A DNA stretch of 64,000 nt from Pelovirga terrestris (lineage in GTDB: Bacteria; Desulfobacterota; Desulfuromonadia; Desulfuromonadales; Geopsychrobacteraceae): positions 1 through 64,000 of the forward strand of contig NZ_JACWUN010000011.1 in the NCBI RefSeq assembly GCF_014773365.1, read 5' to 3'. Positions 1 through 64,000 of the stretch are shown here, in pieces. The translations under genes and the position numbers were made by a program. Position 1 is the first letter of the stretch. Each line of letters begins with the position of its first letter. The notes under the pieces were generated by a model. That model did no database searches. It was given only the letters and a program-made list of their open reading frames with translations, and was not told where the DNA came from.

Positions 1-94
1 TCAAGGTCCATAACGCCGCAAGTGCCAAACCATTTAAATGGACGAAAAGTGCTGCCGTAATCATCGATTCGGTTCAAAGAGCAAAAGCAGCAAA

Positions 95-505
95 TTAATA
101 TAAAGGACTAACCAAACAGGACACTAGGGAATGGCCGGTTACACCGGGGGATTGATAATTGTCGTCGACAGTTTTACGTTTTACGTCATCATAGAACTGT
201 TTGGCATTATGGTATTGATTGGGCACGTTCACGCCAAAAGCAATCTGAAGATCTGACGTGATATCTTGCGGTCCGTCCGTTCCCCTGTAAGAAACAACAA
301 CTTCGTCAGTTATTGAATTTTTAAACGCAACCCCGTAAAATCCATTGTCATAGCCTGTGGTTTCAGAAACTTCATACACAGTCCAGTTGTGACCATTTGC
401 ATCGGTATAAGCAACGGTAGAGTTCTCAATGTCCGATTGAGTCCAATTGGTGTAGGCTTTTTCACTGAGGTTGGCATTCAATAGCTGGTTGGAATAACTC
501 ATCAT
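95..505 (-). pseudogene. truncated lipase (class 3 / Mbeg1-like)
   Basis: The N-terminal part resembles alpha/beta-hydrolase lipases: a strand ending VVSYRGTD (typical of class 3 lipases, near residue 70) and a nucleophile elbow TGHSL near residue 123. In intact family members the elbow continues GHSLGG and the protein runs on for 100 or more residues. Here it becomes GHSLVSC and stops 13 residues after the serine. None of the three frames downstream to base 1 restores a recognisable lipase C-terminus. The start has a strong ribosome site (AAGGAGGGGG) and lies 15 bp after the upstream minus-strand gene, so it was probably the last gene of a three-gene operon. There is no signal peptide. I read it as a broken gene. 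The lipase family call is from motifs only. Confidence 0.55.
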
Positions 506-520
506 CCCCCTCCTTTAAGG

Positions 521-1333
521 TTATTTAACAGCCTGTTTTGGTTCACGCATTAAAATATCCATTGTTTCATTCGCCTTTCGTGCCCTAAGGCTTTGTTTCC
601 TCACCTCTTTGAACACGCCATCGGGGATGGCAAACTTTAAAAAGTCATCCGTATCAATTTCGATACGGCTTCGATAGTCCACTTGACTCTCCACTTGTAA
701 CCAAATACCGACATTAATTATAGGTCTGTCGATCATGACAGAGGGCGGCGAACAGTCGAGTTTGATATAGGCTAAGCCAGGTAAAATATCCTTGTGAAAC
801 TCCCGGTAATAGAGACTTGTCGTCGCACCTTTTTTCCCTGGGATATAGTCCATTGTGGCTAGATTGGCCTTGCGATGGTAGCTACCCTGTCTTTCGTTGA
901 AATGCAATCGGTCTTCTTCGGGCCAACTCATCCACATATCATGTGATCTACCAAAAAAATGGGTCCCTTTTATTAACATATATTTTTCGCCCGCAACCCC
1001 TTCCTCCGGATATTTGATGGGCAGAGAGCTGTCCACATACAGATAGATATTGAGATAGTAATATGGGGCGAACCGACCCTTTTCAATTGCAAATTCGATG
1101 GCCTCCAATCCACCGTCCGGCTCTGTACCCGGAGCAGGAGCAGGCAATCCGAAACGCTCGGCAAACGCCTTGGTATAGACAGAGATCCGCATTTCTTCTA
1201 ATGGCAGCAGCGGGTAACCGGGATGATTTTCGACAGCAAAAACTGACGCTGCAATCATCAATTGCACCAGGCAAATCAGAAATAACGCGGTCAAATACCT
1301 GTTGACGGTCCTTCTATCTGTTCGAGACTTCAT
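521..1333 (-). CDS. secreted protein of unknown function
   Basis: A 270-residue protein with an N-terminal signal peptide or anchor: basic start MKSRTDRR, a hydrophobic stretch at about residues 14-33, and a probable cleavage after SVFA. The mature part is rich in Tyr, Trp and acidic residues, with no motif or repeat I recognise. The start is supported by AAAGGGAAAG upstream. It lies 48 bp after the 1382-2092 gene and 15 bp before the broken lipase, all on the minus strand, so the three are probably co-transcribed. Accessory or partner proteins of a secreted lipase, or immunity proteins of a lipase effector, are possible but unproven. I do not recognise the family. Confidence 0.6.
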   Translation of the reverse strand: MKSRTDRRTVNRYLTALFLICLVQLMIAASVFAVENHPGYPLLPLEEMRISVYTKAFAERFGLPAPAPGTEPDGGLEAIEFAIEKGRFAPYYYLNIYLYVDSSLPIKYPEEGVAGEKYMLIKGTHFFGRSHDMWMSWPEEDRLHFNERQGSYHRKANLATMDYIPGKKGATTSLYYREFHKDILPGLAYIKLDCSPPSVMIDRPIINVGIWLQVESQVDYRSRIEIDTDDFLKFAIPDGVFKEVRKQSLRARKANETMDILMREPKQAVK

Positions 1334-1381
1334 ATGACTTTCCCTTTAACTTTACTTATCATGGCTATCATCAGAAAAATC

Positions 1382-2092
1382 TCATCCGCCGACACCCGAT
1401 TTGGAGGGATTTATTGAAAAGGTTGTGCCACCATTCTTTTGATCAGGAGTGAACGTGATGCCAACCGTAGCCAGTTGGCCGCACATCCTGAAGGTCCAGT
1501 CTTCGCTCCAACCACCTGACACGCCCCTGTTTTCTTCAGTGACCGTATGGGGAGCCTTGGTGACCTGCATATCAAACACATCAATCTCACGACAGTCTTT
1601 TAAGTGCGGATCGGTTGCAGTTGCAACAACAAGAGCCGACAACATCGCATCCTTAATCAACAATGGGTCGGCACTGGTTGTGCCCGGGTAATAGATCCGA
1701 GGTGTCGGCGCTTCCCCGTTGTCAGTGGCGATAAATAGCGTATTGTAAATCTTCGCTTCCCCACAACGCTCAATCTGATAACGATAGTTCCAGATCCCCT
1801 CGGTCGGATGCGGGCGGTCATCTGGAAAGTTAATCGGGGAGAGAATAATGGTGCCGAGCGGCTTTACTTGGTATTGGGAATTACAATGAGGCTGCAGCCC
1901 AAACTTTTTATCCTGCTCCAGGGCCATGCGGTAGAGGATCTCGAACATCGGTTGTGCATTGATATAGGCTTCTGTTCTTCGGGCATAGCGGAAATCTTCG
2001 CCAGGATTGACTCTCTCGGCAAAAGAGCCGGCCGTGAAAACAAACACCACCCCAACAATCGCCACAGCTATCAAGCCACAGACTTTTTTCAT
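1382..2092 (-). CDS. secreted protein of unknown function
   Basis: A 236-residue protein read from MKKVCGLIA, with a typical Sec signal peptide (KK, then about 15 hydrophobic residues, cleavage after GSFA). The longer reading frame runs upstream into the inverted repeat of the neighbouring transposon unit and lacks a ribosome site. The chosen ATG at 2092 is preceded by AAGGAGGGGG. The mature domain has four cysteines (near LQPHCNSQ, IERCGEA, LKDCREI and FRMCGQL), which would fit two disulfides in a periplasmic protein. It is the first gene of the small minus-strand cluster ending in the broken lipase. No family recognised. Confidence 0.6.
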   Translation of the reverse strand: MKKVCGLIAVAIVGVVFVFTAGSFAERVNPGEDFRYARRTEAYINAQPMFEILYRMALEQDKKFGLQPHCNSQYQVKPLGTIILSPINFPDDRPHPTEGIWNYRYQIERCGEAKIYNTLFIATDNGEAPTPRIYYPGTTSADPLLIKDAMLSALVVATATDPHLKDCREIDVFDMQVTKAPHTVTEENRGVSGGWSEDWTFRMCGQLATVGITFTPDQKNGGTTFSINPSKSGVGG

Positions 2093-2124
2093 TTTGAACT
2101 CCCCCTCCTTGTAAATTGTATATG

Positions 2125-2918
2125 TTTTTTCCGGGGACATAATGCCTATTTCCCCTCAATCCTCGGTCTACCCGGTGCCTTTATCTTAAGGGTCCGCCCG
2201 GTGAACTGTTCCAATTTTTCAATAAATGCAGATCCGCCTACCGGACGGCCGGTTTTGGTCTTTTGGAAGATCAAACGATCCTGCTTTTCATCCGTGGTCT
2301 GTAGAAAGTTCGACCAGTTATCTACCATTTCAGGCAATAGCGGGGTTTTGATCAGTGGATCCTGATCGTTGATGCCGCAATGATAGCGGGCGCTGGACCA
2401 GGAATAATCAACGGGAGAAGACGCCATACCGGCAGCAACCGGGTTACGCTCGACATAGCGTGCTGCTGCCAGCAGGTGCTGTTGATCAAGCACGCAGGAA
2501 CCAAAGCGACCCTGGAACAGATAACCGCGCACCCCCTCGCGGAAATTCTTCATGCGGGTATAGCGGCGGTGGGTTTCTCCGATAGCTCGTGCCAGAGAGG
2601 TTTCATGTTCGGGGACGGCAATCAGGTGGACATGGTTGGCCATCAAACACCAGGCCAGAAAGGTGACGCCGGCGGCGGCTGACTCTTCAGCCAGGATCTG
2701 CAGGTAGGTAAGGCGGTCGTGATTGTCAGCGAAGACATCCATAGAACGGACGCCACGCTGGGTGATGTGGTGTGGGTATTCTGGGACAACCAGTCGGGCA
2801 AAACGTGCCATATCCCCCTCCGGATCAGCAACATAGGTGTCATTAATGAGGAAACAGATTAGCGGATTAATCCAGCCAAAACAAGTTTTTTAAATTGGCA
2901 TTATGTCCCCGGAAAAAA
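2125..2918. mobile_element. REP-associated transposase unit bounded by a perfect 22-bp inverted repeat
   Basis: The transposase gene is bracketed by a perfect 22-bp inverted repeat at 2125-2146 and 2897-2918 (outer end TTTTTTCCGG, inner end ATAATGCC). The left copy ends on the first base of the transposase stop codon; the right copy lies 85 bp upstream of its start. Such units are usually single domesticated genes associated with short palindromes rather than active insertion sequences. No target-site duplication was evident. Confidence 0.7.
2146..2811 (-). CDS. REP-associated tyrosine transposase (Y1_Tnp family)
   Basis: A 221-residue single-domain Y1 transposase of the RAYT group. It has the HUH-type metal-binding motif NHVHL (about residues 59-63) and a downstream catalytic-tyrosine helix, ARYVERNPV (about residues 116-124). 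The N-terminus PEYPHHITQRG is characteristic of this family. These enzymes nick and rejoin single-stranded DNA at hairpins of REP-like palindromes. Length is normal and the frame is intact, with a strong ribosome site (GGAGGGGG). The C-terminal 50 residues are basic. Transposition activity is inferred from family only. Confidence 0.88.
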   Translation of the reverse strand: MARFARLVVPEYPHHITQRGVRSMDVFADNHDRLTYLQILAEESAAAGVTFLAWCLMANHVHLIAVPEHETSLARAIGETHRRYTRMKNFREGVRGYLFQGRFGSCVLDQQHLLAAARYVERNPVAAGMASSPVDYSWSSARYHCGINDQDPLIKTPLLPEMVDNWSNFLQTTDEKQDRLIFQKTKTGRPVGGSAFIEKLEQFTGRTLKIKAPGRPRIEGK

Positions 2919-2937
2919 GGGGAAAAAGGGGGAAGGG

Positions 2938-3408
2938 TTATCGCAATCCCAGACGGCTGAATAATTTTCCCAGGTACAGGTTTAAGGGATGATCGCGATC
3001 GAGCTTTTCAAAAACAGATTTTTTGCGCATTCCGATGCGTTTAATTTCAGCAATAATTTTTGGATTGGGTGCAACCTTTAACCCTGACTGGAACACCTTG
3101 ATGGCATTTTTACGATCCCCCATCAACAAAAGAATCCGCCCCTGCAACAGGTAGTGGGTTGAGTTGCCGCTTTCGCGTTGCATCGAATCCTGGCAGAGTC
3201 TCAGAGCTTCCCTGAGTTTCCTGCGATCAGCAGTCAATCCTGCCGTACAATAAGCACGGTAACTTTGCAGCACCGGGTTATTACTGTATTGGCCAGCCTG
3301 GCTTAAATAGGTCAAAGCAAGCTGATACGAGCCATTCTCAGCCGACTCGGTCACCTGATGGAGGATGTCCTCAAAATTATTCGTGTCCATGGGCGCAGAT
3401 GATATCAT
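2938..3408 (-). CDS. small TPR-repeat protein
   Basis: About 156 residues with helical repeat signatures of the tetratricopeptide type (ALTYLSQAGQYSNNP; LLQGRILLLMGDRKNAIKVFQSGLKVAP, in which G, A, F and P fall at TPR positions). There is no signal peptide, so it is probably cytoplasmic. It likely acts as a protein-protein scaffold; the partner is unknown. The C-terminus is basic. The start is uncertain: MISSAP at 3408 is chosen, but MDTNN at 3390 is possible, as neither has a strong ribosome site. It lies on the minus strand downstream of nrdAB, with 127 bp between, so it could be transcribed from there. Confidence 0.6.
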   Translation of the reverse strand: MISSAPMDTNNFEDILHQVTESAENGSYQLALTYLSQAGQYSNNPVLQSYRAYCTAGLTADRRKLREALRLCQDSMQRESGNSTHYLLQGRILLLMGDRKNAIKVFQSGLKVAPNPKIIAEIKRIGMRKKSVFEKLDRDHPLNLYLGKLFSRLGLR

Positions 3409-3535
3409 AGTTTGCCCGCAAGAGAACAAAAATCTATTCTAAGGTGACGCTTGCAGAAAACCTGGCCGGATTATGCGCCCGGGCGTTGCGGGGCAGGGTC
3501 TGGCATTCTGCGCCGAAAAAATATGCGACGCTGGG

Positions 3536-4573
3536 TTAAAAATCGTCCCACCCGTCGAGCACCGACGACTGATTGTAGGCAGATACCGTCGATTCAAAGA
3601 AGTTGCTCTTGACGCTCCCTTCCCCTTCCGTGTCGGCCAGTTTTTCCAGGTGGAGATAGGGGTTTTTATTGTACCCTTCATAGAGCTTGCCGGAAAATCC
3701 CAGTTTGTTCCAACGCTCGTTGGCGAGCCACTTGGTATACAGCTCCGTGGTCTCTTCGCTGATGCCGAGGATACCGTCGCCGATGATGTGGCTGGTCCAG
3801 CCGATCTCCTGCTCAACGGCGGTCCGGAACATGGTTTCGACCTCGGCGGCAGGAAAAAATTCCGGCTCCAGTTCGCGGATTTCACGCACAATCAGTTCAA
3901 ACAATACACAATGGGTCAACTCATCACGATTGATGTAACGGATGATCTCCGAGGTGCCGAGCATCAGGTGGCGGCTGGCCAGGTTGTAGAAAAAATTGAA
4001 GCCGTTATAGAAGTAAAGCCCTTCCAGCAGATAATTAGCGATAATCGCCCGATAAAAATGCTCCTGTGACGGTTCATCGATAAAATCCTGATAGATCTGG
4101 GCAATATATTTGTTGCGCTCGAACAGCACCTTGTCGGAGCGCCATTTATCGTAGATCGAATTACGGCGATCGGCCGGAATGATCGACTCGACCGTGTACT
4201 GGTAACTCTGGCTGTGAATCGCTTCCTGGTACTGCTGGATAGCGATCAGCAGGTTAACCTCCGGGGCGGTGATAAAATCATTAATATTGGAGAGGTTGTT
4301 GGTCTGGATACTGTCGAGGAAGATCAGAAAGGAGAGAATGCCATCATAAGCCTGCCGCTCTTCAACAGTCAGGTGCTTGTAGGGTTCGAGATCACTTGAC
4401 AGGTCGGTTTTTTCCGGAATCCAGAAATTGGCCATCATGTTGCGGTACATGCGATTGGCCCACTGGTAGCGAACATTGTTAAGATTGAATATATTGGTGC
4501 TATTACCGCCGACGATACGCCGGGTCTCCAGGGAATCATCCCCAGTTGGATTAAACAGTCGCTTCGCTTGCAT
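3536..4573 (-). CDS. nrdB: class I ribonucleotide reductase, small (beta) subunit
   Basis: A 345-residue ferritin-like R2 subunit that houses the di-iron centre and the tyrosyl radical used to reduce ribonucleotides to deoxyribonucleotides. Visible ligands: Asp in IFLDSIQ, Glu and His in QEAIHSQSY, a second Glu in LLEGLYF, and Glu/His in RDELTHC. The radical tyrosine follows the first EXXH (HSQSY), so this is the Tyr-radical form and not the class Ic Phe variant. The ATG at 4573 is preferred over the upstream TTG because it sits 9 bp after AAAGGAG. It follows nrdA by 19 bp in the same operon. The C-terminal tail ending GWDDF is the expected docking peptide for NrdA. Confidence 0.95.
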   Translation of the reverse strand: MQAKRLFNPTGDDSLETRRIVGGNSTNIFNLNNVRYQWANRMYRNMMANFWIPEKTDLSSDLEPYKHLTVEERQAYDGILSFLIFLDSIQTNNLSNINDFITAPEVNLLIAIQQYQEAIHSQSYQYTVESIIPADRRNSIYDKWRSDKVLFERNKYIAQIYQDFIDEPSQEHFYRAIIANYLLEGLYFYNGFNFFYNLASRHLMLGTSEIIRYINRDELTHCVLFELIVREIRELEPEFFPAAEVETMFRTAVEQEIGWTSHIIGDGILGISEETTELYTKWLANERWNKLGFSGKLYEGYNKNPYLHLEKLADTEGEGSVKSNFFESTVSAYNQSSVLDGWDDF

Positions 4574-4592
4574 CAATAGTTTCTCCTTTCAC

Positions 4593-6872
4593 TCATCCCG
4601 AGCAGGAAACACACTCCTCTTTGTCTGTTATCAGATTACTGTTTTTCTGAATACTGCGGGTATAATATATCGCCTTGCACCCTTTCTTCCAGGCCAGCAG
4701 GTGAGTCTCATAAATATCTTTCGCGGTCAGATTGTTGTTGAGGTTGAACAGCAGTTCCATGGAAATGCCCGTGTCCACCCAGATTTGTAACTGGGCGACC
4801 AGATTGACGACATCACGCTGATCGATATTCTTTGATTCCTGATAGTGCCAGAGTTTGTCTTTGATGTAGGGAGGAACAATGGGCACGGTGCCGTTGCTGT
4901 TATTGTCGATATAAAATTTGCTGAAGATCGGCAACACGCTGGCGGTACAGCCCTGAACAATCGAACTGCTGGTATTGGGGGCAATAGCGGTGATATGGCT
5001 GTTACGGATGCCGTGCTCAGCAATCCGTTCGAACAGTGGGTTCCAGTCCAGCGTGCCATGGTCTTTAAACCACTGGCGCTCACGACAGAGAATCTTTCCT
5101 TGCGCCCATTCACTGCCGTCAAACAGCGGATAAGCGCCCCGCTCCTCGGCCAGCAGACAACTGGCCGCGGTGCAATGATAGGCAAAGGCCTCGCCGACTT
5201 CAGCCGCTTTTGCTGCCGCCCCGGAGTAAGGGATGTCGCGCCGGGCCAGATAATCGGCCAGCCCCATCATGCCGACACCGACAGTCCGTAACAGCTCGTT
5301 ATGCCGCTGCCCTTCTGCGACAGGAACATCAGTAATATCGATACAATTATCCAGGATCCTTACGGATGTTTCGCAGATGGCCGGCAGTTCATCATCCTCG
5401 AGGTTGGCCATATTGATCGACACCAGGTTGCAGGTATGCACCAGCCCCGGCTCGACGTCGCGACACAGGGTTGTGCCGTCAAAACGCTGCGGCCCGATAA
5501 GCGACGGTTTGACCACCGAATAGGATTCGACGCACAGATTGGTACAGGGGATGATGCCGACATGCTTGTTGGGGTTGGCGCGGTTGATGGTGTCCTTAAA
5601 AGCGATATAGGGCATGCCGGTTTCGATCTGTACCTTCATGATCTGTTTATAGAGGGATTTGGCATTGACCTTTTCGAAGAGTTCGATGTGACCGGCCTTA
5701 ACCTCAGCATACAAATGATCTAGAGCCTGCTCAAAGGTATCACCCCACAGATCGGCCAGCTCGTACCCGTATTTACTCCGAACTTCATGGGGATCGAACA
5801 GATACCAGTCTTGACCACCCTCTACCGCACGCATAAAACGATCGGTTACCACCACCTGAGGAAACACATCATAGGCCTTGCGCCGTTGATCACCGTTCTC
5901 GGTCTGGATTTCAAGAAAATCCTCCATATCCAGATGCCAGCTGTCCAACGCCACGGTGACCGCTCCGGCCCGTTTACCTCCCTGATTGAAATAGAGGGCG
6001 ATATCATTGACCACACGGATATTAGGCACGACCCCGCCGGCCCGCCCCAGAGAATTACGGATCCGCGCCCCGTGGGAGCGGATCCGGCTGATACTGACGC
6101 CGACCCCGCCGCCACCGGAACTGATCTGGCCGACCTGTTCAAAGGTGTGAAAGATGCTGTTGGTGTCATCATCAAAAACAGTGATAAAGCAACTGGACAG
6201 ATTACCGTTGGGACGGCGCAGATTGATGAGGATCGGGGTTGCCAGGGAAATCTTGCGGCGAGCGAGCATGGTGTAGGTATCACGCACGCGCTGCAACCGG
6301 ACCGAAGAGGGCTGGTTCTGCTCAATCAGCAGGGCGATGGTCAGTAATGCCTCCTGCGGCATTTCAATGACCTGATTGTCATATTCGAGCATGTAGCGCT
6401 TGATCAGCAGGCTGATACCGGCATAGTCGTAATCGTAGTCGTATTCCTGCTTCAAAAATTGACCGGCCTTGTGCAGCTCCTTGTCGGAATATTTTTCCAG
6501 CAGCACCGGCGAATAGATCCCCTTGTCGACAAAGTTTTTTACCGTCGCGCAGTAGCTCGGATAGCGATATTCATAGGGGATACCGCGGGCAATATGGACC
6601 CGTTTATAGAAATCAACCAATTTGAGCCGGGCTGCCAGAATCCGCCAATCAGGTTCCTCAATCGAGGTCAGACGCAGGGACGTTTCAATGACGGTTTCAT
6701 GGATTTCCCCGGTGGTCATGTTGTTGCGAAAATGCAGGCCAAGGCTCGATTCAAGCTTGATCGGGTTGATATCAAGCCCTTCGGCGGCCCACTGAATCAC
6801 TTTGCGGATTTTGGCGATCTCGAGCGGGGCTGATTCCCCATTACGCTTGATCACCCGATAACGTTTTGCCAT
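4593..6872 (-). CDS. nrdA: class I ribonucleotide reductase, large (alpha) subunit
   Basis: A 759-residue catalytic subunit. It begins with an ATP-cone (RVIKRNGESAPLEIAKIRK, residues about 4-90), the allosteric activity site, followed by the ten-stranded barrel. Key residues are visible: the redox cysteine in NLSSCFIT, the active-site Asn-x-Cys-x-Glu in TNLCVES, the partner cysteine in HTCNLVS, the radical-transfer tyrosines in IYYTRS, and the C-terminal shuttle ECVSC. It starts at MAKRY (6872), since the ribosome site GGGAGG would lie inside the longer reading frame. It forms an operon with nrdB, probably under NrdR control given the boxes upstream. Confidence 0.95.
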   Translation of the reverse strand: MAKRYRVIKRNGESAPLEIAKIRKVIQWAAEGLDINPIKLESSLGLHFRNNMTTGEIHETVIETSLRLTSIEEPDWRILAARLKLVDFYKRVHIARGIPYEYRYPSYCATVKNFVDKGIYSPVLLEKYSDKELHKAGQFLKQEYDYDYDYAGISLLIKRYMLEYDNQVIEMPQEALLTIALLIEQNQPSSVRLQRVRDTYTMLARRKISLATPILINLRRPNGNLSSCFITVFDDDTNSIFHTFEQVGQISSGGGGVGVSISRIRSHGARIRNSLGRAGGVVPNIRVVNDIALYFNQGGKRAGAVTVALDSWHLDMEDFLEIQTENGDQRRKAYDVFPQVVVTDRFMRAVEGGQDWYLFDPHEVRSKYGYELADLWGDTFEQALDHLYAEVKAGHIELFEKVNAKSLYKQIMKVQIETGMPYIAFKDTINRANPNKHVGIIPCTNLCVESYSVVKPSLIGPQRFDGTTLCRDVEPGLVHTCNLVSINMANLEDDELPAICETSVRILDNCIDITDVPVAEGQRHNELLRTVGVGMMGLADYLARRDIPYSGAAAKAAEVGEAFAYHCTAASCLLAEERGAYPLFDGSEWAQGKILCRERQWFKDHGTLDWNPLFERIAEHGIRNSHITAIAPNTSSSIVQGCTASVLPIFSKFYIDNNSNGTVPIVPPYIKDKLWHYQESKNIDQRDVVNLVAQLQIWVDTGISMELLFNLNNNLTAKDIYETHLLAWKKGCKAIYYTRSIQKNSNLITDKEECVSCSG

Positions 6873-6903
6873 TTTTATATACCCTCCCACTGTTGCTTTG
6901 TCA

Positions 6904-6950
6904 TCACTACATATTGTGTCACAAGGGAGAGATTATACACGATAGTGACC
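6904..6950 (-). promoter_or_regulatory. candidate NrdR boxes upstream of nrdAB
   Basis: The 16-mer at 6904-6919 (TCACTACATATTGTGT) matches the NrdR box consensus ACACWATATNTWGTGT at most positions. A weaker half-matching site, with ACAC-GATA-GTGA at its core, is centred 31 bp further upstream (6935-6950). NrdR boxes normally occur in pairs about three helical turns apart, in front of ribonucleotide reductase genes. Position and spacing fit repression by NrdR; no nrdR gene is in the window. Confidence 0.6.
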
Positions 6951-7040
6951 ATAAATGAAGACTGGTTTTGTAATATTTCTGATCGAGAAAACTTTTATCT
7001 TCATCTCTTGCGGGAAAGACAACCTTGGCAAGAACAAACG

Positions 7041-8480
7041 CTATAAAACCGGTGCAGTAAGATACGCAGCCCTGGATGCCGTGTTCAGCCACCAGGGACG
7101 ATCGATGATTTCAGCTAGAGTCATTTGCCTGGAGCGGGAAAAATCTTCTTCAAACATCTGTGTCATCTGTTGTCCAAAATCCTGATCAAAAACCCAGGCG
7201 GTAATTTCAAAATTCAAACGGAACGAGCGGTTATCCAGGTTGACCGTGCCGATAGCCGAGGCGGCATCATCAATTAACATGGTTTTGCCGTGTAAAAAGC
7301 CTGCTTCATAACGATAAATCTGCACCCCGGCGTCGAGCAGTGGGCCGATAAAAGCGTAGGCCGCAAGATGGGTCAATAAGTTATCAGGCCGTGAGGGGAT
7401 CAGCACCCGCACATCGATGCCACGCAAGCCGGCCAATTTAAGGGCGTTAAGCACCGATTCATCCGGGACAAAATAGGGGCTGGCGATCCAGACGCGGTGC
7501 TGGGCTGAGGAAATGGCATGCTGCACCATCAGGCTGGCGGTTTCGAAGCGGTCCGCCGGGCCGCTGGGGAGAACCAGCACCGGCAAACCGTTTTCAGCGG
7601 CGACGGGTGCCTGCCAGTCACAATCGATAATTTCCCCGCTGGCCCAGTACCAGTCTTCCAGAAAAGACAGCTGCAATTTAAAAACCGCCGGTCCTTCTAG
7701 CTTCAGGTGGGTATCACGCCAGGCACCGATACGGCGATTGAGCCCCAGATACTCGTCTCCGACATTCAGCCCGCCCAACCAACCGGCATGTCCATCGGCA
7801 ACGACAATCTTGCGATGGTTGCGAAAGTTCAACTGAAAACGGTTGCCGGTTCCGCGAGTGGAATGGAAGCGTCGGACATCGATGCCGGCAGCACGCATTT
7901 CATCAACAAAACGACCAGGCAGCCGATAACTGCCAATCTCGTCATAAAGAAAATAAACCTGCACCCCAGCTCTGGCGCGCTCCTCCAGACGCCGCTTGAG
8001 CTCACGGCCAAGGCCATCATCACGGACGATGTAAAACTGCACCAACAGGTACTCCCGGGCGGCGTCAATCCCTTCAAAAATGCTGGCAAAGGTCTGCTCA
8101 CCATCAACCAGCAGTTCAGCGCTGTTGCCACCCATCACCGGCAACTTGGCAAGCCACTCTAGAACCTGAAGCTTGCTCTGGGATTCAGGAATTTCGGTGG
8201 CATAACGAGTGACCTGAGACATCTTCTGGGATAATTCCCGATACAGATGATGATCCCCCGACTTACGCCCGATCACGTAACCATTAAAGCGATTACTGCC
8301 GAACACCCAGTAACTGGGCACGGCAACGTAAGGGAACGTGTTCAAAGAGATGATCCAGGCCACAGCTCCCGGTGCGGTGCGGGTCGCCATCAGAGCATCG
8401 ATCGATGACAAGGCCCCCAACACGTGAGCGAGGACAAAAATAACAACAACGATTCCTTTTCTTTTTTTGGCTGCAACCAT
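7041..8480 (-). CDS. cls: cardiolipin synthase (phospholipase D family)
   Basis: A 479-residue membrane enzyme that condenses two phosphatidylglycerols into cardiolipin and glycerol. Two N-terminal hydrophobic segments (about residues 8-30 and 37-57) are followed by two PLD domains with the HxKx4D catalytic motifs: NHRKIVVAD at about residue 221 and LHGKTMLID at about residue 395. Length fits ClsA-type proteins. Its start overlaps the stop of the upstream MscS-family gene by one base, so the two are translationally coupled. Both act on the inner membrane. Confidence 0.93.
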   Translation of the reverse strand: MVAAKKRKGIVVVIFVLAHVLGALSSIDALMATRTAPGAVAWIISLNTFPYVAVPSYWVFGSNRFNGYVIGRKSGDHHLYRELSQKMSQVTRYATEIPESQSKLQVLEWLAKLPVMGGNSAELLVDGEQTFASIFEGIDAAREYLLVQFYIVRDDGLGRELKRRLEERARAGVQVYFLYDEIGSYRLPGRFVDEMRAAGIDVRRFHSTRGTGNRFQLNFRNHRKIVVADGHAGWLGGLNVGDEYLGLNRRIGAWRDTHLKLEGPAVFKLQLSFLEDWYWASGEIIDCDWQAPVAAENGLPVLVLPSGPADRFETASLMVQHAISSAQHRVWIASPYFVPDESVLNALKLAGLRGIDVRVLIPSRPDNLLTHLAAYAFIGPLLDAGVQIYRYEAGFLHGKTMLIDDAASAIGTVNLDNRSFRLNFEITAWVFDQDFGQQMTQMFEEDFSRSRQMTLAEIIDRPWWLNTASRAAYLTAPVL

Positions 8481-9391
8481 CAGTCGGACACCGACTCAGG
8501 TGGGTTGGCGCTGTCAGCCCGGCGGACCTCGAGCACGCCGCTACGCAGGTGAATATCCCGCTGCGGGAAGGGAAAAGCGATACCTTCTTGATTGAAGCGC
8601 TCATATATCGCGAAGTTCAACTGACTGATCAATTTGCCCTTGCGATCAACCAGGCTCGACGACCAGGCCCGCAACTCAAACAGCAACCCATTATCACCGA
8701 ATTCAAGGAACCTGACCGCAGGCGGTGGAAGCTTCAAGACATCATCTTCCTGGTCGGCGATTTCGAGTAACAATTTTTCCACCTGGCGGGCGTCACTGCC
8801 GTAGGCAACACTGACGGGTATGCGAAAACGCACTTCGTTGTTGTTGTATTTCCAGTTAACAATATCGTCGGTAATAAACTTGGAGTTGGGGACAATCACG
8901 GCGATGTTATCATTATCCAGCACGGTGGTACTGCGGGCACCGATATTGACGACATTCCCCTCGACCCCACCAACTACGATCCGATCACCCATTTTGACCG
9001 GTCGTTCAAACATGATGATCAACCCGGCGATAAAATTACTGACAATGTTCTGCAAACCAAAACCGACACCGATACCGATAGCACCGGCCAGAACATTAAA
9101 CGTGGTCAGATCAATCCCCACAGTCTGGAGGATGATCAGCAGGCCAATCAACAGAATCAGGTAGCGCACCAAAGCCCCGATAGAATAACGTGCGCTCTCG
9201 CTCATGCGCACCCGCAGCAACGGCCCCTCTGCCAGCCAACGCTGCGTTTTGCGCGCAAACCACAGCAACCCGACCACCAGCACCACGAAGGACAGGATGG
9301 CCCAAGCGGTGATGCGTGTGTCCGCTGTTTCTATCATCGGCCACTGCAAAATATCCCACAACCACAACAGGATAATTTTAAGATTGTCCAT
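8480..9391 (-). CDS. small-conductance mechanosensitive channel (MscS family)
   Basis: A 303-residue inner-membrane channel. The hydrophobic N-terminus carries about three transmembrane segments (residues about 20-40, 65-85, 90-115). The last is the Gly/Ala-rich pore helix with GAIGIGVGFGLQNIVSNF, the MscS signature. The beta-domain follows (ERPVKMGDRIVVGGVEGNV), then an alpha/beta cytoplasmic domain. It opens under membrane tension to release solutes during hypo-osmotic shock. The ribosome site GAGAGGAACGG precedes the ATG. It overlaps cls by one base, suggesting a shared envelope-stress operon. Confidence 0.92.
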   Translation of the reverse strand: MDNLKIILLWLWDILQWPMIETADTRITAWAILSFVVLVVGLLWFARKTQRWLAEGPLLRVRMSESARYSIGALVRYLILLIGLLIILQTVGIDLTTFNVLAGAIGIGVGFGLQNIVSNFIAGLIIMFERPVKMGDRIVVGGVEGNVVNIGARSTTVLDNDNIAVIVPNSKFITDDIVNWKYNNNEVRFRIPVSVAYGSDARQVEKLLLEIADQEDDVLKLPPPAVRFLEFGDNGLLFELRAWSSSLVDRKGKLISQLNFAIYERFNQEGIAFPFPQRDIHLRSGVLEVRRADSANPPESVSD

Positions 9392-9439
9392 TTCCGTTCC
9401 TCTCGGAGATGAAAGCCGGTCACAATCGACGCGAATTGG

Positions 9440-9673
9440 TCATCGTTTTTGTGAGGATGCGGTATCCGAATCTTTGCCCCGCCCTTTGAGCAACAGGGCG
9501 ACGATAACCCCCATAGCAAAACCACCGACAGCCGTTAGGAACAGCAGCACAACGGTCGATATCTGACCGGAAAACCAGAGGAACTGGATCCTCACCGGAG
9601 CCGTGTTCTGCAGAATCACAACGGCCAGCAAGGCCCCGAGAACGATCAATAGAATCTGTTTGGCTGTTCGCAT
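9440..9673 (-). CDS. LapA-domain (DUF1049) membrane protein
   Basis: A 77-residue protein from MRTAKQ; the ATG at 9673 follows AAGGGG and is preferred over a longer reading frame lacking a ribosome site. It has two transmembrane helices (about residues 5-22 and 38-62) with the connecting PVRIQFLWFSGQIS loop typical of the lipopolysaccharide assembly protein A domain, followed by a short basic tail. In E. coli the related LapA helps control LPS synthesis; that role here is inference. It lies 48 bp upstream of the mscS-family gene on the same strand, and may lead that operon. Confidence 0.75.
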   Translation of the reverse strand: MRTAKQILLIVLGALLAVVILQNTAPVRIQFLWFSGQISTVVLLFLTAVGGFAMGVIVALLLKGRGKDSDTASSQKR

Positions 9674-9929
9674 GCTTACCCCTTTCAAACTTATGAGTCT
9701 CACCTCCAAGAGTAACCTTCTTTGTTTTAAGTATAGCCTACCAGCACCCATTAGAAATAAAAACTTCAGCGGAGGGACCCTGCCCCACGGACCAGTTCTC
9801 GATAAAACAATGGTTGACCGAAAGTTGGGATATAATTGCTGATTTCCACTGATTGGAAGGCCTGAATCGTGTTATGGATTCTTTATAGGAAAACTGTCTG
9901 CCGTCACATCAGAAAGGAAGCAGCACCCC

Positions 9930-10943
9930 ATGGTCGTCAATTTGATTAACGAACGCGACCGAAATCTGGCCAGAGCGCTGGTCGAAGAAAACGGCTTCAG
10001 CTTCGAAGAAGATTATGATCTCCTGGTCGGCAAGTTTGAAGACGGCGAACTGGTCGCGACAGCGGCCCGCAGTCACAATGTTTTCAAGATGATCTGTATT
10101 CGGCAAAGTCACCGCGGGGGGGGATGTCTCGGCGCGTTGGTTACTGCGCTGATCAATAGCTGTGCCTACAGCGACATTCGCAATTTTTTCATCTTTACTA
10201 CTCTGGAAAACCGTGGTGCCTTTGAACATCTCAACTTTTTCCCCCTGGTGAGCCACGGCAATATCTGTCTGCTCGAATACGGACAGGGACTGTTGAGTTA
10301 TCTGCAGCAGCACCGTGAGCTTAGACTGGCCGGCAGCAATGGCGCGGTCGTCGTTAACTGCAACCCCTTTACCCTGGGACACCGCTATCTGATCGAAACT
10401 GCTGCGGCACAGGTAGATCACCTCTATATCTTTGTTGTCCGTGAAGATCGTTCGCTCTTTCCCTTTGACGTACGTATGGCCCTGGTCAGAGCAGGCACTG
10501 CCGATCTGGACAACGTTTCGGTTCTGGATACCTCTGACTACGCCGTCAGCCAGGTGACCTTTCCAGGTTATTTTTTAAAGCAGGATGATGATCGGCTGCA
10601 ACTGCAGATGGAGATCGATCTGTTGCTCTTTGCCCGAAAGATTGCACCTTTTTTTGGCATCACCCGGCGCTTTATTGGTACCGAACCTTACTGCCGAACC
10701 ACCCGTAGCTACAGCGATACAATGCCCCGTATCCTTGGACCGGAAGGAATCCAGACCATCCAGCTGGAAAGAAAACTGAGCGCAGATACCCCAATCAGCG
10801 CTTTTCGCGTCCGCAAAGCCCTGAAAAATGAGAACTACGAAGCGTTGCGCAAGCTGGTCCCGGCAACAACTCTGGAGTTTCTACGCAGCGCTGAAGGGCG
10901 CAAGCTACTGACTGCCAGTAAAAACTATCGCAGGAGACACTAA
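9930..10943 (+). CDS. citC: [citrate (pro-3S)-lyase] ligase
   Basis: A 337-residue enzyme that uses ATP and acetate to acetylate the prosthetic group of the citrate lyase acyl carrier subunit, switching the complex on. An N-terminal GNAT-like region (residues 1-110, with RQSHRGGGCLGALV) is followed by a nucleotidyltransferase domain with the (H/N)xGH motif NPFTLGHRYL near residue 151. It is the first gene of the operon. The ribosome site is AGAAAGGAAG, 12 bp before the ATG. The 178 bp upstream contain a TATAAT at 9831-9836 without a well-spaced -35, so the promoter is undefined. Confidence 0.93.
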   Translation: MVVNLINERDRNLARALVEENGFSFEEDYDLLVGKFEDGELVATAARSHNVFKMICIRQSHRGGGCLGALVTALINSCAYSDIRNFFIFTTLENRGAFEHLNFFPLVSHGNICLLEYGQGLLSYLQQHRELRLAGSNGAVVVNCNPFTLGHRYLIETAAAQVDHLYIFVVREDRSLFPFDVRMALVRAGTADLDNVSVLDTSDYAVSQVTFPGYFLKQDDDRLQLQMEIDLLLFARKIAPFFGITRRFIGTEPYCRTTRSYSDTMPRILGPEGIQTIQLERKLSADTPISAFRVRKALKNENYEALRKLVPATTLEFLRSAEGRKLLTASKNYRRRH

Positions 10944-10944
10944 G

Positions 10945-11223
10945 ATGGAAATCGTTCGCAAAGCCCAGGCCGGAACCATGCAATCAAGCGATCTGATGGT
11001 CTTTCTCGAGCCCGCGCCGCAACTAAGGCTTGAAATCGACTCAACGGTAAAAAAACAATTCGAACACCTCATTCGCAAGCAGGCTGAAAGTGTTCTCCAG
11101 CGTTTTTCCATCACCAGCGGGGTCATTCGCATCAGCGATCGCGGTGCCCTCGATTACGCCATCGCCGCGCGCCTGGAAACAGGTCTGTTGCGCGCCTGCG
11201 CCGACCAAAGGACATCATCATGA
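10945..11223 (+). CDS. citD: citrate lyase acyl carrier protein (gamma subunit)
   Basis: A 92-residue carrier that holds the 2'-(5''-phosphoribosyl)-3'-dephospho-CoA group on a serine near residue 14 (AGTMQSSDLMV). The acetyl and citryl thioesters form on this arm. Family length and the LEPAPQLRLEIDSTV segment match CitD. It begins 2 bp after the citC stop and overlaps the following PPC-domain gene by 4 bp (ATGA). Confidence 0.93.
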   Translation: MEIVRKAQAGTMQSSDLMVFLEPAPQLRLEIDSTVKKQFEHLIRKQAESVLQRFSITSGVIRISDRGALDYAIAARLETGLLRACADQRTSS

Positions 11224-11690
11224 ACGGCCTCCACTATCGCCAGTGGCAACCGGGACGCAATTTCCTGATCAAGATTGAACCGGGAGAGAGCCTTCGGACC
11301 TGCCTTAACCAATTTGCCCTGGACGCGGGCATCCACCACGCGGTAATCGTTTCGGCGGTCGGTTCGGTATGCAAGGCCGAGTTTCGCGGCATTAAATCAG
11401 GGGCCAAACGCCCCATCTCCGAACCACGGATGAGCCGTCATCACCTCGAAGGCCCCCTGGAGCTGATCGGGCTTGAAGGTAACCTGATTGCCGAAAGTTC
11501 CGGCAGCGTAGATATCCATCTCCATATTCTGCTGGGGAAAAGTTCGGGTGAAGTCGCTGGTGGACACCTGTTTGATGCTGAAGTTTTTGCCGGCTGTGAA
11601 ATTGCCCTCTGCGAAATGCAGGTGACCGGAGTCGCACGCTATGCTTCAAAATCTTCCGGTACACCAGCCATCTATATTGAAGAGGATTAA
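11220..11690 (+). CDS. PPC/DUF296-domain protein inside the citrate lyase operon
   Basis: A 156-residue protein recognised as a PPC (plant and prokaryote conserved, DUF296) domain. Features are GESLRTCLNQFALDAGIHHAVIVSAVGSV at the start of the fold, LHILLGKSSGEVAGGHLF in the centre, and the terminal strand VFAGCEIALCE. Bacterial PPC proteins are small trimers of largely unknown function; several bind metal through conserved histidines, and IHH and DIHLHI are candidates here. It overlaps citD by 4 bp and ends 2 bp before citE, so it is certainly co-transcribed. It is not a standard cit gene. A regulatory, metal-linked or prosthetic-group role is inference. It is not CitX, which is present further down. 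Confidence 0.8.
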   Translation: MNGLHYRQWQPGRNFLIKIEPGESLRTCLNQFALDAGIHHAVIVSAVGSVCKAEFRGIKSGAKRPISEPRMSRHHLEGPLELIGLEGNLIAESSGSVDIHLHILLGKSSGEVAGGHLFDAEVFAGCEIALCEMQVTGVARYASKSSGTPAIYIEED

Positions 11691-11692
11691 CC

Positions 11693-12616
11693 ATGGAAGA
11701 TTCCTTTCGCTTGCGCCGTTCCCTCCTTTATGTGCCGGGCAATATGCCATCAATGCTGCAGAACATTCCGATCTTTGAAAGTGATGCGGTCATGATCGAT
11801 CTTGAGGATGCCGTTCCATACAGTGAAAAAGACGCCGCCCGAACCCTGGTGCACAGTTTTTTAAGCACTTATCGGGAGCGCAACAAGGAGATTTTCGTTC
11901 GCATCAACGGTCTGAAAACCGACTGGTGGCAACAGGATCTGCTGGCGATCCTTCCGGCTCTGCCTGATGGCATCCGTCTGCCGGAAGCCGATTCCCCGGA
12001 GTTAGTTGAACAACTGGATACGGTGTTGACGGAGTTCGAGGAAGAACTGGGGATTGACATCGGCCATTTCAAGATTCTCCCTTCAATTGAAACGGCTGAA
12101 GGGGTCATCAACTGTATCAAGACCGCTCGCAGCTCCAATCGTTTGATCGGTCTGGCTTTTGGCGCCGAAGATTACACCGCCAGTCTGGAAATTGAACGCA
12201 CCAAGACTGGAGAGGAACTGTTTGCTGCGCGCACCCGTGTAGTCTGGGCCTGTAAAGCTGCCGGAATTCAAGCGATTGATACTATTTTTTCCGATGTATC
12301 CGACATGGAAGCCCTGCGCCGCGAAACAACCCTGATCAAAACCCTCGGTTTCTCGGGAAAATCCCTGGTTAACCCCCGTCAGATCGAGATTGTGCATGAG
12401 GTGTTCGCCCCGAAGCAGGAAGAGGTTGATTATGCCTTGCAGGTCATTGAAGCGATCCAGAAAGCGCGGGAAATGGGGACCGGAGTCATCTCACTTGGCG
12501 GAAAAATGATCGATGCTCCGGTGGTGAAACGTGCCCTGAAAATCCTCAAAACCGCCCAGGCCCACGGTCTGATCGATATGCCACTGGATGAAGAGGTTAT
12601 CTATGGTCACAAATAG
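11693..12616 (+). CDS. citE: citrate lyase beta subunit (citryl-ACP lyase)
   Basis: A 307-residue TIM-barrel lyase that cleaves citryl-ACP to oxaloacetate and acetyl-ACP. Signatures: LRRSLLYVPGN at the N-terminus, SDAVMIDLEDAVP (Mg-binding acidic residues), FVRINGL, ILPSIETAEGV and GLAFGAEDYTASL. Length is normal. It starts 2 bp after the PPC gene, and its 3' end overlaps citF. Confidence 0.95.
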   Translation: MEDSFRLRRSLLYVPGNMPSMLQNIPIFESDAVMIDLEDAVPYSEKDAARTLVHSFLSTYRERNKEIFVRINGLKTDWWQQDLLAILPALPDGIRLPEADSPELVEQLDTVLTEFEEELGIDIGHFKILPSIETAEGVINCIKTARSSNRLIGLAFGAEDYTASLEIERTKTGEELFAARTRVVWACKAAGIQAIDTIFSDVSDMEALRRETTLIKTLGFSGKSLVNPRQIEIVHEVFAPKQEEVDYALQVIEAIQKAREMGTGVISLGGKMIDAPVVKRALKILKTAQAHGLIDMPLDEEVIYGHK

Positions 12617-14141
12617 TCTGGGCCGGCCACTGCCGGAACATTTTTTTGGCAAAACGGTTCATCCCTATCAGGATCCCTACAACCGCAAACCGGTCGGCAA
12701 CCACGCGACCCGGCCACTGCGGCGGCATAACCCCGGTGATAAAAAATTGCTCGGCAACTTGCGCAAAGCGATCGAAGCTTCCGGGCTGAGAAGTGGAATG
12801 TGTATCGCCACCCACCATCACCTGCGCAACGGTGACGCCCTGCTTAACCTGGTCGTCCGTGAAATTGACAACCTGGGCCTGCGCGATATCCGCATCGCCT
12901 CCAGCTCGGTTCATCCGGTCCACGCCGAACTGATCCCTTTTATCAAAAAAGGGGTCATCAGCGGATTTGAATGTGGGGTCAATGGTCTGATCGGCGAAAT
13001 GGTCTCCCGCGGCGAGCTTGACTGTCCGATTATCGTGCGCACCCACGGTGGCCGGGCCCGCTCCCTGATCACCGGCGAGGTGGTAGTCGATGTGGCTTTT
13101 ATCGCCGCACCGTCCTGCGATTGTTACGGCAACATGAACGGCTTTTTCGGTCCGTCAGCCTGTGGGAGCCTCGGTTATGCCTTCACCGATGCCCAATATG
13201 CCCGCTGTGTGGTTGCGGTTACCGACAATCTGAGCGCTGCTCCGGTCACACCGGTGTCGATTCCCCAGTCGCTGGTTGATTATGTTGTTGAGGTTAACCG
13301 CCTCGGTGACCCGCGCAAAATCGTCTCGACGACTACCCAGATAACCCGTGACCCGGTCGGCCTGCAGATTGCCCGCTACGCCGCCCAGGTGATCGATGCG
13401 TCAGGCCTGCTGCGCGATGGCTTTTCCTTTCAGACCGGAGCCGGGGGGATTTCCCTGGCGGTGGCCGAACAGGTCCGGCGGATGATGAGTCAGGCCCAGA
13501 TTAAAGGGAGCTTCGGTTGTGGCGGGATCACCGGCTATTTTGTCGATATGCTTGAAGAAGGGCTGTTCCGCACCCTGTTCGATGTTCAGTGTTTTGATCT
13601 CAAGGCAGTGGAGTCGATCGGCCGCAATCTGCACCATCAGGAAATGAGCGCCGACACCTACGCCAATCCCTTCAATGCCGGAGCGATGGTCAACCTGCTT
13701 GATTGTGTTATCCTCGGCGCCACCGAAATCGATGTCGATTTCAACGTCAACGTCAATACCGAATCCAATGGCTACCTGCTGCATAATACCGGCGGCCACA
13801 GTGACGCCGCAGCGGGAGCCAAATTATCGATCATCACCGCGCCCCTGCTGCGTGGTCGGCTACCGATCATCCGTGATACCGTGACCACGGTCACCACACC
13901 GGGACGCACCATTGATGTTATCGTCACTGAACGCGGCATCGCCGTTAATAATCATCAGCAGGAACTCAAGGAGGAACTGATCAGGCGCAAAGTACCGGTT
14001 CGCGATATTCACGAACTAAGAGAGGAAGCCTGTCGCATCACCGGTGAGCCGCACCCGATCGAGTTTACCGACGAAGTTGTGGCCCTGATCGAGTACCGGG
14101 ATGGGACCATTATCGATGCTGTACGCAAAGTTAAGGAGTGA
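12603..14141 (+). CDS. citF: citrate lyase alpha subunit (citrate:acetyl-ACP transferase)
   Basis: A 512-residue CoA-transferase-like subunit that exchanges citrate for acetate on the acyl carrier protein. Motifs include a Gly-rich AFTDAQYARC region, QTGAGGISLAV, GSFGCGGITGY and TERGIAVN near the C-terminus. The ATG at 12603 is chosen because GAAGAGG lies 6 bp upstream. It overlaps the end of citE by 14 bp, which is typical of tight translational coupling. Confidence 0.95.
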   Translation: MVTNSLGRPLPEHFFGKTVHPYQDPYNRKPVGNHATRPLRRHNPGDKKLLGNLRKAIEASGLRSGMCIATHHHLRNGDALLNLVVREIDNLGLRDIRIASSSVHPVHAELIPFIKKGVISGFECGVNGLIGEMVSRGELDCPIIVRTHGGRARSLITGEVVVDVAFIAAPSCDCYGNMNGFFGPSACGSLGYAFTDAQYARCVVAVTDNLSAAPVTPVSIPQSLVDYVVEVNRLGDPRKIVSTTTQITRDPVGLQIARYAAQVIDASGLLRDGFSFQTGAGGISLAVAEQVRRMMSQAQIKGSFGCGGITGYFVDMLEEGLFRTLFDVQCFDLKAVESIGRNLHHQEMSADTYANPFNAGAMVNLLDCVILGATEIDVDFNVNVNTESNGYLLHNTGGHSDAAAGAKLSIITAPLLRGRLPIIRDTVTTVTTPGRTIDVIVTERGIAVNNHQQELKEELIRRKVPVRDIHELREEACRITGEPHPIEFTDEVVALIEYRDGTIIDAVRKVKE

Positions 14142-14619
14142 CATCCTCGCCGCCCGCGACGAGCGCCAGCGCGCGCTTGAACAGCGGACGGCAGGCGATT
14201 CCCGGACCCTGGTGCTGTTGTCACTCAACCTCCCGGGGCGGGACAAGCAGGAAACCGGTTTCGATCCACTGATTACCTGGGGGGAGCAACAACTTAAGTA
14301 TTATATTGAGGATCTTGAACCAATCACCCGGCACACCGATGTTCTGGGTCCCTGGGCCCTCTATGCCGGCAACCTGCCGGCGGTAGCAGCTAAACAGATC
14401 GGCTGTATGATCGAAGAAAGTTGCGCCGCCGCGCGCCTGCTTGATATTGATATTTATGACAATAATGCAGTGCCTTACCACCGACAGCAGCTCGGACATC
14501 CACCCCGCTCCTGTTTCCTTTGTCCGGCACCAGCGACCGAATGTATCCGCCTCGGCCGTCACTCTTCCCAGGAATTGCAACGCTACCTTGAACGCCTCCG
14601 TGACCACCTCCCGACTTGA
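14116..14619 (+). CDS. citX: apo-citrate lyase phosphoribosyl-dephospho-CoA transferase
   Basis: A 167-residue protein that attaches the prosthetic group precursor to apo-CitD. It is recognised by LVLLSLNLPGRDKQ near the start, GPWALYAG, and the C-terminal RSCFLCPAPATECIR. The likely start at 14116 lies inside citF (26-bp overlap). It comes just before citG, the enzyme that makes its substrate. Confidence 0.88.
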   Translation: MLYAKLRSDILAARDERQRALEQRTAGDSRTLVLLSLNLPGRDKQETGFDPLITWGEQQLKYYIEDLEPITRHTDVLGPWALYAGNLPAVAAKQIGCMIEESCAAARLLDIDIYDNNAVPYHRQQLGHPPRSCFLCPAPATECIRLGRHSSQELQRYLERLRDHLPT

Positions 14620-15457
14620 AACCCTGGCCACCGCTCTGGCCAACGGCTTGCGGGCCGAGTTGTATCTGACCCCCAAGCCGGGACTGGTTGATTTGAGGGA
14701 CAATGGTGCCCACCCGGATCTGAACCTGCTCCTTATGTGTCGTTCGATCCGGCTGGTTGATGGCTATCTGCAGGAACTGGCTGGAGCGCTGCTCAGGAAC
14801 GCCGGACCGGACGAACTGATCGCTATCGGTCGGCAGGCGGAACATACTATGATAAAACAACTGGGCAGCAATACCCATCGTGGAGGGATATTCCTCTGCG
14901 GACTGATTCTGGTCGCCGCCGATCAAGCCAATCCCGACGATCCCCAGGCGTTGCAACAGTCCGTCATACAGATTGCTGCAGCTTTTTTTGCCAAGCGGGA
15001 AGAGCAAAGCAGCAACGGCGAGCAGGTCCGGCGCCAGCACCCTGCTGCCGGCATTGTCACTGAGGCGTTGGCTGGCCTGCCGAATCTTTTTGACACCATT
15101 CTTCCTATTCTCAATGACCCGCGTACCCTCGAAGAACCGCGGCGCGTTTATCTGGCCCTGGCCCGCCTGATGCAAAAGGTCCAGGACTCGACCAGCCTTC
15201 ACCGCTGTGGCGAACAGGGATTGACCCTGCTCCGACAGGCAGGGGCGCGCCTCGAAGAGTGTATCCTTGGTGGTCACGACCCGACCCATCTGCTTACTCA
15301 GACCAACCGGGAATTCCGCCGCCACAACCTGACCATGGGGGGCGTTGCAGACCTGTTGGGGGTTGGACTCGGTTACGCTGGATACCTGCTGTCCAACCTC
15401 ACGTACCATCAGGGTTACGAGGAAATTTCACCAGAGAGGAAAAAAGCAGGAATATGA
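14600..15457 (+). CDS. citG: triphosphoribosyl-dephospho-CoA synthase
   Basis: About 285 residues. It makes 2'-(5''-triphosphoribosyl)-3'-dephospho-CoA from ATP and dephospho-CoA, the prosthetic-group precursor for CitD. Signatures: LTPKPGLVDLRDNGAHPDL near the N-terminus, LGSNTHRGGIFLCG, and the C-terminal GGVADLLG. The frame extends upstream into citX but without similarity. A GTG at 14600 (VTTSRLET) is the most plausible start, with TTG at 14588 as alternative. It is the last gene of the operon. Confidence 0.9.
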   Translation: MTTSRLETLATALANGLRAELYLTPKPGLVDLRDNGAHPDLNLLLMCRSIRLVDGYLQELAGALLRNAGPDELIAIGRQAEHTMIKQLGSNTHRGGIFLCGLILVAADQANPDDPQALQQSVIQIAAAFFAKREEQSSNGEQVRRQHPAAGIVTEALAGLPNLFDTILPILNDPRTLEEPRRVYLALARLMQKVQDSTSLHRCGEQGLTLLRQAGARLEECILGGHDPTHLLTQTNREFRRHNLTMGGVADLLGVGLGYAGYLLSNLTYHQGYEEISPERKKAGI

Positions 15458-15476
15458 ACATCGCTACGCCAAACTA

Positions 15477-15517
15477 GTCGATGCGACAAGTGTCACTATG
15501 GCAATCGTCGCATCGAC
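15477..15517. terminator. intergenic hairpin between convergent citG and the outer-membrane protein gene
   Basis: A perfect 11-bp inverted repeat, GTCGATGCGAC / GTCGCATCGAC, with a 19-nt loop. It sits in the 84-bp gap between two converging genes. No T-tract follows on either strand, so it is not a classical intrinsic terminator. A role in ending or protecting transcripts is likely from its position. Confidence 0.45.
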
Positions 15518-15541
15518 ATAAGATGATGAATCAGATAACGA

Positions 15542-17047
15542 CTAGAAATCGACGCTCAAAGCAACAGCCACTCGGGTTTCCTGGGGGATTTCTTCGCCGT
15601 CATAGGTATACTTGTCTTTTGAGAAGACGCCGGCAACATCAAGACGTGCCGCCCACAGGTTCAAACCAAGACCTGCGGTGTATACCAGGCCGACATCACT
15701 TTCAGCCATGTTCTTGTAAATCCCACCCCGCAAAGCCAAAAAGCGCAGGGCATCCCACTCAAGCCCCAGAGACAGGTTTTGGGTTTTGTAGTCACGAAAT
15801 ACGGTCTTGTTTTCGGTCAGATCGACATTGACCTCAACCGTGACCGTATCCCAGGGGAAATAAGCAACCCCGGCGGTAACCTGTGGGTCAATGCGCACGT
15901 CTTTGGCTATGACCGTGGACGTTTCGCCATTGCTTAACATGACATCCTTGCTGAAACCGTCAAACTTTGGGGCGTTCAGATTACGCCCGACCAAACCAAA
16001 GGCAAAGCGGTTGTAACGCGCCAGCACCCCGAGGTCGATGCCAAAATTGGTGGAGTCGTTATAATTTTCTGTAGTCTCAGACAGGAGTTCGCCCGATTCA
16101 TCATCAAAAACCAGGACTTGGTTGCCGTAAACGCGCCCCTGCATGACCTTGAGATTGGCACCGACGGCAATATGGTTATTAATGGCATAACCATAGGTAA
16201 AGGGGATTTCGCCAACACCAAAGCCGGTCAAAACGACGGTGGTGGTATTATCATCCAGATTGCTGGTCGTCCCTGAACTTGTCGCTACGGTTTCAAGTAG
16301 ATCTACGGCGGCCTGCAGATCGCCGGCACTGATACCATTGGTACGAATCAGATAGTCGAGTTTCTGGATAGCGTCGGAACTGAAACCGGCAACTGTGAGT
16401 TGCGCTTGCTGGCCAGCCGTCAAGGCCATGATTTCATTATCATTGCCAGAGACATTCACCAAAGCAATCTCTGAATTGATCTGCGTCAGATCAGCAGAAA
16501 AACCAAGGTTGGTAGAGTCCAGATCAGCAACCCAGGCGGCAGCCTGACCATAGCCCCGTACACCGACACCGAAATTGCCTACCCGCACACCAAAACCGGC
16601 ATTGGCATCGGCCGTCAAGCCAGTGCTGGGCTTATCAATACCGGCCAGGGCCCCAACCAGTTTGACCAGATCCTGCAGATCTGACTCGCTATTAATGCCC
16701 GCTTCCAGCTGATCCAGATCGATATCGGCCAGGTCATCAATATAATCCCCAAATTCACCATGCAAACGGTAACCACCGGCGGCACTAATATCAACACCCC
16801 AACGTTTCTTGCCCATATCGCTATTGTCGGCGGCTAGGCGCTGACCCTCAGCATCGCGCTGGGCAAAAAAACCGAAGGCGGCGGGGTTGTAATATTGGGC
16901 ACTGGTATCCCGCACCGACACAACATTGGCCCCCCCCATCCCCATGGCACGCGGCGACGCAAAAAAAGTATCAAGCGCCATTGCTGAGACCGGAATCAGC
17001 AAGACAAGACAACAACCTAAAACCACCAATCTGGACAATCTCATCAA
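15542..17047 (-). CDS. outer-membrane beta-barrel protein (TraF_2 / FadL-like)
   Basis: A 501-residue protein with a clear signal peptide (MRLSRLVVLGCCLVLLIPVSAMA). The conserved N-terminal block SPRAMGMGGANVV, then YYNPAAFGF, is shared by FadL-type and PF13729 (often named conjugal transfer TraF) outer-membrane proteins. The rest alternates short amphipathic strands and ends in a C-terminal aromatic (LSVDF), as expected for a barrel. A small-molecule channel role is likely. There are no conjugation genes nearby, so the TraF name should not be read as function. Confidence 0.75.
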   Translation of the reverse strand: MMRLSRLVVLGCCLVLLIPVSAMALDTFFASPRAMGMGGANVVSVRDTSAQYYNPAAFGFFAQRDAEGQRLAADNSDMGKKRWGVDISAAGGYRLHGEFGDYIDDLADIDLDQLEAGINSESDLQDLVKLVGALAGIDKPSTGLTADANAGFGVRVGNFGVGVRGYGQAAAWVADLDSTNLGFSADLTQINSEIALVNVSGNDNEIMALTAGQQAQLTVAGFSSDAIQKLDYLIRTNGISAGDLQAAVDLLETVATSSGTTSNLDDNTTTVVLTGFGVGEIPFTYGYAINNHIAVGANLKVMQGRVYGNQVLVFDDESGELLSETTENYNDSTNFGIDLGVLARYNRFAFGLVGRNLNAPKFDGFSKDVMLSNGETSTVIAKDVRIDPQVTAGVAYFPWDTVTVEVNVDLTENKTVFRDYKTQNLSLGLEWDALRFLALRGGIYKNMAESDVGLVYTAGLGLNLWAARLDVAGVFSKDKYTYDGEEIPQETRVAVALSVDF

Positions 17048-17168
17048 AAACTCTCCTCTAGTAAGTGTGATCCAAAACGCACGAAGAATTTGATTTCTCT
17101 TATCTTAACGAAATCCGCGCAAGATTAGTTTATTTTATACCTATAGTAAAGTTAAAAAACCTCTAGAC

Positions 17169-17189
17169 TCAATTACTACAGGTAATTGA
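17169..17189. promoter_or_regulatory. 8-bp inverted repeat in the divergent intergenic region
   Basis: TCAATTAC-(5 nt)-GTAATTGA lies in the AT-rich 331-bp gap between the outer-membrane protein gene (minus) and cytochrome c7 (plus). Size and symmetry fit a dimeric regulator operator. The regulator is unknown. Nothing else in this gap was recognised. Confidence 0.35.
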
Positions 17190-17378
17190 TACATGTCACA
17201 TCGACATTTGGCCAAAAAATTCTCACCGCATGAAATCGTAGATGCCTGATTTTATGAATTTTCAACAAGACATCTGCCTACTTGATGACAGATATCTAAT
17301 GAAATCCATCGACGCCAATGACAAACTTCAGTCAACCACAGACCACTAAGGTCAACACCTACTAAGGAGGAAATTGTC

Positions 17379-17669
17379 ATGAAAAAACTTTTTACCCTGC
17401 TCATCGCCGTCAGTCTGGTTGCTGCCATCGCATCCCTGGTTGTTGCCGGCAACAACGCTCCCCCTGAAATCCAGTACCCCACAAAGCTGGGCACGGTCAC
17501 TTTTAACCACTTAAACCATGAAAACCTGACGGATTGCGCAAGTTGCCACAGCGCCGTTCAGGGGATTGAAGCCAAACAAAGAAAAGACGCCTTTCACGAT
17601 TTATGCCTTAGTTGCCACAAAGAGCAGCAACAAGGCCCAACCAGCTGCAAGGACTGTCACGTAAAATAA
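17379..17669 (+). CDS. triheme cytochrome c7 (PpcA-like)
   Basis: A 96-residue periplasmic cytochrome with a signal peptide (cleavage near VVAG at residue 24) and three CxxCH heme sites: CASCH, CLSCH and CKDCH. HLNH at about residues 44-47 offers axial histidines. Size and heme spacing match the PpcA/c7 family of Geobacter and Desulfuromonas, which carries electrons across the periplasm to outer-membrane conduits. A strong ribosome site (AAGGAGG) precedes the ATG. A small secreted protein follows 68 bp downstream. Confidence 0.93.
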   Translation: MKKLFTLLIAVSLVAAIASLVVAGNNAPPEIQYPTKLGTVTFNHLNHENLTDCASCHSAVQGIEAKQRKDAFHDLCLSCHKEQQQGPTSCKDCHVK

Positions 17670-17737
17670 ATGACAATTCAGTCCATTAATGAGCTGCTCA
17701 GTAATTTATCGGTAAAAGCACAATGGAGAACTAAACC

Positions 17738-18073
17738 ATGAAAAAGTTCATCTGTCTGATAAGCTGCCTTACCCTGTTAACCCCGGCACTGGGTTTCTCG
17801 TTTGACATCGATGGTTGGGAAAGTGCCAACAAGGATCGTGGCCAATGGGCCTGGTTTACCGGACAGTCTCAAAAGTGTGATCAGCCGATCCCGGTGCCAG
17901 GGAGCCGTACCCGCGCTGAGTGGCAACAACTCTTAACCACTGACCAGGACAAGCTCCCCTGTGCCGGCGAAGGATTGAGTCAACGTACGATAAAGCATAT
18001 CTTTCTGTTTCTGCACAGCCATGCCTCCGATTCAGAGGATCCGATGAATCAGAAACCGGAATCCTGCGGTTAG
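17738..18073 (+). CDS. small secreted protein of unknown function
   Basis: A 111-residue protein with a signal peptide (MKKFICLISCLTLLTPALG). The mature part has three cysteines (QKCDQP, LPCAGEG, ESCG) and no CxxCH, so it is not a cytochrome. It begins 68 bp after the cytochrome c7 gene and ends before a good terminator, so the two are likely co-transcribed. Family not recognised. Confidence 0.6.
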   Translation: MKKFICLISCLTLLTPALGFSFDIDGWESANKDRGQWAWFTGQSQKCDQPIPVPGSRTRAEWQQLLTTDQDKLPCAGEGLSQRTIKHIFLFLHSHASDSEDPMNQKPESCG

Positions 18074-18101
18074 ATCTATCCCACTATCAAGCTGGACAGC
18101 T

Positions 18102-18139
18102 AAAAAGGGTGCTACTTGCGATAAGTGGCACCCTTTTTT
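18102..18139 (+). terminator. intrinsic terminator after the cytochrome c7 operon
   Basis: The stem AAAGGGTGC(T)ACTT pairs with AAGT(G)GCACCC, closed by a short loop and followed by TTTTTT. It lies 29 bp past the last stop and could also serve the converging tetR gene. Confidence 0.85.
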
Positions 18140-18168
18140 AGTTAAATCAACAGTGTTCACTGTAACCG

Positions 18169-18777
18169 CTAGCGCAGTGGCACAAAAAACCTCTGGACCA
18201 TTTTTGCCGCGTCTCCCGGCATCTGGTAAAAATCCGGGTAGCGTAAATAATCGCCGTATACACCGAGCATAAAGCTGTACAGCCCAAGCGCTAAAAGACG
18301 CGGTTCTTCGGCGGGATCTATATATCCATGTTGCTGCAAGCGGGTAAAAAAACGCTCCAGATTATGGGTCATCTCGAGTTTTGATTCGCGTAACCGCTCA
18401 TTGAGCAGCCGGGTTTCTTCAGAAAGTTCACATTTAAGCAGCACAATACTATAGACCCGCCTGATATGTTCATCGGTATACAGTTGGAGCAATGAATCGG
18501 TACAGTATTTTTCCAGTCGGTCAAGGGCATCAGAGGTGTCATCGGCAAGAATCCGTTTGAGAATTTCTTCAGCCGGCAGCTGGATTTCCGCGTGAACGGC
18601 ATTGATCAGGTCAACCTTGTTAGCAAAATTCCAGTAAATAGCCCCACGTGTCACTCCGGCAGCACGGGCGATCTGCTCCAAGGTCGTACGCGCAATCCCC
18701 TGGTGGAAAAAAACCTCTTCAGCGGCGGCAACAATCTTCTTTCGCGTTTGTTGTGCATCTTCTTTCGAGCGCCTCAA
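18169..18777 (-). CDS. TetR-family repressor of the RND efflux operon (AcrR-like)
   Basis: About 202 residues. The N-terminal TetR helix-turn-helix (RKKIVAAAEEVFFHQGIARTTLEQIARAAGVTRGAIYWNF) is followed by a helical ligand-binding domain like that of AcrR/TtgR. A TTG start at 18777 fits best: it sits just after GGGAGAAGG, while the longer frame to 18816 lacks a ribosome site. It is divergent from the efflux genes, with an AcrR-like palindrome between them, so it is inferred to repress them and itself until a toxic ligand binds. Confidence 0.88.
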   Translation of the reverse strand: MRRSKEDAQQTRKKIVAAAEEVFFHQGIARTTLEQIARAAGVTRGAIYWNFANKVDLINAVHAEIQLPAEEILKRILADDTSDALDRLEKYCTDSLLQLYTDEHIRRVYSIVLLKCELSEETRLLNERLRESKLEMTHNLERFFTRLQQHGYIDPAEEPRLLALGLYSFMLGVYGDYLRYPDFYQMPGDAAKMVQRFFVPLR

Positions 18778-18844
18778 TAGCCTTCTCCCTGAAAGCAAAC
18801 CACAAAGCTGGACCAAAGAAAAAAACGGCTTTTCCCCTTACAAA

Positions 18845-18860
18845 CATACATGCATGTATG
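18845..18860. promoter_or_regulatory. palindromic operator of the TetR/efflux divergon
   Basis: A perfect 16-bp palindrome, CATACATGCATGTATG. Its half-sites match the ACATACAT / ATGTATG arms known from AcrR operators in enterobacteria. It lies 67 bp from the tetR start and 97 bp from the membrane fusion gene, where it could block both promoters. Confidence 0.75.
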
Positions 18861-18957
18861 CTAACATTGAAGAGTTTTTCGAGCAACGATTCTTTTCTTT
18901 CCGGATTTCCACACCGCCGGAATACCACCCTTTAGTTTTTTGATTTGGAGATTGAGC

Positions 18958-20091
18958 ATGACCACTTTTAATTTTCAGCGCTTGCTTTCCTTAAGTGCTG
19001 TCCTGCTGGCCCTGATGTTTATATTGAGTGCATGTGAAGCCAGGCAGAATCAGGAGGGAGGGCAACGTCCGCCATCTCCCGTCACCGTCAGCAGGATTCA
19101 ACCAACTGATGCCGAGCAGGTTCGCGCATATGCCGGTCGTGTTTATGGTGCCCGCGAAGTAGAGGTACGGGCGCGCGTCCAGGGGATATTGCAACAACGT
19201 CTGTTTAATGAGGGGGAAGAAGTCAAACAGGGGGCCATCCTTTTTCAGATCGACCCTGAGCCCTTTCAGGTGGCACTGGATGCCGCAAAGGCCAACCATC
19301 GTACCGCCACCGCCACCTTGAATCAGGCTGAACGCGAGTGGCGACGCACATCACGCCTGTATGAACAGAATGCCGTCAGTCAACGCGAATATGACAACAC
19401 GCGCTCAGCATATGAACTGGCTCAAGCCAATCAATCCCTGGCCCAATCCCAGGTAGAAAAAGCCCAATTGGAATTGAGCTATACCCGGGTCGAAGCACCG
19501 GTCAGCGGGGTAACCGGTCTTGAAACGGTTTCTGAAGGCAATCTGGTTGAACGCGGCACCCTGCTCACCAGCCTGATTCAACTTAACCCGGTACATGTAC
19601 GCTTTTCCCTGCCGGAAGCCGACGCTACCCTGCGCCGTAACACGAACCGAGGCACAAACGGTGGTATCAGCAGTCACCCAGTCACCCTGCAGACGGTAGA
19701 AGGAAACACCTACCCTCTAGCCGGTGAAATCGACTTCACTGCCAGCAATGTTGATCAGTTGACCGGGACAGTGGCAGCGCGCGCGATATTCCCTAATCCG
19801 GACAAACTACTGGTTCCCGGACAGTTTGTGCGGGTGCAGGTGCTCCTGCAATCTTTTAAGGACACCTTTGTCATCCCTGAAACCGCCGTCGTGCAAGGGC
19901 CACAGGGTCCCAGCGTTTTCGTCATTGAGGGGAACAGTGCCCTGTTTCGTCCTGTCATCCTGGGACCGGTAACCGGCGCGGGGCAGGTGGTGCTTGATGG
20001 CCTGACTGCCGGCGATCTGATTGTTATTAACGGTCAGGTCAGCCTCTACCCCGGTGCCCAGGTCAATATTGTCGCCGGCCTGGAGGAGTAA
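18958..20091 (+). CDS. acrA: RND efflux periplasmic adaptor (membrane fusion) lipoprotein
   Basis: A 377-residue adaptor linking the inner-membrane pump to the outer-membrane channel. A lipoprotein signal peptide ends in the lipobox LSAC. A lipoyl-like half-motif follows (VYGAREVEVRARVQGIL), then an alpha-hairpin (about residues 95-165), the second lipoyl half (VEAPVSGVTG), and a beta-barrel with VPGQFVRVQVLL. The ATG at 18958 follows TTTGGAG. It is the first gene of the efflux operon, 6 bp from acrB. Confidence 0.92.
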   Translation: MTTFNFQRLLSLSAVLLALMFILSACEARQNQEGGQRPPSPVTVSRIQPTDAEQVRAYAGRVYGAREVEVRARVQGILQQRLFNEGEEVKQGAILFQIDPEPFQVALDAAKANHRTATATLNQAEREWRRTSRLYEQNAVSQREYDNTRSAYELAQANQSLAQSQVEKAQLELSYTRVEAPVSGVTGLETVSEGNLVERGTLLTSLIQLNPVHVRFSLPEADATLRRNTNRGTNGGISSHPVTLQTVEGNTYPLAGEIDFTASNVDQLTGTVAARAIFPNPDKLLVPGQFVRVQVLLQSFKDTFVIPETAVVQGPQGPSVFVIEGNSALFRPVILGPVTGAGQVVLDGLTAGDLIVINGQVSLYPGAQVNIVAGLEE

Positions 20092-20097
20092 CAACTG

Positions 20098-23000
20098 ATG
20101 CTCAGATTTTTTATTGATCGGCCGATCTTCAGTTCGGTTATTTCCATTATTATCGTGATCATCGGCCTGGCTGCCCTCCGGATACTCCCGGTTGAACAGT
20201 ACCCCGATGTCGTTCCGCCCCAGGTCGTGGTCAGTGCCCAATATGTCGGTGCCAGCGCTGACGTGGTTGCCGCTTCGGTTGCTGCGCCTCTGGAGCAGGA
20301 AATCAACGGCGTCGATAACATGATCTATCTGGAATCAACCGCCACCGATGCCGGCAGTTTGCAGATTACCGTATCCTTTGAACTGGGCACCGACCCTGAT
20401 CAGAATGCCATCAACGTCAACAATCGCGTCCAGGCGGCACTGGCACGCTTGCCACAGCAGGTGCGGGATACCGGCGTGCGTGTGCAGTCACGCTCCACCA
20501 ACCTGTTGCTGGTCGCCGTCCTCAATTCCCCCGAAGGCCGCTACGACACCCTGTTCATCAGCAACTACGCCCTGCTCAATGTGCTGGACGAACTGGTACG
20601 GATTCCCGGGGTTGGGGGCGCTTCCCTGTTCGGCGCCCAGGATTACTCCATGCGCATCTGGCTGCGACCGGACAAACTTGCCCAGTATCAGTTGACTCCC
20701 ACCGATGTTGCTCAAGCGATCCGCGAGCAGAATGCCCAATTTGCTGCCGGACGCCTCGGCGATCAACCGGCACCCGATGATCAGGCCTTTACCTTCACCG
20801 TCACCACCAAGGGACAACTGGTGTCACCCGCAGAATTTGAACAGATCATTCTGCGCTCCAACAGCGATGGCAGCACCTTACGTCTGCGCGATGTTGCCCG
20901 GATCGAACTGGGGTCCCAGAACTACGGCTTCCACGCCATCTACAACGGCCAACCGGCGGTTCCCCTGGGGGTCTATCTGCAACCGGGCGCCAATGCCCTG
21001 GAAACCGCCCAACTGGTACATCAGGCGTTTCGTGACCTGGCCGCACGCTTCCCCGCCGGACTTGAATACCGGATCCCCTATGACACCACAGAATTCGTTG
21101 AAATTTCCATCCGCGAGGTCTTTATTACCCTGATCATCGCCGTTATTCTCGTGGTTCTGGTCACCTTTGCTTTTCTCCAACACCTGCGCGCGGCACTGAT
21201 CCCCATTGCCGCCATTCCGGTCTCCCTGATCGGCACCTTTGCCGGGATGCAGGCCCTGGGCTTTTCCGTCAATTTATTGACCCTGTTTGGACTGGTACTG
21301 GCGATTGGTATCGTTGTTGATAACGCGATTATCGTCATGGAAAATGTTGAACGACTGATGAAGGAAAAACAGCTCAGTGCCCGCGATGCATCAGTGGAAA
21401 CCATGCAACAGGTTTCCGGTGCGGTGATTTCGTCAACCCTGGTGCTGGTTGCGGTCTTTGCACCGGTGGCGTTCCTGGGGGGCTTGAGTGGTGAACTCTA
21501 CCGCCAGTTTGCTGTCACCATCGCCGTTTCGGTGGTGATCTCCGGGATCGTTGCCGTGACTCTAACCCCGGCCATGTGTGCCCTGCTCCTTGATCGCCAA
21601 CCGCAGAAAGTGGCGGCGCCGTTTCGCCTTTTTAACCGCGCCTTTGAGGCAGTCACTACGGTATTTGTTGGTGGTGTTTCCTTTTTGTTGCGCCATGCGA
21701 TTATCGGGGTTATCGCCTTTGTGGTGGTTATTGGCAGCACTTTCTGGTTGCTTGAGCAGTTGCCTACAGGCCTGGTTCCCCAGGAAGACCAGGGGGTTGC
21801 CCTGGTCGTTGCACAGCTGCCGCCAACTGCAGCATTGGGGCGTAGCGCGGACACCCTGGCTGGTCTCTCGGCTCAGGTTGTCAATCTCCCCGAGGTCGAT
21901 CAGTTCACCAGTTTTGCCGGCTTTGATATTTTCTCGTCCTCGCTAAAGTCCAACAGTACCGTCGGTTTTGCCAAACTCATCGACTGGAATGAGCGTCGCG
22001 GACCTGGCCAGGACGCTGCATCAATTACCGGCAAGATCATGGGAATCGGCATGGGTATTCAGGAAGCTAATGTCTTTGCTTTCACCCCGCCACCGATCAT
22101 GGGGATGTCCCTGACCGGTGGGGTTGAAGGCTACCTGCAGGTGCGGGGCGATGTCAGCGTCCAGGAAATTGACGAAATCGCCCGCGATCTGGTGGCTCAA
22201 GCGAACCAGCGCCCGGAACTGACCAACGTCAGGTCGTTACTCAACACCACTATTCCCCGTTACAACGCCGTTCTTGATCGGGAAAAGGCGCGCGCCGCCG
22301 GGGTGCCCATCAACCAGATCTACGACGCCATGCAGAGTACCTTTGGTGGATTATACGTTAATGATTTTACCTATTTTGGTCGCTTGTGGCAGGTCCGCCT
22401 GCAGTCAGAAGGGGAATTCCGCAGCCGCGCTGAAGACTTAAATCAGGTTTTTGTCCGCTCACAACGAGGGGAAATGCTGCCGCTAAGCTCTTTGATCAAC
22501 ATGGAACGGATCAGCGGTGCCGATGTTGTCAATCGCTACAACCTTTATACTTCAGCCAAACTCCTGGCCGATCCGGCACCGGGCTTCACCAGTGGGCAAG
22601 CTAAAGTTGCCATGGAAGAGGTTGCTAACAGTCTCGGCCGCGACAATACGGTGCTGGGCTGGATCGGCGAAGCCTATCAACTCGATGCCGCCGCCGGCAC
22701 CGGAGCGGCGGCCTTTGGTTTAGGGCTGCTCATGGTGTTTCTGATTCTCGCTGCCCAATATGAGCGCTGGACCCTGCCCATGGCTGTCGCCTCGGCCATC
22801 CCGTTTGGCGTTCTGGGTGCTGCCCTGGCCGCCTGGACCCGGGGTTTTCCCAGTGACATCTATTTTCAGGTCGGACTGCTGGTGCTGATTGGCCTGGCGG
22901 CGAAAAATGCGATTTTGATTGTTGAGTTTGCCGCCCAGAATCGCCGCGCCGGCATGAGTTCCCTGGAAGCCGCTACCGAAGCAGCCAGACAACGTTTCCG

Positions 23001-23229
23001 GGCGATCATGATGACCGCCTTGACCTTCATCATCGGTACCCTCCCCCTGGTCTTTGCTACCGGTGCCGGTGCTGCCAGTCGCCAGGAAATCGGCACGGTG
23101 GTGGTCGGTGGCATGGTCGCTGCCAGCTCACTGGCGCTGTTTTTTGTTCCCTTGTTTTACAAACTGCTTGAAGATATTGCGACCCGGCGGCGGGACCGCC
23201 TGACTAAACGAAAGGCCGCCAATCCATGA
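20098..23229 (+). CDS. acrB: RND multidrug efflux pump (HAE1 family)
   Basis: A 1043-residue proton-driven trimeric pump with twelve transmembrane helices. It begins with the typical [20 protein letters not shown] and [13 protein letters not shown]. The proton-relay aspartate pair is in TM4 ([16 protein letters not shown]), and the relay lysine in TM10 is in [13 protein letters not shown]. Two large periplasmic loops follow TM1 and TM7. Length is normal. Its stop overlaps the start of the outer-membrane factor gene (ATGA). Confidence 0.95.
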
Positions 23230-24641
23230 AAACTCTGATCCTGTCTGTTACCCTTTGTGCCCTGCTGCTCGGTGGTTGCAGCATCGGGCCGGAATATCAA
23301 CGCCCGAACCTTGATCTGCCTGAACAATGGCAGCAGACCAAGAGCAGTGCTGATCATCATCCCCTGGCGATTGAAAACCACTGGTGGAGCTACTACCAGG
23401 ACCCGCTGCTGAGCCAACTGATCGAGCGTGCGTTGAGCGACAACCTCACCTTGCGCCTGCAACTGGAGCGCATTAGCGAAAACCGTGCCCGTCTGGGATT
23501 CGCCTCGGCGCAGCGGATGCCGAGCCTCGACGGCCAGGCCGAAGCAGCACGCAGTCAGCAGTCTGCCGCCGTGTCTGCCGGTGGCATCAACAACAGCTTC
23601 AGCCTGACCGGTCTGCTGAGCTACGAGCTCGACATCTGGGGACGGCTGGCGCGGAGCCGTGACAGTGCGCTGGCACAATTTGAAGCTTCCCACTACAGTC
23701 ACGCTGCCGTCCGCCTGCAACTGATCGGTGATCTGATCAGCACCTACACCAACCTGCGTGCCGCCCAGGAACAGCTGCGTATCACCGAACACACCCTCGG
23801 CCTGCGCCGAGACAGCCTGGAATTACAGCAAATCCGCTATGATGGCGGAATCATTGACCAACTCGGACTGCAGCAGGCCCGCTCGGAATGGCAAGCGGTA
23901 CGGGCGTTGATCCCCCTGCGTCAGGAGCAGGTAACCCGCCTGGAGAGTGCTCTGGCAGTATTAACCGGCATGAGTCCGGCAGAACTGATGGGAACCCTCG
24001 ACTTTGGCGATGGCCGGCTTGATCAGTTAACCCCGCAACCAGCCCTCCCGGACTTTCTCCCTTCAGAACTGCTTGAACGCCGCCCCGATATCCGTGCGAC
24101 CGAGGCCACCCTGATGGCGGCCAATGCCCAATTGGGAGTAACCATGGCTGAGCGCCTGCCACGGTTTAATCTGGCCCTGTTTCTTGGCAGTGTCGCCGGT
24201 GATATTGACGATCTGCTCAAGAGCTCGACTGAAACCTGGGGGATCAGCGGAGCGATTCTCGGACCTCTGGTCGATTTCGGCCGCAACCGTGCCCGCGTCG
24301 AAACGGTCAAATCCTTGCGCGATCAGGCTGAGACCAGCTATCGGATCACCGTCCAGACCGCCTTTCGCGAAGTACGCGATGCGCTGCTATTAACAAGCAC
24401 TATTGCTGAGCGCGAGACCGCCCTGCGCCGCCAGCAGGAAGCGGCGCAAAAGACCCTGGAACTGGTTGAATTGCGCTATCAGGAAGGATACAGCAGTTTT
24501 ATCGAGGTTCTTGATGCCCAACGCCAGCTGCTGGGTGCCGAACTGGCCTTGACGGAAGCGACCCGTGACCGCCTCAATGCCGCCACCGCCCTGTTCAAAA
24601 CCCTGGGCGGCGGCTGGCAAACGGATGAGGAGCCTTTGTAG
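23226..24641 (+). CDS. oprM: RND efflux outer-membrane factor lipoprotein (OprM/NodT type)
   Basis: A 471-residue TolC-like trimeric channel. The lipoprotein signal ends [14 protein letters not shown], the classic NodT/OprM N-terminus. Two OEP repeats follow, with [22 protein letters not shown] and [23 protein letters not shown]. The TAG stop at 24639-24641 lies inside a 28-bp palindrome that also ends the converging lpdA gene. Confidence 0.93.
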
Positions 24642-24665
24642 GGGCGATTCATGAATCGCCCCTAC
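24638..24665. repeat. 28-bp perfect palindrome supplying both stop codons (GTAGGGGCG family)
   Basis: GTAGGGGCGATTCA followed by its exact reverse complement. The TAG of oprM (24639-24641) and the TAG of lpdA (24662-24664 on the minus strand) are the mirror-image ends of the palindrome. A related GTAGGGGCG...CGCCCCTAC hairpin lies at 32444-32488. It probably acts as a bidirectional transcript end or 3' barrier, although there is no T-tract. Confidence 0.9.
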
Positions 24666-26419
24666 GACAGCATCCTTGCCGCGTCATAGAGGGTTTCCGA
24701 CAGGGTCGGGTGGGGGTGAATGGTCTTGCGCAGGTCTTCAGACAGGGCCGCCATCTCCATCGCCAGCACCCCTTCAGCGATCAACTCTCCAGCCCCTGGT
24801 CCAGCAACGGCAATCCCTAGAATGCGATCCGTTTCAGGATCGACAATCAGCTTGGTGATGCCGTCATCACGCCCCAGGGTCAGACAACGGCCACTGCCGC
24901 GCCACGGCAACTTGGCGGTCTTGACCTTGATCTTCTGTTCGCGCGCCTGGGTTTCGGTCAAGCCACACCAGGCGATCTCCGGATCAGTAAACACCACTGC
25001 CGGAATCGCCCGCGGCTCGTAGACGGCCTTGCCCCCAGCGGCAACCTCGGCGGCAACCTCGGCTTCAGCATAGGCCTTGTGGGCCAACATCGGCTCACCG
25101 GCAATATCACCGATAGCAAAGATATGGGGTTCAGCGGTGCGTTGCTGGCCATCGACCTCAATAAACCCCTTGTCATTCTTTTCAATCCGGGTCTTGTCCA
25201 GCCCCAGTTGTTCGCTGTTGGGCTTTCGTCCGATGGCAATCAGAACCTTATCAAAGCGCCGGTTGGTCAACTCCCCTTTTTTACCTTCCAGAGTCACCGC
25301 GACCCCGTTTTTCTGCTCTTTCAGTTCAACAACCTTGGTTTTCAGCAGAATATCCTCGAATATGTTATCCAGCCGTCGTTTCAGCAGGGACACCAGATCG
25401 CGATCGCAACCGGGAAGCAGGCCATCGGTCATCTCGACGACACTGACCTTGCTGCCCAAGGCCGCATAAGCGCTGCCAAGCTCAAGACCAATATAGCCGC
25501 CACCGACCACCAGCAAGGAAGAAGGGACATCGGTCAGATTGAGGGCACCGGTCGAATCAATAATCCGCTGACTCCCGGTTTCAACACCGGGAAGCATGAT
25601 CGGTCGCGAACCGGTCGCCACGATCGCCTGCGAAAATCCCAGTTCTCTGGTTTTACCATCGGTATCAGTCACTTCGAGGTGATGGGCATCCTTGAACCGG
25701 GCCATCCCTCTGAGATAGGTCAGCTTCTGCTGAGCAACCTTTGCACCCAGACCACCGGTGAGTTTTTCAACAACCTCATTTTTCCAGGCGCGAACCCGGT
25801 CGACATCAATCTTCGGCCGGGAAAATGTGATGCCGATAGCTGTTGATTCCTGCGCTTCGCTAATCAGCTTAGCGACATGCAACAGTGCTTTTGACGGGAT
25901 GCAGCCGCGATGCAGACAAACCCCACCGGGATTCTCCTCAGGATCAATCAGGGTCACCGACAGCCCCAATTCCGCCGCCTTAAAGGCCGCATGATAACCA
26001 CCGGGACCGGCACCAATCACGACCAGATCTTTGCCCGACACCTTTGCTTGTTCAGCAGGTTTGCTGCCAGACTTTTTGGCGGCTGATTTCTTTTCTGCCT
26101 CGTCAGTTGACGTCTCTTGGACTTTTTCCTGTGCAGCAGGCTCGTGCGATTCATCGGCCTCAGCGGCAGAATTGCCCGTTTCCGACCCCTCCAGCACGGC
26201 AATCACCCCCCCCACATCCACCGTATCCCCTTCAGTGACCTTCAGTTCACTAACACGGCCTGCAGAGGGTGAAGGAATCGCCACCACCGCCTTGTCTGTT
26301 TCCAGCTCAATCAAGGTCTGATCTGCTTCAACCTGATCACCTACGCTGACCGCCACGGAAATCACCTTGCCTGAGGTCACACCATCCGAAACCTGCGGAA
26401 CAACTACATCAATACTCAT
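24662..26419 (-). CDS. lpdA: dihydrolipoamide dehydrogenase with fused lipoyl domain (PDH E3)
   Basis: A 585-residue E3 that reoxidises dihydrolipoamide and makes NADH. An N-terminal lipoyl domain (residues 1-75, lipoylated Lys in ELETDKAVVAIPS) is joined by an Ala/Glu/Lys-rich linker (about 80-125) to the flavoprotein: FAD site VVIGAGPGGYHAA, redox-active disulfide GGVCLHRGCIPSK, NAD site VVGGGYIGLELG, and C-terminal catalytic His-Pro in IHPHPTLSE. This fused form is known from Neisseria and related PDH clusters. It is the third gene after aceE-aceF, with 190 bp between aceF and lpdA that hold a structured repeat. Confidence 0.95.
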   Translation of the reverse strand: MSIDVVVPQVSDGVTSGKVISVAVSVGDQVEADQTLIELETDKAVVAIPSPSAGRVSELKVTEGDTVDVGGVIAVLEGSETGNSAAEADESHEPAAQEKVQETSTDEAEKKSAAKKSGSKPAEQAKVSGKDLVVIGAGPGGYHAAFKAAELGLSVTLIDPEENPGGVCLHRGCIPSKALLHVAKLISEAQESTAIGITFSRPKIDVDRVRAWKNEVVEKLTGGLGAKVAQQKLTYLRGMARFKDAHHLEVTDTDGKTRELGFSQAIVATGSRPIMLPGVETGSQRIIDSTGALNLTDVPSSLLVVGGGYIGLELGSAYAALGSKVSVVEMTDGLLPGCDRDLVSLLKRRLDNIFEDILLKTKVVELKEQKNGVAVTLEGKKGELTNRRFDKVLIAIGRKPNSEQLGLDKTRIEKNDKGFIEVDGQQRTAEPHIFAIGDIAGEPMLAHKAYAEAEVAAEVAAGGKAVYEPRAIPAVVFTDPEIAWCGLTETQAREQKIKVKTAKLPWRGSGRCLTLGRDDGITKLIVDPETDRILGIAVAGPGAGELIAEGVLAMEMAALSEDLRKTIHPHPTLSETLYDAARMLS

Positions 26420-26478
26420 AAAAAACTCTCTATCTTTCCAGGAATGCTAGCTTAATGGATCTTCCACCACTTTACCTC

Positions 26479-26591
26479 GGTGTGGTGTCGGGGCTCCCGT
26501 GACAAGGGTGTCTGTCGCCATGGACGGCGACAGTCAAGCGGTCATGGACGACGAAAAGCGTCCCTTGGCATGGGAGTCCCGATGCCACACC
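26479..26591. repeat. structured 113-bp repeat, copy A, between aceF and lpdA
   Basis: The ends form an imperfect inverted repeat of about 23 bp (GGTGTGGTGTCGGGGCTCCC against the reverse complement of 26569-26591). Inside is a perfect 8-bp-arm hairpin, CTGTCGCC-ATGGAC-GGCGACAG. The central 65 bp are nearly identical, in opposite orientation, to copy B at 30776-30910. A non-autonomous repeat or structured RNA processing element is likely. Confidence 0.8.
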
Positions 26592-26609
26592 CGCCCACCA
26601 ACCATTTCC

Positions 26610-27968
26610 TCACATCACCAGGTTAAGCGGCTGCTCCAGCGCCTCGCAAATCCAACGCAGGAACCGCGCACCATCAGCACCGTCGATCACGCGATGATCG
26701 TAGCTCAAGCTCAACGGCATCACCTGCTGCGGCACAAATTCCTGACCGTTCCAGACCGGCCGGGTTTCAGTGCGGGACACGCCGAGGATCGCCACTTGGG
26801 GGGCATAAACGATCGGGGTAAAGGCATTGCCACCAATGCCGCCGAGGTTACTGATGGTAAAGGTCCCACCGTCCATCTCGTCCGGGCTCAGTTTGCGTGC
26901 CCGTGCCTTTTCGGCCAGGGCGTTGAGATCTGCCGCCAGCTGACGAATCCCCTTGCGGTCGGCATCGCGCACCACCGGCACCAGCAGACCATTGTCGGTA
27001 TCAACCGCGACCCCGACGTGAACAAACTGTTTGTAAATCAGCTCCTGCCCGGCGAGATCAAGACTGGTATTAACCTGGGGAAACGCGTTCAGGGCCATGG
27101 CACTGACTTTTAACAGAATTGCCGTCATGGTCAGTTTGACCTCCGGCGATCTGCGATTATAGTCCTGACGGAAGCGTTCCAGCCCATCGACCGCGGCTCC
27201 ATCATACTGGGTCACCATCGGAATCGTCGACCAGGCGTAGCCCATGGCATCAGCCGTTACCTGCCGTATCCTGGATAAAGGTTGACGCTCCACCTCCCCC
27301 CATTTACTGAAATCGGGCAATGGCCGCTGGGCGTGCAGCCCGCGAAACTCGCCGGTGCTGACCGTCGTGCCGCCACTCAACTGTTCCATGGTTGAACGGA
27401 CAAATTCGCGCACATCCGTTTCGCTGATCCGGCCACCCGGACCGGAACCCTGAACCTGATAGATATCAACCCCCAGTTCGCGCGCGATCCGTCGCACCGA
27501 AGGTGCCGCCGGCGCCACCAGGTCGGCGCTACGGCGCCTGGTCAGATCGAGTGGAGGCTGATCAGCCGATGATTTTTGTTTATCGGTAGAAGCGGACGAT
27601 TCCTGGCGGGGCTCCTGTGGAGCCGGTTCCGGCTGCGGTTGCTGTTGTGCGGCTGCTGGTTGCTCAGCGGCGCCGGCTGGTAACTCTTGCTGATCCTGAT
27701 CAGCATCAGCCGAATCACGTTCTTCTGCCTCGGCAGCTTCGAGCAGCATAATCACCGAACCGACCTCGGCCTGATCACCCTCAGCCACCCGGATCTCGCT
27801 GATTTTCCCGGCCTGTGGTGACGGAATTGCAACTACCGCTTTATCGGTTTCCAGTTCCAGCAGGGTCTGATCTTCCGTCACCTCATCTCCAACCGCCACC
27901 GCCAGGGAGGTGACGGTTCCGGAAGTGACACCATCGGAGACTTGCGGAACAACTATTTCAATCGCCAT
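26610..27968 (-). CDS. aceF: pyruvate dehydrogenase E2 (dihydrolipoamide acetyltransferase)
   Basis: A 452-residue core subunit that transfers acetyl from lipoate to CoA. There is one lipoyl domain (residues 1-75, LETDKAVVAIPS), an Ala/Gln/Pro-rich linker (about 85-140), a peripheral subunit-binding domain (SVRRIARELGVD ... GRISETDVREFV, about 153-190), and a catalytic domain ending with the active-site SYDHRVIDGADGARFL. It is the middle gene of the minus-strand aceE-aceF-lpdA cluster, 36 bp after aceE. Confidence 0.95.
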   Translation of the reverse strand: MAIEIVVPQVSDGVTSGTVTSLAVAVGDEVTEDQTLLELETDKAVVAIPSPQAGKISEIRVAEGDQAEVGSVIMLLEAAEAEERDSADADQDQQELPAGAAEQPAAAQQQPQPEPAPQEPRQESSASTDKQKSSADQPPLDLTRRRSADLVAPAAPSVRRIARELGVDIYQVQGSGPGGRISETDVREFVRSTMEQLSGGTTVSTGEFRGLHAQRPLPDFSKWGEVERQPLSRIRQVTADAMGYAWSTIPMVTQYDGAAVDGLERFRQDYNRRSPEVKLTMTAILLKVSAMALNAFPQVNTSLDLAGQELIYKQFVHVGVAVDTDNGLLVPVVRDADRKGIRQLAADLNALAEKARARKLSPDEMDGGTFTISNLGGIGGNAFTPIVYAPQVAILGVSRTETRPVWNGQEFVPQQVMPLSLSYDHRVIDGADGARFLRWICEALEQPLNLVM

Positions 27969-28004
27969 AATCCATCCTTTGATGCGTTCGCAAAAAGTAG
28001 CAAT

Positions 28005-30689
28005 CTAGTCCTGATGCGGGTTCAATTTGTCGGGATCAATGTCAAAATCCTTGAGCGCCTGCTGCACCACTTTCATCGAGCCGCCATCCCGGTCTGCCCA
28101 CTGATAGAGCGCGGCCAGAGCAATATAGCGCTGATCGACCTCAAAAAAATCACGCAGGCGCTCACGGCTGTCACTGCGGCCAAACCCGTCGGTCCCCAGA
28201 CAATGAATGGGGCCGGGCAGCCATTTGGCCAGGGCGGCCGGCAACACCTTCATATAGTCGGAGGCGGCAACAAAGATCCCCTCCTCTTGGTCCAGCACCT
28301 GGGCCAGGTAGGGCTTGCGCGGCTTTTTCCCGGGATTCAGCAGGTTCCAGCGATCGACCTCGATGGCATCCTGATACAGCTCCTTGTAGCTGGTCACACT
28401 CCAGACATCGGCAGCCACAGCGTAGTCTTCCTCCAGCAGCTTCTGGGCCTTGATCACCTCGTTCAGAATAGCGCCACTGCCGAACAGGTGGATGCGCGCC
28501 TGCTTTCCTTTGAGACCGGTTTTACGGAACCGGTAGAGACCCTTGAGAATTCCTTCACGCACCCCTTTTTCCTTGGGCATGGCGGGCATCAGATAGGTTT
28601 CATTGGTAACCGTCAGGTAGTAAATCAGATCTTCCTGATGGCAGTACATCCGATTCAGACCGTCCTGAACAATCAGGGCCAGCTCATAAGCAAAAGCCGG
28701 ATCATAGGCTTTCACTTTGGTCGGCGTCAGGGCCAGCACATGGCTGTGGCCATCCTGGTGTTGCAGTCCTTCGCCCGCCAGGGTCGTACGTCCGGCCGTT
28801 GCCCCGATCAGAAAGCCGCGCGCCCGACTGTCACACGCCTGCCAGATCAGATCGCCGACGCGCTGAAAACCGAACATGGAATAAAAAGTGTAAAAGGGTA
28901 TGGTCTGCACCTGATTGGTGGAATAGGAACTGCCGGCGGCAATGAAACTGGCCATGGAGCCGGCCTCACTCAAGCCTTCTTCAAGAATAGCTCCGGTCTT
29001 TTTTTCGTTGTAGAAGAGCAAGCTCCCCTTGTCAATCGGCTCATACAGCTGGCCTGCGTGGCTGTAGATCCCCGCCTGGCGGAACAGCGCTTCCATACCG
29101 AAGGTCCGTGCCTCATCCGGCACAATCGGCACAATCAGCTTGCCGACCTCATCATCCCGCAGCAGCTTGGCGAGCAGATGGACAAAAGCCATGGTGGTAG
29201 CCAACTCGCGCTCACCCGAACCGCCGAGATACTCCTGTACCAGCCAATCGGTCTGACAGGCCATCGGCTCGCTGCCGGAAAAACGCTTCGGCAGAGAACC
29301 GCCAAGTTCGTTGCGCCGTTGTTTCAGATACTGCATCTCCGGGCTATCATCCGCCGGCTTGTAAAAGGGCGCTGCGGCAATCTGATCATCGCTGATCGGG
29401 ATATTGAAGCGGGTACGGAACTCCTTGAGTTCATCCTCATTCAATTTTTTCTGTGAATGGGTGATGTTCTTTCCTTCGCCCGCTTCCCCCAGACCATACC
29501 CCTTGATCGTCTGGGCCAGAATCACCGTTGGCGACCCTTTGTGCTCTACCGCAGCCTTGTAGGCAGCGTAAACCTTGACCGGATCATGACCGCCGCGTTT
29601 GAATCCACCAAGTTGTTCATCGCTGTACCCCTTGACCAGCTCCAGCAGCTCCGGATAACGACCGAAAAAATCCTTGCGCACAAAATCGCCGCTCGATGCG
29701 GTATAACGCTGCATTTGGCCATCAAGAACCTCATCCATCCGCTTGACCAGTTTGCCGGAATCGTCCGCTTCCAGCAGGGGATCCCAGTCGCCACTCCAGA
29801 TCACCTTGATGACATTCCAGCCGGCACCACGGAACGCCGCTTCCAGTTCCTGAATGATTTTGCCGTTGCCGCGGACCGGACCGTCAAGCCGTTGCAGGTT
29901 GCAGTTGATGACAAAAATCAGGTTATCGAGGTGCTCCCGCGACGCCAGGGTAATGGCTCCCAGGGATTCCGGTTCATCCATTTCACCGTCACCAAGCATC
30001 GCCCAGACCTTGCGCCCACTTGACTTGCGTAGGCCACGATCGACCAGATAATGGTTAAAACGCGCCTGATAGATGGCGCTTAATGCCGTCAGCCCCATGG
30101 AGACCGTCGGGAACTCCCAGAAATCTTTCATCAGATAAGGGTGAGGATAAGAGGAGAGCCCGCCTTTGGGGTCCAGCTCGCGGCGGAAGTTTTCCAGATC
30201 CTGCTCCGTCAGACGCCCTTCGAGAAATGCCCGCGCATAGACACCCGGCGCCGCATGACCCTGAAAATACACCATATCCCCGATAAAATCATCGGTCCGC
30301 CCGCGCCAGAAATGGTTGAAGCCGACTTCCCACAAGGTTGCAGCCGAAGCATAGGTCGAAATATGACCGCCGATACCGGCTGACTCACGGTTGGCACGCA
30401 CCACCATCGCCATGGCGTTCCAGCGCACAATCGACTTCACCCGTCGCTCGATCTCCCGATTACCCGGCAGCACAGGCTGCTGAGCGCGCGGAATGGTATT
30501 GATATAGGGGGTGTTGGCAGTAAAGGGGATGCTCACCCCCTGCTCCTGGGCCCGGATCTGCAATTGCCGCAGAATCTGCTGAACCCGCTCTGCGCCCTGC
30601 TCTTTCAGAACATAATCGAGGGACTCACGCCATTCCTGATTTTCTATTTCCTGCAACTGTTGCGAGGTCTTTTGCTTTTCGTTACTCAT
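28005..30689 (-). CDS. aceE: pyruvate dehydrogenase E1 component (homodimeric)
   Basis: An 894-residue thiamine-diphosphate enzyme that decarboxylates pyruvate and acetylates the E2 lipoyl arm. The N-terminus (ENQEWRESLDYVL) and the TPP motif GDGEMDEPES...INCNLQRLDGPV are diagnostic of the AceE type, rather than the alpha2beta2 E1 seen in many Gram-positives. Length is close to the E. coli enzyme. It is the first gene of the operon; copy B of the structured repeat lies about 90 bp upstream. Confidence 0.96.
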   Translation of the reverse strand: MSNEKQKTSQQLQEIENQEWRESLDYVLKEQGAERVQQILRQLQIRAQEQGVSIPFTANTPYINTIPRAQQPVLPGNREIERRVKSIVRWNAMAMVVRANRESAGIGGHISTYASAATLWEVGFNHFWRGRTDDFIGDMVYFQGHAAPGVYARAFLEGRLTEQDLENFRRELDPKGGLSSYPHPYLMKDFWEFPTVSMGLTALSAIYQARFNHYLVDRGLRKSSGRKVWAMLGDGEMDEPESLGAITLASREHLDNLIFVINCNLQRLDGPVRGNGKIIQELEAAFRGAGWNVIKVIWSGDWDPLLEADDSGKLVKRMDEVLDGQMQRYTASSGDFVRKDFFGRYPELLELVKGYSDEQLGGFKRGGHDPVKVYAAYKAAVEHKGSPTVILAQTIKGYGLGEAGEGKNITHSQKKLNEDELKEFRTRFNIPISDDQIAAAPFYKPADDSPEMQYLKQRRNELGGSLPKRFSGSEPMACQTDWLVQEYLGGSGERELATTMAFVHLLAKLLRDDEVGKLIVPIVPDEARTFGMEALFRQAGIYSHAGQLYEPIDKGSLLFYNEKKTGAILEEGLSEAGSMASFIAAGSSYSTNQVQTIPFYTFYSMFGFQRVGDLIWQACDSRARGFLIGATAGRTTLAGEGLQHQDGHSHVLALTPTKVKAYDPAFAYELALIVQDGLNRMYCHQEDLIYYLTVTNETYLMPAMPKEKGVREGILKGLYRFRKTGLKGKQARIHLFGSGAILNEVIKAQKLLEEDYAVAADVWSVTSYKELYQDAIEVDRWNLLNPGKKPRKPYLAQVLDQEEGIFVAASDYMKVLPAALAKWLPGPIHCLGTDGFGRSDSRERLRDFFEVDQRYIALAALYQWADRDGGSMKVVQQALKDFDIDPDKLNPHQD

Positions 30690-30775
30690 AACCTGCTGAC
30701 TCCTTTCGCTAACCCGTCAGGTGAAGCGATCATTAAAGCTCCAATCAGTTTTTTAGCATACACGATTTTTCGTAT

Positions 30776-30910
30776 CTATTCAGCACCGGATCGGGAATCC
30801 TGTATCAAGGGACGCTTTTCGTCATCCATGACCGCTTGTTGTCGCCATCCATGGCGACAAACACCCCTGTAACAGGACCCCCGACCCTGCGCCAGGACAG
30901 TGCTGAATAG
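30776..30910. repeat. structured 135-bp repeat, copy B, upstream of aceE
   Basis: It is bounded by a perfect 11-bp inverted repeat, CTATTCAGCAC / GTGCTGAATAG, and contains an inner hairpin TGTCGCCATCCATGGCGACA. Its centre is the reverse complement of copy A at 26479-26591, with a handful of paired changes that keep the hairpins. It sits between the aceE start and the next plus-strand gene. Confidence 0.8.
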
Positions 30911-31077
30911 TTACGATGTTTCTTTGCTTGGCAGCATTGCCTCGAAGATCAGGTGATCTCTGTCGGCCATCAGGTGTCATCACGTGTGGTTGTCAGACCG
31001 GCCACAAAAAGGATAATCTGTCAGGACTGACATACACAACATGGCCAACCAGCAGCGAAAAAACACATGGCAATTAC

Positions 31078-31773
31078 ATGAAGAAAACACCCATTATCGG
31101 GGTAACCGGCGCGGCACGCTACTGGGCCCCGGCCTGGTGGTGTACGCGCATTGCCCTGCGTCTGGCCGGTGCCTCGGCACGGCGCATCAGTGTCAGGCAC
31201 ACGCTAGATCAGACCCGGCTGGATGCGCTGGTCATTGGTGGCGGCAACGATATCAGTCCGGAACACTACAACGGAGATATCAGTGCGCCGGTCAAATCCG
31301 ACCCCGAACGAGACAAATTAGAGATCCGCTGGATCGAATATGCCCTCAACCACCAGATTCCTCTGCTTGGAATTTGTCGGGGCGCGCAACTGATCAATGT
31401 GGTGCTGGGCGGGACCCTGCACCAGGATATTCGCTCGCTACGCAAGCTCACCTACAATCGCCCCGGCCTGTTACCAACCAAGCAGGTGAAGCTGACCACC
31501 GACTCCCAGATAGCGCAAGTCTGCAAAACGACAACACTGCGCGTCAACAGTCTCCACCACCAGGCTGTGCGGCAAGCGGGTAAAGATTTGTCAGAGGTCG
31601 GAAGGGATCTGGATCAGATCGTCCAGGCGATTGAGGCCAGTGACGGCAGAAATATTATCGGAGTCCAATGGCACCCTGAGTATCTGTTTTATCTGCCGGC
31701 CCAGCTGGCGCTGTTCAGGTGGCTCGTTCGCACCCACGAAACCAGTGTCGATAATGACCGTGCCACAACCTAG
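31078..31773 (+). CDS. class I glutamine amidotransferase (gamma-glutamyl-GABA hydrolase / PuuD-like)
   Basis: A 231-residue peptidase C26-type hydrolase. Oxyanion segment VIGGGNDISPEHY, nucleophile cysteine in LLGICRGAQLIN, and the His-Glu pair in GVQWHPEYLF complete the triad. The family cleaves gamma-glutamyl bonds, often of gamma-glutamyl-GABA or related amides; the substrate is not set by the sequence. It starts at MKKTPIIG; an upstream in-frame region has no similarity. The TAG stop is followed, in the same frame, by 62 further sense codons (see next entry). Confidence 0.82.
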   Translation: MKKTPIIGVTGAARYWAPAWWCTRIALRLAGASARRISVRHTLDQTRLDALVIGGGNDISPEHYNGDISAPVKSDPERDKLEIRWIEYALNHQIPLLGICRGAQLINVVLGGTLHQDIRSLRKLTYNRPGLLPTKQVKLTTDSQIAQVCKTTTLRVNSLHHQAVRQAGKDLSEVGRDLDQIVQAIEASDGRNIIGVQWHPEYLFYLPAQLALFRWLVRTHETSVDNDRATT

Positions 31774-31962
31774 CCGGCAGCAATAAAGCCAAACATCAAG
31801 GAGGTTAAGAAGGTACTAATCGCTGAAATCAAACGCAACAAGGTACGCATTAATCTGAAGGATCTGCAGGACAAATCCAAACGACTGGTAGAACACTTCC
31901 CGGGCTATGATGTGGAATATCGTACTTTGGGGTTGGAGGATGCAGCAGAATTTTTGTACTAA
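31774..31962 (+). other. in-frame open stretch after the amidotransferase stop; possible small gene or remnant
   Basis: Directly after the TAG at 31771-31773 the same frame stays open for 62 codons and ends TAA. The peptide looks natural (KRNKVRINLKDL ... FPGYDVEYRTLG). It contains AAGGAGG at 31798-31804, correctly placed for a start near 31810-31815, but only GTA is found there, with no ATG, GTG or TTG. Possibilities are a small gene that lost its start, a fusion partner split off by the stop, or chance. I do not recognise the sequence. Confidence 0.35.
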
Positions 31963-31990
31963 AGGTTGCCGTCATGTGACGGTTCAGGCT

Positions 31991-32431
31991 TCAGCTTAGA
32001 ACCCGATATGGCCCCGTCGCATAGCTATGTAATTTCAAGGCTCCGTCAAACGCCAACACGGATGCCATCCGATCACGGTTGACCGGATGGGTCACCAGTC
32101 GCTTGGCCTCGATATCGCTGCACCAGCTAACCTCCGGGGTCTCGTCGCTCGGCTGCAGGGCACCGGAAGCATAGCGGGCGATAAAACAGAAAATGACAGC
32201 GGCGGGGTGACTCACCTTTGACCAGATGACTGCCAGCCGCGCGTGGTTCACGGTCACGCCGGTTTCTTCGAGAATTTCCCGACTCAAGGCAAAAACCAGA
32301 CCCTCCCCCTCCTCTACCCGCCCCTGAGGCAACTCCCAGCCACGCAGCCGATGCTTGACCAACAACAACTGCCCGGGATCGTTGCGCACCAGGCCACAGG
32401 CTACCAGCACATGTTTGGGTTGGTCCGTCAT
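31991..32431 (-). CDS. Nudix hydrolase
   Basis: A 146-residue protein starting at MTDQPKHVLVACG. The Nudix box G-x5-E-x7-REILEETGV is complete (residues about 36-58). These enzymes cleave nucleoside diphosphates linked to another group; WELPQGRVEEGEG resembles the MutT/RppH-like subgroup, but the substrate cannot be assigned. The longer reading frame upstream runs into a GTAGGGGCG-type palindrome and is rejected. Confidence 0.85.
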   Translation of the reverse strand: MTDQPKHVLVACGLVRNDPGQLLLVKHRLRGWELPQGRVEEGEGLVFALSREILEETGVTVNHARLAVIWSKVSHPAAVIFCFIARYASGALQPSDETPEVSWCSDIEAKRLVTHPVNRDRMASVLAFDGALKLHSYATGPYRVLS

Positions 32432-32443
32432 CAATCGACTCCC

Positions 32444-32488
32444 GTAGGGGCGCGGTTTCCGCACCCAGGGTGGAAAACGCGCCCCTAC
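32444..32488. repeat. GTAGGGGCG-type hairpin repeat (second copy)
   Basis: GTAGGGGCGCGGTTTCC at the left and GGAAAACGCGCCCCTAC at the right form a 16-17-bp imperfect stem around an 11-nt loop. The ends are identical to the palindrome at 24638-24665. It lies between the Nudix start and mltA. Confidence 0.8.
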
Positions 32489-32521
32489 AATTCTATGTTT
32501 AAGCGCCGCAGCAACAAAAGG

Positions 32522-33697
32522 TCACTTGCCTTGATAATTTTCCAGCGTTCGCGGTAACAGGACCCAGAGCTCACCGGGATGGCGCATGCGTCCGGCAAAT
32601 TCTCCGGCTTCGTTTCCCATCCCCCAGAAAAAATCGCCACGCACCCGTCCTTTGATGGCACCACCGGTGTCCTGAGCAACCATCAGTTGCCGCAGGGGCT
32701 GATTTTCAGTGCCTGGAAAGGTGGTTGAGAGAAACACCGGTGCCCCCAGCGGAATAGTGCGCGGGTCGACCGCCAGACTGCGCAGCGGGGTCAGGGGCAC
32801 CCCCATGGCTCCCGGTGGTGAAACAGTCCCGGGCGGCAGTTCACGGAAAAATACATAGCTGGGGTTTTCCGCCAGCAGTTTCTGCCCGGACCCAGGATTA
32901 TTGGCAACCCAACGTCTGATATTCTGCATCGACATCTGGTCACGGGTCATTTCATTGCGATCAAGCAGTAACCGACCAATGGAGCGATAGGGATGACCGT
33001 TCTGGTTGGCATAATTGACTATCGCCTGTTCACCATTGGGCAGGCGAACGCTGCCGGACCCCTGGATGTGCAGAAAGAACAGGTCGACAGGATCCTTGAC
33101 CCAGAACAGTTCATGGCCAGCCAAGGGCTGGTTGTCGCCAAAGTCAATCTGCTCACGGTCAAAATAGGGCACCACCCGATTTCCTTCCACCCGGCCGCGC
33201 AAGCGATAATTGCCCAACTCCGGATAAACCGAATCGAGGTCAATGATCAGCATATCATCGGGTTGCTGATAAAGGGGGTAGCGATATTCCTCCGTCGGTT
33301 CCCGGCTGCCTTCCAACTCGGGGCCGTAATAGCCGGTCATCAGGCCGCTGGTGCTGCCATCGGCATTACGCACCTGATGGGGAGTAAAATATTGCTCAAA
33401 GAAGTTGCGCACCGTCAAAACATCAACCACATCGAGCTGCTGTGCCGACGAACAGACGTCGCGCCACTGCTCACGCCAGCGCAGGGATACACAGCTGTTG
33501 CGGAATGCTTCCAAGGCCGGCAGCAGAGAATCGTCCTCCCAACCATCAAGATGTTCCCAGGTGACCGGGGTCAATGCCGGGACCTCGACAACGGGAGGCT
33601 CAATGATTGGTGGTTCGATCTCCACCGGTGGTTTCTTGGCACACCCAGCCAACACAACGAGGAACAAGACGGTAATCATCAACCCACGAAAAGACAT
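32522..33697 (-). CDS. mltA: membrane-bound lytic murein transglycosylase A
   Basis: A 391-residue outer-membrane lipoprotein (lipobox VLAGCAKK) that cleaves peptidoglycan with formation of 1,6-anhydromuramic acid. The MltA domain (SGLMTGYYGPELEGS ... VKDPVDLFFLHIQGSG) and the C-terminal 3D domain with the catalytic and conserved Asp residues (VAQDTGGAIKGRVRGDFFWG) are present. Length is normal. It follows priA by 60 bp on the minus strand. Confidence 0.93.
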   Translation of the reverse strand: MSFRGLMITVLFLVVLAGCAKKPPVEIEPPIIEPPVVEVPALTPVTWEHLDGWEDDSLLPALEAFRNSCVSLRWREQWRDVCSSAQQLDVVDVLTVRNFFEQYFTPHQVRNADGSTSGLMTGYYGPELEGSREPTEEYRYPLYQQPDDMLIIDLDSVYPELGNYRLRGRVEGNRVVPYFDREQIDFGDNQPLAGHELFWVKDPVDLFFLHIQGSGSVRLPNGEQAIVNYANQNGHPYRSIGRLLLDRNEMTRDQMSMQNIRRWVANNPGSGQKLLAENPSYVFFRELPPGTVSPPGAMGVPLTPLRSLAVDPRTIPLGAPVFLSTTFPGTENQPLRQLMVAQDTGGAIKGRVRGDFFWGMGNEAGEFAGRMRHPGELWVLLPRTLENYQGK

Positions 33698-33724
33698 ACC
33701 TTAGACCCTTAGGCACCGTAACAG

Positions 33725-33750
33725 AGAAAAGATGCACCTTTTAAGTGCAT
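33725..33750 (-). terminator. weak hairpin after priA
   Basis: ATGCAC / GTGCAT arms with a 7-nt loop, followed on the minus strand by CTTTTC. It lies between priA and mltA and may attenuate read-through. Confidence 0.35.
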
Positions 33751-33757
33751 GCTGCTA

Positions 33758-35950
33758 TCAGAACATATCCAGGGGATCAATATCAATATGGATCGCCACC
33801 TGGCGCGGCAATTCAGCAGCAGCGTTGTCCACCGCGAACAACAAACGGCGCAGTGGGGGGCGTGAGGGGGACTTGAGCAGAATTTGATAGCGATACTTGC
33901 CACGCAAACGGGTCAGGGGGCAGGGGCTCGGTCCGAGGATCTCAACGTCACCGGCGACAGCCTGAAGGCGGCGCGCCAACTGGGTTGCGCTGTTGTTAAC
34001 CTGATCGCCATTGTTGCCGGAAAAGATCAGATTGACCAGATGACCACAAGGCGGGTACCCCAGCTCTCGCCGGAAGGGAAGTTCCTGCTGGTAGAAACCC
34101 TCAACATCATGAGTAGCAGCGCAGGTGAGGGAAAAATGCTCAGGGTGATAGGTCTGAATAAACACCTTTCCGCCACCGAGAGAGCGTCCAGCGCGCCCGG
34201 CCACCTGGGTCAGCAACGCAAAACTGCGTTCGGCACAACGAAAATCGGGCAGATTCAGCAAACTGTCAGCCCCAAGAACACCGACCAGCGCGACATTGGG
34301 GAAATCGTGTCCCTTGGCGATCATCTGGGTACCCACCAGGATATCGACCTCTTCGGCCATCATCCCGTTGACGATGCGCTGGTGGCTCCCCTTGGTACGG
34401 GTCGTGTCCCGATCCATGCGGGCGATCCGTGCCGCAGGGAACAACCCGGCCAGATCCTCTTCGAGACGTTCGGTACCGGCTCCCTGGGGGGTGATGCTCT
34501 CGCCCCGACAGGCCGGACAGATGTCCGGCACCTGATCCTGGTAGTCGCAGTAATGGCAGATCATCCGACGCCGGCGTTGATGGTAGGTCAGGGTGATTTC
34601 GCAGTTGGGGCAGTGAAAACTGGTGCCGCAATCGGTACAGAGCAAGAACGGGGCAAAACCACGACGGTTGAGCAGCAGCAACACCTGTTGACGTTGTTCC
34701 AGGGCGGTGGTGATAGCGGTAATCAGGGACTCAGCCAGAACCCCGCGCAGCGCCTCAGTGCGCAGATCAACCAGCTCGACCGCGGGCAGGGCACCGGCAT
34801 GGACCCGCTCGGGCAGGAGCAACAGGGTACAGCTCCCCTGCTCGCAGCGATAAGAGCTGGCCAATGATGGCGTCGCACTGCCCAGAACCACCGCGCAGGG
34901 CTGCTGCTGGCCGCGCACCAGCGCCAGGTCTCGAGCGTGATAGCGAAAACCTTCCCCCTGCTTGTAACTGCCATCGTGCTCCTCATCGACAATAATCAGA
35001 CCGAGTTGCGGCAAAGGGGCAAAAATCGCAGACCGGGCACCGATGACAATATTCACCTGTCCACGGCTAATGGCGCGCCAGGCATCGTAGCGTTCACCGC
35101 CGGACAGACCACTGTGCAGGGTGGCAATCTGCTCCCCAAGGGGTTCAAAGCGGGCCCGAAAACGTGACACCAGTTGCGGGGTCAAGGAAATCTCGGGCAC
35201 CAGAATCAGGGCTTGCCGTCCCTGCTGCAGGCAGTCGGCCACCGCCCGCAGATAAACTTCAGTCTTGCCGCTGCCGGTTACGCCATGCAGCAGAAAGGAT
35301 TGGAACCGCCGGGCGCTCAACGCGTCGATCATCTGTTCGAGGGCCTGTTGCTGGGCATCGTTCAGGGTCAGCTGTTTATCTGATGGGACCGGCTCAAGCA
35401 GAAATGGATCGCGCAAACGCTCCCCTTCGCTCTGCTCAAGGCAACCGAGCTCCACCAGGCGTTTCAACACGGTAGTGGGGGAGGGAAATTCAGCGCGGAT
35501 CTGACCGGCAGCGGCACCACCTTGCTGTTCAATCCAGGAGAGAATCTGCTGCTGGCGCCGCCCCGCGGGACAGATATCCCTGTTGATGCGCCGGTAAAGG
35601 TATTCCGTGGCAATCCCGGTCTGGCCGCTGCTCCTCATCAGACCGCCGGGCAGGGCGTTTTTAATCACCTGGCCAAAGGGATGGTGATAGTAGTCAGCGG
35701 CCCAGCGTAACAGGCGCAGCAGCTGGTCATCGAGCAGTGGGGCCTCGTCCAGACAATCCCGCAGCTCCTTGAGCTCGCTGCCGTCGCCCTGGTAGAGTCG
35801 CACCGCCACGCCGACGATGGAGCGGCGCCCGAAGGGGGCCTGGACGCGTGCTCCGACCCTGAGCTTTTCTGCCAGTGCTGCCGGCACCCGATAGCTGAAC
35901 AGATTGCGTACCGGCGCATTGACCGCGATATCAGCCAGCAGACTTGTCAT
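33758..35950 (-). CDS. priA: primosomal protein N' (replication restart helicase)
   Basis: A 730-residue superfamily 2 helicase that reloads the replisome at collapsed forks. An N-terminal DNA-binding region is followed by Walker A (LLHGVTGSGKTEVYLR), the DEEH box (IIVDEEHDGSYKQ), GSATPS, and a zinc region of paired Cys-x2-Cys motifs (CTDCGTSFHCPNC ... CHYCDYQ ... CPACRG). The C-terminal helicase motif is VAGRAGR. Length matches the family. Confidence 0.95.
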   Translation of the reverse strand: MTSLLADIAVNAPVRNLFSYRVPAALAEKLRVGARVQAPFGRRSIVGVAVRLYQGDGSELKELRDCLDEAPLLDDQLLRLLRWAADYYHHPFGQVIKNALPGGLMRSSGQTGIATEYLYRRINRDICPAGRRQQQILSWIEQQGGAAAGQIRAEFPSPTTVLKRLVELGCLEQSEGERLRDPFLLEPVPSDKQLTLNDAQQQALEQMIDALSARRFQSFLLHGVTGSGKTEVYLRAVADCLQQGRQALILVPEISLTPQLVSRFRARFEPLGEQIATLHSGLSGGERYDAWRAISRGQVNIVIGARSAIFAPLPQLGLIIVDEEHDGSYKQGEGFRYHARDLALVRGQQQPCAVVLGSATPSLASSYRCEQGSCTLLLLPERVHAGALPAVELVDLRTEALRGVLAESLITAITTALEQRQQVLLLLNRRGFAPFLLCTDCGTSFHCPNCEITLTYHQRRRRMICHYCDYQDQVPDICPACRGESITPQGAGTERLEEDLAGLFPAARIARMDRDTTRTKGSHQRIVNGMMAEEVDILVGTQMIAKGHDFPNVALVGVLGADSLLNLPDFRCAERSFALLTQVAGRAGRSLGGGKVFIQTYHPEHFSLTCAATHDVEGFYQQELPFRRELGYPPCGHLVNLIFSGNNGDQVNNSATQLARRLQAVAGDVEILGPSPCPLTRLRGKYRYQILLKSPSRPPLRRLLFAVDNAAAELPRQVAIHIDIDPLDMF

Positions 35951-36000
35951 CGCTTCACCTGGCCTCTAGCGGCGAGGAATCCAGACAAATGAACGGCACC

Positions 36001-37020
36001 TCAGTTGTTCGCAAAACCGAGAAACCCGAGCAGCTTCCGGACGCTGTCCATCAGCTCACTGAATTCCGGGCCGGACAGACTCTGGGCCCCATCACACAGG
36101 GCGCGGGCCGGATCGGGATGGACCTCGACCATGATACCGTCGGCGCCGGCAACCAGAGCGGCGCGCGTCATCACCGGTACCAGGGAACGTTTACCGGTTG
36201 CATGGCTGGGATCGACAACAATCGGCAGATGGCTGAGTTCCTTGATCATGGGAACCACCGACAGATCGAGGGTATTACGGGTAGCCCGTTCAAAGGTGCG
36301 GATACCGCGCTCACACAACACCACCTTGGGGTTTCCTTCCGCCAGAATATACTCCGCCGCTGCCAGAAACTCCTCGAGGGTCGCGCTCATTCCGCGTTTG
36401 AGCAGGACCGGGTGGCCACACTTGCCAACCTCTTTAAGCAGATCGAAATTCTGCATATTGCGCGCACCGATCTGGATCATGTCGGCATGACGCATCACCG
36501 CGTCGAGCTGCTCAATCCGCATCACCTCGGTCACCACCGGCAACCCATGTGCCTGCCCGGCACGCTGCAACAATGCCAGACCATCCACCCCCAGCCCCTG
36601 AAACGAATGGGGGCCGGTGCGGGGCTTGAAAGCCCCCCCACGCAACATCTGGCCGCCGCCGGCCTTTACTGCTGCAGCGCCGGCCTGCATCTGCTCTTCA
36701 CTTTCAATCGAACAGGGGCCGGCGATCATCACCGGCGGCAGGCCATTGCCAAAGCGCACCCCGGCGACATCGACAATGGTCGCCTGCGGATGAAAATCGC
36801 GCGAGGCCAGCTTGTAGGGCTTGCTGACATGAATGGTCTCACGCACTCCGGGCAGATTGCGGATCGTGGAATCATCCACATAGCCCTGATTGCCCAGCAC
36901 CCCAATGGCTGTGCGTATGCTCCCGGGGATGGGCTCGGCTATCAACCCCATGGTCTTAACGGCGGCAACCACCGCATCAATCTGTTCGGATGTCGCATGG
37001 TGGTGCATGACAATCAGCAT
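36001..37020 (-). CDS. aroF: 3-deoxy-7-phosphoheptulonate (DAHP) synthase, type I-beta
   Basis: A 339-residue first enzyme of the shikimate pathway (phosphoenolpyruvate plus erythrose 4-phosphate). It has an N-terminal ferredoxin-like regulatory domain (residues about 1-70, MLIVMHHHATSEQID), as in Thermotoga DAHPS, then a barrel with MIAGPCSIES, GARNMQNFDLL, KRGMSATLEEFL and VDPSHATGKR. The ATG at 37020 follows AAAGGA. It lies 23 bp after the aminotransferase gene, fitting an aromatic-amino-acid operon. Confidence 0.93.
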   Translation of the reverse strand: MLIVMHHHATSEQIDAVVAAVKTMGLIAEPIPGSIRTAIGVLGNQGYVDDSTIRNLPGVRETIHVSKPYKLASRDFHPQATIVDVAGVRFGNGLPPVMIAGPCSIESEEQMQAGAAAVKAGGGQMLRGGAFKPRTGPHSFQGLGVDGLALLQRAGQAHGLPVVTEVMRIEQLDAVMRHADMIQIGARNMQNFDLLKEVGKCGHPVLLKRGMSATLEEFLAAAEYILAEGNPKVVLCERGIRTFERATRNTLDLSVVPMIKELSHLPIVVDPSHATGKRSLVPVMTRAALVAGADGIMVEVHPDPARALCDGAQSLSGPEFSELMDSVRKLLGFLGFANN

Positions 37021-37043
37021 GACAGCTGTCCTTTCGGGTTCAG

Positions 37044-38207
37044 TCAGGTCGGCAGGCAACCCCGCCGCTGCAGGTACAATGCAATCCGCTCCAGTGCCTG
37101 ATCAAGGTCCTCTTGCGGTCGGGTATAGGAAAAGCGCAGATATCCTTCGGCACCAGCACCGAAGTCGATTCCCGGGGTCACCGCGACACCGGTCTGTTCA
37201 AGGATATCCAATGCCAGTCGCTGTGAATCCGGATCAATATGACGTCCATCCGCCAACACGTAAAAGGCTCCCTGCGGCTCGACATGCACGCCGAAACCCA
37301 GATCGCGCAAGCCCTGAATCAATCGCAACCGGCGTTGATTGTAGACCACGCGCATCCGGGCGACATCAGCGCTGCAGTCGCGCAAGGCAACAATCCCGGC
37401 ACGCTGGACAAAGTGATTGGCACAGATCAAAAAGTTCTGATGCAGGGTCTGCAATTGCCGCATGATCTTCAATGGTGCAATGAGATAGCCCAAACGCCAA
37501 CCGGTCATGGCGTAAGCCTTGGAAAAACCACCCAGGACAAAGGCATCGCGGGTATGCTGGAGAATCGTCTGTTCTTCTCCGACATAGGTTAAGCCGTGAT
37601 AGATCTCATCGGAGATAATCGGGATCGACAGCTGCGCAAGTGCTGCCAGATCATCAGGAGTCAGAATCGAACCGGTTGGATTTGCAGGAGAGTTAATCAG
37701 CAACCCGCGGGTACGCTCGGACAAGACTGTTTTAACATCCTTGACCCGCGGCTGAAAACCGTTCACCGCCGTAGTCGGAACCGTCACCGGCACGCCGCCG
37801 GCAAACCGGACAAAACTTGGATAGCAGGCATAACCCGGATCAGTCAGGACAATTTCATCCCCCGTTTCCAGCAACGCAGAAAAAAGCAACAACATCAGCG
37901 GGCTGGTCCCCGAAGACACCATGATCTGCTCCGGCACCAGATCAACACCATAGGTATCCAGATAGTGGTGACAGATCTGCTCCCGCAGCTCAAGCAAACC
38001 AAGAGAATGGGTATAGGAGGTCGCCTTTTCCGCCAGGGCCGTACCAGCGGCTGCGACCACAGCTGCCGGGGTGGGAAAGTCGGGCTCGCCGAGACACAGA
38101 TAAATCACATCACGTCCCTGAGCCTGGAGCACCTTGGCCCGTTCCATCAGTTCCATGGCGAGAAAGGGCTTGATCTGGGCAGTGCGTCGGGATAAAGGAA
38201 TTTCCAT
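37044..38207 (-). CDS. PLP-dependent class I/II aminotransferase
   Basis: A 387-residue fold-type I aminotransferase. Signatures: LGEPDFPTP near the N-terminus, NSPANPTGSIL, ISDEIYHGL, and the PLP lysine in GGFSKAYAMTGWRLGY. It resembles the aspartate/aromatic aminotransferase group. Its neighbour DAHP synthase points to aromatic amino acid transamination, but specificity is not set by the sequence. The start at 38207 (MEIPLSRR) fits the ribosome site TTGAGG. Confidence 0.85.
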   Translation of the reverse strand: MEIPLSRRTAQIKPFLAMELMERAKVLQAQGRDVIYLCLGEPDFPTPAAVVAAAGTALAEKATSYTHSLGLLELREQICHHYLDTYGVDLVPEQIMVSSGTSPLMLLLFSALLETGDEIVLTDPGYACYPSFVRFAGGVPVTVPTTAVNGFQPRVKDVKTVLSERTRGLLINSPANPTGSILTPDDLAALAQLSIPIISDEIYHGLTYVGEEQTILQHTRDAFVLGGFSKAYAMTGWRLGYLIAPLKIMRQLQTLHQNFLICANHFVQRAGIVALRDCSADVARMRVVYNQRRLRLIQGLRDLGFGVHVEPQGAFYVLADGRHIDPDSQRLALDILEQTGVAVTPGIDFGAGAEGYLRFSYTRPQEDLDQALERIALYLQRRGCLPT

Positions 38208-38401
38208 CATAACCTCAAACAGGCTAACCGTCTCAATGGCGGACTTCGCGCTCAAGATTAATCTTCGCCTGCGGTGAATGCAACCCCTTTACTATCACTG
38301 CCTGCCAAAACAAAAAGGTGCAATTACCGGTGCAATTACCGTTGCAATGCACTCAGCCTGCGGGTAAAGTTAATCTCACAATTTTTCTGGAACAATGCCC
38401 G

Positions 38402-38737
38402 ATGAGATACCCATCGATATTTTTTATCCTCCTGCTGGCAGGTGGCATACTGATTCTTGCTACCCGGGTCAGTGCTGACCCACCGCCGCCGGCTGATGGT
38501 TCAGCAAGCCAACTGGTCGAATCTCTGGGTTGCCGCGGTTGCCATCGGATTCAGGACTTTGGTGGCAACCTGGCACCGGACTTGACCGCAATCGGCACGC
38601 GCCTGACCACCGCAGAAATCGCCGAACAGCTGACAAGCCATTCACGCCCCGGCGAACATCAGCTGATGCCGTCCTACACCTCCTTGACCACTGAAGAGAT
38701 CAACAAACTCAGCAGCTATCTCTATCAACTGAACTAA
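38402..38737 (+). CDS. monoheme c-type cytochrome
   Basis: A 111-residue periplasmic cytochrome from MRYPSIFF, with a signal peptide (hydrophobic 4-20) and one heme site, CRGCH. The downstream QLMPSYTSL supplies a methionine ligand, giving His/Met coordination as in small class I cytochromes. It is 15 bp ahead of trmB, so the two may share a transcript. Redox partner unknown. Confidence 0.88.
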   Translation: MRYPSIFFILLLAGGILILATRVSADPPPPADGSASQLVESLGCRGCHRIQDFGGNLAPDLTAIGTRLTTAEIAEQLTSHSRPGEHQLMPSYTSLTTEEINKLSSYLYQLN

Positions 38738-38752
38738 CAAAGAATCGATCCC

Positions 38753-39442
38753 ATGTCTCAACGAATGATCCTGATCAACTCACCGGTATTTGTCCCCGAA
38801 ACCAGCTTAAAAAAACGGGGGAACTGTTCCTCACTTTTTCCCCACCAGCGCCCGCTGGAACTTGAAATCGGCTGTGGCATCGGCGATTTTATCGTCCAGA
38901 TCGCCGCCCGGCGCCCGGAACATAATTTTCTTGCTATCGACATTTTCAATCAGGGGTGCCGCTCGACCTGCTCCCGGGTTGAAGAATCCGGTCTTGATAA
39001 TATCCGCGTCATGCGCATGGAGGCTCGCTATTTGATGCACCAGTATCTCGATGGCAATAGCCTGCGGGCGCTTTACATCAATTGCCCCGATCCCTGGCCG
39101 AAGAAACGCCACCGTAAACGGCGCCTGGTGAATCCCGAATTTATCCATCTCGCCCTTTACTGTCTGGAGGACAACGGCATCCTGAACTTTTCTACCGATT
39201 TCACCGATTATGGCGAAGAGGTAGCGGATCTGCTCACCTGCGATCCGCGGCTGGAAAACCTGAACAAGGCCCCCTACACCAACGACCTCGGAGAGTACCC
39301 GGTCTCAAAATACATGCGCCGCTTCCTTGATCTGCAGCAACCCATTTATCTCTGTTGCTATCGTAAAAAACCGGGACTGACCATCACACCACCAGCCATC
39401 AGTAAAGGATTTCGCATCCCCTGGCCACAGGAGGAAGCATGA
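38753..39442 (+). CDS. trmB: tRNA (guanine-N7-)-methyltransferase
   Basis: A 229-residue SAM-dependent enzyme modifying G46 of tRNA. SAM motif LEIGCGIGDFIV, then NFLAIDIF. The family signature NCPDPWPKKRHRKRRLVNPEF is complete. The C-terminal KYMRRF motif is typical. Its stop overlaps truD by 4 bp (ATGA). Confidence 0.95.
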   Translation: MSQRMILINSPVFVPETSLKKRGNCSSLFPHQRPLELEIGCGIGDFIVQIAARRPEHNFLAIDIFNQGCRSTCSRVEESGLDNIRVMRMEARYLMHQYLDGNSLRALYINCPDPWPKKRHRKRRLVNPEFIHLALYCLEDNGILNFSTDFTDYGEEVADLLTCDPRLENLNKAPYTNDLGEYPVSKYMRRFLDLQQPIYLCCYRKKPGLTITPPAISKGFRIPWPQEEA

Positions 39443-40632
39443 CATTTGTTACCGCCGACCTGCCCGGCATTGGCGGCAGCTACAAAGAAACTCCGACCGA
39501 TTTTGAGGTCGAAGAAATCCCCCTCTACCCGTGCTGCGGCAGCGGCGAGCATCTGTACCTGTGGATCGAAAAAAGTGGAATCAGCACCTCTGAGCTGATC
39601 AGTCGTCTTGCGCGGAGGCTCCACCTGAAGGAAAACGATATCGGCTATGCCGGTTTGAAGGACAGTCGGGCGTTGACCCGCCAGTGGCTCAGCATTCCGG
39701 CAGCTAAGCATTCACACCTGGACCATCTCCACCTGGACAATGTCCGCATCCTCGATACTCAGCGTCACACCAACAAACTGCGCCTCGGCCATCTGGCCGG
39801 CAACCGTTTTTCCATCTGTTTACGTCAGCTGAATCCCGGAGTCGCTCCTCAGGCTGACGCCATTCTGGCGGAGCTTCATCGCTGCGGAGTACCCAATCGC
39901 TTTGGTGAACAACGCTACGGCATACTGGGTAACTCTGCGCTATTGGGCCATTTGCTGCTGACTGGTGACCATCAGGAGTTTTGCCGCGAACTGCTCGGTG
40001 ATCCGCAAAAGATCGGCCATCCCGGATGGAAAAAAGCAGCACTGGCCTACCGCCAACAAAGGTTAGAAGACGCTCTCAACGCGCTGCCCGGAGCCATGCG
40101 TCTCGAACAACGACTGATTCGCGACCTGCTGCAAGGGAAAAACCATCAACAGGCCGTTTACCGGCTACCTAAACAGCGCCTGCGCTTTTTTCTCTCAGCG
40201 CTGCAGTCGCGTTATTTTGATCAATTGCTCGAGACACGGATCGGGGCTCTGGGGGAACTCAAAGACGGAGACATCGCCTACAAGCATATCAACGGTGCCT
40301 GCTTCCTGGTCGAAACGGCAGAGCAGGAACAGGCGCGCGCCGACAGTTTTGAGATCAGTCCCACCGCACCCTTATTCGGCCACAAGGTCATGCTGGCACA
40401 AGGTGAACCGGGAACCGCTGAGGCAGCGCTGCTGAACCGCTCAAACCTGACCCTTGACAGTTGGAAACCGGCGCCCGGCCTGGCCATGCCGGGAGAACGC
40501 CGGCCGTTACGAGTGCCGCTGGAACTGCCAAAAATCGCCGGCGCGACAGATGACAGCCTGACCATCGAATTTGCCCTTCCCAAGGGAAGCTATGCGACCA
40601 GTGTGCTGGCAGAACTGATGAAAACGCCATAA
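39439..40632 (+). CDS. truD: tRNA pseudouridine(13) synthase
   Basis: A 397-residue enzyme. The catalytic aspartate is in YAGLKDSRALTRQ, preceded by FEVEEIPLY (motif I). The variable TRUD insertion and the late GVPNRFGEQRYG block are present. It is translationally coupled to trmB, a tRNA-modification pair. Confidence 0.94.
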   Translation: MTFVTADLPGIGGSYKETPTDFEVEEIPLYPCCGSGEHLYLWIEKSGISTSELISRLARRLHLKENDIGYAGLKDSRALTRQWLSIPAAKHSHLDHLHLDNVRILDTQRHTNKLRLGHLAGNRFSICLRQLNPGVAPQADAILAELHRCGVPNRFGEQRYGILGNSALLGHLLLTGDHQEFCRELLGDPQKIGHPGWKKAALAYRQQRLEDALNALPGAMRLEQRLIRDLLQGKNHQQAVYRLPKQRLRFFLSALQSRYFDQLLETRIGALGELKDGDIAYKHINGACFLVETAEQEQARADSFEISPTAPLFGHKVMLAQGEPGTAEAALLNRSNLTLDSWKPAPGLAMPGERRPLRVPLELPKIAGATDDSLTIEFALPKGSYATSVLAELMKTP

Positions 40633-40730
40633 GTTTCACCTGCAGCCATCTTCCTTATAGACAAAAGTAAAACACCATTCTATACTTTCGGATCACAGTG
40701 ATGGTATTTTTATAAACAATCCGATAGTCG

Positions 40731-40759
40731 TTGACAGTTTTTTATCACAGGTCTAGAAT
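40731..40759 (+). promoter_or_regulatory. sigma-70-type promoter of the iclR gene
   Basis: TTGACA and TAGAAT separated by exactly 17 bp, ending 51 bp before the ATG. The -35 is perfect and the -10 matches five of six. Confidence 0.8.
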
Positions 40760-40810
40760 CTTCGAGCCATTTTAGGTAGTGATAACAGAAAAAACAGAGG
40801 TGTTAATACC

Positions 40811-41593
40811 ATGGTCAAAAAGGACAAATCAGAATATATCATCCAGGCCGTCTCCCATGCGCTGGATCTGCTTGAGCAGTTTCATGAGGACGTCGACGAA
40901 CTCGGCGTAACAGAACTGAGCAAGCGTCTGAAACTCCATAAAAACAACGTCTTTCGCCTGCTCGCCACCCTTGAGTCACGGGGCTACATTGAGCAGAACA
41001 AGGCGACGGAAAATTATCGTCTCGGTCTAAAGGCCCTTGAGCTGGGACAGACCTTCATCCGCCAGATGGGGTTGTTGCGCCAGGCCAAACCGATTCTCGA
41101 ACAAATGGTTGAGCAAAGCAACGAGACCTCCTATGTTGTCATCTACAAAGACCGTCACGTTGTCTACCTTGATGTGGTCGAAACCAACCTGACCGTTCGC
41201 GTGGTATCGCGGGTTGGTTCACGTCTACCGGCCTACTGTACCGCTGCCGGCAAAGTCCACCTGGCCTTTATGACCGACGAGGAGCTTGACGAGCTGTTGC
41301 CGCAGATTAATTATGTTCAACATACATCCACCACCATCAGCAGTCCCGAAGCCATGCGCAAAGAGCTCCAGCAGGTCCGTGAACAAGGCTATGCCTTCGA
41401 CGATGAGGAGCTCGATCAAAGCGTTCGCTGTCTGGCCGCGCCGATTCGTGACTATACCCGACGTATTGTTGGTGCGATCAGCGTCTCCGGGCCAACCATG
41501 AGGGTTTCCAACGAGCGCATCCAGAGCGAACTGACCCCGCTGGTACTTGAATCGGCCAGAGAGCTGTCGACCCGCCTCGGCTTCCCGGGCTGA
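40811..41593 (+). CDS. IclR-family transcriptional regulator
   Basis: A 260-residue regulator: winged helix-turn-helix at residues about 10-70 (GVTELSKRLKLHKNNVFRLLATLESRGYIEQ), then an effector-binding GAF-like domain with RVGSRLPAYCTAAGKVHLA and DDEELDQSVRCLAAPI, both typical of IclR. The ligand is unknown. It is monocistronic, between a strong promoter and a strong terminator. Targets may lie outside the window. Confidence 0.9.
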   Translation: MVKKDKSEYIIQAVSHALDLLEQFHEDVDELGVTELSKRLKLHKNNVFRLLATLESRGYIEQNKATENYRLGLKALELGQTFIRQMGLLRQAKPILEQMVEQSNETSYVVIYKDRHVVYLDVVETNLTVRVVSRVGSRLPAYCTAAGKVHLAFMTDEELDELLPQINYVQHTSTTISSPEAMRKELQQVREQGYAFDDEELDQSVRCLAAPIRDYTRRIVGAISVSGPTMRVSNERIQSELTPLVLESARELSTRLGFPG

Positions 41594-41616
41594 TGGATCT
41601 CGACCACAATTAACCG

Positions 41617-41646
41617 AAGGCCCCTTAACGACAGGGGCCTTTTTTT
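41617..41646 (+). terminator. intrinsic terminator after the iclR gene
   Basis: AAGGCCCCT-TAACGAC-AGGGGCCTT followed by TTTTT, ending just ahead of the hydrolase gene. Confidence 0.92.
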
Positions 41647-41661
41647 ATGAGGGACCCCCCC

Positions 41662-42486
41662 ATGAGCTGGATTGCAGAAGAAAGGGAACGGGCCCGTAAG
41701 GACGGCGTCCATCACCGTGAGAATTTTCCTTTTCTGCTGACTCCGGAGCAGCCCAACGGCCAGGCGGTAGTCTTGGTCCACGGCTTTGGTGCTACCCCCA
41801 GGTCGATTTTTCCGGTGGCCAGGGCCCTTTACCAGGAACGCTACACTGTTGCCGGGGTGCGACTCCCCGGCCATGGCACCAGTCCTGCCGACCTGAAGCG
41901 GCGCAAGGCAACTGAATGGATCACGGTGGCTCGCTCTGCCTATGATGCCCTTGCGGCTGACGGCCTCAAGATCAGTGGTGGTGGCTTGAGTACCGGTGCC
42001 CTGGTTGCACTAACCCTGGCCTCCCAACGGCCACTGCACAAACTGCTGCTATTTTCCCCTTTTCTGCGACTGCGGCATCACCTTGCCCCCTTTGCCGGTT
42101 TTTTAAGCTTTTTTGTGCCTTACCAAAAGAGCGCTGTCGGTCAGGCCGAGAGTGATTTTTATTACAGCCGGCGGCCGTTAAAGGCTATTGGCGAGATTAA
42201 TCGTCTGCTGCGAGACATGCCCCACATTCTGCCGCAGATCAAGGCACCGACACTGGTGCTGACCTCCACGGGCGATGCGACCATTGCTCCCGGCACCGCC
42301 CTCAAGCTCTATGAGCGCCTCGGCTCTCCCGATAAAATACTTCACACTTACGGCAACAATGTCCCTCATGTGCTCACAACCACTGAAAACCCCGAACTCA
42401 ACGATGTACTGCAACGCTGCCTTGACTTCATGAATCAGGAGTTCAGCAATTCCCCCATCAACAATGGCCAGAGTTCTTCAATCTGA
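41662..42486 (+). CDS. alpha/beta-hydrolase (carboxylesterase / lysophospholipase-like)
   Basis: A 274-residue cytoplasmic hydrolase. The oxyanion loop VVLVHGFGATPRS, the nucleophile elbow GGLSTGALVA, the acid in TSTGDATIAPG, and the base histidine in NVPHVL form the usual triad. It resembles Est30/YvaK-type esterases of carboxylic esters. It starts at MSWIAEE with GAGGGA upstream. The 3' end overlaps coaE tail-to-tail by 52 bp. Confidence 0.8.
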   Translation: MSWIAEERERARKDGVHHRENFPFLLTPEQPNGQAVVLVHGFGATPRSIFPVARALYQERYTVAGVRLPGHGTSPADLKRRKATEWITVARSAYDALAADGLKISGGGLSTGALVALTLASQRPLHKLLLFSPFLRLRHHLAPFAGFLSFFVPYQKSAVGQAESDFYYSRRPLKAIGEINRLLRDMPHILPQIKAPTLVLTSTGDATIAPGTALKLYERLGSPDKILHTYGNNVPHVLTTTENPELNDVLQRCLDFMNQEFSNSPINNGQSSSI

Positions 42487-43037
42487 GCAATGGTTTCTGC
42501 GCGACTGGCGGAATTGTCGACCAGGTAATCAGCGCGGGCAATCTTCTGGTCCTGCGGCATTTGGGCTGCGATTCGTTGCCGCGCACTCTGTTCATCAAGT
42601 CCATCTCGCTCCATCAAGCGGGCCAGTTGCACCGCAGGGTCGATGGTCACCAACAGCACCTTATCGACCCGCGTTTCGGCACCCACCTCATAGAGCAGTG
42701 GCGCTTCATAAATCACCAGTGGGGCGGTATCACGCAACTGCTGCAGGCGCTGCACTGATAATGCGGCAATCGCCGGATGAATAATGGCGTTTAAGCGTTC
42801 GCGCGCTGACGGATCAGAAAAAACCAGGGCACCAAGATATTCTCGATCCAGACTGCCGTCAGCCTTGAGTATCTTCTCACCAAAGGCAGCAACCAGTTGC
42901 TCCAGCACCGGACTGTCGGGCGCCACCACCTCACGCGCCAGCTGATCGGCATCCACCACCGGCGCACCGCGCCGCGCCAGTTCACGGCAGACCGAACTTT
43001 TACCTGAAGCGATATTGCCGGTTACACCAAGAATCAC
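42435..43037 (-). CDS. coaE: dephospho-CoA kinase
   Basis: A 200-residue last enzyme of CoA synthesis. P-loop GVTGNIASGKSSV, then VDADQLAREV, and YEAPLLYEVGAE in the lid region. The GTG start follows GGGGAGGTGTT. It converges on, and overlaps, the hydrolase gene. Confidence 0.94.
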   Translation of the reverse strand: MILGVTGNIASGKSSVCRELARRGAPVVDADQLAREVVAPDSPVLEQLVAAFGEKILKADGSLDREYLGALVFSDPSARERLNAIIHPAIAALSVQRLQQLRDTAPLVIYEAPLLYEVGAETRVDKVLLVTIDPAVQLARLMERDGLDEQSARQRIAAQMPQDQKIARADYLVDNSASRAETIAQIEELWPLLMGELLNS

Positions 43038-43101
43038 AACACCTCCCCTGATTCAATTTTACCAATTGACACAAATACAAATTTTATGATCAATCATATC
43101 T

Positions 43102-44067
43102 ATGCCAACCTACCAGGATCCCTTCAGCCGTTGTAAACTGTGTGGCCAGGACGGCAGCACCCCGACCTATCGCCTTGACAAAGGGGAGATCTACCGCTGC
43201 CCCCACTGTGATTTTCATTTCCTGAACCAGCTTGACGGTAACGTCGACGCGGAAGATGCCGGGTTGAGTTCCGCCGGACGCCGTTATATTGAATCCCGCG
43301 TTGCAGAGGGGGAACATCTCCACCCTTTGCGCCTGCGCCTGGTGCAACAACATTGCTCGATTGACAAGGCCATGACCCTTGATATCGGTGCCGGCCTCGG
43401 CCAGTTTGTCCGGTTGATGCAGCAGCAAGGAGCAACGGCGCTGGGGATCGAGCCAAGTACCTTGCGACGCGCCTATGCCCTTGAAGCGTACGGACTGGAG
43501 CTGGATCACCGGCTAGCAGATGGTGGCTACTGGCAGAACGGACATTCCCAGTCCTTTGACCTGATCACCCTGTGGGATGTGATTGAACACGTCGATGACC
43601 CACGCTCAACCCTGGCTGCAGCGGCAACCTTACTCAAACCCGGCGGCCTGATCTGTCTTGATACCCCCGATCGCGAAGTGTTCAGTTACCGGCTCAGCCA
43701 GATCGTCAATCGCTTGAGCAGTGGCACCCTCCCTTTGTTTTTCAGTCAGTTTTACTCGACCGTCCGCTATGGACATAAACAGATTTTCACCCGCCGACAG
43801 ATCACCGAACTGCTGCAGGACTGCGGCCTGGTTCCAGCCCCTGTCCACCTTGATGGCCCGGCCAAACGCGCCTTCTCCGGCAAAATTGTCCTCACCGCCC
43901 GTAAGCCCACTCCCCACTCCCCACTCCCCACTCCCCACTCCCCACTCCCCACTCCCCACTCCCCACTCCCCACTCCCCACTCCCTAAGCCCTCTCACTAG
44001 CAACGCGAGATACCGCGGCCTGCCAGCCTCGCAACAATTCTGTGCGATCATTTTCTTTAATCTCTGA
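43102..44067 (+). CDS. SAM-dependent methyltransferase with zinc-ribbon N-terminus and repeat-derived tail
   Basis: A 321-residue frame. Residues 1-45 hold Cys pairs (CKLCG ... CPHCDFHF) like the zinc ribbon of O-antigen/sugar C-methyltransferase relatives. A Rossmann methyltransferase follows: [14 protein letters not shown] (SAM site), [29 protein letters not shown]. The conserved part ends near KIVLTARKP. From there the frame reads through a heptanucleotide array (repeating PTPHSPL), then 84 bp antisense to the end of glpK. The natural protein probably ended near residue 270. Substrate unknown. Confidence 0.8.
43906..43984. repeat. tandem heptanucleotide array (CCCCACT)n
   Basis: About eleven near-perfect copies of a 7-bp unit between the methyltransferase and glpK. 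Three units make 21 bp, so one frame encodes a seven-residue repeat. The last base of the array is the first base of the glpK stop codon. Confidence 0.93.
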
Positions 44068-45477
44068 GCTAAAACGAGCAGCACATCGCCAGTTCTTTGC
44101 GGCAGCGCTCAGGGACGGCAACAGCCCCAACTGCACTGCCGCTAGCCAGGCCGCCCCCAGGGCGGTGGTTTCGGTGTTGTCCGGACGCTCCACCGGCATA
44201 TCGAGCAGATCGGCAAGAAACTGCAGAAACCAGTCATTGGCGGCCATGCCGCCATCAACCCGTAAGGTCCAGGAGCCGGTAGCAACATCTTTTTTCATCG
44301 CCGTCATCAGATCGACAGTCTGATAACCCACCGATTCGAGGGTTGCCCGGGCGATCTCAGCGATCCCGGTGTCACGGGTCAGACCGAAAATCGCGCCCCG
44401 CGCATGAGGATCCCAGTGAGGGGCACCGAGCCCGGTAAAAGCCGGCACCATATAGACCCCGCGGTTGGACGGCAGAGCAGCTACCAGCTCTTCGATGTCT
44501 TTGGTTTTGCGGATCAGCTTAAGCTCATCGCGCAACCACTGAATCGCCGCTCCGGCGACAAAGATTGATCCTTCCAGGGCGTAACGGGTGTCGCCATTAA
44601 TGCGATAGGCGATGGTGGTCAGCAGACGATGCTGTGAACTGCACGCCTCCTTGCCGGTATTCAGCAGCATAAAGCAGCCGGTTCCATAGGTACTCTTGAT
44701 CATTCCCGCATCAATGCAGCCCTGACCAATCGCCGCTGCCTGTTGATCTCCGGCAACGCCACCAATCCTTAGCGCCGTTCCAAACAATTCCGGATCGGTT
44801 GTGCCGAAATCATCAGCACAGTCTTTGACCTGGGGCAGTACCGCAACCGGAATCTGAAGCAATGCCAGCAACGCCGCATCCCATTGCAACTGATGAATAT
44901 TGTAAAGCATGGTGCGCGAGGCATTGGTGACATCGGTAGCGTGCACGCGTCCGCCGGTCAGCCGCCACAACAAGAAAGAGTCGATCGTTCCGAAAGCCAG
45001 CTCACCGGCCTCGGCGCGCGCCTGTGCACCCGGCACCTGATCGAGAATCCAGCGTAATTTGGTGGCGGAGAAATAGGGGTCGAGCAACAGTCCGGTCGCC
45101 CTGGTTACCTGCTCCTCATGGCCGGCGCGGCGCAAGTCATGACAGAAGTCAGCGGTGCGTCGATCCTGCCAGACGATGGCATGATAAACCGGCTCTGAGG
45201 TGGTACGATCCCAGACCACCGTGGTTTCACGCTGATTGGTGATACCGATTCCGGTCACCTGAATTCCTTTTTGCGCCGCCTGCGCCAGCACCTGACGACA
45301 GACATTGACCACCGCCTGCCAGATTTCTTCCGGGTCGTGTTCAACCCAGCCATCAGCGGGATAATGCTGCTGCAGCTCCTGCTGGGCAACAATATCACAG
45401 TGCCCGGTTACCGAAAAAAGCATCGCCCGGGTACTGGTTGTCCCCTGATCAATAGCCAGGATATGGCCTGCACTCAT
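43984..45477 (-). CDS. glpK: glycerol kinase
   Basis: A 497-residue FGGY kinase phosphorylating glycerol to sn-glycerol 3-phosphate. Signatures: [39 protein letters not shown], and [19 protein letters not shown]. The ATG at 45477 follows ACGGAGGTGACC; the longer frame runs into a palindromic repeat. It is divergent from glpD, which takes its product. No glpF facilitator is adjacent. Confidence 0.95.
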
Positions 45478-45513
45478 GGTCACCTCCGTTATCTGCTCGC
45501 CATCGGCAAAGAT

Positions 45514-45639
45514 GATGGCGTCGCAAAAACTCACCAACTGCTGCGTTGCCGCCATCGTTTCACTGCTTCGACGTACATAAGTACGCCTCATTGTTCAACA
45601 ATGGCGCGCCTTGCATTTGGCGCTTTTTGCATAGCCATC
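45514..45639. repeat. long imperfect palindrome (MITE-like) in the glpK-glpD gap
   Basis: The ends GATGGCGTCGCAAAAA and GCTTTTTGCATAGCCATC are complementary. Further inside, CCAACTGCTG...GCCGCCAT pairs with ATGGCGCGCC...CATTTGG, and the centre is GTAC-ATAA-GTAC, so about 126 bp can fold as one long hairpin. It lies 37 bp upstream of glpK and is not coding. Confidence 0.65.
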
Positions 45640-45796
45640 CAAGTAAGATGCTGTTTGCGAAAGCATCTAAGATAATTTGATCGATGAAAATTGTTCTGGT
45701 TCCATGTAGTGTATAACATTGATTGCCGTTGTGCATCACTCTTATGGCGATCAACCGGCAAGAGCCAGAAGCGGCCAGACGACTCGAGAGGAGACC

Positions 45797-47416
45797 ATGA
45801 AAAGAGAAGAAATCCTTTCCCGACTGCAGCAACAGTCCCGTTACGATCTGCTCGTCGTCGGCGGCGGCGCCAGCGGTTGTGGCGTGGCCCTCGATGCAGC
45901 CAGCCGCGGCCTGAAGGTTGCGCTGGTTGAAAAAAATGATTTTGCTGAAGGAACCAGCGGGCGCAGCACCAAGCTGATTCATGGTGGCGTCCGCTATCTG
46001 GAAAAAGCGATCAAAAGACTCGATCGCAGGCAGTACAATCTGGTCAGGGATGGCTTACGCGAGCGTGCCCTGCTGCTACAAAATGCCCGCCATCTGTCCA
46101 ATCGCCTGACTCTGGTTACCCCTATCTACAACTGGTTGGAGGTGCCTTATGTGTTTGCCGGACTCAAGCTCTACGATCTGCTGTCCGGCAAACACCATAT
46201 CGGTCACAGCCGTCTGCTCAGTCGAACTGAAACCCTCAGACGCTTTCCCATGCTCAAGGCCCATGGTCTCAAAGCAGGGGTCCGATACCATGATGGCCAG
46301 TTTCACGATGCCCGCATGGCCCTTGCCATCGCCCTGACCGCCCAACAGCAAGGAGCAACGATCATCAATCATATGGCTCTGACCGGCTTGGTCAAATCAG
46401 CCGGCGCCATTAACGGAGCAACCCTGACCGATCAATTAACCGGTGACACCTTGTCGTTAAACTGCACTGGCGTCATCAACGCCGGTGGTCCCTTTGTCGA
46501 TGACATCCGCAGGCTGGATGACCCGCAGGGGTCCCCGCTGCTTACCACCAGCAGCGGGGTTCACATTGTCCTCGATCAGCGCTTTGCCCCCCCGGATACC
46601 GGCCTGATGATTCCTGAAACCGAGGATGGCCGGGTGCTGTTCATCCTCCCCTGGGAAGGACATGCTCTGATTGGCACCACCGATGAACCCGCGACCTTAA
46701 GTGAACACCCGCGACCTCTTGATACGGAAATCGATTACCTGCTGCGCCATGCCCGCAGCTATTTTGACCTGCAGATTGAGCCCAGCGACATCAAAGCTAC
46801 CTGGTCAGGGCTACGCCCACTGGTGGCCAACCCGACAGCCGTCGACACCGCCGCTCTGGCACGTGACCACATCCTGCAAACCAGCCCGTCCGGGCTGGTG
46901 ACCCTGGCCGGTGGCAAATGGACGACCTACCGTAAAATGGCCCAGGACACCGTCGATTATGCCATCAACTATTTTTCTCTTGATCCGGCAATAAAAGGCT
47001 GTCAGACCGCTCATCTGCCCCTGATTGGCAGCAGCGATTTCGAGCTGCTTGGCGGCACCGAACTGGTCGAACGCTTTGCCCTGAATGAAGCAACCGCCAG
47101 CTACCTTAACCGCTGCTATGGTGACCAGGCTGATCAGCTGCTGGAAGTGGGGCGCAGCACCGATACCCTGCGCCCGCTGGTTGCCGGCCATCCCTTTCTG
47201 GAGGCGGAAGTAATCTATGCGGTACGGTTTGAACTGGCGCAGCGGGTCATCGATATCCTGGCACGGCGCACCCATCTGGCCATGGTAGATACCCGCGCGG
47301 CACGGCAGGCGACACCACGGATCCTTGAGCTGATGGCAGCAGAGCTGGGCTGGGATCTGAAGCGTTGTGACGAGGAGGCAGAGCGCACAAACCGACGGCT
47401 GAATGAAGGGATTTGA
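45797..47416 (+). CDS. glpD: FAD-dependent glycerol-3-phosphate dehydrogenase
   Basis: A 539-residue membrane-associated flavoenzyme oxidising glycerol 3-phosphate to dihydroxyacetone phosphate and passing electrons to quinone. FAD site LLVVGGGASGCGVALDAA, then SGRSTKLIHGGVRYLE (family signature), and LAGGKWTTYRKMAQ near residue 365. The start at 45797 follows GAGAGGAGA. Divergent from glpK; together they convert glycerol to a glycolytic intermediate. Confidence 0.95.
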   Translation: MKREEILSRLQQQSRYDLLVVGGGASGCGVALDAASRGLKVALVEKNDFAEGTSGRSTKLIHGGVRYLEKAIKRLDRRQYNLVRDGLRERALLLQNARHLSNRLTLVTPIYNWLEVPYVFAGLKLYDLLSGKHHIGHSRLLSRTETLRRFPMLKAHGLKAGVRYHDGQFHDARMALAIALTAQQQGATIINHMALTGLVKSAGAINGATLTDQLTGDTLSLNCTGVINAGGPFVDDIRRLDDPQGSPLLTTSSGVHIVLDQRFAPPDTGLMIPETEDGRVLFILPWEGHALIGTTDEPATLSEHPRPLDTEIDYLLRHARSYFDLQIEPSDIKATWSGLRPLVANPTAVDTAALARDHILQTSPSGLVTLAGGKWTTYRKMAQDTVDYAINYFSLDPAIKGCQTAHLPLIGSSDFELLGGTELVERFALNEATASYLNRCYGDQADQLLEVGRSTDTLRPLVAGHPFLEAEVIYAVRFELAQRVIDILARRTHLAMVDTRAARQATPRILELMAAELGWDLKRCDEEAERTNRRLNEGI

Positions 47417-47544
47417 ACTCGGTCAGTGCAGCTATCGAAGCGGAAGGGTTTGAGGATCACCGGCCTTTTGATATTCTTAAGCAAAGACGAGCTATGACTC
47501 CGAGGGTTGATGCGTTTTTATCCTGAACAGAGCAAGGAGCCTTC

Positions 47545-49257
47545 ATGGAACGGCGTAATATCTACATCCAGAATCAACATATCGCGTATTTTTCCATGGA
47601 AATCGGTCTGAATGCCGACATCCCCACCTACAGTGGCGGTCTTGGTGTTCTCGCCGGTGATACCATCAAAAGTGCTGCAGATCTCAATATCCCGCTGGTA
47701 GCCGTAACCCTGTTATACCGCAAAGGCTATTTCCGCCAGGAGTTTGACCCGACCGGCTGGCAGCATGAGCACGACATCGACTGGAAACCGGAGCGCTACC
47801 TGCAACTTCTCCCCCACAAGGCATTGATCAGCATGGAGCAGCGCGATATCAAGATCCAGGCTTGGCTCTACCGGGTTAAGAGCCCCGCCGGTGGTGAAAT
47901 TCCGGTGCTGTTTCTTGATACCGACATTCCCGGCAACGACGATCAGGATCGCCACCTCACCGATCACCTGTATGGCGGTGATCAAACGCTACGGCTCAAG
48001 CAGGAAATTATTCTGGGGATCGGCGGCGCCCGCATTCTGCAGGCGATGAACTTCTCGATCAAAAAGTACCACATGAACGAAGGACATGCGAGCTTGCTGA
48101 CCCTGGAACTGCTTAACCAGACCCGTCAGAATCTGGGTGACAATTCCGATGATTTCAGCAGCACCAATATCCGTGAAGTCGCTGAGAAATGTGTGTTTAC
48201 CACCCACACCCCGGTTCCGGCGGGCCACGACCGTTTCCCCTACGATCTGGTGGAAAAGATTATGCCGAGAGATATCCCCCTGGCTACCCTTAAAAAGTTT
48301 GCCGGCGAGGAGGACCTCAACATGACCATGCTGGGGATGAACCTGAGCCGTTTTATCAATGGCGTTGCCAAACGTCACGGACAAATCTCCCAGGACATGT
48401 TCCCCGGCTTTCAGATTCATGCGATCACCAACGGTATCCATCCCTACACCTGGTGTTCCCCCTTCATGGTCAGGTTGTTCAACCGTTATCTGCCGGGCTG
48501 GGCCAATGAACCGGAACTGCTGGTACGAGTCGATACCATCTCGGACGATGAGATCTGGGACGCACACTGTGGTGCCAAAGCCTTGTTTTTTCAATATATC
48601 CATGAGCAGACCGGGACCCAGCTCGACCCCGAACTACTGACTATCGGTTTTGCCCGGCGCGCTGCCACCTATAAACGGGGCGATCTGATCTTCAGCAATA
48701 TAGAGCGACTGCTCGATATGGGCGCCGGCAAGCTCCAGTTTGTCTTCGGCGGCAAGGCCCACCCTCAGGATAACGAAGGGAAAAAGGTCATTCAGCGAAT
48801 TATCCAACAGGCGGAAAAGATGCGTGGCAAGATCGCCCTGGTGTATCTCGAAAACTACAACATGGACACCGCCGCCCAGTTTATTCCAGGCGTCGACTTA
48901 TGGCTCAACAACCCCATGCGTCCCCTTGAAGCCTCGGGCACCAGTGGAATGAAAGCCGCCCTCAATGGCGTTCCCAACTTCAGTGTCCTCGATGGCTGGT
49001 GGATTGAAGGACATATTGAAGGAGTCACCGGTTGGGCCATCGGACCGGCTCCGCACGACGTTAAGGATGACAGCAGCCATGCGGATAGAGATCTTGAAGA
49101 TATGTATGATAAACTCGAACGGGTGATTATCCCATTGTACTACGATAATCATCCCGGTTGGGTTCGGGTCATGAAAAACGCCATCGGCAAGAACGCCTAT
49201 TACTTCAATACCCACGTGATGATGAGGCGCTATGTCACCGAGGCCTATATCCACTAG
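47545..49257 (+). CDS. glgP: alpha-glucan (glycogen) phosphorylase, short form
   Basis: A 570-residue GT35-type phosphorylase releasing glucose 1-phosphate. It begins IAYFSMEIGLNADIPTYSGGLGVLAGD, typical of the shorter alpha-glucan phosphorylases rather than the ~800-residue enzymes. HMNEGHASLL, the pyridoxal-phosphate lysine region EASGTSGMKAALNGV, and ARRAATYKR are present. The ATG follows AAGGAG. Monocistronic as far as seen, with tandem arrays downstream. Confidence 0.93.
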   Translation: MERRNIYIQNQHIAYFSMEIGLNADIPTYSGGLGVLAGDTIKSAADLNIPLVAVTLLYRKGYFRQEFDPTGWQHEHDIDWKPERYLQLLPHKALISMEQRDIKIQAWLYRVKSPAGGEIPVLFLDTDIPGNDDQDRHLTDHLYGGDQTLRLKQEIILGIGGARILQAMNFSIKKYHMNEGHASLLTLELLNQTRQNLGDNSDDFSSTNIREVAEKCVFTTHTPVPAGHDRFPYDLVEKIMPRDIPLATLKKFAGEEDLNMTMLGMNLSRFINGVAKRHGQISQDMFPGFQIHAITNGIHPYTWCSPFMVRLFNRYLPGWANEPELLVRVDTISDDEIWDAHCGAKALFFQYIHEQTGTQLDPELLTIGFARRAATYKRGDLIFSNIERLLDMGAGKLQFVFGGKAHPQDNEGKKVIQRIIQQAEKMRGKIALVYLENYNMDTAAQFIPGVDLWLNNPMRPLEASGTSGMKAALNGVPNFSVLDGWWIEGHIEGVTGWAIGPAPHDVKDDSSHADRDLEDMYDKLERVIIPLYYDNHPGWVRVMKNAIGKNAYYFNTHVMMRRYVTEAYIH

Positions 49258-49291
49258 CCATCATGACTGAGAAAAATACAATGTCATAATA

Positions 49292-49392
49292 ATCGAAATC
49301 GGGATCGAAATCGGGATCGAAATCGGGATCGAAATCGGGATCGAAATCGGGATCGAAATCGGGATCGAAATCGGGATCGAAATCGGGATCGG
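49292..49392. repeat. tandem array of a 12-bp unit (ATCGAAATCGGG), eight copies
   Basis: Eight perfect copies plus a partial one. The unit is the reverse complement of a motif in the second array at 49519-49620, so the two arrays face each other across 126 bp. Confidence 0.95.
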
Positions 49393-49518
49393 CATTTTTT
49401 TGCCTTTGCTTTCGGTAATGTTCAGCGGTATTGGCTGCCTCCCTCGTAACCAATTGTTTCGTGCCGCCCGATGGATGTAACAGGGTATCCCGGTTTCTCG
49501 TATCAAAGTGGTACTTTT

Positions 49519-49620
<102 letters not shown>

Positions 49621-49687
49621 AAAGAAACTGCCACAACCGGGCGTTCAATATATAGTTACAGGACATCCCTTTAAGCAGGAGTATCTG

Positions 49688-50515
49688 ATGTTGCTCTACC
49701 GAATCTTGCTGCTGCTGGCAGTTGCCAGTTTCTCCGTCGCCTGTGTTCCCAAAGCGCAGATCCCTGTGCCCGTTCTTGAGTACGGTCAGATAGAGGACTC
49801 AGGCAATACTGATCTGCTGATTTTTCTGCGCGGCATCGGCGGTTCCCACACCGACTTTGAACGTTTTGGTCTGATCGACCAGGTCAGAGACCGAGGCCTG
49901 CCAATCGATATCGTCGTTCCCAATGCCCACTATGGCTACTACAAAAGTGAATCTGTGGTCGATCGGATCAAGGAAGATATTATCGATCCGGCCCGCCGGC
50001 AGGGCTATCAGCGCTTCTGGCTGGCGGGATTTTCCATGGGCGGACTGGGCAGTCTTTTTTATATCAGGGAGCATCCGGAGGATATCGAAGCCGTCATGCT
50101 GGTCAGTCCATTTATGGGCTGGGGAACAATCCGCCGTGAAATCGACACAGCCGGCGGCATCAGAAACTGGGATGCTGACAGCAGCGCCATCGATAACTGG
50201 CAGATCCTCATCTGGACGTTCATCCAGGACTACATCGCTGCGCCCGAAAACTACCCCCCGGTGTACCTGGGCTACGGCATCACCGACGGGGTGACCAAAA
50301 ACGGTCCGTCACTACTGGCCGATGCCCTGCTTGAGCAACGCGTCTTCTCCATGCCGGGAGGACATAATTACACAACTTTTCAGGCGCTGTGGAGCAAGCA
50401 CCTCGACCGGATGGAGGCGAAGTTCAATGCCGTACCCCTCGCAACCGCTGTACCAATAGCCACAGCAGATAATAGAGAACCACTATCAGCACAATCAGAG
50501 GTAAAGCCGGAATAA
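49688..50515 (+). CDS. lipoprotein alpha/beta-hydrolase (putative esterase)
   Basis: A 275-residue protein starting at MLLYRILLL. The lipobox ASFSVAC indicates a lipid anchor. Hydrolase features: LLIFLRGIGGSHTDF (oxyanion region), FWLAGFSMGGLGSLF (GxSxG nucleophile), and MPGGHNYTTF with the likely catalytic His. The ribosome site is CAGGAG. The long upstream frame through the hexamer array is not part of the protein. Its 3' end overlaps the next, converging gene by 92 bp. Substrate unknown. Confidence 0.8.
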   Translation: MLLYRILLLLAVASFSVACVPKAQIPVPVLEYGQIEDSGNTDLLIFLRGIGGSHTDFERFGLIDQVRDRGLPIDIVVPNAHYGYYKSESVVDRIKEDIIDPARRQGYQRFWLAGFSMGGLGSLFYIREHPEDIEAVMLVSPFMGWGTIRREIDTAGGIRNWDADSSAIDNWQILIWTFIQDYIAAPENYPPVYLGYGITDGVTKNGPSLLADALLEQRVFSMPGGHNYTTFQALWSKHLDRMEAKFNAVPLATAVPIATADNREPLSAQSEVKPE

Positions 50516-51281
50516 AAATCTCTCCGGCGTGGGCCAGCAAGATCGCCAGAAACAGGGCAACAACAGATACCGGCAGATAGCGACCATGATTTTTCTGCTC
50601 CGGCTCGCCGGCCGGCCCGATGAGGTTGTCATTGATCCGGTAACGCCGTGCCACAGCGGCAAAAAAGACAACGATGATCCAGTCGGAAATGCCAAAGACC
50701 GGCACCAACCCGCTCGCCCCCGGATAGGTAAGTTTCACCAGCACCATATCGATCAGGGGACGTGGTCCTTCCGGAGCCCGATAATAGGCTTCGATCTGGC
50801 GGGCAAAGTCCGCTGTCGGTCCAACTGCCCAACTTGAAAAATCGGCCAAGATCATAACCAGGGCAAGGGGCAGGACCTCCCATAAACGCTTGACGTAGCG
50901 CGCCAGAATAATCCCGACCAGGGTTCCGCTGAAAAGCAGCAATCCGGTCTTGAACGCGTCTATCAACGGCTCCCAAAAGCCGCCAACCGGCAACTGATGA
51001 GCCAGCCGGATCAGCGAAGCCAGGCCGACCAACCAGAACAGATAAAAACCACGGGTGCGTTGTTCAGGTTCCAGCAGCAACGCCGGCAGCAGCATTTGCA
51101 CCGCTAGATACAGCTGCACAAAAATAAAAGCCGCCGACCACCAGTAAGATGGCGACGACAGCTGACGACTGAGGAGCCAGAGTCCTGCCACGGCACCACT
51201 CCACAGGAACCAACCGCCGATCAGCAGTATCAGCAAACGACGGTTCGTGATGCTGAAGCTGAAAAACCGACGTGACATCAT
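50424..51281 (-). CDS. polytopic membrane protein with presenilin/SPP-like motifs
   Basis: About 285 residues from MMSRRFF with eight or nine hydrophobic segments. The order of three motifs recalls the GxGD aspartyl proteases (presenilin/signal peptide peptidase group): an Asp in a membrane segment (LVMILADFSSW), then FGISDWIIVVFFAAVARRY, with Gly and Asp at the GxGD position but Ser for the second Gly, and finally IPALPLIV, matching the PAL motif. This would make it an intramembrane protease, but the first YD motif is not exact. The alternative is an unrelated permease. It overlaps the lipoprotein gene by 92 bp, tail to tail. Confidence 0.45.
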   Translation of the reverse strand: MMSRRFFSFSITNRRLLILLIGGWFLWSGAVAGLWLLSRQLSSPSYWWSAAFIFVQLYLAVQMLLPALLLEPEQRTRGFYLFWLVGLASLIRLAHQLPVGGFWEPLIDAFKTGLLLFSGTLVGIILARYVKRLWEVLPLALVMILADFSSWAVGPTADFARQIEAYYRAPEGPRPLIDMVLVKLTYPGASGLVPVFGISDWIIVVFFAAVARRYRINDNLIGPAGEPEQKNHGRYLPVSVVALFLAILLAHAGEIFIPALPLIVLIVVLYYLLWLLVQRLRGVRH

Positions 51282-51443
51282 GTGCGGCCCGATCCTTTTT
51301 ACCAAAGCAACGATTGAGTTCCCACTTTTCACAGGGTCGATGGGTGGCCCCTTGCTGAGCACCAGGGCCCAATGCAATAATGATAATGGATCGTCTACTA
51401 CCCGCCAGGGGATTGGTCACAGCATGCACAAGCAGCGTGTCAT

Positions 51444-52805
51444 ATGCAAATAAATACCGGCCCTTCTTCGCCTTTTGCGATCCGCAATATCCGCCTTTTT
51501 ATCCTTTTTCGGGTATTGTTCAATGCCCGTTTCTACTATCCAGTCTTTTCCATTCTGTTTCTCGATTTCGGCCTCAGCTTGTCACAGTTTGCCATCCTCA
51601 ACGCGGTCTGGGCAGCAACCATCGTGCTCTGCGAAATTCCATCGGGAGCCCTGGCAGACAGTATCGGTCGCCGCAACCTGCTGGTTTTTGCTGCCTGCCT
51701 GATGGTGCTCGAGATCGCTCTGTGGGCTTTTGTTCCCCGCGGCAATATGACCTTGTTATTCTGGGTTTTTGTCCTCAACCGGATTCTTAGCGGCATGGCC
51801 GAAGCGGCGGCCAGCGGTGCTGACGAGGCGCTGGCCTACGATAGTTTGCAGCTGCAGGGGAACAGTGAGGACTGGGGACGTGTTCTGGAACGGCAGATTC
51901 AGTTCCAATCGGCCGGCTTTGTGATCGCCATGACCCTTGGCGGCATCCTTTACGACCCCAACCTGCTGCAACGATTGTTCGACTGGGCCGGCCTGGCGAT
52001 CATCATCACCAGTGAAACCACTTTGCGCCTGCCGATCTATCTGACCCTGATCAGCGCCGTTCTGGTATTACTGACAACCCTGGGGATGCGCGAAGTAGAA
52101 GCAACGCAGGAGGTTGCGACAGAAGACAACCAAACCCGCCTGCGCAGTACCTTTTCGTTGATCTGGCAGGCCGGTCGGTGGATTTTCAGCACCCCTTTTG
52201 TTCTTGCCGTTATGCTGTTCGGCTTGCTGGGAGACAGCGTGGTCAGGATGCTGCTGACCATGTCGAGTCAGTATTATCGCATTATTGATATCCCTGCCGC
52301 CCTGTTTGGCGTGATCGGATCGTCGGTTGCCTTGCTCGGATTTGTCGTCCCCGGTCTGGCGCGGCGTTTAAGTGAGCACCACCGCCCGGGTTTTAATCTC
52401 ATGGTCACCGCGGGACTGATCCTGATCGGATTAACCGGGCTCTGCTTTGTCTGGCCCTGGTATGGCCTGATCCCCGCCGTGCTGTTGTTCAGTTGTATGT
52501 ACCTGATCAGCTTTTTTCTGAGCTATTACCTCAACAAGGCCACCAGTTCCAGCCGGCGGGCCACCGTCTTGAGCTTCAAGGGGCTTTTTCTTAATCTTGG
52601 CTATGGCGGGATCGGCCTGCTCTATGCCCTGCTGCTGAAATTCCTGAACCAGCGGGTCGCATCCCAACATCCTGAAATCACTGAAGAGGGTCTTAAGAAT
52701 CTGGTCTTTGCTGCATCCCTCCCCTGGTTTGTCGGCTACTTCCTCTGTTTGCTCCTCATTCTTGTGCTGCTGTTTGCCCGGACAGGAGCGATAAAATCAT
52801 CGTAA
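51444..52805 (+). CDS. major facilitator superfamily transporter
   Basis: A 453-residue permease with twelve predicted transmembrane segments. The MFS loop motif between TM2 and TM3 is recognisable (PSGALADSIGRRNLL). It resembles uncharacterised MFS exporters with the ASGADEALAYDSL block after TM4. The ribosome site is weak. Substrate unknown. It is followed by a zone of gene remnants. Confidence 0.8.
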   Translation: MQINTGPSSPFAIRNIRLFILFRVLFNARFYYPVFSILFLDFGLSLSQFAILNAVWAATIVLCEIPSGALADSIGRRNLLVFAACLMVLEIALWAFVPRGNMTLLFWVFVLNRILSGMAEAAASGADEALAYDSLQLQGNSEDWGRVLERQIQFQSAGFVIAMTLGGILYDPNLLQRLFDWAGLAIIITSETTLRLPIYLTLISAVLVLLTTLGMREVEATQEVATEDNQTRLRSTFSLIWQAGRWIFSTPFVLAVMLFGLLGDSVVRMLLTMSSQYYRIIDIPAALFGVIGSSVALLGFVVPGLARRLSEHHRPGFNLMVTAGLILIGLTGLCFVWPWYGLIPAVLLFSCMYLISFFLSYYLNKATSSSRRATVLSFKGLFLNLGYGGIGLLYALLLKFLNQRVASQHPEITEEGLKNLVFAASLPWFVGYFLCLLLILVLLFARTGAIKSS

Positions 52806-53010
52806 CTATTTAGCTGCTATCCTTCGCGCAGGGCCCTTGGATCATGTGGCAAGGGAGTTTGTCGCCATTCTGCTGGCCGGCACGACCAACACCCTGGTCA
52901 AAGGGATCCTCTTTGCCGTTATTGCGGGATTCAGACAGCACCTTGTTCTTCTTTTATGGATGGGGGCAGCTATCATTGCAGGACTACTGATGGCGGCCCT
53001 GATGCTCTAA
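52804..53010 (+). pseudogene. C-terminal remnant of an MgtC/DUF4010-type membrane protein
   Basis: An in-frame stretch with LAAILRAG, REFVAILLAGTTNTLVKGILFAVIAG and a final hydrophobic helix ending AALML. The NTLVKG block and the two terminal helices resemble the C-terminus of MgtC/DUF4010 proteins, which are several hundred residues long. No start and no N-terminal part are present. A GTG at 52846 could start a 54-residue peptide, but a remnant is more likely. Confidence 0.5.
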
Positions 53011-53114
53011 CCCTCAACCGATAACAGCCACCCCGCCCCTAGATTGAACACTTTCAGCACAATCCTGATGCCACAGGAGTGACTTTAGATCAACTTGTCG
53101 GTTAGTATCAAATC

Positions 53115-53267
53115 ATGACCACTCTATCCCGAATCACAAACCAGCTGCTGGCGCGCGCACTGAAACACTTGTATGCCATCGATATTCCCGGCACCATTGT
53201 CGACCTGTCCTATGTCTGGCGGCGGCATAATTTTAACGACCCACCGCTGCACAACAGCAAGGAATAG
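53115..53267 (+). CDS. small open frame of unknown function, possibly a remnant
   Basis: Fifty codons (MTTLSRITNQLLARAL ... NSKE). No strong ribosome site and no recognised motif. It ends 5 bp before the nitrilase-like fragment. The surrounding fragments suggest it may be the tail of a lost gene. Confidence 0.3.
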   Translation: MTTLSRITNQLLARALKHLYAIDIPGTIVDLSYVWRRHNFNDPPLHNSKE

Positions 53268-53272
53268 ATGTC

Positions 53273-53569
53273 GTGCGTGTTGTCTGCCTGCAACTTAATT
53301 CTCAGGACGATGTTGACAGCAACCTTGAGACGGTCGCCTGCCTGCTGGAAGAGGCCGCCGGGCAGAATGTGAAGCTGGCAGTTCTGCCGGAAATGTTCGC
53401 CTTCATGGTGGTCGCGCAGGCCCAAAATGATTCACTGGATGGGGAATTAATCATGGCCGACCTCAGCCGGGAGCGTCTTGACAGCATCAGACAACAGCTT
53501 CCAGCGTTACAGCATCGGCGTGCGGATCTTTTTCTGCCAGACCACCAATCTTGCCTATCCCCGCAATAA
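53273..53569 (+). pseudogene. truncated carbon-nitrogen hydrolase (nitrilase family)
   Basis: The first 45 residues (VVCLQLNSQDDVDSNL ... VKLAVLPEMFAF) match the N-terminus of nitrilase/omega-amidase proteins, including the catalytic Glu in LPEMF. Intact members have about 270 residues, with a Lys and a Cys further on. Here the similarity fades after residue 50 and the frame stops at 98. No later frame restores the catalytic cysteine. Confidence 0.65.
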
Positions 53570-53642
53570 CCATCTCCAACCATTGGCAATAATATATTTT
53601 TTTGCTACCCTGCGGCAGTCTCCCACTCGTTAAGGATATGCC

Positions 53643-54017
53643 ATGATCTCAATCGAAAAATTTCAGCTCTACGCCCTGATGCTGTTCAGCGTTCTAAGCT
53701 CATTTTTATTTGTTTTTTACACCGTCAATGTCTATTTCAGCGACAGCGCCACCACCTGGCTCAAAGGCTTTGCCTACGTCACCGGCGGTTACGGGCTGCT
53801 CAACATCTACGTACTCAGCTGGGCCTGGAACAGCCGCAGTGACTGGTCGGTCAAAGCCAACATGCTGCTGGCCGGCTGCTTTCTCGGTGTGTTTATCATG
53901 AATGCCCTGCGCGACAGTTTTTACGGTGGATTGACCGGCGTCGCTGCAGTGATCGTGCTGGCGGTGGTGCTGTACATGAATGTGCAGGCGGTGAAGCAAG
54001 TCTGCAGGCGGGATTAA
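53643..54017 (+). CDS. four-helix membrane protein of unknown function
   Basis: A 124-residue protein with four hydrophobic segments (about residues 9-30, 42-60, 72-88, 96-114) and short polar loops. AAGGATATGCC precedes the ATG. The frame is intact although genes on both sides are broken. Family not recognised. Confidence 0.6.
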   Translation: MISIEKFQLYALMLFSVLSSFLFVFYTVNVYFSDSATTWLKGFAYVTGGYGLLNIYVLSWAWNSRSDWSVKANMLLAGCFLGVFIMNALRDSFYGGLTGVAAVIVLAVVLYMNVQAVKQVCRRD

Positions 54018-54173
54018 CTGACACGGTGGGACATAAAAGCTAGTGAAAGACATTCCTCCCAAAAACCGATGTGACAACTTCCAGACCCGGAGCATAGTAT
54101 CCGGCGATTTACCTACTCATTCCGTCATAATAGCTTCTCGCAGGTTGTCATGACTCAACACAGGAGAAAACTG

Positions 54174-54428
54174 ATGAAAAGTTGGCTTGGCGTCATGTTC
54201 GTGCTGCTGTTCGTCGGTCTGTTTTCATCGTCGCTCCACGCGCAATCGTTTGGCGAACCACTATCACTTAAAGAAACAACATCCATCTCCGCGATACTTG
54301 AAAATCCCGATAGCTTCGTTGGCAAGACCCTGCAGGTCAGAGGATTGGTGGTTAATGTCTGCACTTCGCGTGGTTGCTGGATGTCGATGGCCGGGTCATT
54401 CAATTCCACCTGTCGACCGGGGTCGTAG
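54174..54428 (+). pseudogene. truncated DUF4920-type periplasmic protein
   Basis: It starts at MKSWLGVMF after CAGGAG, with a signal peptide (cleavage near LHA). The mature part GEPLSLKETTSISAILENPDSFVGKTLQVRGLVVNVCTSRGCWM matches the start of DUF4920 proteins (OB-like fold, conserved VC...GCWM). The homology ends exactly at GCWM and a stop follows 14 codons later. The next 230 bp, in another frame, belong to a different family, so the locus looks like a deletion joint. Confidence 0.65.
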
Positions 54429-54658
54429 AGTACGAACGTGCGCAAAGGCGCCCGGTCTGGCACGCCCTTAATTACATCCACCTTAACCATGCAAAAAAAG
54501 CCTGGACGTGGATCGCTGATGTTTATGCGGTTGGCTTGATCCTGTTGAGCCTGACCGGTCTCGCTCTCCTGCCCAAAGGTCAATTCAGGGTGCGCTGTCT
54601 TGTCCTCTCCATCATCGGCGTCTTGATCCCGATCATTCCGCTGCTGCTGTATTATTGA
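54374..54658 (+). pseudogene. C-terminal remnant of a PepSY-associated membrane protein
   Basis: In the +1 frame relative to the DUF4920 fragment: VDGRVIQFHLSTGVVEYERAQRRPVWHALNYIHLNHAKKAWTWIADVYAVGLILLSLTGLALL, then a second helix. This matches the PepSY_TM_like_2 family C-terminus (NYxHLN..KAWTWIADxYA). The N-terminal helix of that family is missing. It joins the preceding fragment out of frame. Confidence 0.6.
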
Positions 54659-54705
54659 CCCTGGATCACACCCCAAAAAAGATCAATAGGCGGCTCTACC
54701 ATTGA

Positions 54706-55323
54706 TTAACGCGATACCGCGACGCCCCAGAAGTTGTAGCTGACCGGCCGCCACCCAGATATGTACATGCTGTCCAGGTTTGTGATCCGGAAACCACCGG
54801 CCTCGATTTCGGCAGGGATAGCACGATTCAAATGACAGCCGCCACCTATCCTCTTCCAGAGGGGATTAATCCGTTCCTGCCAGCGACGCACAGAAGCATC
54901 GGGCGCCTCGCCGTGCTCACAAAACAGAAGTTCACCCCCTGGTCGCAGCACCCTGCGCATCTGCAAAAGGGCAGGGAGAATGTCGGCAATGGAGCACAGG
55001 GTGTAGGTCACGACCACGGTATCAACGCTGTCATCCTCCAGCGGGATTTCAGCGCCCGATAAGCCGATAAAATCTACCTCAAACGGAACTGAACCTGCAA
55101 CCCGGCGGGCCATGCGAATCATCGCCGGTTCAGGATCCAGACCCCAAACCTTGCTGACCCTCGTCGTGTCATAGTACGGCAGATTCAAGCCGGTACCGAT
55201 GCCAATCTCAAGCACCCGGCCACGGGCATGAGGTATCACCTTTTCACGCTGACGCCTTACCTGCCCCATATTACAGGCACAATGAACGGCTTTGGGGAGG
55301 ATAAATCTGCTATAAAATCCCAT
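54706..55323 (-). CDS. class I SAM-dependent methyltransferase (UbiE/PmtA-like)
   Basis: A 205-residue enzyme. SAM motif VLEIGIGTGLNLPYYD, then VWGLDPEP, and the post-motif LRPGGELLFCEHGEAPD. The N-terminal FILPKAVHCACNMGQVRRQR is typical of methyltransferases often annotated as phosphatidylethanolamine or thiol methyltransferases. Substrate unknown. The ribosome site AGGGAAAAG precedes the ATG. It lies downstream of the CDF-like gene on the same strand. Confidence 0.82.
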   Translation of the reverse strand: MGFYSRFILPKAVHCACNMGQVRRQREKVIPHARGRVLEIGIGTGLNLPYYDTTRVSKVWGLDPEPAMIRMARRVAGSVPFEVDFIGLSGAEIPLEDDSVDTVVVTYTLCSIADILPALLQMRRVLRPGGELLFCEHGEAPDASVRRWQERINPLWKRIGGGCHLNRAIPAEIEAGGFRITNLDSMYISGWRPVSYNFWGVAVSR

Positions 55324-55382
55324 GCTTTTCCCTGCGTTAAAAAAATGCAGCGATCCAACAAAACCCGCTTTGCTGGAGTTGC

Positions 55383-56000
55383 CTAATCCTGGAGCTGATT
55401 GATCTGGACCAGGGATTTTCGGGTAATGATGAGGCCGGACCTGAGCAGGTACAGGAACAGAATCCCACCGAGCAGCATGTCAGGAACCCAAGAGTGGAAA
55501 TACCAGACCAGCCCGGAGGCAACAATAACCGAGGAGTTGGTAACAATATCATTACGCGAACAATGCCAGACCGATTCCATATTCAGGTCATCATTGCGAT
55601 GCCGCCACAACAACCCCAGACAGACGAGGTTGGCAACCAGAGCCGCAACCGCAAAGCTACCCATCACCTGATAGACCGGAATCTCCAGGGTGTACCACTT
55701 CACCCCCAGGCTGACAATAACAGCGACAGCCCCAAGCAGGATCAACAGCCCCTTAAACAGTGACACCTTTGCTTTTTGCAGCGAGCTTTTGCTCACGGCC
55801 CAGATACTGACCCCATAGGTGATTGCATCGCCGAGGTTATCAAAGCTGTCGGCAAAGAGTGCTACCGTACTCCCCCAGATTGACCCGCCAACCAGGACAA
55901 AAAACATGACAAAATTGATGCACAGAACGATCCACAGCGTTCTTCTCTGAGCCGCAGAATCAACCTGAATCTCGCATCCCGAATCACAACAACCGGCCAT
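55383..56000 (-). CDS. cation efflux (CDF)-like transporter
   Basis: A 205-residue membrane protein with a Cys-rich N-terminus (AGCCDSGCE) and about six transmembrane segments. TM2 carries ALFADSFDNLGDA, corresponding to the DxxxD metal site of cation diffusion facilitators. A later SRNDIVTNSSVI segment corresponds to the HxxxD of TM5, with Asn preceding Asp. The usual C-terminal cytoplasmic domain is absent, as in short CDF relatives. The metal is unknown. The ribosome site GGGGAGA is strong. Confidence 0.78.
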   Translation of the reverse strand: MAGCCDSGCEIQVDSAAQRRTLWIVLCINFVMFFVLVGGSIWGSTVALFADSFDNLGDAITYGVSIWAVSKSSLQKAKVSLFKGLLILLGAVAVIVSLGVKWYTLEIPVYQVMGSFAVAALVANLVCLGLLWRHRNDDLNMESVWHCSRNDIVTNSSVIVASGLVWYFHSWVPDMLLGGILFLYLLRSGLIITRKSLVQINQLQD

Positions 56001-56345
56001 AAGTCTCCCCGATAACTGTTATTATGTCTCACCTGAGCACGCGCAAAGCCCTAACAGAGGCCAGAACTGAATGAAGATTTCCGACTATTTTTATCACCTT
56101 TATTTTTTACCATAGAGCCGACCAAGGCACAATCGGCACCTTATCCTTCATTATAGTATTGAAATGTCATAACGCATAAAGGATACCGATCGTAGGTAAA
56201 AAAGCCGACCAGAGGACAGGTCTTTAGTTATTTATGGATATTTTATTCATATATGAATTTTTATCTTATCATCCCTTCCTGCCAAAAACCGCTTCACACC
56301 ACTTAACCACCTGTTTTTTCAGTAGCCTATAAATTCGGTTTACCT
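56001..56345. other. AT-rich regulatory gap upstream of the hydroxyproline dehydratase
   Basis: About 345 bp without a plausible gene. It contains a perfect 14-bp palindrome, ATTCATATATGAAT, at 56245-56258, about 100 bp upstream of the sigma-54 -24 element. This is where an enhancer-binding protein or bending factor might bind. Confidence 0.5.
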
Positions 56346-56361
56346 TGGCACCCTCCTTGCT
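56346..56361 (+). promoter_or_regulatory. sigma-54 promoter of hypD
   Basis: TGGCACCCTCCTTGCT matches the sigma-54 consensus TGGCAC-N5-TTGCW at every defined base. It ends 82 bp before the ATG. Transcription would need RpoN and an ATP-dependent enhancer-binding protein, so expression is probably induced by a specific signal. No such activator gene is in the window. Confidence 0.9.
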
Positions 56362-56443
56362 CATCCACTTTGGACCATGAATTTGCTATAGTGAGATGAG
56401 CCTGACATCGGGTTCGACCATTAATAGACTACGGGAGAACATC

Positions 56444-58840
56444 ATGACCCTTTCCAGCACCCATACCGTACCCCCCGGCATGAATCCACGCATTCAGCGC
56501 CTGCGCAAACTGAGCGTTGATACCGAGCCGAGTCTGTCGATTGAACGGGCCCTGCACGAGACGGCTTTTTACCGGGAAAACTACGGAAAATGCTCGATTC
56601 CGGTGCTGCGGGCGCTGAACTTTTACGATCACTGCAGCAAGAAAAGCATTTACATCGGCGACGACGAACTGATTGTCGGTGAACGGGGGCCAAGGCCGAA
56701 GGCGGTGCCGACCTTCCCTGAACTGACCTGTCACAGCGTCGAGGATTTCCACGTCCTTAACACCCGCGACCAACAGCGCTATACCATCAGCCAGGAGGAT
56801 ATCGATACCTATGCCCGTGAGGTGATCCCCTACTGGCAGGGGAAGACCATCCGTGAACGGATCTTCGGTCATGTGCCCGGGCACTGGCGCGACATGTACG
56901 AAGCCGGTCTGTTCACCGAGTTCATGGAACAGCGGGCACCGGGTCATACCGCGCTGGACGGACAAATTTATCGTAAAGGGATGCTTGATTTCAAAAACCA
57001 GATCAACTCTGAAATTGAACGTTTGGATTTTCTGAACGACCCCGAAGCCACTGATAAGCTTGAAGAACTCAAAGCCATGGAGATTTCCTGTGACGCGGTG
57101 ATCCTGTTTGCCAAGCGGCACGCCGATCTGGCCGAACAGCTGGCCGCCACGGAAAAGGACCTCCAGCGTGTCGCCGAGCTGAAAACCATCGCTGCTGTCT
57201 GTCGCCGGGTACCGGCCCATGCGCCCCAAAGCTTCCATGAAGCCATCCAGATGTACTGGTTTGTCCATCTGGGCACCATCACTGAACTGAACGGCTGGGA
57301 CGCCATGAACCCGGGGCACTTTGACCAGCATCTGGCCCCCTTCTACACCGCCGGACTCAAAGAGGGCGGCCTTAGCCGCGAGCAGGCCAAGGAACTGTTG
57401 TGCTGTTTCTGGATCAAGGTCAACAATCAGCCGGCACCCCCCAAGGTCGGCATCACCGCGCGGGAAAGCGGGACCTACAACGACTTCACCAATATCAATA
57501 TCGGTGGCATCACCGGTGACGGACGCGACGGCGTGAGTGAAGTCTCCTACATCATGCTCGAAGTGATTGAAGAGCTCCACATCCTCCAACCGGGAAGCTC
57601 GGTTCATATCAGTGCCAAAACCCCCGACCGCTTCCTCGATGCCGCCTGTCGAGTCATCCGCCAGGGGCACGGTTATCCGTCGATCTTCAACCCTGATGTC
57701 TATGTGGTCGAGCTGATGCGTCAGGGGAAATCCCTGCAGGATGCCCGCGAAGGGGGGTGCAGCGGCTGCATCGAGGTTGGCGCCTTCGGCAAGGAAGCCT
57801 TTGTTTTGACCGGCTACCTCAATGTGCCGAAAATCCTCGAAATTACCCTGAACAGCGGCGTCGATCCTTTAACCGGCAAACAGGTTGGACTGACCAGCGG
57901 TGACCCGCGCAAATTCACTGACTACAACGAGCTTTATGCGGCCTTTGTCAAACAGCTTGAGTACGTTGTCGATACCAAGATCCGCGTCAGTAACTACATC
58001 GACCGCATGTTTGCCAAATACGCGCCGGCACCGTTTTTGTCGGTGGTCATTGAGGACTGCATCAGCAAGGGGCGCGACTACTACGACAGCGGCCCGCGCT
58101 ACAACACCAACTACATCCAGTGCACCGGCCTGGGTACCGTCACCGACAGTCTCGTCGCCCTCAAAAAGCATGTGTTTGAAGATGGCACCTTCACCATGGA
58201 ACGGGTACTTTCCGCCGTGGCAAACAACTTTAAAGGGGAAGAATTCCTGCGGCAAACCATCATCAACCGCACCCCCTTCTTCGGCAATGACGATGACTAC
58301 GCCGATGCTATCGCCGTCCAGGTGTACCATGACCTGCTCGCTGCCATCGACGGCAAACCCAACAGCAAGGGGGAGAGCTTCCATCTCAACATGCTCTCGA
58401 CCACCTGCCATATCTACTTCGGCAAAATGCTGGGTGCCACCCCCAACGGGCGCTTTGCCTTCAAGTCCATCTCCGACGGCACCTCGCCGTCTCACGGCGC
58501 CGACACCCACGGCCCTTCGGCGGTCATTCGCTCCCTGACCAAGTTCGACCACACCCTCTCCGGCGGCACCTTGCTCAACCAGCGCTTTCTACCCAGCCTG
58601 CTCACGCGCGATGAGGATATCAAAAAGCTCGGCCAACTGGTCCGCAGCTACTTCACCCTCGGCGGTCACCACATCCAGTTCAATATCGTCGATACCGATA
58701 CCCTCAAGGCGGCACAGGAACATCCGGAAGAATACAAAGACCTGCTCGTGCGTATGGCCGGCTACAGCGATTACTTCAACGATATGAATGCCGATTTGCA
58801 GCAGGAAGTGATTGAGCGCACGGAGAATGAGAGTTTTTAA
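56444..58840 (+). CDS. hypD: trans-4-hydroxy-L-proline dehydratase (glycyl-radical enzyme)
   Basis: A 798-residue glycyl-radical enzyme that removes water from trans-4-hydroxy-L-proline to give 1-pyrroline-5-carboxylate. The HypD identity rests on blocks remembered from the clostridial enzyme: MEQRAPGHT, MYWFVHLG, NNQPAPPKVGITARES, FGKEAFVLTGYLNVPKILEITL, and TTCHIYFG. The thiyl cysteine is C442 with acid E444 (SGCIEVG), and the radical glycine is G773 in RMAGYSDYF, 25 residues from the end. C439 is an additional cysteine in the loop. The ATG at 56444 follows GGGAG. Other dehydratase subgroups are less likely, but substrate proof is lacking. Confidence 0.85.
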   Translation: MTLSSTHTVPPGMNPRIQRLRKLSVDTEPSLSIERALHETAFYRENYGKCSIPVLRALNFYDHCSKKSIYIGDDELIVGERGPRPKAVPTFPELTCHSVEDFHVLNTRDQQRYTISQEDIDTYAREVIPYWQGKTIRERIFGHVPGHWRDMYEAGLFTEFMEQRAPGHTALDGQIYRKGMLDFKNQINSEIERLDFLNDPEATDKLEELKAMEISCDAVILFAKRHADLAEQLAATEKDLQRVAELKTIAAVCRRVPAHAPQSFHEAIQMYWFVHLGTITELNGWDAMNPGHFDQHLAPFYTAGLKEGGLSREQAKELLCCFWIKVNNQPAPPKVGITARESGTYNDFTNINIGGITGDGRDGVSEVSYIMLEVIEELHILQPGSSVHISAKTPDRFLDAACRVIRQGHGYPSIFNPDVYVVELMRQGKSLQDAREGGCSGCIEVGAFGKEAFVLTGYLNVPKILEITLNSGVDPLTGKQVGLTSGDPRKFTDYNELYAAFVKQLEYVVDTKIRVSNYIDRMFAKYAPAPFLSVVIEDCISKGRDYYDSGPRYNTNYIQCTGLGTVTDSLVALKKHVFEDGTFTMERVLSAVANNFKGEEFLRQTIINRTPFFGNDDDYADAIAVQVYHDLLAAIDGKPNSKGESFHLNMLSTTCHIYFGKMLGATPNGRFAFKSISDGTSPSHGADTHGPSAVIRSLTKFDHTLSGGTLLNQRFLPSLLTRDEDIKKLGQLVRSYFTLGGHHIQFNIVDTDTLKAAQEHPEEYKDLLVRMAGYSDYFNDMNADLQQEVIERTENESF

Positions 58841-58850
58841 GACCTTTGTG

Positions 58851-58975
58851 CCACCAAGACGCCTAGAGCACCAAGAGGGACAACACCTGAAAACATCTCA
58901 ATTGGCGGATCAGGTATGGCCTTAACCCCAAAAAGCCTGAAAACGACTTTCTGGGTGTCCTTGGAGCCTTGGTGG
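58851..58975. repeat. inverted repeat of the CACCAAG type in the hypD-activase gap
   Basis: CCACCAAGACGCCTAGAGCACCAAG (58851-58875, in two blocks) faces TGTCCTTGGAGCCTTGGTGG (about 58956-58975). The CCACCAAG-n-CACCAAG type of motif is a dispersed repeat in many bacterial genomes. It occupies most of the 160-bp gap between hypD and its activase and may form a hairpin in the mRNA. Confidence 0.65.
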
Positions 58976-59000
58976 CTGATTTTTTTTGAGTATAAACAAT

Positions 59001-59909
59001 ATGCCGAAACCCCTAATTTTCGACATCAAACGTTACGCCATCAATGACGGCCCCGGTATTCGTCTGGCCATTTATTTCAAGGGCTGTTCATTGCGCTGCG
59101 TCTGGTGCCACAACCCGGAGAGCATTGCGCCGCAGGCACAAAAACTCTATACCCCCGAGCGGTGCATTAGCTGCGGGGAGTGCGTCAAGATCTGCCCACA
59201 GCAGGCTCTGGAGATAACAGCACAGGGAATTCGCACCGACAGCAAGCGTTGCACCCTCTGTGGCAACTGCACACGCGTCTGCCCGACCAGGGCGATGGAA
59301 ATATCGGGCGAAGAGAGGTCCGTTGATGAACTGATGAGAATTATTGAACGCGAACAGCATCTGTTTGACCAGTCCGGTGGCGGAGTGACGGTGTCCGGCG
59401 GGGAACCTCTGCTCTATCCTGATTATCTGTTTGAACTCTTTGATCGCTGTGGGGAACGAATGATCCACCGCGCCATTGATACCGCCGGGCACGTCCCTGA
59501 AAAAATCCTGCTTGCAGCTGCAGAGCGCACCGACCTGTTTTTATTTGACCTCAAACTGATCGATAGCCAACGTCACCAGCGTTACACCGGCGTTGACAAC
59601 CGCCTGATCCTCTCCAACCTGCGCCTACTTGCCGCAACCGGAGCACCGATTCAGATCCGCATCCCCCTGATCAAGGGGATCAATGCCAGCGACCAGGATC
59701 TTCAGGCTTTTGCCGCAACGATCTTAAGTTTACCGGGCGAAAAAAAGTCTGTTGCCTTACTGCCCTACCATGCTATAGCCGTCCACAAATACCGCAAGCT
59801 GGGATCACCCTACCAGGAGGATGCGTTGCAACCGCCTGAGCAGAAAGATCTGGACCGCGCCATTGACTGCTTTTCCCAACACGGACTAAGTGCCTCGGTT
59901 GGTGGGTAA
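59001..59909 (+). CDS. glycyl-radical enzyme activase (HypD-activating radical SAM protein)
   Basis: About 302 residues. It installs the glycyl radical on HypD by reductive cleavage of SAM. The radical SAM cluster motif CSLRCVWC (CxxxCxxC) follows the usual NDGPGIRLAIYFKGC. Two inserted ferredoxin-like 4Fe-4S motifs come next, CISCGECVKICPQ and CTLCGNCTRVCPT, as in most activases other than PflA. VTVSGGEPLL binds SAM. It starts at MPKPLIF (59001); a TTG at 58986 is an alternative, and neither has a good ribosome site. It follows hypD by 160 bp. Confidence 0.92.
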   Translation: MPKPLIFDIKRYAINDGPGIRLAIYFKGCSLRCVWCHNPESIAPQAQKLYTPERCISCGECVKICPQQALEITAQGIRTDSKRCTLCGNCTRVCPTRAMEISGEERSVDELMRIIEREQHLFDQSGGGVTVSGGEPLLYPDYLFELFDRCGERMIHRAIDTAGHVPEKILLAAAERTDLFLFDLKLIDSQRHQRYTGVDNRLILSNLRLLAATGAPIQIRIPLIKGINASDQDLQAFAATILSLPGEKKSVALLPYHAIAVHKYRKLGSPYQEDALQPPEQKDLDRAIDCFSQHGLSASVGG

Positions 59910-59986
59910 TATTTTCATCTAGCCATCGAACCCTGTCGGTTTAGAATCCCGACCCCGTGACCCAGACAAGCTGAACGCATCTAAAC

Positions 59987-61309
59987 ATGACCCAAACCCC
60001 GCAAATCGCAACCTATCCCCAAATCTTCCGTTTCTGGCTGCCGCTGGCCGCCACCTGGCTGATGATGGCGGTCGAAGGTCCTTTTATTGCCGCCATCATT
60101 GCGCGCATGGGGGCCGAAGCCGTTAATCTCGCCGCCTATGGTGTTGCCTTCGCTTTTGCCCTGGTTGCCGAAGCGCCGGTGATCATGCTGCTCAGTTCCG
60201 CCACCGCCCTGTGTAATGATCGCATCAGTTACCGACGTCTGCGCCATTTTTCGATTGCCTTAAGTCTCGCGGTGACCCTGGCCCTGGCCCTGTTTCTGCT
60301 CCCCCCGGTCTATGATCTGGTGGTGCGTTCCCTCATCGGTCTGCCGGCGGAGGTTGCCGATCTGACCCGCACCGCCCTGTTTTTTCTGCTCCCCTGGCCC
60401 GGCGCCATCGGCCTGCGGCGTTTTTATCAGGGGGTACTGATTGCCGATCACAACACCCGACGGATCGCCCTGGCCACCATGTTTCGCATCAGCTTCATGG
60501 GCGCAACCGCCATCTTCTGCTACCTGACCACATCCATCAGTGGGGCGATCATCGGTGCCTTGGCCCTGTCGAGCGGCGTTGTCGCCGAGGCCCTGATGAC
60601 CCGGGTTCTGGCCCACCAGGCGGTTGCTGCGTTACTGGCAAAAGAGCCGTCACCGGGCGCTCATATCCCCAGCTATCGTGACATCGCGAATCATTACCTG
60701 CCCCTGGCCCTGACCCCCTTGATCGGTTTGTCCGTTCACCCGATGGTGACCCTTTTCTTAAGCCGTGCCCCCAATCCGGTGGAATCCCTGGCAGTCATGC
60801 CGGTAATCTATGGGCTGACCTTCGTCTTTCGCGCGGTTGGTCTTTCCTATCAGGAGATCGCCATCGCCCTGCTTGGTGAGAATAAAGACAACTATCCCAA
60901 GGTTCGCAATTTTGCCGTCATGCTCGCGGTCGCCACCGGTGGTTGTCTGACCCTGATTGCTTTTACCCCCCTTAATCGTATCTGGTTTGAAGAAGTTTCC
61001 GGACTCACCCCGACCCTCGCTGCTTTTGCCGCGACCCCACTGCAAATCATGGCCCTGTTTCCGGCGTTAACGGTGTTCATCTGTTTCCAACGCTCCATCC
61101 TGATTGTGACGCGCCTGACCCGACCGGTCTCCCTTGCCACCGCGGTTGAAGCAGCGGTTATCTTCTTGCTGATGTTTGTCGCGCTGCTATACTTGCCCCT
61201 GGCTGGAGCCACGGCAGCAGCCGGCGCTTATGTGATTGGCCGACTGGTTGCTGTTGTGCTGCTACAGCGCCCCGTCGGCAGACAAATTGTTAAGGAATAT
61301 CATGGCTGA
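59987..61309 (+). CDS. MATE/MOP-like polytopic transporter
   Basis: A 440-residue membrane protein with about twelve hydrophobic segments in two similar halves. The N-terminal FWLPLAATWLMMAVEGPFIAAIIARMG and the central LPLALTPLIGLSVHPMV, placed alike in each half, fit the MATE/flippase superfamily. The substrate is unknown. It starts 77 bp after the activase and overlaps the next transporter by 8 bp, so the three exporters form one unit, possibly transcribed with hypD. Confidence 0.72.
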   Translation: MTQTPQIATYPQIFRFWLPLAATWLMMAVEGPFIAAIIARMGAEAVNLAAYGVAFAFALVAEAPVIMLLSSATALCNDRISYRRLRHFSIALSLAVTLALALFLLPPVYDLVVRSLIGLPAEVADLTRTALFFLLPWPGAIGLRRFYQGVLIADHNTRRIALATMFRISFMGATAIFCYLTTSISGAIIGALALSSGVVAEALMTRVLAHQAVAALLAKEPSPGAHIPSYRDIANHYLPLALTPLIGLSVHPMVTLFLSRAPNPVESLAVMPVIYGLTFVFRAVGLSYQEIAIALLGENKDNYPKVRNFAVMLAVATGGCLTLIAFTPLNRIWFEEVSGLTPTLAAFAATPLQIMALFPALTVFICFQRSILIVTRLTRPVSLATAVEAAVIFLLMFVALLYLPLAGATAAAGAYVIGRLVAVVLLQRPVGRQIVKEYHG

Positions 61310-62231
61310 TCCAAACTCCACCCGACCCTCTTCCTACTCCCCGGCAGCCGGCCCCTGGTTGGTTCTGGGCGCAGCCATGCTGTGGGGCACCACCGGCACC
61401 GCCCAAGCTTTTGCCCCAGCCGGCTATGATTCCGCAGCCATCGGCGCCCTGCGCCTGCTGGTGGGTGGCATTGCCCTGCTGCTGCTCACCATCTACCGTG
61501 GGGAATTAGGCTCTTTTCGTGATTGGCAGCTGCGCCCCCTGCTGCTGGCAGCCCTTTTCACCGCTACCTACCAGCTGACCTTTTTCAGCGCTGTCGCCAA
61601 AACCGGGGTTGCCGTAGGTACCGTTGTCGGTATCGGCAGCGCCCCTATCGCCGGTGGCTTGCTGGCGCTGATCTTTCGTGGCGAAAAACCGGGAAGACGC
61701 TGGTACGCTGCCACCCTGCTGGCAATCTTCGGCTGTATGCTCTTAGGCTTCAGCGGCGGCGATGTTACCGTCGACCCCTTAGGCGTGGCCCTGGCTATCT
61801 GTGCCGGCGCGGCCTATGCCGGCTACACCCTGATGATTAAAGGACTGCTGGAACATCAAAGCCCCAATGCCGTGATGGCGATTGTCGTCTGTCTCGGTGC
61901 ACTGATATTATCGCCGGCATTATTCAGAATTGACCCGGAATGGATGGTGCAGCCCGGCTCAATCCTGGTGATCCTGCACCTGGGACTGGCGACCATGGCC
62001 CTGTCTTACTGGCTGTTTGCCCGCGGCCTGCAGACCGTCGCCGTCGGCAGTGCCGTTACCCTTTCCCTGGCCGAGCCGATGACTGCGGCATTACTGGGCA
62101 TTTTTGTTCTTGGCGAGATTCTCAATCTGCAGGCGGGTCTCGGCATTGGCCTGATATTTTCGGGATTGGCCGTTCTGGTAATCCGCCGCCGCTCAGCCAA
62201 GCCGGGAATACCTCATGAATCAGCAGCGTAA
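61302..62231 (+). CDS. EamA/DMT-family transporter (first)
   Basis: About 309 residues from MADPNSTRP. It has ten hydrophobic segments in two EamA repeats: AAMLWGTTGTAQAF at the start of the first and GAAYAGYTLMIKGLL in the second, ending GLIFSGLAVLVIRRR. Such carriers export amino acids or other metabolites. The ATG at 61302 overlaps the MATE-like stop; the longer frame lies inside that gene. It overlaps the next gene by 17 bp. Confidence 0.85.
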   Translation: MADPNSTRPSSYSPAAGPWLVLGAAMLWGTTGTAQAFAPAGYDSAAIGALRLLVGGIALLLLTIYRGELGSFRDWQLRPLLLAALFTATYQLTFFSAVAKTGVAVGTVVGIGSAPIAGGLLALIFRGEKPGRRWYAATLLAIFGCMLLGFSGGDVTVDPLGVALAICAGAAYAGYTLMIKGLLEHQSPNAVMAIVVCLGALILSPALFRIDPEWMVQPGSILVILHLGLATMALSYWLFARGLQTVAVGSAVTLSLAEPMTAALLGIFVLGEILNLQAGLGIGLIFSGLAVLVIRRRSAKPGIPHESAA

Positions 62232-63087
62232 AGCATTGCTGTTCGGTCTGGCGGCGGTCCTGCTGTGGTCAACCGTAGCCACCGCGTTCAAGCTCTCCCT
62301 GCGCCATTTCACCCCGATTGAGCTGCTGCTCTACTCGGGGGTATTTTCAACTGCACTGTTGGGTATGATCCTTCTGTATCAGGGCAAAATTCGCCTGGTC
62401 TTCCAATGCAGCCGCCAGGAATACCTGCTCTCGATTTTTCTGGGATTTTTAAGTCCCTTCCTTTATTACCTGATCCTGTTCAAAGCCTACGAGCTGCTCC
62501 CGGCCCAGCAGGCCCAACCATTGAATTATACTTGGGCCATCGTCCTGTCCCTGCTGGCGGTCCCCCTGCTCAAACAACAGATCCGCTGGCAACAATGGTT
62601 GGCCCTGGTCGTCAGTTACTGCGGCGTGGTGATCATCTCGACCGAAGGCAATATCCTCAGCCTGAAATTCACCAGCCCGTTAGGCGTGACCCTGGCGCTA
62701 CTCAGCACCGTTGTCTGGGCTCTGTACTGGATTTACAATACCCGCGACCAGCGTGACCCGGTGGTTGCCCTGTTTGTCAACTTTCTGTTCAGCTTCCCCT
62801 TTGTTCTGGGCTACTATCTGCTGACCAGCGATCTGCGCCGGCCGCCACTGGAAGGGCTGATGGGCGCGGCCTATGTCGGCACCTTTGAGATGGGGGCCTG
62901 TTTTGTCCTGTGGCTGATGGCGATGAAACTCACCGACAACACCGCCCGCATCAGCAACCTGATTTTTTTGTCCCCCTTTCTCTCGCTGATTTTTATTTAT
63001 TTTCTCCTCGGTGAGCAGATTCTTGCCGCCACCTTCATTGGCCTGGCCCTGATTATTGCCGGTTTGCTCTGTCAACGACTGCGCTAA
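62215..63087 (+). CDS. EamA/DMT-family transporter (second)
   Basis: A 290-residue carrier with ten transmembrane segments. FGLAAVLLWSTVATAFKLSL is a typical EamA first helix, and LNYTWAIVLSLLAVPLLK ends the first repeat. It is only distantly like its neighbour, so the pair is not a recent duplication. They may work as two independent exporters. Substrate unknown. Confidence 0.85.
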   Translation: MNQQRKALLFGLAAVLLWSTVATAFKLSLRHFTPIELLLYSGVFSTALLGMILLYQGKIRLVFQCSRQEYLLSIFLGFLSPFLYYLILFKAYELLPAQQAQPLNYTWAIVLSLLAVPLLKQQIRWQQWLALVVSYCGVVIISTEGNILSLKFTSPLGVTLALLSTVVWALYWIYNTRDQRDPVVALFVNFLFSFPFVLGYYLLTSDLRRPPLEGLMGAAYVGTFEMGACFVLWLMAMKLTDNTARISNLIFLSPFLSLIFIYFLLGEQILAATFIGLALIIAGLLCQRLR

Positions 63088-63300
63088 CAATCATTCGCCA
63101 TTTCCCCAGTTTTTTTTGGTATGCCATGGAGCAATCTGGTGATTTCACCAGCCTCCCATTTGACGCCTTTTGCTCAACACTCCGATTTATCCTTACTTTT
63201 CCACAACACTCCGGATGGTCTGTTTATTGCAATAATGCGACTGCTGTTCAACTGCTATTTTTAATGTTGTCATTTTTTTATGTGCACAAGGGAGGTTTTC

Positions 63301-64000
63301 ATGTTCATTACGCGTATATCCTGTCAGCTCCTGCTGCTGTTTCTGTTGATGCTGACACTGCTGGTCGCTGCCGGTTCCCCACTGCTTGCCGCAACCCTTG
63401 AGGTGGATGATTGCATCAAGTGTCACAGCCTCGAACCACAGCAGATTGCAAAAGATGGTGCTGCCCACCAGTTTGCTATCAATTGCCTCGACTGCCACGC
63501 CCGACATCGCCCGGTCAACGCCAACAACATTCCTTCCTGCGCTGACTGTCATGCCGGCAGCCCCCACTATGAACTGATCAGCTGCAGCGGCTGTCATAAC
63601 CCGCATAAACCATTGAAAGTCACCTTGACCGGCGAACTGACTACCGAGTGCCTGACCTGTCATGATCAGCAGGGCACCGAGATGACCGCCAATCCGAGCA
63701 TGCATGCTGACGTCTCCTGTAACTTCTGCCATGCCGATACCCATGGCTACACCCCGGACTGTACTTCCTGCCACCAGCCCCACTCGGCCACCATGGCAGA
63801 GACTGACTGCGCGGTCTGTCACGCAGCCCATGAGCCGACGGTGCTGGCCTACCCGGACACCACCGCAGATATGCTCTGTGCTTCCTGTCATACGGCAGCC
63901 CTGAACGAATTGCGCTCGAGCCCGAGCAAACACCGCGATATCAGCTGCGCCACCTGTCACAGCGACAACCACCCGGCTGTCGCCTCTTGTACTGATTGTC
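63301..64000 (+). CDS. multiheme c-type cytochrome (partial, runs off the right edge)
   Basis: At least 233 residues with no stop before the window ends. A signal peptide (MFITRISCQLLLLFLLML, cleavage near LLA) is followed by ten complete CxxCH sites: CIKCH, CLDCH, CADCH, CSGCH, CLTCH, CNFCH, CTSCH, CAVCH, CASCH and CATCH. An eleventh begins at the last bases (CTDC). Heme spacing is dense, about one per 20 residues, with many extra His. Periplasmic electron transfer is likely. The ribosome site is GGGAGG. A long minus-strand frame over it is a shadow. Confidence 0.93.
   Translation, partial: MFITRISCQLLLLFLLMLTLLVAAGSPLLAATLEVDDCIKCHSLEPQQIAKDGAAHQFAINCLDCHARHRPVNANNIPSCADCHAGSPHYELISCSGCHNPHKPLKVTLTGELTTECLTCHDQQGTEMTANPSMHADVSCNFCHADTHGYTPDCTSCHQPHSATMAETDCAVCHAAHEPTVLAYPDTTADMLCASCHTAALNELRSSPSKHRDISCATCHSDNHPAVASCTDC

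Follow-up and report, generated by a model that had tools for sequence, protein, structure and literature searches.

Citrate cleavage by citrate lyase yields the beta-keto acid oxaloacetate, for which the classical cases are the CitM oxaloacetate decarboxylase of lactic acid bacteria and OadGAB of Klebsiella. In Klebsiella, Enterococcus, Azospirillum and the Desulfobacterota group g122, the standard genes citCDEFXG are found in the same order as in the locus described here, but nothing of the PPC/DUF296 family lies between citD and citE, and transporter, malic-enzyme or FAH-family genes occur instead. For other phyla, the cit operons examined came from plasmid records, and these operons are devoid of PPC. 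A malic enzyme is among the neighbours in Enterococcus faecium and Secundilactobacillus, a malic enzyme and an FAH-family protein in Azospirillum, and an FAH-family protein annotated as decarboxylase in Klebsiella aerogenes. The FAH-family genes (PF01557) of Klebsiella aerogenes (L188:5085-5948) and Azospirillum (L087:4848-5696) lie directly 5' of citC and are candidates for the oxaloacetate decarboxylase or tautomerase of these operons.

The PPC domains of plants act in DNA-binding proteins, and we know of no PPC protein with a demonstrated enzymatic activity. According to a 2025 PNAS commentary (PMC12435205), the human protein C11orf54 binds zinc on three histidines, is related in structure to acetolactate decarboxylase and has been shown to be a beta-ketogulonate decarboxylase; it was formerly termed an ester hydrolase on the basis of p-nitrophenyl acetate cleavage.

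Organization of the cit operon

In the window, i.e. the whole analysed stretch of 64,000 nucleotides from Pelovirga terrestris, positions 9930-15457 carry, all on the + strand, citC, citD, a PPC/DUF296 gene, citE, citF, citX and citG. The [citrate lyase] ligase gene citC (9930-10943; PF08218, E = 3.1e-67; TIGR00124 above cut-off) is followed by citD for the acyl carrier protein (10945-11223; TIGR01608 above cut-off). Downstream of the PPC/DUF296 gene are citE for the beta subunit (11693-12616; PF03328, E = 2.1e-59; the best NCBIfam model is citE, below its cut-off), citF for the alpha subunit (12588-14141; TIGR01584 above cut-off), citX for the holo-ACP synthase (14101-14619; PF03802, E = 7.7e-33) and citG for the triphosphoribosyl-dephospho-CoA synthase (14441-15457; PF01874, E = 3.9e-48). 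The citG coordinates are those of the longest ORF, and its true start is probably closer to the citX end because the Pfam match begins at residue 64. Scanning the operon for promoters and terminators produced match numbers similar to those of shuffled sequence.

The PPC/DUF296 ORF (11220-11690, + strand) begins with ATG and encodes 156 residues (16.8 kDa). Its first 4 bases (ATGA) overlap citD, and the stop codon lies 2 bases 5' of the citE ATG (11693); both junctions, as given in the original prediction, were verified from the ORF coordinates. The product matches PF03479 (PCC) and no other Pfam model (E = 4.9e-23, 82.1 bits for a gathering cut-off of 25), and no NCBIfam model was matched. The statement that the standard cit components are not of this family was also borne out.

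Linkage and distribution in the class

The citD-DUF296-citE order, whose occurrence in other genomes had been proposed as a check, was found in 47 genomes and is thus not the property of a single one. The slot is kept in all 47 canonical citCDEFXG loci of the class, counts of co-occurrence which are not phylogenetically independent, and the gene is tied to citrate lyase. With this class-wide recurrence at the same slot, a horizontal oddity of a single genome was rejected. The 136 genomes of the order contribute 25 canonical citC-D loci, with PPC in the citD-citE slot in 25/25, and the further 22 loci, from families f22 and f23, all possess it. When the order was searched with a profile built from 24 PPC proteins (alignment A1), exactly those 25 genomes were retrieved at E<1e-76, and the rest of the order gave two weak matches (4.6e-11 and 2.4e-8). 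In 234 genomes of the class, 43 matches with E<1e-70 were obtained, all in cit-bearing genomes; the next match was at 4e-11, which leaves a gap of 60 orders of magnitude. No cit-type PPC without a canonical cit operon was detected among the class genomes searched, and a genome of the window's own genus g1 (G003, 99% complete) has neither citD nor PPC.

The PPC start is located between -4 and +23 bp from the citD stop in 46 of the 47 loci (+86 in the exception), and PPC and citE nearly touch or overlap across loci. Compared with a 92%-identical relative (L012), the dN/dS of PPC is about 0.04, equal to that of citE, and the gene is under purifying selection. The cit-type PPC gene is a seventh operon member specific to this lineage, always present, and unnamed, in the canonical citrate lyase loci of this group of iron- and sulfur-reducing bacteria. 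In G. bemidjiensis, the operon called citCDEFXG covers Gbem_3862-Gbem_3856, citX being 3857 and citG 3856 (PMC2996986); with seven locus tags for six gene names, the extra gene apparently escaped comment, and we infer that it would be the cit-type PPC. Our literature search found no paper linking DUF296 with citrate lyase.

Several cit loci lack the gene. PPC is absent, within the stretches examined, from the cit operons of other Desulfobacterota (g122, g217) and from the divergent citDEF sets of g4 and f24. Genera g4 of the order and g296 of family f24 provide fused CitD-CitE proteins (L096:6773-7987, L169:4805-6133, also L045-L049 and L170), with no citC match within the stretch examined. 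A plasmid search with the PPC protein returned nothing at E<=0.01, and a scan of viral contigs detected no PPC relative. In two genomes, genes for an OadB-like beta subunit, a biotin carrier and a carboxyltransferase lie directly 5' of citC on the same strand (L175:10335-13850, L176:11137-14694), a set which resembles the Na+-pumping methylmalonyl-CoA decarboxylase.

The original prediction also suggested a help in maturation of the acyl carrier protein. This is unlikely, as none of the known maturation genes (citC, citX, citG) is missing and as a citX-citG pair (L173:6045-7308) occurs in a genome (G094) without citD and without PPC; the idea was consequently rejected as the leading one, on the strength of the stand-alone pair of this one genome and of the comparable published citX/citG pair of G. 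sulfurreducens (GSU0806-0807, PMC2996986). The L173 pair might reflect a second role of the prosthetic group.

The strict linkage inside the structural gene block, the tight junctions and a selection as strong as on citE would also suit a protein without catalytic function that belongs to the citrate lyase complex as a subunit or binds an effector there; a trimer, for instance, might dock on the complex, bind citrate or a metal-citrate chelate, and tune activity or stability. PPC tracks the structural genes and not citX/citG, as the G094 pair illustrates, and the invariant basic loop described below could, judging by its residues, bind citrate. Nevertheless, three invariant histidines, several invariant glutamates and an arginine that matches one in the active site of an enzyme suggest catalysis, and the citrate lyase of other phyla works without such a subunit, so that we consider this role unlikely.

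Predicted fold and conserved residues

The AlphaFold2 model of the PPC protein, computed with 23 sequences, has a pLDDT of 93.5. When structures were ranked with Foldseek and VIA-align, PPC structures came first with Z values of 17-20 (2dt4, Z 19.7; 2h6l, the 'metal-containing' AF0104, Z 19.3), and the protein is thus predicted to have the PPC fold. AF0104 and PH0802 (2dt4) share with the cit-type PPC the fold (Z 19-20), about 30% identity, the three histidines and the GGHLF motif; they have no assigned function, whereas the cit-type protein possesses a longer, invariant basic loop (residues 56-71) and is encoded solely in cit operons. Acetolactate decarboxylases came next, with Z values of 7.7-9.4 across about 115 residues and Foldseek E values as low as 2.8e-4, and then human PTD012/C11orf54 (Z 5.6), ahead of unrelated lectins. 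A Z of 8-9 to acetolactate decarboxylase is not in itself proof; all chains of this enzyme cluster above background. In a search with the family profile, the acetolactate decarboxylase 4bt2 was likewise next after the PPC structures (E=0.023). The hhalign probability between the two families was marginal (2-9%), and the acetolactate decarboxylase model PF03306 was not among the Pfam matches of the PPC protein.

Acetolactate decarboxylase has in common with the cit-type PPC the core fold, the HLH...GGH metal site and an arginine at the place of R56. It differs by its larger size (about 220-257 residues, with an additional N-terminal part), by an identity of 9-16% and by its location at other loci; it is separately encoded in 14 of 134 genomes of the order. 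C11orf54/PTD012 (DUF1907) resembles the cit-type PPC by its three-histidine zinc site and related fold, but the match is weak, the protein is eukaryotic and the solved chain has 313 residues.

Residues R56, K59, R70, H100, H102 and H116 are invariant in 47/47 cit-type proteins. The three arginine and lysine positions belong to the basic loop (RGIKSGAKRPISEPRM, 11385-11432). H100-L-H102 (11517-11525), the predicted first and second metal ligands, is also invariant in all rows of alignment A2, and G114-G115-H116 (11559-11567) carries the predicted third ligand. The three-histidine site of the PF03479 family is thus intact in the window protein. In MAFFT and HMM alignments, the HLH...GGH residues of acetolactate decarboxylase are in register with H100/H102 and H116, and the conserved arginine of its TRSVP motif, 49 residues before the first histidine, with R56; the acetolactate decarboxylases aligned (A3) were those from genomes of the order. 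With unmasked sequences, MAFFT placed R56 on this arginine in every setting. The register was kept in 14/14 cases with both arginines masked and in 22/28 with one side masked, compared with 4/30 in the jumbled-segment control; when the acetolactate decarboxylase arginine alone was masked and cit-type rows only were used, the arginine moved by 5 columns in 6/7 settings. The active-site residues of the B. brevis enzyme are R145, which is catalytic, H194, H196 and H207, and the spacing of 49 agrees with R145-H194. R56 is present in some other PPC proteins and is therefore not cit-specific.

One of the nearest non-cit relatives, with a similarly long basic loop (L088:6203-6718), is grouped with genes for a beta-keto-acid cleavage enzyme, an acyl-CoA dehydrogenase, an aldehyde ferredoxin oxidoreductase and an apparent ABC transporter for branched-chain amino acids. 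Two other relatives (L089:5946-6458, L090:3671-4183) adjoin genes for an aldehyde dehydrogenase and for two families that match no Pfam model, and the L090 group includes a ketopantoate hydroxymethyltransferase homologue.

PPC proteins being commonly annotated as DNA-binding, the cit-type protein could regulate the operon by binding DNA or sensing a metal, and the E. coli DUF296 protein LmiA, a reported virulence regulator, has a predicted three-histidine zinc site (PMC7667037). The AT-hook core (GRP or RGR) was nevertheless absent from all 24 sequences of alignment A1, the pI is 6.05, the gene is placed among structural genes and not beside a promoter, and the pocket-type site is strongly conserved. 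A regulatory function appears very improbable.

A putative function on oxaloacetate

The explanation that we favour, tentatively, is that the cit-type PPC may be a metal-dependent enzyme acting on oxaloacetate, which it would decarboxylate or tautomerise. The protein would then be small and soluble, and H100, H102 and H116 would coordinate a single divalent metal ion, probably zinc. The carboxylate and keto oxygen of oxaloacetate would be bound by this metal together with R56 and the basic loop, and the substrate would be converted to pyruvate and CO2. Keto-enol tautomerisation of the same substrate is a close variant. The protein would fill the role played beside cit operons elsewhere by the malic-enzyme-type CitM, FAH-family proteins or OadGAB. 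Both fold relatives that have been assayed, acetolactate decarboxylase and C11orf54, decarboxylate beta-keto acids. A metal- or effector-sensing subunit had been proposed in the original prediction; sensing is possible, but an enzymatic role on oxaloacetate is the better guess because of the relationship to zinc beta-keto-acid decarboxylases.

Other observations count against an oxaloacetate enzyme. The sequence similarity to acetolactate decarboxylase is marginal, and several PPC-bearing genomes have other oxaloacetate-decarboxylating systems: two are described in G. bemidjiensis (PMC2996986), and OAD_beta matches were found in 10 genomes, in at least one case next to a methylmalonyl-CoA-decarboxylase-like carboxyltransferase. 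Destruction of oxaloacetate would also be counterproductive if the lyase works in a reverse TCA cycle, the role proposed in G. bemidjiensis. As to the source of citrate, a carrier of the 2HCT family was not found in the 24 PPC-bearing genomes tested and was present in 4/7 g122/g217 genomes, one of them as a partial match.

The cit-type PPC could also be the citrate lyase deacetylase (EC 3.1.2.16), a thioesterase to which, to our knowledge, no gene or sequence has been assigned. It would target the same complex, hydrolysing the acetyl thioester of CitD and switching the lyase off, opposite to CitC, which would prevent futile cycling with citrate synthase. The PPC gene adjoins the acyl carrier gene citD, and citrate synthase (PF00285) was detected in 24/24 PPC-bearing genomes tested and in 0/7 cit-bearing, PPC-free g122/g217 genomes, a contrast which agrees with a requirement for turning the lyase off but is confounded with phylogeny, which explains it equally. 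E. coli and Klebsiella possess both citrate lyase and citrate synthase and, as far as is known, no PPC. The hydrolysis of p-nitrophenyl acetate reported for PTD012, of related fold, in the commentary (PMC12435205) is consistent with a thioesterase, but such esterase activity is common among zinc proteins and the two assayed fold relatives are decarboxylases. Deacetylase activity is attributed to Rhodopseudomonas gelatinosa and R. palustris in a title cited in PMC11204750, and citrate lyase is not mentioned in the genome paper of R. gelatinosus CBS. We regard this assignment as quite unlikely. In Azospirillum thermophilum, a serine hydrolase gene (PF06821, L087:11247-11876) located 3' of citG is possibly a deacetylase candidate for that operon.

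Implications

The oxaloacetate reading leads to a broader and more doubtful proposal, namely that bacterial PPC/DUF296 proteins could be small metal-dependent beta-keto-acid enzymes, kin of acetolactate decarboxylase and C11orf54 and not DNA-binding, of which the cit type would be a new oxaloacetate decarboxylase in citrate lyase operons. If true, this would be the first biochemical function for a large family whose DNA-binding annotation derives from analogy to plant proteins. Should the deacetylase assignment hold instead, it would provide the gene for an activity believed to have none. An unrecognised component would be added to a textbook enzyme system in the relatives of Geobacter and Desulfuromonas, with a bearing on whether these bacteria use citrate lyase for citrate breakdown or for CO2 fixation.
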